Positions 1 to 34,023 of a stretch of DNA of 34,023 bases are shown piece after piece. Under the pieces are notes generated by a model, which searched no databases, was not told where the DNA came from, and saw nothing but the letters and a program-made list of their open reading frames with translations. Source of the DNA: Burkholderiaceae bacterium (GTDB lineage: Bacteria > Pseudomonadota > Gammaproteobacteria > Burkholderiales > Burkholderiaceae_F). How positions within the stretch are numbered: the stretch's first letter is position 1; every line of letters starts with the position of its first letter. The stretch covers positions 1 to 34,023 of the forward strand of contig JAOUJD010000004.1 in the NCBI GenBank assembly GCA_029883565.1, in the 5' to 3' direction. Position numbers and translations under genes: made by a program.

Positions 1-48
1 GGGTTGCCGGAGCTGGCTGAAGGTCAGGCGGAACACCGTCACTCATGA
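1..48 (+). CDS. C-terminal fragment of upstream gene (possibly sarcosine oxidase delta subunit)
   Basis: Frame 1 is open from the window edge and ends with TGA at 46-48, giving a 15-residue tail (GLPELAEGQAEHRHS). Its stop overlaps an ATG at 45 (ATGA), so it is probably co-transcribed with the SoxA-like gene. Heterotetrameric sarcosine oxidase operons are normally ordered soxB-soxD-soxA-soxG, so soxD is the expected neighbour. The tail is too short to identify by itself; the name rests on context only. Confidence 0.4.
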   Translation, partial: GLPELAEGQAEHRHS

Positions 49-55
49 AATCTCC

Positions 56-60
56 AAGGA
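56..60 (+). promoter_or_regulatory. Shine-Dalgarno AAGGA deciding the soxA start
   Basis: AAGGA lies 8 bases before the ATG at 69. The earlier in-frame ATG at 45 has no such motif at the right distance, only the ATGA overlap with the upstream stop. This favours ATG 69, although translational coupling could still use ATG 45. Confidence 0.55.
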
Positions 61-68
61 ATAGCCCC

Positions 69-2951
69 ATGACCGGCCGCCTGCCAGAGAGCAAGACCCA
101 GGTTACCGATCGCGGGAAACGCGTGAAGATCTTCTACCGGGGGCGACAGGTCGACGCTTTCGAAGGGGACACGGTTGCCTCAGCGCTGCTGGCTTCCGGC
201 ATCGACACGTTTTCACGCTCGTTCAAGTACCACCGCCGCCGTGCACCGTCCTGCCTGAGCGGCCAATGCTCGCGCTGCACGATGAGCGTGGACGGGCGAA
301 TGCATGTGAAGACGTGCCAGACATCGGTCAGGGAAGGCATGGCGGTAGAGCCTCAGGGCAGCGTCGAGTTCGACCCGAAGGCGCTCGCCGGCTCGTTCTC
401 CTGGGCCATGCCTACGGGCTTCTATTACAAGATGTTCTACAAGCCCCAGTGGCTGTGGAAGCGGGTCAAGGAGGTCTTCCGTGCGATGCCCGGCAACATG
501 GCCACCGTCAAACCGCTCGCAAAGAAGCCGGAGTTTGACGCCGTGAACCTGAATCCGGAGATGCTGGTGGTGGGCGGCGGCCTCGCAGGAATCGAGGCCG
601 CCATTACCGCGGCGCAAACTGGGATCAGGGTGGTATTGGCCGAGGCTGACGCGTGGCTGGGAGGTTTCGAAGCCTTCCAGGGCGAAGCGGGATACCGCCG
701 TGCGCAAGAATCGATCCGCCGGTTGCTGGCGCACAGCAATGTCAGGGTCCTCACGTCCACCTGGGTGTCGGCGATCTACCCGGACGGTCTGACCATCTGC
801 GTTCAGTCCTGCGGCGGCGATGGAAAACAGGGCGTGCTGGAGCGCGTCTACCACGTGCGGGCCGGTACTACCGTCGTCGCAACCGGGGCAGGTTCGATGC
901 CCATGCTGTTCGAGAACAACGACCGGCCCGGAATCATCCTGCCTGAAGCAGCGCAGAGGCTCATTCACCTCTGGGGCATCAAGCCCGGCAGCCTGATACT
1001 GCTCGCCGGAGGAGATGACTACCTGTACCGCGTCGGGCTTGAATTGATGGACAAGGGCATCAAGCTGGCGGGGCTGGTCGACTATCGCAGGAGCGGCGGG
1101 GATGAAGCCCTCAGGACGAGGCTTTCCGACAAGGGCGTCAGGATCTGGAGCGGCTATACGCTAACGGGCTCCCGCGGGCGGACACGAGTCAACGGCGCGA
1201 CACTGGCGAAGCCGGACGGGTCTGACGTCCAAGACGTGCCTTGCGACACCATCGTCGCCTCATCCGGTCGCTACCCGCGCCACAAGCTGCTGGGTCAGGC
1301 CGGAGCCAGAATGACTTACGACTCCGGACGGAACTTCTACCTGCCCGAAAACATTCCGCCAGCCTACCAGGCGGCCGGGAGGCTGCTCGGTCTTGAAGAC
1401 CCCGAGGCGATCAAGGCACAAGCCAGGACCGCGGCTGCCAGGGCTCTGAAAAGCCTTGGCATCGAGATCGGGGCGACCGAGCCGGAGGCTGGACAGGCGT
1501 TTGAGGGTTCATCGCCGGCGTGGACCGTTTCTGCGCAGCCCCTCTCGACCGAAGACGAGAAGAAATCGAAGACCTTTGTCTGCTATTGCCATGATGTGAG
1601 CGAGAAGAACGTCGAGCAGGCAATCGAAGAAGGGTTCGGCGACATCGAAACGTGCAAGCGGTATACGACCGCTACCCAGGGGGCCTGCCAGGGCGGAATG
1701 TGCGAGGCCAATTTCGCGCATCTGCTCGCCAGGAAGCGGCCGGAGCTCGGATCGCGCGTACTGCCCACGACCCGCCCGCCCGTCTCATCGATGAGCATGG
1801 GTTCCATGGCCTTCGGGCACCACGATAATCCGCAGCGTTCACCGCTTCACCACGTGCAACTCGCGCATGGCGGCAAGCCCATGCGACTGGGCAGCTGGAT
1901 CCGGATGATGGACTTCGGGAACGAAGAGGCCGAAAGTCTCGCGGTCCACCATGCTGCCGGCATCTGCGACGTCTCCATGCTGGGAAAGTTTCGTGTCTTC
2001 GGGCCGGATGCGAAAAGGCTTCTCAACAGGATCATGACCAGGGAGGTGGGCAGCCTGACCGGCAACAAGATCCTGTACAGCTCTTCCTGCAACGAGGAAG
2101 GCGTACTGCTCGACGACGGCGTAATTCTCAAGATGGGAGACGACGATTACTTCGTCACTACCCTGGCGGGTCGGGCGCCACTGACCGAAGAATGGTTTTC
2201 CAGGTGGTGCCGCGAGGAAGACTGGCAGGTCAACATCGTGAACCTGACGGAAACGCGCGCCGGCATGAACCTCGCTGGACCGAAGTCCAGGGAGATACTT
2301 TCAAAGCTGACCGACGCCGACCTTTCCAATGAGGCGCTGCCGTTCCTGACCTGGGCTCGGATGAAGGTTGCCGGGATCGACGTCATCGCCATGCGCATGG
2401 GCTTTGTCGGCGAGTTGAGCTACGAGTTGCTCTGCCCTTCCAGCCAGGCCGGCTACCTGTGGAGTCGAATCCTGGAAGCCGGCAAACCGTTGGGGCTGGT
2501 TCCATTCGGCATCGAGTGCCTGAACATCTGCCGACTGGAAAAGGGACACGCGGTGCCGGGTCTCGATACCGATGGGTTCACCAATCTCTTCGAGTCGTCA
2601 TTCGGCTGGATGTTGAATCGCAACAAGACGGAAACTGTCGGCAAGCCGATGCTGCAATTGTTTTCGGACAGGCCGCTCAAGGAGCAGCTCATCGCTTTCA
2701 GCCTGGAAGGCAGGTCGCCGGTCCTGGACGGCGCCCTGGTGGTCAAGGGCCCCCGCCAGCTCGGCCGTGTAACGTCCATTCGTTACAGCCCACTGCTCGA
2801 CAAGACCATCGGCTTGGCTCTGGTTGAGCCCGATGAAGACTGGCGCGAAGGCGGCAAGGTCAGGCTCTGGATTGAAGAGGGCCGTGAGGTCGAAGCGGCA
2901 TTTGCGAAGCCGCCCTTTTACGATCCTTCGGGCGAGAGGATGAAGGCGTGA
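69..2951 (+). CDS. soxA: SoxA-like sarcosine oxidase/dehydrogenase alpha subunit with two putative [2Fe-2S] sites
   Basis: Large flavoprotein subunit (about 960 aa, normal for SoxA) of the heterotetrameric sarcosine oxidase family, which demethylates N-methyl amino acids and passes the C1 unit to tetrahydrofolate. Seen in order, numbered from ATG 69: an N-terminal ferredoxin-like domain with C62-x4-C67-x2-C70-x12-C83; a dinucleotide-binding fold with VVGGGLAG at about 167-174; a BFD-like segment with C505-x-C507 and C540-x4-C545; and a GcvT aminomethyltransferase-like half from about residue 598 to the end, where folate binds in the family. As I recall them, classical SoxA proteins lack these cysteines, so this copy is an iron-sulfur variant resembling a fusion of HcnA-, HcnB- and GcvT-type modules. 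The substrate is unknown; N-methylglutamate dehydrogenase (MgdC) is an alternative. Its stop overlaps the next gene by 4 bases. The ORF track start at 45 is the alternative. Confidence 0.82.
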   Translation: MTGRLPESKTQVTDRGKRVKIFYRGRQVDAFEGDTVASALLASGIDTFSRSFKYHRRRAPSCLSGQCSRCTMSVDGRMHVKTCQTSVREGMAVEPQGSVEFDPKALAGSFSWAMPTGFYYKMFYKPQWLWKRVKEVFRAMPGNMATVKPLAKKPEFDAVNLNPEMLVVGGGLAGIEAAITAAQTGIRVVLAEADAWLGGFEAFQGEAGYRRAQESIRRLLAHSNVRVLTSTWVSAIYPDGLTICVQSCGGDGKQGVLERVYHVRAGTTVVATGAGSMPMLFENNDRPGIILPEAAQRLIHLWGIKPGSLILLAGGDDYLYRVGLELMDKGIKLAGLVDYRRSGGDEALRTRLSDKGVRIWSGYTLTGSRGRTRVNGATLAKPDGSDVQDVPCDTIVASSGRYPRHKLLGQAGARMTYDSGRNFYLPENIPPAYQAAGRLLGLEDPEAIKAQARTAAARALKSLGIEIGATEPEAGQAFEGSSPAWTVSAQPLSTEDEKKSKTFVCYCHDVSEKNVEQAIEEGFGDIETCKRYTTATQGACQGGMCEANFAHLLARKRPELGSRVLPTTRPPVSSMSMGSMAFGHHDNPQRSPLHHVQLAHGGKPMRLGSWIRMMDFGNEEAESLAVHHAAGICDVSMLGKFRVFGPDAKRLLNRIMTREVGSLTGNKILYSSSCNEEGVLLDDGVILKMGDDDYFVTTLAGRAPLTEEWFSRWCREEDWQVNIVNLTETRAGMNLAGPKSREILSKLTDADLSNEALPFLTWARMKVAGIDVIAMRMGFVGELSYELLCPSSQAGYLWSRILEAGKPLGLVPFGIECLNICRLEKGHAVPGLDTDGFTNLFESSFGWMLNRNKTETVGKPMLQLFSDRPLKEQLIAFSLEGRSPVLDGALVVKGPRQLGRVTSIRYSPLLDKTIGLALVEPDEDWREGGKVRLWIEEGREVEAAFAKPPFYDPSGERMKA

Positions 2952-3568
2952 TAACGCATGCGCGAGCCATAACGCTGCCCGAGTGGGCAGGAAGACCAGT
3001 TGAAACAGAACTGGGCGGCTGGCCGGTGGTCGAGCGGTTCGAGCCGCCAGAGGGAGACTGCGCCGTTGGCCTGACGGACCTCAGTCATCGACCCAAGGCA
3101 ATTCTGCAAGGGTCCGGCGTCCAGGGACTGGGCCTGACCAGACCCGGGCAGGCTGTCTGGAACGGCCGGACACTTGCCGGCTGCCTGAAGCCCAACCATG
3201 CGGTCGTCCTCGACCTGACCGGTCCGATTGCAGCTCAGTGGGCAGATCCCGCCTACACCGACATGACCGACGGGTGGGTACTGCTGGGACTGTGGGGTCC
3301 TGACTCGCTGGAAGCAGTGCAGCGGCTGGTGACCGTCGATGTAGACCCGCGCGAACGCGGAGGTCCGCTCTTCTTCGCCACGAACTGTCACGGAGTTCCC
3401 GTGCAGCTGGTCAACCTGCGAGGCCCGAAGCCGGGTTTCGTCATTTCCTGCGTCCGCTCGCATGGGCAGAATCTGTTTGAAGCGTGCATCCGGGCTGGCC
3501 GCCAGTTCGACCTGAAAGTCACCGGGCTCAGGGCCTTCAGCGATTGGCTCAGCGGCCTTGCGGCTTGA
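2948..3568 (+). CDS. soxG: SoxG-like sarcosine oxidase gamma subunit
   Basis: A 206-residue protein starting with GTG that overlaps the soxA stop (GTGA), with a GAGAGGA ribosome site 7 bases upstream. Length, position after soxA and a GcvT-like pattern (LWGPDSLEAV followed by RSHGQNLFEA near the C-terminus) fit the gamma subunit of heterotetrameric sarcosine oxidase or the MgdD subunit of N-methylglutamate dehydrogenase. In that family gamma is a small structural subunit with a fold related to the folate-binding half of alpha. Similarity to classical SoxG by eye is modest, so it could also be annotated as an aminomethyltransferase-like folate-binding protein. It is the last plus-strand protein gene in the window. 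Confidence 0.62.
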   Translation: MITHARAITLPEWAGRPVETELGGWPVVERFEPPEGDCAVGLTDLSHRPKAILQGSGVQGLGLTRPGQAVWNGRTLAGCLKPNHAVVLDLTGPIAAQWADPAYTDMTDGWVLLGLWGPDSLEAVQRLVTVDVDPRERGGPLFFATNCHGVPVQLVNLRGPKPGFVISCVRSHGQNLFEACIRAGRQFDLKVTGLRAFSDWLSGLAA

Positions 3569-3667
3569 GGGGCGAGGAACCGCGCCGCCCGCAGCCATGG
3601 CAGGGAACCGGCGGCGGAACAGGCGCATCGTCACGCCGCCAGCCGCGCCTAGGCGCCGCGCTTCCTG
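3569..3667. other. Convergent intergenic gap between soxG and DUF456 gene
   Basis: About 99 bases separate the plus-strand sox genes from the minus-strand block. It holds a 12-base perfect palindrome GCGCCTAGGCGC (3645-3656) but no T-run on either side, so I do not call a terminator. It marks a strand and composition switch. Confidence 0.5.
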
Positions 3668-4147
3668 CTACAGGACAAGCGCGGCGACGAAGACGCCGAT
3701 CATCGTGAAGGCGACGGCGATCTTGACGGCGGTGCCGATCAGGAGCCCGAACCAGGTCGCCACTCCGACCCGGCCGGCGCGCAGTGCGTCCCTGTGGGCG
3801 ATGAACTCGCCGATTGCAGCGCCGGCCAGCGGCATGAACACCAGCCCCCACAGTCCGGTGAAGATGCCAACCACGGTGCCAAGCGCGGCGCCCACGATGC
3901 CATGCCGGCTTGCGCCGGCACGCTGCGCCGACATCGACGCCGCGACGTAGTCGACGACCACGCCGATCACGGCGAGCACGGCCAGCACCCCGACGGTCCA
4001 GCCGCCGATGCGCTGGAAGTCCTCGGCCCAGGCCGCCAGCAGCACGCCGCCGAAGATCAGTGGCACCCCTGGCAGCGCGGGCAGCGCGGTGCCGATGGCA
4101 CCCACGACGATGAGCAGCACGGCGACGACCCACAGCAGTTCGGTCAC
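3668..4147 (-). CDS. DUF456 family membrane protein
   Basis: A 159-residue, strongly hydrophobic protein with the DUF456 layout: an N-terminal hydrophobic hairpin (about 5-40, with GTALPALPGVP between helices), a second helix at about 50-70, a glycine-rich segment (GIVGAALGTVVGIFTGLWG, about 83-101) and a final helix near the C-terminus. The role of the family is unknown; it sits in the inner membrane. The start is GTG, 14 bases after the DUF47 gene, so the two are likely co-translated. A small polar stretch (AHRDALRAGR) near residue 117 is probably a cytoplasmic loop. Family assignment is confident, function is not. Confidence 0.75.
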   Translation of the reverse strand: MTELLWVVAVLLIVVGAIGTALPALPGVPLIFGGVLLAAWAEDFQRIGGWTVGVLAVLAVIGVVVDYVAASMSAQRAGASRHGIVGAALGTVVGIFTGLWGLVFMPLAGAAIGEFIAHRDALRAGRVGVATWFGLLIGTAVKIAVAFTMIGVFVAALVL

Positions 4148-4161
4148 CTAGCCGTCCCCGT

Positions 4162-4836
4162 TCAGTGCAGCGCCAGCGCCACGACGTCGGCCGCCGCGTG
4201 CTTGCACTTGTCGGTCAGTTCCTCGAGCAACTCGTAGATCGCGCGCAGCTTGACGAGCTGACGCGCGTCCTGCTCCTCGCGGAACAGCCGGGACATGGCG
4301 GCGCGCATCACGTGGTCCGCCTGCGCCTCCAGGTCGTCGACCTCGTCGCACAACGCCAGCGCCTGCCGCGGATCGTCGGTCGAGCACAGCGCCGCGACCG
4401 CCTGCTGCAATTTGCGGGTCGCCTGCACGCCGAGGTCCGCCAGCCGCTGGGCATCCGCCGTGACGACGGTCACGTGGTAAAGATGGAGGGATTGCGCCGC
4501 GTCTTCGGCGAGATCGAGCACGTCGTCGAGGCGGTTGATCAGGCCGTGGATGGCGGCGCGCGGAAACGGCGGGAGCAGCGAACGGCGCAGTAGCGCGAGC
4601 GTTTCACCGACCACGCCGTCGGCACGCTTCTCGATCGCCTCGATGTCGCGCACCCGACCGTTCGGATCCCGCACGTCGGCCAGAAGCTGGGCGAGCGCCT
4701 CGACGCCCTCGACGCACAGGTCCGCCTGTCGCCCGAACAGCACGAAGAAGCGGCGATCGCGCGGCACCAGCCGGCGCAGCACGCTGCGCACGGGGCGCCG
4801 TCGATCGCTGCGGTCCGGGACGAACTGGGAGGTCAT
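4162..4836 (-). CDS. DUF47 family protein (PhoU-like, putative phosphate transport regulator)
   Basis: A 224-residue, mostly helical protein of the DUF47/TIGR00153 group, structurally related to PhoU. Visible hallmarks are FGRQADLCVEGVEAL near residue 34, the INRLDDVLDLAEDAA segment near 100, and acidic repeats such as CDEVDDLEAQADHVM and YELLEELTDKCKHAA at the C-terminus, which in PhoU relatives form metal-binding helical bundles. Members usually lie beside a Pit-type phosphate transporter and are thought to regulate it; no Pit gene is present here. The gene starts inside the dnaB stop (ATGA, 4-base overlap) and is followed by the DUF456 gene, so it may act with that membrane protein instead. 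That link is inference. Confidence 0.8.
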   Translation of the reverse strand: MTSQFVPDRSDRRRPVRSVLRRLVPRDRRFFVLFGRQADLCVEGVEALAQLLADVRDPNGRVRDIEAIEKRADGVVGETLALLRRSLLPPFPRAAIHGLINRLDDVLDLAEDAAQSLHLYHVTVVTADAQRLADLGVQATRKLQQAVAALCSTDDPRQALALCDEVDDLEAQADHVMRAAMSRLFREEQDARQLVKLRAIYELLEELTDKCKHAAADVVALALH

Positions 4837-6209
4837 GAGTAGCCGGAGCCGCGCGCCAGGTTCTCGAAGCGGGTGTACTGCCCGTCGAAGCGCAGGTTGA
4901 CGCGCCCGATCGGGCCGTTGCGCTGCTTGCCGATGATGATCTCGGCGACGTTCTTGTCGTTCGTATCCGGGTTGTAGACCTCGTCCCGGTAGATGAACAG
5001 GATCAGGTCGGCGTCCTGCTCGATCGCGCCCGACTCGCGCAGGTCCGACATCACGGGACGCTTGTCGGTCCGCGTCTCGACGGTCCGGTTCAGCTGCGAC
5101 AGCGCGATCACCGGGACCGCAAGTTCCTTCGCCAGCGCCTTCAGCCCGCGCGAGATCTCGGAGATCTCCGTCGCGCGGTTCTCGCCCTGCCCGCTCGCGC
5201 TCATCAGCTGCAGGTAGTCGACGATGATCAGGCCGAGCCTTCCGCAGGTGCGCGCCAGGCGTCGCGCCCGCGCGCGCAGGTCGATCGACGTCATGGCCGG
5301 CGTCTCGTCGATGTACAGGGGCGCCTCGTGCATCTTCTGGATCGCGGCGGTCAGCTTGGGCCAGTCTTCGTCGAACAGCCGGCCCGTGCGCAGCCGTTGC
5401 TGGTCGAGCTTGCCGACCGAACTCAGCATCCGCAGCGCCAGTTGCGTCGCCCCCATCTCCATGGAGAACACCGCGACCGGCATGCCCTTGTCGATCGCAA
5501 CGTGCTCGCCGATGTTCAGTGCGAGCGACGTCTTTCCCATGGCGGGCCGGCCGGCAACGATCACGAGGTCGCCGGGCTGCAGGCCGGACGTCTTCGAATC
5601 GAGGTCGGTGAAGCCGGTCGGCACGCCGGTGACCTCGGACGGGTCGGCCCGCTCGAACAATTCCTGGATCCGCTCGACCACCTTGGTCAGCAGCGGCTGG
5701 ATTTCCTGGAAGCCCTGACGCCCGCGCGCGCCCTCCTCGGCGATCTGGAAGACCTTGGTCTCGGCGTCGTCGAGGATCTGCTTGGTTTCGCGGCCAGCCG
5801 GATTGAGCGCGCTCGTGGCGATTTCATCGCCCGCGGTCACGAGGCGCCGCAGCACCGAGCGCTCGCGCACGATTTCGGCATAACGCCGGATGTTGGCCGC
5901 CGACGGCGTGTTCTGCGCCAGCGTGTTCAGGTACACGAGCCCGCCGGCGTCGTCGACCTTGCCGGTGTTGCGCAGGGTCTCGTACACCGTCACCGCGTCG
6001 GCCGGCTTGCCGCCGTCGATCAGCCGGCTGATCGCACCGAAGATCAGCTTGTGGTCCTGGCGATAGAAGTCGGCCACGCCCACGAGGTCCGCGATCCTGT
6101 CCCATGCAGCGTTGTCGATCAGCAGGCCTCCGAGCACGGACTGCTCGGCCTCGATCGAGTGAGGCGGGGTGCGGACGGCCGCGAGTTGCGGATCGACGGG
6201 CTGATTCAC
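4833..6209 (-). CDS. dnaB: Replicative DNA helicase DnaB
   Basis: Hexameric 5'-3' helicase that unwinds the fork and binds primase. The N-terminal domain begins PHSIEAEQSVLGGLL, the RecA-like C-terminal domain has Walker A (GRPAMGKTSLALN), Walker B region (IIVDYLQLM) and the arginine-finger segment RESGAIEQDADLILF. I place the start at GTG 6209 (VNQPVDPQL), giving 458 aa, because family members begin here and because a possible -10 box (6249-6254) lies inside the longer ORF that starts at 6287. No good Shine-Dalgarno is visible before this GTG. The stop overlaps the DUF47 start. It lies downstream of the rpsF operon, a common bacterial arrangement, but is separated from it by a terminator. 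Confidence 0.95.
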   Translation of the reverse strand: MNQPVDPQLAAVRTPPHSIEAEQSVLGGLLIDNAAWDRIADLVGVADFYRQDHKLIFGAISRLIDGGKPADAVTVYETLRNTGKVDDAGGLVYLNTLAQNTPSAANIRRYAEIVRERSVLRRLVTAGDEIATSALNPAGRETKQILDDAETKVFQIAEEGARGRQGFQEIQPLLTKVVERIQELFERADPSEVTGVPTGFTDLDSKTSGLQPGDLVIVAGRPAMGKTSLALNIGEHVAIDKGMPVAVFSMEMGATQLALRMLSSVGKLDQQRLRTGRLFDEDWPKLTAAIQKMHEAPLYIDETPAMTSIDLRARARRLARTCGRLGLIIVDYLQLMSASGQGENRATEISEISRGLKALAKELAVPVIALSQLNRTVETRTDKRPVMSDLRESGAIEQDADLILFIYRDEVYNPDTNDKNVAEIIIGKQRNGPIGRVNLRFDGQYTRFENLARGSGYS

Positions 6210-6248
6210 GGAGGGGGCGGCGCAGGCTTCGGGACGGCGGGCCCCGCC

Positions 6249-6254
6249 ACTATA
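6249..6254 (-). promoter_or_regulatory. Possible -10 box for dnaB
   Basis: TATAGT on the minus strand, 5 of 6 matches to TATAAT, would start RNA near 6243 and leave a leader of about 34 bases before GTG 6209. No convincing -35 hexamer lies 16-18 bases upstream, so the call is weak. Confidence 0.35.
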
Positions 6255-6293
6255 CAAGCGATGAGGACCGCGATCCGGTGATCGCACATCCCG

Positions 6294-6326
6294 AAAACGA
6301 CGACGGCGGCCCGGGGGCCGCCGTCG
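6294..6326 (-). terminator. Rho-independent terminator of the rpsF-priB-rpsR-rplI operon
   Basis: A perfect 11-bp stem (CGACGGCGGCC / GGCCGCCGTCG) with a 4-base loop at 6301-6326, followed on the minus strand by TCGTTTT. It lies 21 bases past the rplI stop. The T-run is short but the stem is very strong. Confidence 0.7.
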
Positions 6327-6347
6327 CGTCGATCGCGGCCGGCGACG

Positions 6348-6800
6348 TCAGGCCTGCTCGCCGACCACCGTGATGGTGACTTCCGCGACCACGTCGGTAT
6401 GCAGAGCGACCGTGACGGAATGGTCACCGACGGTCTTCAGCGGCCCCTGCGGCATGCGGATCTGTGCCTTGTTGACGGCGAAGCCCTGCTTGGTGAGCGC
6501 CTCGGCGATGTCGTAGTTGGTGACGGACCCGAACAGGCGGCCGTCGACCCCGGCCTTGGCCGTGATCTTGACGTTGACGCCGTTGAGCTTCTCGCCGACG
6601 CCCTGCGCAGCGCTCAGGCGTTCGGCCTGGGCCTTTTCGAGGTCGGCGCGGCGCACCTCGAATTCCTTGATCGCCGCCTCGGTGGCGCGACGCGCCTTGC
6701 CCTGCGGGATCAGGAAGTTGCGCGCGTAGCCTTCCTTGACCTTGACCACTTCGCCCAGCTGGCCCAGGTTGGCCACACGTTCCAGGAGGATGATTTGCAT
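6348..6800 (-). CDS. rplI: 50S ribosomal protein L9
   Basis: A 150-residue protein starting [16 protein letters not shown] with the L9 signature [13 protein letters not shown]. The N-terminal rRNA-binding domain (1-50), a charged connecting helix and the C-terminal domain (about 80-148, ending [10 protein letters not shown]) are all present. It binds domain V of 23S rRNA at the base of the L1 stalk. ATG start with GAGGG upstream; last gene of the rpsF operon, 23 bases after rpsR. Confidence 0.97.
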
Positions 6801-6823
6801 GGTGCCCTCGTTCAGTGCCTGTT

Positions 6824-7108
6824 TCAGTGCGTGTCTGTGTACGGCAGCAGCGCGAGGAAGCGCGCCCGCTTGATGGCCGTGTCCAGCTGACGCTGGTAAT
6901 GCGCCTTGGTCCCGGTCAGGCGGGCCGGCGTGATCTTGCCGTTCTCGCCGACGAAGTCGCGCAGCGTTTCGACATCCTTGTAGTCGATCTGGTCGACCTT
7001 CTCCGCCGTGAAGCGGCAGAAGCGCTTGCGCTTGAACAGGGCGTTCTGCTTGTCATTGCGGCGCGGCTTGCCCTTCCCCTTGCCTTTGCCTCGTGCTCCC
7101 ATTGCCAT
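6824..7108 (-). CDS. rpsR: 30S ribosomal protein S18
   Basis: A 94-residue basic protein with the S18 core ([19 protein letters not shown] and the [13 protein letters not shown] segment). The N-terminus has a lysine/glycine-rich extension ([14 protein letters not shown]). S18 pairs with S6 on the 30S platform, and both are encoded in this operon. ATG start with AAGGAG six bases upstream, located inside the end of priB; only 1 base separates the two genes. A second ATG two codons later is an alternative start. Confidence 0.96.
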
Positions 7109-7109
7109 T

Positions 7110-7409
7110 TCAGACTCCTTCAGTACTCGCGTATTCGGTGATGTGAACGATCAGTCGGCTCGAGCGGCGGCTCTTCGGTGCGATGAAACCGGCGATGTCG
7201 AGTGTCCTGCCGAGCGGTTCGCGTTCCAGGGCGACGGCCACCGGTCCGACCGCGACCGCTGCAAACTCGAATGCCAGCTGCCGCTCGATGCCCGCTTCGG
7301 CCACTGCGCCGTCATGCCGCAGGCTCAGTTCCGCAACCGGGACGCCTGCCGGGGTGTAGCGCAGCGCGCTTCTCGCCACCGGCGCGGCCCGTAGCCGGAC
7401 CTGGTTCAC
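7110..7409 (-). CDS. priB: Primosomal replication protein N (PriB)
   Basis: A 99-residue single-domain OB-fold protein starting with GTG ([25 protein letters not shown]). The segment [13 protein letters not shown] and the C-terminal [15 protein letters not shown] match PriB, which binds single-stranded DNA and helps PriA reload DnaB at stalled forks. Its place between rpsF and rpsR is typical of beta- and gammaproteobacteria, and is one of the taxonomic clues here. Confidence 0.9.
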
Positions 7410-7445
7410 GCTCTCGTCAGTCTTCGCCTCTCGGCCGATCCTGCC

Positions 7446-7853
7446 TCAGGCCGCGGCCGGTGCAGCCGCCGGCGCTGCCGGCTGCGCCGCCGGCGCGACA
7501 GGCTCCGACGCCGCCTTCTTCGCTTCTTCGCGCTCGACGACCTTCATCATCGGCGACGCGGCGGTTTCGGCCTTCTTCATCTTGATAGTCAGGTGGCGCA
7601 GCACGGCATCGTTGTAGCGGAAGCCGTTCTCGAGTTCGTCCAGCGTCTTGCCGTCGCACTCGATGTTCATCAGGACGTAGTGGGCCTTGACCAGCTTCTC
7701 GATCGGGTAGGCCAGCTGACGACGGCCCCAGTCCTCGACGCGATGCACCGCGCCGCTGTTGCCGGTGATCAGCGTCCGGTACCGCTCGATCATCGCGGGC
7801 ACCTGCTCGCTCTGGTCGGGGTGGACGATGAAACAGATTTCGTAATGACGCAT
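7446..7853 (-). CDS. rpsF: 30S ribosomal protein S6
   Basis: Starts [18 protein letters not shown] at ATG 7853, with AAGGAG 8 bases upstream; the ORF track start at 7988 adds 45 codons of non-homologous leader. The 135-residue product has the S6 ferredoxin-like domain ([18 protein letters not shown]) and then a low-complexity alanine/proline tail of about 25 residues ([15 protein letters not shown]) in place of the acidic tail known from Escherichia coli. First gene of rpsF-priB-rpsR-rplI; the leader upstream may be autoregulatory. Confidence 0.96.
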
Positions 7854-7861
7854 CCGACGTT

Positions 7862-7867
7862 CTCCTT
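7862..7867 (-). promoter_or_regulatory. Shine-Dalgarno AAGGAG fixing the rpsF start
   Basis: AAGGAG on the minus strand, 8 bases before ATG 7853. It rules out the longer ORF beginning at 7988. Confidence 0.85.
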
Positions 7868-7887
7868 CGCGTTCCCTGTGGATTGAA

Positions 7888-7916
7888 GCCACCCGTGGCG
7901 TCGTCCGCGGTGTGGC
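7888..7916 (-). promoter_or_regulatory. Hairpin in rpsF leader, candidate S6:S18 autoregulatory element
   Basis: Minus-strand RNA GCCAC-A-CCG-C-GG-ACGACG-CC-A-CGG-GTGGC folds into a stem of 5 bp, a bulged A, 3 bp, a C/A mismatch and 2 bp closed by a 6-base loop, with ACACCG on the 5' side. Many bacteria have an rpsF leader motif that mimics the 16S site of the S6:S18 dimer and contains a conserved CCG. Position and the ACCG bulge fit; identity as that motif is inference. Confidence 0.4.
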
Positions 7917-8006
7917 AAGGAAGCCCCGGTTTCGTGTCCGACGCTCCTGCACGCAAGGAGGGACGGGCCGCTCGATATCAGAGCGCAAGGGCTTGAAAAG
8001 CCTGTG

Positions 8007-8036
8007 ATTCTAGCCTGGAAAGGCCTGTTTCCACAA
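8007..8036 (-). promoter_or_regulatory. Sigma-70-type promoter of the rpsF operon
   Basis: Minus strand TTGTGG (8031-8036), 18-base spacer, TAGAAT (8007-8012). The -10 matches 5 of 6, the -35 matches 3 of 6. RNA would start near 8000, leaving about 147 bases of leader before rpsF, consistent with a regulated ribosomal protein operon. Confidence 0.6.
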
Positions 8037-8052
8037 CCCGGGGCGGCAGCGC

Positions 8053-8799
8053 TCAGCCGGGCGCCTGCGCCGCCAGCAGCCGGGGCAGCACCTCGGCCGC
8101 CCTGCCCCGGACGCAGACCGCCGCCAGCCCGTCGAGCTCGGTCGCTTCCGGGTTCACGGTGATGACCGGCGCTCCGGCCCGGCGGGCACCGACAGGAAGT
8201 CCGGCGGCCGGATAGACCAGGCCGGAGGTCCCGACCACCAGCATCGCATCGCATCGAGCGGCTTGCGCACCGGCGGCCTGCAGCACCTCCGGATCCAGCA
8301 TTTCGCCGAACCAGACGACATCCGGCCGCAGCCAGCCGCCGCACCGGGGGCACGTCGGCGGCTCCCCCGACGGCAGCCGCTCCGGCGCCGCCTCCGCGAA
8401 TCCGCACCGATCGAGGCAGACCGTGCGCATGATGTTGCCGTGCAGTTCGATCAGTTCGGTACTGCCGGCGCGCGCGTGCAGTCCATCGACGTTCTGCGTG
8501 ATCAGCGCGAGGTGTTCGTAGCGGGACTGCGCGGCTGCCAGCGCCCGATGCCCCGCATTCGGCTGCGCGCCAGCCACCAGTCCGCGCCTCCAGGCATACC
8601 AGCGCCACACAAGCGCAGGATCGGCACGGAACCCCTCTTCCGTCGCCAGCTGCATCGGGTCGTACTGCGCCCACAGCCCGGTCTGCGCATCACGGAACGT
8701 GGGGATCCCGCTCTCGGCAGAGATGCCGGCACCGGTCAGCACGGCCAGACGGCGCGCGCTGCCGATCAGCTCCCGCGCCCGCGCGATCGCATTGTCCAT
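8053..8799 (-). CDS. cobB: NAD-dependent protein deacylase, sirtuin family (CobB-like)
   Basis: A 248-residue sirtuin that removes acyl groups from lysines using NAD+. It shows the NAD-binding motif GAGISAESG (23-31), TQNVDGLH (101-108), the catalytic His in ELHGN (H120) and the zinc cysteines C128, C132, C150 and C153. Y68 and R71 in WYAWR match the Tyr-x-x-Arg pair of class III sirtuins (SIRT5, CobB), which favours succinyl or malonyl groups; that preference is inferred from the motif. It lies 34 bases after the AlkB-type gene on the same strand. ATG start (MDNAIARAREL). Confidence 0.92.
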   Translation of the reverse strand: MDNAIARARELIGSARRLAVLTGAGISAESGIPTFRDAQTGLWAQYDPMQLATEEGFRADPALVWRWYAWRRGLVAGAQPNAGHRALAAAQSRYEHLALITQNVDGLHARAGSTELIELHGNIMRTVCLDRCGFAEAAPERLPSGEPPTCPRCGGWLRPDVVWFGEMLDPEVLQAAGAQAARCDAMLVVGTSGLVYPAAGLPVGARRAGAPVITVNPEATELDGLAAVCVRGRAAEVLPRLLAAQAPG

Positions 8800-8833
8800 G
8801 AGGGTAGAGGACGCTCGATCGACGGAATCCGGC

Positions 8834-9844
8834 CTAGGCCGCGGCGGGAAGGCGACGATCCATCACGGAGAACCACAGCGGCGGCACGAGCGCGAGCAGG
8901 ACCATCGCGGGATAGCCGGCCGGCAGTTGCGGCGCGTCGGGGACCGTGCGCAAGTCCTCGAACGGCCGGTTCATGTGCGCGTGGTGATCCGAGTGCAGTT
9001 GCAGGTTGAACAGCACCCAGTTGCTCACGGCGAAGTCGGCATTCCAGGAGTGTTCTTCGCGCACGGGCTCGTAGCGGCCATCGACCCTCCTGCGCTGCAG
9101 TCCGTAGTGCTCCACGTAATTGATGATTTCCAGCAGCACGAACGCCCAGACCGACTGGATCGCGAACAGCAGCGCGCCATGGGGACCTGCGGCAGCAGCC
9201 GCCGCCACCAGCAGGACGAGCGACAGCACGGACCCCGTCAGCACCCAGTTGGACGGATGCCAGGCGGGACGCTGCAACCGCGCGAGGCGCATCCGCTCCA
9301 GCCGCCATGCGTGAGTGAAGCTGCCGACCACTGAACGCGGGATGAAGCGGTAGACGGTCATTCCGCGCGGCGCCGTCGCCGGATCGTCCGGGGTGGCAAC
9401 GCGCACGTGGTGGCCGCGCACGTGCTCGACGAAGAAGTGCCCGTACATGACGCTGACGAGCAGCGCCTTGGCGACGGCGCGGTCCAGGCGCGACGAACGA
9501 TGACCGAGCTCGTGAGCGATGGTGATGCCCATGCCGCCGGTGACCGTGCCCACTGCGAGGGCGAAGACAAGCAGTTCGCCCAAGGCCAGATCCGGTGCCG
9601 CGCCCACCGCTCCGATCAGCAGGGTCGCCTGCAGCGGCAACTGCAGGCGCGGAATCCACCGCACGAAGGGGATCGGGCGCCGCTCCGCCAGCACCCGCCG
9701 GGGCGCGCCGACCCAGGCATCGACGAGCGGGATCGCGACGAACGCCACCGCGATCGACGCCCAGGGGGCGCCGATCGCAACCCAGTGCAGCGGCAGCAGC
9801 GTGAACGCCGCGAGGAACAGGACTCCCAGGACTGTCGCAAGCAT
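8834..9844 (-). CDS. alkB: AlkB-type integral membrane di-iron hydroxylase (alkane 1-monooxygenase family)
   Basis: A 336-residue membrane protein with all histidine boxes of the AlkB branch: HELGH (111-115), EHVRGHHVRVATPDDP (140-155), the hydrocarbon-hydroxylase signature NYVEHYGL (242-249) and LQLHSDHHAH (281-290). Family members hydroxylate the end carbon of alkanes or related chains with electrons from rubredoxin. Hydrophobic segments at about 1-40, 68-108, 200-245 and 312-327 fit a multi-span protein. It is shorter than Pseudomonas putida AlkB (about 400 aa), and has Leu where the last box usually reads LQRHSDHH. No rubredoxin or reductase gene is in the window, so partners lie elsewhere. 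Substrate not known; a xylene-monooxygenase-like role is the alternative. Confidence 0.87.
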   Translation of the reverse strand: MLATVLGVLFLAAFTLLPLHWVAIGAPWASIAVAFVAIPLVDAWVGAPRRVLAERRPIPFVRWIPRLQLPLQATLLIGAVGAAPDLALGELLVFALAVGTVTGGMGITIAHELGHRSSRLDRAVAKALLVSVMYGHFFVEHVRGHHVRVATPDDPATAPRGMTVYRFIPRSVVGSFTHAWRLERMRLARLQRPAWHPSNWVLTGSVLSLVLLVAAAAAAGPHGALLFAIQSVWAFVLLEIINYVEHYGLQRRRVDGRYEPVREEHSWNADFAVSNWVLFNLQLHSDHHAHMNRPFEDLRTVPDAPQLPAGYPAMVLLALVPPLWFSVMDRRLPAAA

Positions 9845-9922
9845 GGCTCGATGGTGCGCCCGCCAGTGGATCAGATCAAGGATGCACGGGCACCCGGGGG
9901 GCGCACGCGAACCCGCCGGTGC

Positions 9923-10669
9923 CTAGCCGGCGGACGCCAGGCGCTGGCGCACGGCCTCGTACAGGCAGATTCCCGTCGCCACCGAAACGTTCAGGCTTTC
10001 CACGTGGCCGATGATGGGGATGCGTGCCAGCGCATCGCAACGCTCGCGCGTCAGTCGGCGCAGTCCCGCGCCTTCGGCTCCGAGCACCCATGCCAGCGGG
10101 CCGGTGAGGTCCAGGTCGAACAGGGAATCGTCGGCCTCGCCGGCGGCGCCGATCAGCCGCACGCCGGCATCGCGCAGGTCGTCCATCGCGCGTGCGAGGT
10201 TGGTGACGTCGATCAGGGGCACCGCCTCGGCCGCCCCGGCGGCTGCCTTGAGAGCCGCCGGCGTCAGGCCCGCCGAGCGATCACGCGGCACCACGACGGC
10301 CTGCACGCCGGCCGCATCGGCCACGCGCAGGCAGGCCCCGAGGTTGCGCGGATCGGTGACACCGTCGAGCAGCAGCAGCAGCGTGTCGGCGCGGACGTCG
10401 TTCAGCACGTCCTCGAAGCTCAGCACCTGGTCGAGCTGCTCGGCAACGGCAACCACGCCCTGGTGGGGCGCCTCGCCCGCCATGCCCCGCAGGCGTTCCG
10501 GGTCGGCCGCAATGACCTTGACCTTCAGTTCAGCCGCGCGCTGCTGCAGCTGCGCCATGCGGCCGTCACGCCGGCGGGCATCGACGTAGATCGCCTCGAT
10601 CGATGCCGGCGCATGCCGCAGCCGTGCACCGACGGCGTGAAAGCCCGCGAGGATCCGCTTGCCGGACAT
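9923..10669 (-). CDS. rlmB: 23S rRNA (guanosine(2251)-2'-O)-methyltransferase RlmB
   Basis: A 248-residue SpoU (SPOUT) methyltransferase that methylates G2251 in the P-loop of 23S rRNA. The N-terminal substrate-binding domain starts MSGKRILAGFHAV; the SPOUT motifs are DGVTDPRNLGACLRVADA, WVLGAEGAGL and ESLNVSVATGICLYE, which build the knotted SAM site. ATG 10669 overlaps the rnr stop by one base (TGATG), so it is translated with RNase R, the usual rnr-rlmB pair. The 723-codon ORF in the track is this gene plus a read-through shadow of rnr. Confidence 0.96.
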   Translation of the reverse strand: MSGKRILAGFHAVGARLRHAPASIEAIYVDARRRDGRMAQLQQRAAELKVKVIAADPERLRGMAGEAPHQGVVAVAEQLDQVLSFEDVLNDVRADTLLLLLDGVTDPRNLGACLRVADAAGVQAVVVPRDRSAGLTPAALKAAAGAAEAVPLIDVTNLARAMDDLRDAGVRLIGAAGEADDSLFDLDLTGPLAWVLGAEGAGLRRLTRERCDALARIPIIGHVESLNVSVATGICLYEAVRQRLASAG

Positions 10670-13089
10670 CAGCGCTCCCGCTTGCGCACCTTGACCTGGC
10701 GCGCCGTCTTTGGGCCCTTCTTCCCGATCTTGTGCAGCTGGCCGCGCCGTCCCTCGCGCCGCTGAGCGATCTTGGCCTGCCGATCCCGCCGCTCCTCGAC
10801 CGTTTCGCCGCGCTTGCGCTCCTTCTCGCGCGGCTCCGGCGTTCCGGCCAGCAGCGCCTTGCGCGTATCGCCCTTGACCATCCTGAATTCGATGCGCCGC
10901 GCTTCCAGGTCGACCCGCGCGACCTGGACCGTGAGGCGGTCGCCGAGCCGGTACCGCAGGCCGGTCCGCTCGCCCCGCAATTCGTGCAGCGCCTCGTTGA
11001 AGAGGAAGTACTCGGAGCCGAGTTCGGAGACGTGCACCAGGCCTTCGACGAAGAGGTCGTCGAGGACGACGAAGATGCCGAACGGCACGACGGCGCTGAC
11101 CGTGCCGCTGAAGGTCTCCCCGACCCGCTCGCGCATGTAGTAGCTCTTCAGCCACGCCTCGACATCGCGCGAGGCGTCGTCGGCGCGGCGCTCGTTTGCC
11201 GAGCACAGCAGCCCGAGCTTCTCCCACACGGCGTTCGCCTCGTTCGGCTCCGCCTGCCTGCGACTCTGCGCCGCGCGCAGCGCGGCTCGCGCGGCCGCCG
11301 GCGCCGCCGCCGTGTCGGGCGTGCCGGTCACGACCGGCACATACGGCTTGCGGTCGAGGATCGCCTTGATCGAGCGGTGCACCAGAAGGTCCGGATAGCG
11401 CCGGATGGGCGAAGTGAAGTGGGTGTAGGCCTTGTAGGCGAGGCCGAAGTGGCCCGAGTTGTGCGGGCTGTAGATCGCCTGCTGCATCGACCGCAGCAGT
11501 ACCGTCTGCAGCAGCTGCGCATCCGGACGCAGCCGTACTTTCTTCAGCAGCTGCGCGTAGTCGGCCGGCTCCGGGTCGTCGCCGCCTTCCAGGTGCAGGC
11601 CCAGCGTCTTGAGCAGCGTGCGCACGTTCGCCAGCCGCTCGGGGGTCGGACCTTCGTGCACGCGGTACACGCTCGGCTGCTTGCCGCGCGCGAGGAAGTC
11701 CGCCGCGCAGACGTTGGCGGCGAGCATGCACTCCTCGATCAGCTTGTGCGCGTCGTTGCGCACGCGCGGGAGGATCTTGTCGATCCGGCCGTTGGGGTCG
11801 CACACGATGTAGGTTTCGGTCGTCTCGAGGTCGATCGCGCCGCGCGCTTCGCGCGCCTGCGCCAGCGTCTCGTACAGCGCATAGAGGTCCTGCAGGTGGG
11901 GCATCAGGTCGCCGATGCGCTGCGCCGCGCGCGACCCGGGAACGGACAGGGCTTCCCACACGTCGGTATAGGTCAACCGCGCGTGCGAGTGCATCACGGC
12001 CGGGTAGAACTGGTAGGCGTCGACGGCGCCCTTGCTGGTCACCACGCAGTCGCACACCATCACCAGGCGGTCGACGTTGGGGTTCAGCGAACACAGCCCG
12101 TTGGACAGCTTCTCCGGCAGCATCGGGATCACGCGCCGCGGAAAGTACACGGAGGTCGAGCGGTTCTGGGCCTCGACGTCGAGCGGGTCGCCCGGCTTCA
12201 CGTAGTGGCTGACGTCGGCGATCGCGACGATCAGGCGCCAGCCCTTGCGCCGCCCCGCGATCGGCTCGCAGTAGACGGCGTCGTCGAAGTCGCGCGCATC
12301 CTCGCCGTCGATCGTCACCAGCGGCACGTCGCGCAGGTCGACGCGACCCCGGAAGTCCTTCGGCAGCACGCCGTCGGGCAGCGCCTCGGCCTGCTCCAGG
12401 GTCTGCGACGGAAACTCGTGCGGCACGGCGAACTTGCGCACCGCGATCTCGATTTCCATGCCGGGGTCATCGATCGCGCCGAGAACCTCCACGACGCGGC
12501 CCACTGGCTGCACGTAGCGCTGCGGCTGCTGCAGGATCTCGACCACCACGACCTGGCCCGCCGCCGCCGTCATGGCGGCGCCGGGCGGAACCAGGATGTC
12601 GTGCTGGATGCGCTGGTCTTCGGGAACGACGATCATCACGCCGCGCTCGTTCAGCAGACGGCCGACGAGCTTGTTGGTGCGGCGCTCGATGACCTCGACG
12701 ATCTCGCCTTCGGGCCGGCCGCGCCGATCGGTGCCGGTGATGCGGGCCAGCACGCGGTCGCCGTGCAGCACCTTGCTCATCTCGTGCTCGGAAAGCACGA
12801 GGTCCTGGCCGCCGTCGTCGCGGATCAGGAAGCCGAAACCGTCGCGGTGCCCCTGCACCTGGCCGGACAGCAGGTTCGCGCGCGCGGCGACCAGCAGCAG
12901 CCCGGCACGGTTGCGGACGATGCGGCCCGCACGCTCGAGTTCCTCGACCTGGGCGTTGAACGCCGTGCGGTCGTCGTCGTCGCGCAGCGCGAGCCTCTCG
13001 GCGAGGTCGACCGGGGTCAGCGGCGCGCGCGCCACCGTCAGGGCCTCGAGGATGGCGTCAGCGCCGATCTTGGTTGATTTGGAAGTCAC
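10669..13089 (-). CDS. rnr: Ribonuclease R
   Basis: An 806-residue processive 3'-5' exoribonuclease that degrades structured RNA. In order: an N-terminal winged-helix domain, cold-shock domains (GHRDGFGFLIRDDGGQD near residue 80), the RNB catalytic domain with acidic cluster DGEDARDFDDAVY, the S1 domain (SGTVSAVVPFGIFVVLDDLF) and a lysine/arginine-rich tail (about 750-806) that aids unwinding. The start is GTG 13089 with a GAAAGAAG stretch just upstream. It is divergent from tRNA-Leu. A short alanine-rich insertion (TAAAPAAARAALRAAQSRR) sits between RNB and S1. Confidence 0.97.
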   Translation of the reverse strand: MTSKSTKIGADAILEALTVARAPLTPVDLAERLALRDDDDRTAFNAQVEELERAGRIVRNRAGLLLVAARANLLSGQVQGHRDGFGFLIRDDGGQDLVLSEHEMSKVLHGDRVLARITGTDRRGRPEGEIVEVIERRTNKLVGRLLNERGVMIVVPEDQRIQHDILVPPGAAMTAAAGQVVVVEILQQPQRYVQPVGRVVEVLGAIDDPGMEIEIAVRKFAVPHEFPSQTLEQAEALPDGVLPKDFRGRVDLRDVPLVTIDGEDARDFDDAVYCEPIAGRRKGWRLIVAIADVSHYVKPGDPLDVEAQNRSTSVYFPRRVIPMLPEKLSNGLCSLNPNVDRLVMVCDCVVTSKGAVDAYQFYPAVMHSHARLTYTDVWEALSVPGSRAAQRIGDLMPHLQDLYALYETLAQAREARGAIDLETTETYIVCDPNGRIDKILPRVRNDAHKLIEECMLAANVCAADFLARGKQPSVYRVHEGPTPERLANVRTLLKTLGLHLEGGDDPEPADYAQLLKKVRLRPDAQLLQTVLLRSMQQAIYSPHNSGHFGLAYKAYTHFTSPIRRYPDLLVHRSIKAILDRKPYVPVVTGTPDTAAAPAAARAALRAAQSRRQAEPNEANAVWEKLGLLCSANERRADDASRDVEAWLKSYYMRERVGETFSGTVSAVVPFGIFVVLDDLFVEGLVHVSELGSEYFLFNEALHELRGERTGLRYRLGDRLTVQVARVDLEARRIEFRMVKGDTRKALLAGTPEPREKERKRGETVEERRDRQAKIAQRREGRRGQLHKIGKKGPKTARQVKVRKRER

Positions 13090-13204
13090 TTCTTCTTTCT
13101 GCCGCTCCCGATGAGAGCTGGCCGTGGGTTCAATTTGACATCAACTGCGCCGCAGTTAGAATTTGCGGCTTGCCTGAATTTCAGGCACGTAACGAGCGCC
13201 CCCT
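13090..13204. other. Divergent intergenic region rnr / tRNA-Leu with two dyads
   Basis: It contains the tRNA-Leu promoter and two near-perfect inverted repeats: AACTGCG-C-CGCAGTT (13143-13157) in the promoter spacer and TGCCTGAA-T-TTCAGGCA (13171-13187) just past the expected RNA start. For rnr only a weak -10 like TCAAAT is visible on the minus strand. Confidence 0.6.
13135..13162 (+). promoter_or_regulatory. Strong sigma-70-type promoter of tRNA-Leu
   Basis: TTGACA (13135-13140, perfect), 16-base spacer, TAGAAT (13157-13162, 5 of 6). RNA would start near 13169, about 36 bases before the mature tRNA. The spacer is almost filled by a 15-base palindrome. Confidence 0.82.
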
Positions 13205-13268
<64 letters not shown>

Positions 13269-13289
<21 letters not shown>

Positions 13290-13327
13290 GCATTGTCTCA
13301 AAGAGCCGGCCTTGGCCGGCTCTTTGC
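13269..13327 (+). repeat. Direct repeat copy 1: tRNA-Leu T-loop to terminator (59 bp)
   Basis: From CGAGTCC in the T-loop through CCA and the terminator hairpin to CTCTTTGC. It recurs at 13422-13480 with one mismatch, at the terminator loop (T at 13312, G at 13465). Confidence 0.92.
13300..13325 (+). terminator. Terminator of tRNA-Leu
   Basis: AAAGAGCCGGCC-TT-GGCCGGCTCTTT, a perfect 12-bp stem 10 bases after the CCA end, bounded by A and T runs so it could work in both directions. Confidence 0.85.
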
Positions 13328-13345
13328 CTTTCCGGTGCGCTGCAA

Positions 13346-13367
13346 GCGACACACCTGCGTGTGTCGC
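13346..13367. repeat. Hairpin inside the repeat-flanked segment
   Basis: GCGACACAC-CTGC-GTGTGTCGC, perfect 9-bp arms with a 4-base loop. No T-run follows, so it is not an obvious terminator. It lies between the two 59-bp copies. Confidence 0.7.
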
Positions 13368-13381
13368 GCGAGGACGAGAAT

Positions 13382-13403
13382 GGCGCCGCCTGCAGGCGGC
13401 GCC
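13382..13403. repeat. 22-bp perfect palindrome
   Basis: GGCGCCGCC-TGCA-GGCGGCGCC, symmetric through its centre. It resembles small GC-rich repetitive palindromes scattered in proteobacterial genomes, but one copy cannot prove a family. Confidence 0.7.
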
Positions 13404-13421
13404 GGGGTCGCGGCACGTGAC

Positions 13422-13480
13422 CGAGTCCTCTCCTGGGCACCAGCATTGTCTCAAAGAGCCGGCCGTGGCCGGCTCTTTGC
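13422..13480 (+). repeat. Direct repeat copy 2: truncated tRNA-Leu 3' end plus terminator
   Basis: Same 59 bases as 13269-13327, shifted by 153, with one mismatch. It includes half the T-loop, the T-stem 3' side, acceptor 3' strand, CCA and terminator, but no tRNA body, so it is not a functional tRNA. It could be a tandem-tRNA deletion scar or an attachment-site relic. Confidence 0.9.
13453..13478. terminator. Second terminator copy, likely bidirectional, serving the phosphoribosyltransferase gene
   Basis: AAAGAGCCGGCC-GT-GGCCGGCTCTTT has A and T runs on both sides. It lies 34 bases downstream of the minus-strand stop at 13512, so it can end that operon as well as back up the tRNA terminator. 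Confidence 0.7.
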
Positions 13481-13511
13481 ATTGCGTGGCTGTCCGCCCC
13501 GTGGCCGGCTT

Positions 13512-14033
13512 TCAGTCGCCGCCCTGGCTGCGCAGCCGTGCGGCCAGCTTCTCCGGTCCCATCGCGTCGTAGACCTCGAACGGCTGATGGATCCACGGGT
13601 TGGTCGGCAAGTGCTGCACGAAGAAGTCCGGCCGGAACGTCGAGCAGGCCTTGAACCAGATCACGCCGGTACGGACCTCGGTGATCGCCGGATAGCGCTG
13701 CCGCAGGTGCTCGATCACCCGCGTCAGGGTCACGCCCGAGTCGACCAGGTCATCGATCAGCAGCAGGTTTCCGGTCAGCGAGCCGCCGGTCATCGTGATG
13801 AACTCGCCGATGTCGAGCGAGCCCTGCTCGGTGCCGGCCGCCGCCCGGTAGGAACTGGCCGCAAGGATGGCGAGCGGCCTGTCGTAGATCCGGGAGATGA
13901 CGTCGCCGACCCGCAGGCCCCCGCGCGCCAGGCACAGCAGCGAATCGAAGCGCCAGCCGGACTCGTGCACGGCAAGCGCCAGCCGCTCCACCAGGCGGTG
14001 GTACTCGTCCCAGCTGACGTACAGGTCCTTCAC
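13512..14033 (-). CDS. Purine phosphoribosyltransferase (hypoxanthine phosphoribosyltransferase-like, COG2236 type)
   Basis: A 173-residue type I phosphoribosyltransferase that would join a purine base to PRPP. The PRPP loop is LLIDDLVDSGVTL, preceded by LLCLARGGLRVGDVIS as in the family. I take GTG 14033 (VKDLYVSWDEYHRL) as start, with GAAGG just upstream, because the conserved N-terminus begins there; the 544-codon ORF in the track is a purA shadow upstream of this point. It follows purA by 17 bases, so salvage and AMP synthesis are co-expressed. Base specificity cannot be read from the sequence. Confidence 0.85.
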   Translation of the reverse strand: MKDLYVSWDEYHRLVERLALAVHESGWRFDSLLCLARGGLRVGDVISRIYDRPLAILAASSYRAAAGTEQGSLDIGEFITMTGGSLTGNLLLIDDLVDSGVTLTRVIEHLRQRYPAITEVRTGVIWFKACSTFRPDFFVQHLPTNPWIHQPFEVYDAMGPEKLAARLRSQGGD

Positions 14034-14050
14034 CGGAACCTTCGCGCGCC

Positions 14051-15352
<1,302 letters not shown>

Positions 15353-16513
15353 CTATTTCGCCAGTGACGCAGGCCGCGCCACCACGCTCCAGTTGCCGTT
15401 GCTCTGCCTGATCTCGCGATCGAACACGAAATCGCCCGTCTGCTCCTGCTCTCCCGGCAGCGACTGCACGACGACTTCGCCGGCCTGACGCAGCTGCCGG
15501 ACGAGTCCGCTCAGCTCCGGATCGTCGCCCGCGGGCGCGAGGATGGCGTGCTGCACGCCGGCCTCGCCGAGGCGGACGAGTTCCCTCAGGTAGACCGAGA
15601 ACCCGACCGCGGGCCGGGCGCGACCGAACGCCTTTCCGATGCCGTCGTACCGGCCGCCACGCAGCACCGCGCTCGGCAGGCCCTCGACGTGGACCGCGAA
15701 AGTCACGCCGTTGTGATACCGGTAGCCGTGCAGGTCCGCCAGGTCGAATGACACGTCGGCCCCGCTGCGCTGCGCGAGCGTCGCGAGCTCGTCGAGCGCG
15801 GCGCCGATTCCAGGGACTCGCGGCAGCCGGCTGCGCGCGCGCTCGATCACCTCCGCGCCGCCATTCAGCCGCACCAGCTCGAGCAACGCGGAGGCGGCCT
15901 CCTGCGGCATTCCAGTCACCAGCTCGCGCAGGGCCGGCTCGTCCTTGGAACTCAGCGCGGCCAGCAGGTCATCCACGCTGCCGGACGCCGGCGGCGCGAG
16001 GTCGAGCAGCGCGCGCACGACGCCCGTGTGGCCGAGATCGAGCCTCACACTGGCCAGTCCCGCCAGCCGCAGCGAAGCGACCGCGAGTTCGATGACTTCC
16101 GCGTCCGCCGCCGGGCCGGCGAGCCCGTACAACTCGGCGCCAACCTGCAACGGTTCGCGCGAAGCCAGCGGATGCAGCGGACGCGCGTGCAGCACGCTGC
16201 CCGCATAGCACAGCCGCGCGACGCCCGTCCGGTTCAGGATGTGCGCATCGATCCGCGCGACCTGCGGCGTGGCATCCGCGCGCAGTCCCAGCATGCGTCC
16301 GCTCGCCTGGTCCGTGAGCTTGAACATGCGCAGGTCCAGATCGCTGCCGGTCCCCGTCAGCAGCGAATCGAGGTACTCGATCAGCGGCGGGATGACGAGT
16401 TCGTAGCCGTAGCTGCGATACAGGTCGAGCAGCGCACGCCGAAGCTCTTCCACCCGCCTTGCCTCGAGGGGCAGGACGTCGGAAATGTTCTCGGGAAGCA
16501 GCCAGCGCGGCAT
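15353..16513 (-). CDS. hisZ: ATP phosphoribosyltransferase regulatory subunit HisZ
   Basis: A 386-residue paralogue of histidyl-tRNA synthetase that lacks tRNA charging and makes short-form HisG active in histidine synthesis. The N-terminus MPRWLLPENISDVLPLEARRVEELRR and motif-2-like LGLRADATPQVARI are typical; the tail is degenerate relative to HisS. It implies a short HisG elsewhere in the genome. A genuine HisS is encoded at 23749-25056, so this is not the synthetase. Confidence 0.95.
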   Translation of the reverse strand: MPRWLLPENISDVLPLEARRVEELRRALLDLYRSYGYELVIPPLIEYLDSLLTGTGSDLDLRMFKLTDQASGRMLGLRADATPQVARIDAHILNRTGVARLCYAGSVLHARPLHPLASREPLQVGAELYGLAGPAADAEVIELAVASLRLAGLASVRLDLGHTGVVRALLDLAPPASGSVDDLLAALSSKDEPALRELVTGMPQEAASALLELVRLNGGAEVIERARSRLPRVPGIGAALDELATLAQRSGADVSFDLADLHGYRYHNGVTFAVHVEGLPSAVLRGGRYDGIGKAFGRARPAVGFSVYLRELVRLGEAGVQHAILAPAGDDPELSGLVRQLRQAGEVVVQSLPGEQEQTGDFVFDREIRQSNGNWSVVARPASLAK

Positions 16514-16572
16514 GACGACATGAAAAGGCGCCCTTCAGGCGCCCGGGAACGCGGTTGGTCGGGGTCCGGCTG

Positions 16573-16758
16573 TCAATTCTGCAGCCAGAACAATAGCGCG
16601 CCGCCGGCGACGGCGAGCAGGCCGAAGAAACGGATCTGCCCGTCGTTGAGTTCGGTCACGCGAGCGAACATCCGTCGCCACGAGGCCGGCGCGACCAGCG
16701 GCAGGATTCCCTCCAGGACCAGCATCAGCGCGAACGCCAGACCCAGGGTTGTCCACAT
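16573..16758 (-). CDS. DUF2065 family small membrane protein (YjeT-like)
   Basis: A 61-residue protein with two hydrophobic helices (about 3-24 and 43-59) around FARVTELNDGQIRFFG, the DUF2065 signature. Function unknown. The same gene lies between hflC and purA in Escherichia coli (yjeT). ATG 16758 overlaps the hflC stop (TGATG); a GTG one codon earlier (16761) is the other option. Confidence 0.85.
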   Translation of the reverse strand: MWTTLGLAFALMLVLEGILPLVAPASWRRMFARVTELNDGQIRFFGLLAVAGGALLFWLQN

Positions 16759-17645
16759 CACCGCTGCGGCACGGGCTTGCCGCCGCTGGGCCCCTTCATG
16801 TACTTGAAGAAGTCGGACGACTGGTCGATCACCATCACGTCGTTCCGGTTCCTGAAGCTCGCGCGATAGGCGTCAAGGCTGCGGTAGAACTGGGCGAAAT
16901 CGGGGTTCTGACCGAAGGCCTGCGCATACAGCGCCGACGCCTTCGCGTCGCCGTCGCCCTTGATCTTCTGGGCGTCGCGGTAGGCCTCGGCCAGCAGCAC
17001 CTCGCGCTGCCGGTCCGCATCGGCGCGGATCTTCTCGCCCTCGGCGGAGCCGGTGGCCCGCTGCTCGTTGGCGACCCGCTTGCGCTCCGCCTCCATGCGC
17101 CGATACACCGACTCGCTGATCTCGGGGACGAAGTCGATCCGCTTCAGGCGCACGTCGACGATCTCGACGCCGAGGCCCTTGGTGGCCTCCTGCACGGCAA
17201 CGCGGATTTCCTCCATCGCCTTTTCCCGCTGGCGCGACGTGATCTCGTTCACGGTGCGCCGGTTCACCGCGTAGTTCAGCGCGTCGCGCACGAGGGTCGA
17301 GATGCGCTCCTCGGCCGCCCGCTCGCCGACGGGGAAGCTGACGCGGAACGCGCGCGGGTCGTTGATCCGCCAGCGGACGAAGGAGTCGATCAGCAGGTTC
17401 TTCTTTTCCGCCGTCTGCACACGGTCGGCCACCGGAGTGTCGATCGTCAGGATACGGCGGTCCTGGTACTCGACGTTCTGGACCAGCGGCAGCCGGAAAT
17501 ACAGGCCCGGCTCGGTAATCACGCGCGTGATCTGCCCGAGCTGGAACACGATCGCGAATTGGCGCTGGTCGACGACGAACGTGCTGGCGCGGACGATCAC
17601 CGCCGCGATCACGACGCCCACCACGAGAGCAAGTATGCGGTTCAT
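16758..17645 (-). CDS. hflC: HflC, modulator of FtsH protease
   Basis: A 295-residue SPFH/band-7 protein with one N-terminal membrane helix (about 4-22) and a periplasmic band-7 domain (FVVDQRQFAIVFQLGQI onward), then a long charged coiled region (MEAERKRVANEQRATGSAEG). HflC and HflK form a large membrane cage around FtsH and tune its proteolysis. 9 bases after hflK. ATG start. Confidence 0.96.
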   Translation of the reverse strand: MNRILALVVGVVIAAVIVRASTFVVDQRQFAIVFQLGQITRVITEPGLYFRLPLVQNVEYQDRRILTIDTPVADRVQTAEKKNLLIDSFVRWRINDPRAFRVSFPVGERAAEERISTLVRDALNYAVNRRTVNEITSRQREKAMEEIRVAVQEATKGLGVEIVDVRLKRIDFVPEISESVYRRMEAERKRVANEQRATGSAEGEKIRADADRQREVLLAEAYRDAQKIKGDGDAKASALYAQAFGQNPDFAQFYRSLDAYRASFRNRNDVMVIDQSSDFFKYMKGPSGGKPVPQR

Positions 17646-17654
17646 CGGTTCTCC

Positions 17655-18902
17655 TCAGCGCGCTTCGCGGTCACGACTGCGCAGCGAGGTATCGCGGCTG
17701 CGCGTTTCGACCGGCGCGGTCGACTCGGCGCCGGCCGCCGGCGCGGGGCGCGGCGCGGCGGAGTCCTGCAGCGCCTGCTGCATCAGCTTGTCGAACGGCA
17801 GGTACAGCAGCTGGTTGGACTGTCGGGAATCCACGAGCACCTTGGTCGTGTTGCTGAACACCTGCTGCATCGTGTCGATGTACATGCGATCCCGCGTCAC
17901 CAGCGGCGCCTTCTGGTATTCGGTCAGGACCTGGCGGAAGCGCGACGCGTCGCCCTGTGCGGTCTCGACGACGCGGGTCCGGTAGCCCTCGGCCTCCTGC
18001 ATCAGCCTGGACGCCAGGCCGCGGGCCTTGGGCACCACGTCGTTCGCATAGGCCTGGCCCTCGTTGATCTGGCGCTCGCGGTCCTGGCCGGCCTTGACCG
18101 CGTCGTCAAACGCCGCCTGCACCTGCTCGGGCGGCTGCGCGTTCTGGATGGCCACCGTCGACACCAGGATTCCCGTGCCGTAGCGGTCGAGCATCTGCTG
18201 CATGCGCTCGCGCACCTCGATCGCGATCTGCTGGCGCGACTCGTACAGCACCGAATCCATCGTCTTGCGGCCGACGACCTCGCGCATCGCGGATTCGGCG
18301 GTCTGGATCACCGCCGCCGTCGGATTGCGGCTGTTGAACAGGTAATCGGTCGCTCCGTCGTCCTTGATCCGGTACTGCACCTCGAACTGGATGTCGACGA
18401 TGTTCTCGTCGTCCGACAGCAAGAGCGCTTCCTTCAGCCGCTCCGGCCGCCCTCGCGTACCGACCTCGACCCGGCGCAGCGACAGGACGTCCACGAGTTC
18501 GCTCGTCTGCACCGGCCACGGCAGGCGCCAGCGAAAACCGGGGCGCGTCGTCTCCGAATACTTTCCGAAGGTGGTCACGACGCCGACCTGGCCCTCGGGC
18601 ACGATGTAGAAGCCGCTTCCGAGCCAGATCAGCGCGACCACGGCGAGCACCGCAGTCAGTCCCACGCCGGCACCCTTGCCGTTCGGACGCAGGCCGCCCA
18701 GCCCTCCGCCGCCCGAACGCCCTCCACCGCCGCGGCGTCCGAACATGCTGTTCAGCCGGCGATTGAAGTCGCGCCAGAGTTCGTCGAGGTCGGGAGGTCC
18801 GTCGTTGTCTTGACGCTGCGGCCGGCGCTCACCATCGCGCCCGCCGTCATTCGAACCGTTGGAACCGCCACCCCGGCCCCATTGGGGGTCGTTCAGCGAC
18901 AT
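17655..18902 (-). CDS. hflK: HflK, modulator of FtsH protease
   Basis: A 415-residue partner of HflC. It has a glycine-rich, charged cytoplasmic N-terminus (about 1-75), a single membrane helix (about 78-98, VGLTAVLAVVALIWLGSGFY), the SPFH domain beginning IVPEGQVGVVTTFGKY, and an alanine/proline-rich C-terminal tail. ATG start with AGGA 6 bases upstream. Between it and hflX are 60 bases with nothing I can name. Confidence 0.96.
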   Translation of the reverse strand: MSLNDPQWGRGGGSNGSNDGGRDGERRPQRQDNDGPPDLDELWRDFNRRLNSMFGRRGGGGRSGGGGLGGLRPNGKGAGVGLTAVLAVVALIWLGSGFYIVPEGQVGVVTTFGKYSETTRPGFRWRLPWPVQTSELVDVLSLRRVEVGTRGRPERLKEALLLSDDENIVDIQFEVQYRIKDDGATDYLFNSRNPTAAVIQTAESAMREVVGRKTMDSVLYESRQQIAIEVRERMQQMLDRYGTGILVSTVAIQNAQPPEQVQAAFDDAVKAGQDRERQINEGQAYANDVVPKARGLASRLMQEAEGYRTRVVETAQGDASRFRQVLTEYQKAPLVTRDRMYIDTMQQVFSNTTKVLVDSRQSNQLLYLPFDKLMQQALQDSAAPRPAPAAGAESTAPVETRSRDTSLRSRDREAR

Positions 18903-18962
18903 CGCGTGTCCTAGCGAAGGAGAATGTTCATGAAACGAGCCGACGTAGCGTACCGGATCGGG

Positions 18963-20078
18963 CTACGCCGTTGCTGAGGGCGACCAAGTGGGGGCTTCGT
19001 CGGAGAATGGCTGGTCGGCGGACGAACGCCGCGCAAATTCCGCGATCGCGCCCCGCAACAGGTCCAGACCGGCACCCGTTCGTGCGCTCACCGCAACGGA
19101 AAGGATCGTATCACAGGGGTCTCGCACCACCTCCGGCTCGCGACCCGCGATATCGATCTTGTTGTAGACGACGAGGCGCGGCACGTCGCCCGCCCCGATC
19201 TCGGCCAGCACGCGGTCGACCTCGGCCATCTGCTCCTCGCGCGCGGGGGATGCCGCATCGACCACATGCAGGAGCAGGTCCGCCTCGGCGGTCTCGTCGA
19301 GGGTCGACTTGAAGGCCTCGATCAGCGAATGCGGCAGACCTCGGATAAACCCGACCGTGTCTGACAGGACGACCTCCACGCCATCGACCACGTGGCACCT
19401 GCGCGACGTCGTGTCGAGCGTGGCAAACAACTGGTCCGCCGCATAGGCGGCCGAGCGCGTCAGGGCATTGAAGAGCGTCGACTTGCCTGCGTTCGTGTAG
19501 CCGACGAGGGACACGGAAAGCACGTCACGGCGGGAGCGCGCCCGACGCCGCGTGCGCCGCTGCTTCTCGAGCACCTTCAGGCGCTCGCGCAATTGCCGCA
19601 CCCGCACGCCGATCATGCGGCGGTCGAGTTCGATCTGCTTCTCGCCGGGGCCGCCGGTCTTGCCCAGGCCGCCGCGCTGCCGTTCCAGGTGCGACCACCC
19701 GCGCACCAGGCGCGTCGACAGGTGTTCCAGTTGAGCCAGCTCGACCTGCAGCTTGCCTTCCCGGCTCTTGGCGCGGCGGGAAAAGATGTAGAGGATCAGC
19801 GCGGTGCGATCGAGCACCCACAGTTCGAGGGCGCGCTCCAGGTTGCGCTGCTGCGCGGGCGTCAGGGCGACATCGAAAACGACGAAACCCGCGCCCGCGG
19901 CAGCGGCCTGCGCCTTGATCTCCTCGACCTTGCCGGACCCGATGTAGTAGGCGGAATCCGGGCGGTCGCGGCGCACGGCGACATGTCCGACCGGCGTGAT
20001 GCCCGACGACTCGACCAGCTGCCTCAATTCCTCGGCGGCATCGGGGTCGTCCCGGCGGCCGATGGCAACACTCACCAT
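18963..20078 (-). CDS. hflX: GTPase HflX
   Basis: A 371-residue ribosome-associated GTPase that splits stalled ribosomes. Visible are the N-terminal HflX domain (YYIGSGKVEEIKAQ), the helical linker (GPGEKQIELDRRMI), and the G domain with GYTNAGKSTLFNAL (G1), DTVGFIRGLPHSLIEAFKSTL (G3 region) and NKID (G4). Family-like residues (GGVSRAF) continue in frame upstream of ATG 20078, but no ATG, GTG or TTG exists there before the hfq gene, only a CTG near 20133. I therefore keep 20078 with some doubt. Follows hfq by 50 bases. Confidence 0.93.
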   Translation of the reverse strand: MVSVAIGRRDDPDAAEELRQLVESSGITPVGHVAVRRDRPDSAYYIGSGKVEEIKAQAAAAGAGFVVFDVALTPAQQRNLERALELWVLDRTALILYIFSRRAKSREGKLQVELAQLEHLSTRLVRGWSHLERQRGGLGKTGGPGEKQIELDRRMIGVRVRQLRERLKVLEKQRRTRRRARSRRDVLSVSLVGYTNAGKSTLFNALTRSAAYAADQLFATLDTTSRRCHVVDGVEVVLSDTVGFIRGLPHSLIEAFKSTLDETAEADLLLHVVDAASPAREEQMAEVDRVLAEIGAGDVPRLVVYNKIDIAGREPEVVRDPCDTILSVAVSARTGAGLDLLRGAIAEFARRSSADQPFSDEAPTWSPSATA

Positions 20079-20128
20079 GAAGGCGCGCGAAACGCCCCCG
20101 GCGCGCCCGTTCTCGACCTGGAAGACGG

Positions 20129-20362
20129 TCAGGCGTCGGACTCCGTCGTGAGGTTGACCGGCCGTGCCGGCACCACGGTGGAGATGGCGTGCTTGTAGAC
20201 CATCTGGGTCACCGTGTTCCGCAACAGGACCACGTACTGGTCGAACGACTCGACCTGGCCCTGCAGCTTGATGCCGTTGACCAGGTAGATCGACACAGGG
20301 ATATGTTCCTTGCGAAGTGCGTTCAGAAACGGGTCTTGTAGGAGTTGCCCTTTATTGCTCAT
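20129..20362 (-). CDS. hfq: RNA chaperone Hfq
   Basis: A 77-residue Sm-like hexameric protein that pairs small RNAs with mRNAs. It begins [24 protein letters not shown] with Sm1 [21 protein letters not shown] and Sm2 [12 protein letters not shown]. The start is ATG 20362 with GGAGC five bases upstream; the track ORF start at 20440 adds 26 unrelated codons. hfq-hflX-hflK-hflC is conserved across proteobacteria. The 147-base gap to der may hold its own promoter, but none is clear. Confidence 0.98.
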
Positions 20363-20509
20363 GTTTGCTCCAGCGCTTGACAACGCTTGTTGTGTGCGGG
20401 GTCGGAGGGAGAAAGGCCTCCGGCTGAACCGCGCCGTCAATGGGAGGTGGGTACGAGACGGCTGAATTCAATGTATCGCAAAAGCCACGCCTTTGCCAGC
20501 GAGCGAAGG

Positions 20510-21850
20510 TCAGGCGACGTACGGGTTTTTGCTCGTACGGAACTCCACGCGCGGCGGCTGACCGGTCAGCTCGAAGTGCTCGCGGAACTGCGATTCGAGG
20601 TAGCGTCGGTACGCATCCGAAACGTGCCCCAGCGAGTTTCCGTGCACCACGATGATGGGCGGGTTGTGACCTCCCTGGTGCGCGTACCGGAGCTTCGGTC
20701 GCGAATGCCCGGCGCGGGCCGGCTGCTGGCGCGCGACGGCCGCGATGAGGGCGCGCGTGAGCTTGGGGGTCGAGAGCTTCGCGAACGCGGCCCGGTGTGC
20801 CTCCACGACCGATCGCATCAGTGCGCCGAGCCCGCTCTTCTTCAGCGCCGAGATGTGGTGCACGCGCGCCCATCGCAGGAAATGCAGCTTGCGGTCGATC
20901 TCGCGCTTGATGCGGTCGCGCTGGTAGTCGTCCAGTCCGTCCCACTTGTTGACCGCCACGACCAGGGCCCGCCCGCTCTCCAGCACGAACCCGGCGATGT
21001 GCGCATCCTGGTCGGCGATTTCGGACGCCGCATCGAGCAGCAGGATCACGACGTTGCAGTCGGCGATCGACTGCAACGTCTTGACCACCGAAAACTTCTC
21101 GATCGCCTCGAACACCTTGCCGCGCCGGCGGATTCCCGCCGTGTCGATCAGCGTGAACGACTGCCCCTGGAACTCGAATTCGACCTCGATCGAGTCGCGC
21201 GTCGTGCCAGGCTGGTCGAACGCGATCAGCCGCTGCTCGCCGATCAGCGCGTTGATCAGCGTCGACTTGCCGACATTGGGGCGGCCGACGACGGCGACGC
21301 GGATGCGCTTGCCCCCGGATTCGGCGTCGGCTCCCTCGTCGTCGGCAACCGCGGCGGGCTGCATGAAGCCCGCCAGCGCGAATTCCATCAGGTCACGCAC
21401 GCCGTCGCCGTGCGAGGCGGAGATCATCAGCGGTTCGCCCAGGCCGAGTTCGTGGAACTCGGCGACCGCCTCCGACCGCATGCCTTCGGCCTTGTTGACC
21501 GCCAGCACGATCGGACGTCCGGTGATGCGCAGGCGCTCGGCGATGCGCCGGTCGTGCGCAGTCAGGCCCTCGCGGGCGTCGAGGACGAAGACGATGACGT
21601 CGCTTTCGGCGATCGCCTGCTCGGTCTGCGCCGCCATCTCACGGACGATGCCCTCGGCGTTGACGGGCTCGAACCCGCCCGTATCGATGACGATGTAGTC
21701 GCGCGGCCCGCCGCGCCCTTCGCCGTAGTGGCGGTCGCGCGTCAGCCCGGGGAAATCGGCGACGAGCGCCTGGCGCGAGCGGGTCAGCCGATTGAACAGC
21801 GTCGACTTGCCGACATTGGGGCGCCCGACCAGTGCGACGACCGGCTTCAC
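20510..21850 (-). CDS. der: GTPase Der (EngA)
   Basis: A 446-residue double GTPase needed for 50S subunit assembly. Two G domains are seen, each with [10 protein letters not shown] (residues 8-17 and a second near 182-191), G3 motifs DTGGFE and [10 protein letters not shown], and G4 NKAEG and NKWDG, followed by the KH-like C-terminal domain ending KNPYVA. GTG start. A longer acidic linker ([13 protein letters not shown]) separates the G domains. Confidence 0.98.
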
Positions 21851-21871
21851 GTTGCCGCGGCGCGCGAGCGC

Positions 21872-23062
21872 CTATTCAAGGGTGACCAGGGCCACGACGC
21901 CGTCCTGCGTCTGCACGATGGCACCACCCCCCGAGGCGCGGGGCGTGGCGACGATCGCGCTGCCGAGTTCGATGCGCGCGACAAAGCCGCCATCTTCCGG
22001 CGACAGGAAATGAACGTAACCCTGGAAGTCCCCCACGACGACGGCGCGGCGCAGCGCGAGCGGGGCAGAAAGGTCACGGTTGGCCAGCTTCTGCTGCTGC
22101 CAGGCGCTCGCGCCGGCCGTGCGCGAGAAGGCGTACAGGTGCGACTTGGAGTCGACCGCGTACACCTTCTGTTCATCGCCGCCGGGGCCGGTGGCCGCGG
22201 ACAGGTCGCGCGCCCAGCGCGTGGCGCCGTTGGCAGCCTCGACACAGGCGAGGCGCCCCTGGTATGAGGCGGCGCAGACGTCGCCCGCCGCCACCAGCGG
22301 CTGGCCCATGACATCCGCCAGGCGCTCCACTTCCGTCGCGCCGCGCGGTTCGGACACCGCGACGTCCCAGCGGACGGCTCCGTTCGAAGTGGTCAGCGCC
22401 ACCAGCCGGCCGCCCGGAAATCCGGCCACGACGAACTCGCCCGCAAACGCCAGTTCGTTCGGCCCGCGCAGCGTCAGGGGCGTCGCGGCGCGCTGGTAGG
22501 ACCAGCGCCGACGGCCTGACTCGGCGTCGAAAGCGGTGATCCGGAAATCGCTGGCCCGCACGATGACCAGACCGCGTCCGACCAGCGGCGGCGCCTGGAT
22601 CTCGCCCTGCACCGCGGCGCGCCACATCGGCTTGCCTTCGGCGCCGAACGTCACGACTTCGCCGCGCGGAGAACCGACGGCGACGATGAAGCCGTCACTG
22701 CCGACGCCGCCGGAAATCTTCGTCTTCGCGTCGGCGCGCCACACGACCTCGCCGTTGGCCGGACCGAGCCGCACGACCTCGCCCGCCGCCGACGCCGCGA
22801 AGACCGCGTTCTCGAGCACCGCCGGTTGCAGGTAGGACCCGCGTGCGGAACCGATGTCCTTGCGCCAGGCGATCCGCGCCGTCAGCGCAGGCTTGAACTC
22901 GGGCAGCGGCGCGGCGGCGGACGCCTTGGACGGCGACCCGCCCATCCAGGTCGGCATCCAGGAGCATCCGGCCGTCAGGCCGGCCGCGGCGGCGAGCCAC
23001 AGCGCGAGGCACGCGCGAGCCAGGAAAGCGCCGCGCGGACGGGCCGAGGTTGCTTCGGTCAT
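21872..23062 (-). CDS. bamB: Outer membrane assembly lipoprotein BamB
   Basis: A 396-residue lipoprotein of the BAM complex that inserts beta-barrels in the outer membrane. The signal peptide ends in lipobox LTAGC with C33 as the lipidated residue. The rest is a beta-propeller of PQQ-like repeats (NGEVVWRADAKTKI, AEGKPMWRAAVQG, AFDAESGRRRWSYQR, ANGATRWARDL). 21 bases before der, 11 after yfgM, the usual yfgM-bamB-der order. Confidence 0.95.
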   Translation of the reverse strand: MTEATSARPRGAFLARACLALWLAAAAGLTAGCSWMPTWMGGSPSKASAAAPLPEFKPALTARIAWRKDIGSARGSYLQPAVLENAVFAASAAGEVVRLGPANGEVVWRADAKTKISGGVGSDGFIVAVGSPRGEVVTFGAEGKPMWRAAVQGEIQAPPLVGRGLVIVRASDFRITAFDAESGRRRWSYQRAATPLTLRGPNELAFAGEFVVAGFPGGRLVALTTSNGAVRWDVAVSEPRGATEVERLADVMGQPLVAAGDVCAASYQGRLACVEAANGATRWARDLSAATGPGGDEQKVYAVDSKSHLYAFSRTAGASAWQQQKLANRDLSAPLALRRAVVVGDFQGYVHFLSPEDGGFVARIELGSAIVATPRASGGGAIVQTQDGVVALVTLE

Positions 23063-23073
23063 TGCCGCCCCGC

Positions 23074-23712
23074 CTACGAACCGCTCGCCGGCAGCGCGTC
23101 CAGCTTCAGCTGGATCAACTGCCGCAGGGGATGCTGGGCGTCGGCGCGCGCCAGCGCATCCTTGTAGGCGGCAGCGGCCTCGGCGTACTTCTTCTGCGCG
23201 GCGAACACGTCACCGCGCCGGTCGGCGAACTCGACCGCCTGCGCAGCCGGCACGTCGCCGCCCAGCAGCTTCAGCGCCTCGTCGTACTTCTTCTCGTCGA
23301 GAAGGACGCCTGCCAGCCGCACCTGCGCGATGGCCTTCAGTTCCGCCTGCCCGGACTTGTCGATCACCCACTGCAGCGACTCGCGCGCGCGGTCCGCCTT
23401 GCCGGCTTCGGCCTGCACCCGCGCGACCTGCAACGCCGCCATGGACGCGTAGGCTGTCCCCGAGTACTGGCTGGTCAGCATCTCGGCCAGCGCACCGGCC
23501 TTGTCCGCGTCGCGGGCCGCGATCGCCTTCTCGAGCTGGCCGTACACGCCCGCCGCCTTCCCCGCCTGTTCGCGCTGGTACCACTGCCAGCCGTTGTAGG
23601 CGGCGAATCCGAGCAGCACCAGCGTGATTACGGTCAGGATGAAGTTGCCGTATTTCGCCCACCACGCCTTCAGTTCCGCGAGTTGTTCCTGTTCTTCGAG
23701 GTCGTATGCCAT
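23074..23712 (-). CDS. yfgM: YfgM-like ancillary SecYEG translocon subunit (TPR protein)
   Basis: A 212-residue inner-membrane protein with a short cytoplasmic start (MAYDLEEQEQLAELKAWW), one membrane helix (about 23-42) and a periplasmic TPR-like domain with alanine-rich helical repeats. In Escherichia coli YfgM joins PpiD at SecYEG and helps hand over secreted proteins. I use ATG 23712, which has AAGGA five bases upstream and matches the family start, not the track start 12 codons earlier. Confidence 0.9.
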   Translation of the reverse strand: MAYDLEEQEQLAELKAWWAKYGNFILTVITLVLLGFAAYNGWQWYQREQAGKAAGVYGQLEKAIAARDADKAGALAEMLTSQYSGTAYASMAALQVARVQAEAGKADRARESLQWVIDKSGQAELKAIAQVRLAGVLLDEKKYDEALKLLGGDVPAAQAVEFADRRGDVFAAQKKYAEAAAAYKDALARADAQHPLRQLIQLKLDALPASGS

Positions 23713-23748
23713 GTCGTTCCTTCGCGCGCGCTCAGCGCGCATCCCCAT

Positions 23749-25056
23749 TCATGACTGCTGTTCGCTGCGCGTCAGCGCATCCACGAGTTCGTCGGCCAGC
23801 CGTTCGAGCGGCACGATACGCTGCTCGCCGCCACCAGCCGCGCCCGCCGGTCCGCGCAGCGCCTTCAGCGCGACGGCTCCATTCCCGAGTTCAGCTTCGC
23901 CGACGATGACGGCGTACTCCGCGCCACTGGCATCCGCTTTCTTCATCTGCGACTTCAGGCTGCCCTCACCCGCGTGGTAGACGGCGTCGAGTCCCGCGTC
24001 CCGCAGCTGTTCGGCCACCCGGAACGCTTGCGCGGCGGTCGCGCCGCCCTGGTGCGCGACGTAGACATCGGTCGAGGTGGTCATGTCGACCGTCGCTGAC
24101 TCCTTCAGCAGCTCGACCACGCGTTCCATGCCGAACGCATAGCCACACGACGGCGACGCCCGCCCCCCCATGCGCTCCACCAGCGGGTCGTACCGGCCCC
24201 CGCCGCAGATGGTTCCCTGGGCGCCGAGCGCGTCGGTGATCCACTCGAAGACGGTCAGGTTGTAGTAGTCGAGCCCGCGGACCAGCCGGGGGTTCACTGT
24301 GAAGGAAATGCCGCTCGCCTCCAGCAGGCGCTGCAGCCCCTCGAAGTGCGCCCGCGATCCGTCACCGAGGTAGCCGGTGATCTTCGGCGCCTGCGCGACA
24401 ACCTCCGCCAGCGCCGGGTTCTTCGTGTCGAGGATGCGCAGCGGATTCGTGTGCAGCCTGCGTTGCGCATCCTCGTCCAGCGCGTCGCGGTGCGATTCGA
24501 AGTACGTGATCAGCTCGGCGCGATGGCGCGCACGCTCGTCGGCCTGACCCAGGCAATTGATCTCCAGGCGCACCGGCCCGACGCCGAGGATCTTCCACAG
24601 GCGCGCGAGCATCACGATGTGCTCGGCGTCGATGTCCGGTCCGGCAAAGCCGAGCGCCTCGACGTTCACCTGGTGGAACTGCCGGTAGCGGCCGCGCTGC
24701 GGACGCTCGTGGCGGAACACCGGCCCCATCGACCACACGCGCCTCGGCCCTTCGTACGTCAGGTTGTGCTCGACCGCCGCGCGCACCGTTCCGGCGGTGA
24801 ATTCGGGGCGCAGCGTCAGGTTCTCCCCGTTGAGCCTGTCCTCGAAGGAGTACATCTCCTTCTCGACGATGTCGGTCACTTCGCCGATGCCGCGCACGAA
24901 CAGTTCCGTGTGCTCGAGCAGCGGCGTGCGGATCAGCTGGTAACCGTAGCTCCTGACCCAGTCGGCCACCCGCGCCTCGAGCCACTCCCACACGGGGGCC
25001 TCGGCAGGCAACAGGTCGTTCATGCCGCGCACGGCGGCCAGTTTCTTGCGCGTCAT
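23749..25056 (-). CDS. hisS: Histidyl-tRNA synthetase
   Basis: A 435-residue class II synthetase charging tRNA-His. Motif 2 is [20 protein letters not shown], followed by FHQVNVE; the histidine-specific segments are [15 protein letters not shown] and [10 protein letters not shown]; the C-terminal anticodon-binding domain includes the DVYVAHQGG start and ends near residue 430. ATG start, 3 bases after the ispG stop. Confidence 0.98.
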
Positions 25057-25059
25057 CGC

Positions 25060-26340
25060 TCAGTCCGGTGCGGGGCCGTACGTCCGGCGCACATACCCGT
25101 CGACGATGGCCTGGAATTCCTCGGCAATGCGCTCGCCCTTCAGCGTCACGCTGCGCTCGCCGTCGATGAACACGGGTGCCACCGGCGCCTCGCCGGAACC
25201 CGGCAGGCTGATGCCGATATTCGCGTGCTTGCTCTCGCCCGGACCGTTGACCACGCAGCCCATCACCGCCACGCTCATCGATTCGACCCCGGGGTGCCGG
25301 GAGCGCCACACCGGCATCTGCTCCCGCAGGTAGGTCTGGATCTTGTCCGCCAGTTCCTGGAAGAAGGTGCTCGTCGTCCTGCCGCAACCGGGGCACGCGA
25401 CGACCATCGGCGTGAACGCCCGCAGGCCCATCGTCTGCAGGATCTCCTGCGCCACCTGCACTTCGCGCGTGCGCGGTTCGCCGGGCGCCGGGGTCAGCGA
25501 GACGCGGATCGTGTCGCCGATGCCTTCCTGCAGCAGCACCGACAGCGCCGCGGTCGAGGCCACGATGCCCTTGCTCCCCATGCCCGCCTCGGTCAGCCCG
25601 AGATGCAGTGGGTAGTCGCAGCGGCGGGCCAGTTCGCGATACACGGCGATCAGGTCCTGCACGCCGCTGACCTTGGCCGACAGGCAGATGCGATCACCCG
25701 CCAGGCCCAGTTCCTCGGCGCGCTCGGCGTTCTCGATCGCGGAACGCACCAACGCTTCGCGCAGCACCGCATTGGCCGTCCAGGGCGCGCTGCGCTGCGC
25801 GTTCTCGTCCATCATGCGCGCCAGCAGTTCCTGGTCGAGCGAGCCCCAGTTGACGCCGATCCGCACCGGCTTGTCGTGGCGGCACGCCACCTCGATCATC
25901 TGCGCGAAGTTGTCCTCCCGGCGTGCGCCCTTGCCGACGTTGCCCGGATTGATGCGGTACTTCGACAGCGCCCGGGCACACTCCGGAAACTGGGTCAGCA
26001 GCTTGTGGCCGTTGTAGTGGAAGTCGCCCACCAGCGGCACGTCGATGCCCATGCGGTCGAGCTGCTCCCGGATGGCCGCGACTTCGGCGGCGGCTTCCGG
26101 CGAATTGACGGTGATCCGGACGATCTCGGAGCCTGCCAGCGCGAGTTCCTTCACCTGCACGGCCGTCGCGATGGCGTCCGCCGTGTCCGTGTTGGTCATC
26201 GACTGCACGACAACCGGGGCGTCCGCACCGACCCGGACCACGCGTGCGCCCCACTGCACGGCGACCTGCCGCGCACGGCGGCGCGCCGCCGGCCGGGCAG
26301 CGACAGGCATGCAATCAACGGGTTCGATCGGCCGGTTCAC
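25060..26340 (-). CDS. ispG: 4-hydroxy-3-methylbut-2-enyl diphosphate synthase IspG
   Basis: A 426-residue [4Fe-4S] enzyme of the MEP isoprenoid pathway. The TIM-barrel part shows [20 protein letters not shown] and [12 protein letters not shown]; the iron-sulfur part carries the cysteines in [10 protein letters not shown] and [10 protein letters not shown], followed by [15 protein letters not shown] start at 26340; a later ATG ([12 protein letters not shown]) is possible, since the first ten residues are not conserved. Gap of 8 to rodZ. Confidence 0.96.
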
Positions 26341-26348
26341 TGCGTCGA

Positions 26349-27248
26349 CTACTTGATGCTGAAACGGGCAACGTTGCCACGCGTGACGGGTTCGAGACCG
26401 AGAGGCTCGCCGCGCACGACTACCGTCGCCTTCGAGGCGTCGCCGATGACGACCGCGAACGGCAGCGCGCCCGCCGGCCGCAGTACTTCGCCGGCGTGCG
26501 CGAGTTGCGACACGAGGATCCTGCCGTTGGCATCCGTGATTTCGACCCAGGACACGCCGCTGAAGCTGATCGCCAGGAGGGCAGGCGGCCCGGCTGGCGC
26601 CGGGGCGGGTGCTGCGGCCTCGGCCGGCGGCGCATCCGCCCGCGGACTCTCGGTGGCCGGCGCGGCCGCGGCGTCCGCCGCCTGGGGAGCCGCCCGGTCG
26701 GCGGCCGGCTCGGCGGCCGGAGTGGCGGCCGGCGCGGCGGGCGCGACGGGTGAAGTGGGTGCCGCGGCCGCGGCCGCCGGCGCGCGCGGGGACGGTTCGC
26801 GGGTCGCGTACCAGCCGATGGCGCCCAGAGCGACCAGGGCCAGCAGCGCCAGTCCGAGCACGACCCGGCGGGAGACTTGCTCACGCGAGGCCGCCTGCAC
26901 CGGCGAATAGTCCTGCGTGCTGGCCATGCCGTCGACCACGGAACCGGCCGCTGGCGCCAGGCGGGAGTTCAGGTCGTCGACCAGCGGCGCCGGATCGAGG
27001 TCGACCGCGCGCGCATAGCTCCTGACGAAACCGCGCACGTAGGCCGCTTCGGGCAACTGGCCCAGGTCGGCGCTTTCCAGCGCCCGCACCTGTTTCGGGT
27101 GCAGGCGAAGTCGGCCGGCAATCTCCCCAACGCTCAGGCCCGCGGCTTCGCGCGCGGCCGCAAGGCGCGCGCCGAACGACGGCGGCATGTCCGCCTTGCC
27201 GTCCGCCGGCGCCCCGGCCGGCTCGCCGTGAACGTCGTCTTCACTCAC
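26349..27248 (-). CDS. rodZ: Cytoskeletal helix-turn-helix protein RodZ
   Basis: A 299-residue bitopic membrane protein linking MreB filaments to the wall machinery. It has a cytoplasmic HTH domain ([22 protein letters not shown], about 25-90), one membrane helix ([20 protein letters not shown]), a long alanine/proline-rich periplasmic linker and a C-terminal DUF4115 domain ([20 protein letters not shown]). I choose GTG 27248 ([10 protein letters not shown]) because it overlaps the pilF stop by 8 bases and has GAGG upstream; the ORF start at 27317 adds 23 residues read from inside pilF. Confidence 0.9.
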
Positions 27249-28053
27249 TGAAATCGCCTCGTGCCAGTGCCGACGCTTCCGGCGAACGCGGAAACCGCTC
27301 GCGCAGTTCCTTGGCAAGCTGGCTCTCCGTGCGCAGGTCGCCGTTGGCGCGGGCGATGCGCACGCCCAGCCAGAGGGACTCGGGCGAGGAATCCACCGAG
27401 CGCGCCAGCAGGTTGTAGTAGAACGTCGCGCGGTCCACCTGCCCGAGTGCCAGGTGGGTGCGCGCGAGCAGGAACTTGGTCGACGGGTTCGAGGCCTCCA
27501 GCTCGAAGGAGCGGCGCAGGTAGCGCTCGGCCTCGGTGTAGTCCTTGACCTTGAACAGGCAGCTGCCCGCGTTCTGGGCCGCGCGTGCCGGCGTCGGATA
27601 CAGCGGGTCTCGCAGCGCGCGCTCGAAGTACTCGAGCGACTCGCGCTCGCGCCCGGTCTGGCACAGGAACCAGCCGTAATTGTTGCTGAGCTGCGAACTG
27701 GCGGGATCGAGACGCAGCGCCTGCCGGAAGTTGTCCTCCGCCTCGCGCCGCTCGTTCATGTCCATGTAGATCAGGCCGAGCAGGCCGAAGGCGTCCGCGT
27801 AGCCCGAGTCGATCGTCGTGGCTCGCCGCGCCTCCTCGAGCGCGATCGCGAGCTGGCCGTTGCGGTAGTAGCCAGCCGCGAGGTCGGCGCGCGCGCGGGC
27901 GCGCGTGCGGGCGTCGGCCTCGCCGGCGCGTCCAACGCTCCGCTCGGACCCTTTTGCGATGATCTCGCCGCCGCTGTTGGTCACCGTCGTCGTCGTGCAC
28001 GAGGCAAGCATGCCGGCGAACAGGGCCCATCCCAACGATCGCGCCAGTCCCAT
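27241..28053 (-). CDS. pilF: Type IV pilus biogenesis/stability lipoprotein PilF (PilW)
   Basis: A 270-residue TPR lipoprotein that helps the PilQ secretin assemble in the outer membrane. Lipobox MLASC with C19; TPR units include ADLAAGYYRNGQLAIALEEA, AFGLLGLIYMDMNERREAED and AGSCLFKVKDYTEAERYL. The rlmN-pilF-rodZ-ispG order is a conserved cluster. Type IV pili genes proper are outside the window. Confidence 0.93.
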   Translation of the reverse strand: MGLARSLGWALFAGMLASCTTTTVTNSGGEIIAKGSERSVGRAGEADARTRARARADLAAGYYRNGQLAIALEEARRATTIDSGYADAFGLLGLIYMDMNERREAEDNFRQALRLDPASSQLSNNYGWFLCQTGRERESLEYFERALRDPLYPTPARAAQNAGSCLFKVKDYTEAERYLRRSFELEASNPSTKFLLARTHLALGQVDRATFYYNLLARSVDSSPESLWLGVRIARANGDLRTESQLAKELRERFPRSPEASALARGDFSE

Positions 28054-28062
28054 CCCGTCTCC

Positions 28063-29181
28063 TCAGTGCGTCGCAGACGCGATCGGTACGACTCGTCCGC
28101 GGTTGCGTTCGCTGACGCCCGTGCGGTCCAGCACCTCGCCGGCGAGCTGGCCGCACGCCGCATCGATGTCGTCGCCGCGGGTCTTGCGCGTCGTCGTGAC
28201 GATACCGGCGTCGATCAGCCGCTGCGCGAACGCGCGGATTCTTTCAGCGCTCGATCGCTTCAACCCGGCCTCCGGGAACGGGTTGAACGGGATGAGGTTG
28301 AACTTGCACGGGACGTCGCGGACGAGCCTGATCAGTTCGTCCGCGCGGGCGTCGCTGTCGTTGACTCCATCCAGCATCACGTACTCGAACGTGATGAAGT
28401 CGCGCGGAGCGCTGCGCAGGTAGCGACGGCAGGCGCCAAGCAGCTCGGCGAGCGGGTACTTGCGGTTGAGCGGCACCAGCCGGTCGCGCAGGGCGTCGTT
28501 CGACGCGTGCAGCGACACTGCCAGGGCGACCGGGCAGTCCCCGGCCAACCGGTCGATCTGCGGCACCATGCCGGAGGTCGACAAGGTCACGCGCCGCCGC
28601 GACAGGCCATAGGCATTGTCGTCGAGCATCAGGCGCAGCGCCGGCAGCACGGCATCGTAGTTCTGCAGCGGTTCGCCCATGCCCATCAGGACCACGTTGC
28701 TGATCACGCGCTCGCCTTCGGCGCCCAGCCCGGCCGTCCGGCGCAGCGCGTGCTCGGCCCACCACAGCTGGCCGACGATCTCCGCCGTCGTGAGATTGCG
28801 ATTGAAGCCCTGGCGCCCGGTCGAGCAGAACAGGCAGTTCACCGCGCAGCCCGCCTGCGTCGAGATGCACAGCGTGCCGCGGTCATCCTCCGGGATGAAC
28901 ACGGTCTCGATCGCATTGCCGGCGCCCACATCGAGCAGCCACTTGCGCGTGCCGTCGGACGACGTGGTGTCGCGCAACACCGACGGAGCGCGGATCTCGG
29001 CATGCTCGGCCAGCTTGGCGCGCAGCGACTTCGCGAGATCGGACATCGCGTCGAAATCGCCCGCGCCGCGCTGATGGATCCAGCGCGCGAGCTGGCGCGC
29101 ACGGAACGGCTTTTCACCGAGCGACTCGGTGTAGGCCGTCAGCGCCGCGAGATCCAGTCCGAGCAGGTTGGTGCGAGGCAC
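28063..29181 (-). CDS. rlmN: Dual-specificity 23S rRNA/tRNA adenine-C2 methyltransferase RlmN
   Basis: A 372-residue radical SAM enzyme methylating A2503 of 23S rRNA and A37 of some tRNAs. The cluster motif CxxxCxxC is at C112, C116 and C119 ([10 protein letters not shown]); the mono-methylated catalytic cysteine is C343 in [12 protein letters not shown]; also [15 protein letters not shown] and SLHASND. 14 bases after ndk and 9 before pilF. ATG start. Confidence 0.98.
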
Positions 29182-29195
29182 GCGAGGGCGTCCGA

Positions 29196-29621
29196 TCAGC
29201 GGGGGTACACGTTCATCTGCGGGAAGAAATAGGCGATCTCGACCGCGGCCGTATCAGCGCCGTCCGAGCCGTGCACGGCGTTGGCGTCGATGCTTGCCGC
29301 AAAGTCGGCGCGGATGGTTCCTGCGGCTGCCTTCTTCGGGTCGGTCGCGCCCATCAGTTCCCGGTTCCTGGCGATGGCGCCCTCGCCTTCGAGCACCTGG
29401 ACCATGATCGGTCCCGACACCATGAAGTCGACCAGGTCCTTGAAGAAGGGGCGCTCGCGGTGGACCGCGTAGAAGCCCTCCGCCTCGGTACGCGACAGCC
29501 ACATCATGCGCGCGGCGACGACTTTCAACCCGTTGGTCTCGAAGCGCGAATAGATCTTGCCGATGACGTTCTTCGCGACCGCATCGGGTTTGATGATCGA
29601 GAGTGTTCTTTCAACCGCCAT
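29196..29621 (-). CDS. ndk: Nucleoside diphosphate kinase
   Basis: A 141-residue enzyme that moves phosphate from ATP to nucleoside diphosphates through a phosphohistidine. It begins [21 protein letters not shown], the active-site His is H117 in NAVHGSD, and [17 protein letters not shown] is the usual preceding motif. First gene of the long minus-strand run; the 199-base gap upstream should hold its promoter, with TTAAAAT (29734-29740) the only -10-like sequence and no good -35. Confidence 0.98.
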
Positions 29622-29820
29622 GATTCAACCTTTGTTGTTTGGACGAGTTTTCCGGCGGCCCCGTTCGGCGTGCCGCGGCCGGACCGAAAATCTTCGACAA
29701 ATGAAGTACTTGCGGCGCCGAAGTTAGCCCGAAATTTTAACATGGCCCGGCCCTGCCTGGTGCTGTTCCGCCTGCGGGCGTACCGTTGCGGCCGCCTCGA
29801 AACGGGCACGCCGGATGGCC

Positions 29821-31197
29821 TCAGGAGACCGGTTCGAGCACCGCCATCGACTCCACGTGCGAGGTGTGCGGGAACATGTTGACCACGCCGGCGGCCCGCA
29901 GCTGCCATTTCCCTTCGTGGACCAGCACCGCGCAATCGCGCGCCAGGGTCGCGGGGTTGCAGGACACGTAGACGACGCGGTCGGGTCGCTCGTCCGTGGC
30001 GGCCAGCGATCGCGCGAGTGCCAGCGCCCCCTCGCGCGGCGGATCGATCAGCACGCGGCCGATGCCTCCGTGCGCTTGGACCAGGCGCTGCCAGTCCGCG
30101 AGCGTCCAGTCGAACAGGTTCGCGGCGTGGAATACGGTGCGCTGGTCGAGTCCGTTCCGCGCGGACGCCGCGCGCGCGCGGTCCACCAGCGTTTCGCTGC
30201 CCTCCACTCCCACGACCATCCGCGCCCGGGTCGCCAGCGGCAGAGTGAAATTGCCAAGCCCGCAGAAGAAGTCGGCAACGACGTCGTGCGGCTGGGGGTC
30301 GAGCAAGCGCACGGCCCGCCCGACCAGGACTTCGTTGATGCGGTGGTTGACCTGCGTGAAGTCGGTCGGCCCGAAGGGAATGCGCACACCGAACTCCGGC
30401 AGGCCGAGTTCCAGCTGCGTCGGCTGGCCTTCGTCCATCGGGCGCGCCGTGTCCGGCCCCTTCGGCTGCAGCCACAGTTCAACCGCATGCCGCGCGGCGA
30501 AGGCCTGCAGCAGCGTGCAGTCTGCGGCGGTCGGGTCGGCCAGAACGCGCAGCACGAGCACGGTCTGCACCTGCCCGCCGCGCTCGGCCACCGCCAGTTC
30601 GATCTGCGGCAGCCGGTCCCGCAATGTCAGCGAGCCCACGAGATCGCGCAGCGGCACCAGCAGTTCGCTGACGTGCAGTGGCACGACCTCGCACTGGCGG
30701 ATGTCGGCCACGTAGCTGCTGGCCCGCTCGTGGAATCCCACCAGCACGCCGCCCTTCTTGGCCACGTGCCGCACGGAAAAGCGCGCGCGGTGGCGGTAGC
30801 GCCAGGCCGGACCGGCGACCGGCCGCAGCACGTGCTCGGGACGCAGCCGCCCGATGTGCCACAACGTGTCCTCCAGCACGCGCTGCTTGATCGCGACCTG
30901 CGCGGCCGGCGCGACGTGCTGCATCGAGCAGCCGCCGCACGCGCCGGCATGCAGGCCCGCATGCGGGCAGCGCGGCTCGACGCGCAGCACCGAGGCTCGC
31001 TCGATCCGCACCACGCGACCGGTCTCGTAGCTCGGCTTGTTGCGGCGGCGTTCGTAGACGACCCGCTCGCCCGGCAGCGCGCCTTCGACGAAGACGGCCT
31101 TGCCATCGCGATGCGCGACACCGCGCCCGTCCTGGTCGAGCGACTCGACTTCGACGCGGAACTGCTCGCCCTTCCCGGAACCTAGACCGCGGGCCAC
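29821..31197 (-). CDS. rlmD: 23S rRNA (uracil(1939)-C5)-methyltransferase RlmD
   Basis: A 458-residue [4Fe-4S] protein. N-terminal TRAM domain ([16 protein letters not shown] to about 66), cluster cysteines including C77, C87 and C90 ([10 protein letters not shown]), and a SAM-binding methyltransferase domain with [14 protein letters not shown] and the catalytic cysteine in [15 protein letters not shown] start that overlaps the preceding exonuclease gene by 16 bases, so the two are probably coupled. Confidence 0.96.
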
Positions 31198-31961
31198 GCT
31201 GCGAGATAGTCCTGCCAGTGCGGCGCCGGGAGCTGCGCGAGGGCTTCCCGCACGAGCGTCTCCTCGGCGCGCTGCTGTTCGGCGCTCAGCACGCCGCGCA
31301 TCTTCTGGAAGCGACTGAAGAGCAGGTAGGTGTTGACGACATCGGTCTCGCAGTAGTTGCGGATCTGCTCGAGCTGGCCCGCCTGGTAGGCATCCCAGAC
31401 ACGCGAGCCGTCCAAGCCGAGCTTGCCCGCGAACCCCGCGAGTTTCGCGAGGTCGTCGAGCGGCGCGCTTGCGCGCGGCTGGTACATCGCCAGCAAATCC
31501 ATCAGGTCGATGTGTCGGGTGTGATAACGCCCGATGTAGTTGTTGTAGCGGAACTCGCGGTCGTCATCGCCGAGCTCCCAGTAGCGCGCCGCCGACACGC
31601 CGGCGAGCAGGCCGCGGTAGTGCAGCACGGGCAGGTCGAAGCCTCCGCCGTTCCAGCTGACGAGCTGCGGCGTCTGCCGGTCGATCATTCCGAAGAATGC
31701 CTGGATCAGCGCCCCTTCGCCGTCGGCCAGCGAGCCGATGGACCCGACGCGAAACCCCGCGTCGTTGCGCAGGACGCACGAAATGGCGACCACGCGGTGC
31801 AGGTGCAGCGGCAGGAAGTCATTCCCCGTCCTTTCGCGCCGTTCGGCAAACGCGCGATCCGCGACCTCCGCGTCGGGCAGCGCGGCCCACTCGGGCCGCA
31901 AGCGCCGCAGGCCGGCCACGTCGGGAACGGTTTCGATGTCGAAGACGAGAACCGGCGTCAT
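31182..31961 (-). CDS. Predicted 3'-5' exonuclease related to the PolB exonuclease domain
   Basis: A 259-residue DEDDy-type exonuclease domain protein (PF10108-like). Exo I is VFDIETVPD, Exo II lies in [16 protein letters not shown], and Exo III in [16 protein letters not shown], so the acidic residues for two-metal catalysis are present. No polymerase domain is attached. Substrate unknown; DNA is assumed from family. No Shine-Dalgarno is seen before ATG 31961, and a TAGAAT box sits only 6 bases upstream, which suggests a leaderless message. Confidence 0.87.
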
Positions 31962-31967
31962 GCGCCG

Positions 31968-31973
31968 ATTCTA
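31968..31973 (-). promoter_or_regulatory. Candidate -10 box giving a leaderless exonuclease/rlmD transcript
   Basis: TAGAAT on the minus strand ends six bases before ATG 31961, so transcription would begin at or near the start codon. The -35 region (GTCGAG at 17 spacing) is poor. Confidence 0.4.
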
Positions 31974-32004
31974 CTGAGGACGGTCGCGGCCTCGACGCGG
32001 CCTT

Positions 32005-33021
32005 TCAGAGAACGGCATCGCGGCCGATGCCGGCGGCCGTCAGCGTCCTCTTCAGTCGCACGAGGGCGTCCTGCTGAATTTGCCGCACGCGCTCGCGCGT
32101 CAACGACAGTTCGAGGGCGAGCGCATCCAGCGTCGCCGGCTCCTGCTCGTCGAGACCGAAGCGTCGCTCGATCACGAGCCGCTGCTTGTCGGTCAGCCGC
32201 GCCAGCCACTCGTGCACGCGCAATTCCAGTTCGTGCCGAACCGCGCTCGCCTCGGGCGCTTCGGCCGCAACATCGATCAGGAGGTCCGCCAGCGTGCTGT
32301 CGGGGTCGGCGTCGAGCGGCGCATCCAGCGACGCCGGGGTGGCGCCGAACTGCAGGACGTCCTCGACGTCGTCCACGCTCTTGCCGGTCAGGTGGGCGAT
32401 GTCCTCGATGCGGACCTCGCGGCCGGTCTCGTCGAACTCCATCTCGAGGTGGCGTTTCGCGCGGATCACGTGCTGCAGCTCGCGCACCACGTGCACCGGC
32501 AGGCGGATGGTCCGCGCCTGGTTGATCACCGCGCGCTCGATGGTCTGGCGGATCCACCACGTCGCATAGGTGGAAAAGCGGAAGCCGCGTTCGGGGTCGA
32601 ACTTCTCGAGGGCGTGGATCAGGCCGAGGTTGCCTTCTTCGATCAGGTCGAGCAGCGCCAGCCCGCGATTCGCGTAGTGCTTGGCGATCGAGACCACGAG
32701 CCGCAGGTTGCGCTCGATCATCGACTGCCGCGCCTGGAAGTCGCCGGCCGCGGCGCGCGTGGCCGTCTCGTGCTCTTCCTCGGCCGTCATCAGCCGATGG
32801 GCACCGATGGCGGTCAGGTACCTCTGGACATTGTCGGTGTCGGGAGCTTCCGACGGGACAGTCACCTCGGGCTGCGCGGTCACCTCGAATTCGAGCTCGC
32901 GCTCCGCATCCGCTTCACTCGGCAGCGAGGGGGCTTCATCCCGTTCCGCCTCCGGACCTGGCTCGGCCGGATTGGGCGGTACCACCGGCACGCCCGGTGG
33001 GCGTGCGGAGTGAGGAGACAT
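32005..33021 (-). CDS. rpoS: RNA polymerase sigma factor RpoS
   Basis: A 338-residue stationary-phase/general-stress sigma factor. After an acidic, proline-rich N-terminal extension of about 60 residues come region 1.2 ([20 protein letters not shown]), region 2 ([20 protein letters not shown] and [16 protein letters not shown]), region 3 and region 4 with the -35-binding helix ([19 protein letters not shown]). It follows nlpD by 20 bases; in other proteobacteria its main promoter lies inside nlpD. A 20-base hairpin (32013-32032) lies in its last codons. Confidence 0.96.
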
Positions 33022-33041
33022 GTCTACCGATCAGGAAAACC

Positions 33042-33947
33042 TCAACAAGGAGACAGGTATTTGACCGGATCGAGCGGCTTGCCTTGGTGACGTAACTCAA
33101 AGTGCAGCTTCGGGCGATCGGCGCCCGTCTTGCCCAGTTCCGCAATCTGTTGGCCGCGTTTCACATGCTGGCCCTGCTGAACCAGGATCTTCCGGTTATG
33201 GCCGTACGCGGTCACGTAGTCCCCCGGGTGACGAATGATCACCAGGTTGCCGTAGCCGCGCAGCGCGCTGCCGACATGAACGACTTCGCCATCGGCGGCC
33301 GCGCGCACCGGCGTGCCTTCGGCCCCGCCGATGTCGATGCCCTTGTTGCGCGGAGCGTCGAAGCCATCGATCACCTTGCAGTTGGCCGGCCACGCCCAAG
33401 GCGACGTGGCCGTTGCAGCCGCGGCAGCAGCGGGCGCCGGAGTCGTGGCGGGCGTCGGAGCAGCGGATGCAGGTTGTGCCGGCGCCGGAGCGGCTGTCGA
33501 CGGCTCGGCGACGGGAACCGCAGGTAACGGTGTCGGCACGACGGCGGAAGCATCCGGCGCGGGCAGCGGCCGAACTTCGGTCGATCCGCCGGGTGTGATC
33601 GGCGTCACAGTCGCCACCGCGCCATCGGCGGGCGGCGTCACGCGCAACGACTGTCCGAGCGTGAGGCCGCCCGCATCAGTCAGACCGTTCCAGCGGGCCA
33701 GTTCGCGCGCGTCGACGCCGAAGGAGGTGGCGATGCTGTACAGCGTATCGCCGCGCTGCACGACATAGACGCCATCCTTCGCCTCCCGCGTCGCAGGAGA
33801 ACCCGCGACGGGCTTCTCCGGAACGACCGCGGGCCGCGCGACACCCGACACGCCGGACCGATCAACCACCGGTGCCGGCCTCTGGGACGAGCACGCTCCG
33901 AGGGCCGCCAGCGCGACCACAACCAGATACCTTGAAGCTAGTTTCAT
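33042..33947 (-). CDS. nlpD: Murein hydrolase activator NlpD
   Basis: A 301-residue outer-membrane lipoprotein (lipobox ALGAC, C19) with a LysM peptidoglycan-binding domain (YVVQRGDTLYSIATSFGVD, about 60-105), an alanine/proline-rich linker and a C-terminal LytM/M23 domain (from about 195). The first zinc-binding His is replaced (NKGIDIGG where active enzymes have HxGxD), while LHFELR remains, so it is a catalytically dead activator of amidases, as in Escherichia coli NlpD. ATG start with GAGGA 7 bases upstream. Confidence 0.96.
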   Translation of the reverse strand: MKLASRYLVVVALAALGACSSQRPAPVVDRSGVSGVARPAVVPEKPVAGSPATREAKDGVYVVQRGDTLYSIATSFGVDARELARWNGLTDAGGLTLGQSLRVTPPADGAVATVTPITPGGSTEVRPLPAPDASAVVPTPLPAVPVAEPSTAAPAPAQPASAAPTPATTPAPAAAAAATATSPWAWPANCKVIDGFDAPRNKGIDIGGAEGTPVRAAADGEVVHVGSALRGYGNLVIIRHPGDYVTAYGHNRKILVQQGQHVKRGQQIAELGKTGADRPKLHFELRHQGKPLDPVKYLSPC

Positions 33948-33957
33948 CCGTGCATCC

Positions 33958-34023
33958 TCAAGCGACTCCTCCCCGCAACGGAACGAAGCGCACGGCCTCC
34001 TTCACCGTCCTGTGCACGCGCCC
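33958..34023 (-). CDS. pcm: Protein-L-isoaspartate O-methyltransferase, C-terminal fragment
   Basis: Minus-strand frame open to the window edge with TGA at 33958-33960, giving 21 residues that end EAVRFVPLRGGVA. The VRFVPL tail is typical of Pcm, which repairs isoaspartyl residues, and pcm-nlpD-rpoS is a standard order. Partial: the rest of the gene lies beyond the window. Confidence 0.75.
   Translation of the reverse strand, partial: GRVHRTVKEAVRFVPLRGGVA

Follow-up and report, generated by a model that had tools for sequence, protein, structure and literature searches.

The window, a stretch of 34,023 nucleotides at the start of contig JAOUJD010000004.1 from a Burkholderiaceae bacterium, encodes a soxA-like protein that is, judged from its sequence, a real, conserved and unusual iron-sulfur-type variant of the SoxA/MgdC family. 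In our best reading, this protein is a folate-coupled N-methyl amino-acid dehydrogenase, predicted to carry at least one [2Fe-2S] cluster and to act on a putative N-methylated substrate with a putative electron acceptor. It is probably the alpha subunit of a SoxBDAG-type heterotetrameric N-methyl amino-acid or amine dehydrogenase, which retains iron-sulfur wiring lost in its relatives. Sarcosine oxidase possesses ferredoxin-like and BFD-like folds without cluster ligands, and a living iron-sulfur version fused to a folate half would show the origin of these folds as relics. Such a protein would make the origin of the oxidases from electron-transferring dehydrogenases directly testable and would extend one-carbon salvage in environmental Gammaproteobacteria by a new enzyme.

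Domains and cysteine sets of the soxA-like protein

The open reading frame translation gives a 968-codon soxA-like frame at 45-2951 (+). ATG69 is most likely the start codon rather than ATG45, because the orthologue at locus L080 has an in-frame stop just 5′ of the equivalent Met, its frame opening only 15 bases before, and because positions 2-61 of the window align with the C-terminus of SoxD. Residue numbers from ATG69 are those of frame 45 minus 8 (for example, C529 is position 537). In the frame-45 numbering, Pfam placed Fer2_4 at 25-104, Pyr_redox_2 in the dinucleotide binding region, SO_alpha_A3 at 507-591, Fer2_BFD at 512-562 (overlapping SO_alpha_A3), GCV_T at 601-856 and GCV_T_C at 881-960, all above cut-off. 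Thus, the Pfam domains support the N-terminal ferredoxin-like fold and the GcvT half that the original prediction had proposed. The cysteines C62, C67, C70, C83, C505, C507, C540 and C545 lie exactly where that prediction had placed them. The coordinates are listed in Table 1.

Table 1. Features of the soxA-like gene and its neighbours in the window
Feature	Position	Strand	Evidence or remark
soxD-like (delta) gene, 3′ end	2..64	+	cut by contig edge; overlaps alternative soxA start ATG45; tblastn, L080 SoxD residues 60-79 vs window 2-61, 70% identity
soxA-like gene (alpha subunit)	69..2951	+	ATG69 more likely start than ATG45; Pfam domains
Fer2_4 ferredoxin-like domain	117..356	+	Pfam 86.5 bits; weak AF2 domain model, pLDDT 66
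Cys set 1, C-x4-C-x2-C-x12-C	252..317 (codons 252-254, 267-269, 276-278, 315-317)	+	sequence, clade alignment
Dinucleotide (FAD or NAD) binding region, GxGxxG at start	537..1460 (end approximate)	+	Pfam Pyr_redox_2; alignment to 1vrq_A
SO_alpha_A3 / BFD-like domain	1563..1817	+	Pfam 60.8 and 34.6 bits
Cys set 2, C-x-C-x32-C-x4-C	1581..1703 (codons 1581-1583, 1587-1589, 1686-1688, 1701-1703)	+	sequence, clade alignment
Clade-specific extra Cys, C529	codon 1653-1655, inside set 2 span	+	sequence, clade alignment
GcvT-like folate-binding half (GCV_T + GCV_T_C)	1845..2924	+	Pfam 214.6 and 56.1 bits; own tree
soxG-like (gamma) gene, 206 aa	2948..3568	+	L078-L081 homologues in equivalent place (59-62% to L080 soxG); GCV_T 29.7 bits

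We scanned 84,980 species genomes with six exact peptides, a search in which distant members would be missed. Six loci (L078-L083) matched at 67-85% identity in the best segment. They are labeled Burkholderiales, Gammaproteobacteria or Luminiphilus and all come from metagenome assemblies; because L079 and L081 belong to the same assembly, the six loci do not represent six assemblies. The original prediction had staked the cluster idea on conservation in close homologues, and both sets were kept in these loci wherever covered: set 1 in 5/5 sequences and set 2 in 6/6. The extra Cys at position 537 was likewise invariant. The chance of Cys at all eight prescribed positions is near 1e-14 (Cys makes up 1.9% overall). 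Given this probability and the invariance in close relatives, the cysteine sets are not a chance occurrence. No match of comparable score was found beyond the window's own genome in the overlapping samples of the order (300 genomes), phylum (399) and class (369). Thus, the Cys-bearing clade is rare as sampled within Pseudomonadota. A tblastn search of plasmids, using only the N-terminal and BFD parts as queries, revealed no GcvT-fused protein with the cysteines in the sample of matches read, and searches of the open-access literature yielded no account of iron-sulfur forms of SoxA.

A full-length AF2 model from seven close sequences reached a pLDDT of 42, too poor for measuring Cys-Cys distances. 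The N-terminal domain modeled alone matched the complex I NuoG-type domain, formate dehydrogenase and 1y56_A by Foldseek (TM ~0.5). The domain model thus supports a ferredoxin-like fold but not cluster geometry.

Operon and genomic neighbourhood

As is the case for sarcosine oxidase, the soxA-like gene is encoded with soxB, soxD and soxG. The soxB-D-A-G order is complete in L078 and L080, and fragments of it occur in other assemblies. In the window, the contig edge removes soxB and most of soxD, and a search of its own genome assembly (~94% complete) for a soxB of matching type gave only weak unrelated matches. Near the contig edge, the window could contain an error of binning or assembly; however, the same gene order recurs in those other assemblies. 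The GC3 values of soxA (0.78) and soxG (0.71) are below those of the adjoining genes (0.84-0.93), and the operon may have arrived by horizontal transfer. SoxB of L078 and L080 matches the beta subunit of TSOX (2gag_B, 297 bits for L080) and keeps the His aligned with TSOX beta His173, which we take to be the covalent FMN site. The preceding residue is His in these two proteins, whereas TSOX has Lys at this place and MgdA and rhizobial SoxB have Arg. Zinc-type ligands (CxxC...H...C) are kept in SoxD.

Downstream of the operon in L080 and L081 lies purU, which fits folate one-carbon disposal. The neighbourhoods of L078 and L080 have a class III aminotransferase in common (about 72%) and those of L080 and L083 a TPP enzyme; a cupin, an MFS transporter and a GMC choline-dehydrogenase-like enzyme lie near the L080 operon and a TonB receptor near that of L078. 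These neighbours suggest a catabolic cluster. Among the neighbours, we recognised no gene for a cytochrome, ETF or quinone partner. A taurine-type route composed of the aminotransferase and the TPP enzyme was not adopted, the TPP enzyme scoring 209.7 against 676.4 for Xsc. A search for an orthologue of the aminotransferase in the window's own genome gave at best 35-39% identity. Therefore, the substrate clues from the neighbours of L078 and L080 do not transfer to the window. Near both operons also lie genes for orthologous hydrophobic proteins (L080 2976-4094 (-) and L078 4453-5649 (+), 67%), which are probably multi-pass membrane proteins and match no Pfam family above cut-off; they are candidate substrate transporters.

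Related enzymes, phylogeny and possible function

The soxA-like protein has the domain order of SoxA (Fer2-like, dinucleotide, A3, GcvT; PDB 1vrq, 2gag) and shares with it the GcvT half, the operon and the covalent-FMN His in SoxB. However, its score with TIGR01372 (sarcosine oxidase alpha) is 588 bits over the whole length against a curated cut-off of 1164, and soxB and soxD likewise score below their cut-offs. SoxA also differs in lacking both Cys sets. In the alignment, TSOX alpha does not possess set 2, and the aligned part ends just before set 1. Neither set was found in any of 85 full-length SoxA/MgdC-type homologues (74 + 11) taken from plasmids and from the three taxonomic samples (order, phylum, class), and every one of them has at most one Cys at the eight positions. 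Thus, the proposal that classical SoxA proteins do not have these cysteines was borne out. Several MgdC-type proteins annotated as "2Fe-2S" were at first suspected of having the motifs, but on inspection they do not. Because these labeled homologues do not possess either set, the name "2Fe-2S iron-sulfur cluster-binding protein" is a domain-level name and not evidence for a cluster. MgdC is also GcvT-fused, is the closest sister in our trees and is encoded in a similar kind of operon; in contrast to the window protein, it does not possess the cysteines. The 85 homologues include MgdC encoded beside gmaS/mgsABC in Acidithiobacillus caldus and on Acinetobacter plasmids. Because MgdC of N-methylglutamate dehydrogenase is without the cysteines, cluster loss does not divide oxidases from dehydrogenases.

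The cysteines align column for column with those of the opine-type cluster L091, L092, L093, of OoxA from the octopine Ti plasmid (L095), and of a fused protein from Embleya (L094), in which both sets lie on a single chain without GcvT. The other four carry set 2, and L091 and L095 have a separate gene for the ferredoxin part. As originally predicted, both patterns therefore match opine-oxidase-type subunits, at the positions of their [2Fe-2S] motifs. According to Watanabe and colleagues, who determined its FAD, FMN and iron, opine dehydrogenase has dehydrogenase activity and no oxidase activity (PMC4575208). The motifs are C-x4-C-x2-C-x11-12-C in gamma and C-x-C-...-C-x4-C in alpha; the iron content, about 7.5 Fe per alpha4beta4gamma4, was read as one [2Fe-2S] per alpha-beta-gamma unit and assigned to gamma only (PMC4575208). 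Our reading as an iron-sulfur dehydrogenase is supported, among other things, by the one-for-one Cys alignment with OoxA-type proteins and L094 together with these properties of opine dehydrogenase. Because its cluster is credited to the gamma motif only, set 1 is a stronger case than set 2. OdhABC, OoxA/OoxB, D-hydroxyproline dehydrogenase and HcnABC have the two [2Fe-2S] Cys motifs, the dinucleotide core and a DAO-type beta partner in common with the window protein. However, their ferredoxin part is a separate small (gamma) subunit and they have no GcvT half, whereas all these parts are fused in the window protein. The alpha subunit of archaeal L-proline dehydrogenase (PH1363, 1y56_A; 493 residues) likewise has fused ferredoxin-like, dinucleotide and BFD-like parts and keeps the BFD-type cysteines, but does not possess the N-terminal cysteines or the GcvT half. 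Thus, subsets of the Cys sites occur in nature.

On the basis of the domains, cysteines, conservation, operon and lineage, we propose the following mechanism. The SoxB-like beta subunit, with FAD and covalent FMN, would oxidise an N-methyl group. Electrons would pass from FAD to FMN and to a predicted [2Fe-2S] cluster in the N-terminal ferredoxin-like domain, perhaps by way of a further cluster in the BFD-like domain, and would exit to a respiratory acceptor, so that the enzyme would act as a dehydrogenase. The imine would move to the GcvT half, where tetrahydrofolate may take the one-carbon unit as 5,10-methylene-THF.

We constructed a tree of the FAD+BFD part, from which the set 2 Cys columns were taken out, with opine-type proteins as the outgroup. 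The Cys-bearing clade was recovered as a single group (100/100), and its stem measured 2.65 changes per column. It fell on the side of SoxA (97/93) and MgdC-like proteins (96/84), far from the outgroup (100/100), and was joined to the MgdC-like group from outside at 86/84. When SoxA and MgdC were constrained together, leaving the Cys clade basal, the topology was not rejected (AU p=0.335) and therefore allows one loss of the cysteines. In the GcvT-half tree, the clade joined the MgdC-like group at 98/95 and the basal alternative was near rejection (AU p=0.077), a topology that calls for either two losses of the cysteines, their regain or a swap of segments. This result would suit a recombination that brought the Cys-bearing N-terminal and BFD segments of an opine-oxidase-type gene into an MgdC-like gene without the cysteines, so that these segments would not be ancestral. 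We regard this origin as unlikely, given the distance from the opine-type outgroup and the unrejected basal place in the FAD+BFD tree. Moreover, position 513 is Asp in both SoxA and MgdC, and position 553 is Ser in most of them (frame-45 numbering), which suggests one loss. By the FAD+BFD tree, the Cys-bearing clade forms a third, deeply branching lineage alongside SoxA and MgdC. It may, as a tentative extension, represent an undescribed third SoxBDAG class: folate-coupled N-demethylating dehydrogenases with two [2Fe-2S] clusters in one alpha chain, which would feed the respiratory chain and be a surviving intermediate between split iron-sulfur opine-type dehydrogenases and cluster-free sarcosine oxidase/MgdC.

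There is a sizeable minority chance that only the N-terminal set holds a [2Fe-2S] cluster and that the BFD-like set is structural, another metal site or vestigial. The assignment of the opine dehydrogenase iron to gamma favors this, and 1y56_A retains just the BFD-type cysteines; a "four cysteine cluster" is mentioned for this enzyme family (PMC4575208, S2 Table legend). However, no member of the clade varies at any of the four BFD-type cysteines, and the Fer2_BFD score exceeds its cut-off. It is improbable that neither set binds a redox cluster, the cysteines being zinc ligands, disulfides or structural and the enzyme an ordinary TSOX-like oxidase: the SoxB, SoxD and GcvT parts are intact and TSOX-like, but the exact [2Fe-2S] spacings are common with a family of measured iron-sulfur enzymes (PMC4575208). 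It is very improbable that the protein is MgdC of N-methylglutamate dehydrogenase in the methylamine pathway, even though the MgdC-like group is the nearest large sister in both trees and its A. caldus and Acinetobacter members adjoin gmaS/mgsABC. No glutamine synthetase III/gmaS scored above cut-off in the window's genome (best 200.7 against 469.6 bits), none was present among the scanned L078 and L080 neighbours, and the long-stemmed clade lies outside the MgdC-like group, whose members do not possess the cysteines. N-methylglutamate, which the original prediction had listed among the compounds to assay, is therefore unlikely as the substrate. The iron-sulfur dehydrogenase remains our preferred reading.

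Other loci

On plasmid pFER4 of Paracoccus ferrooxidans (L018, 1-11490), an MgdC-like soxB-D-A-G-type operon lies near xsc, a sulfate exporter gene and a phosphotransacetylase gene, which suggests an N-methyltaurine demethylase. In the window, a histidine-rich membrane protein at 8834-9844 (-) resembles by eye an AlkB-type alkane hydroxylase/desaturase and has no NCBIfam match at 1e-20. A tRNA-Leu(CAG) gene is located at 13205-13289, and its last 21 bases, together with the hairpin that follows, are repeated at 13422-13483 (97%), 153 bases downstream. This repeat looks like a partial duplication of the tRNA 3′-end, as an integrated element leaves.
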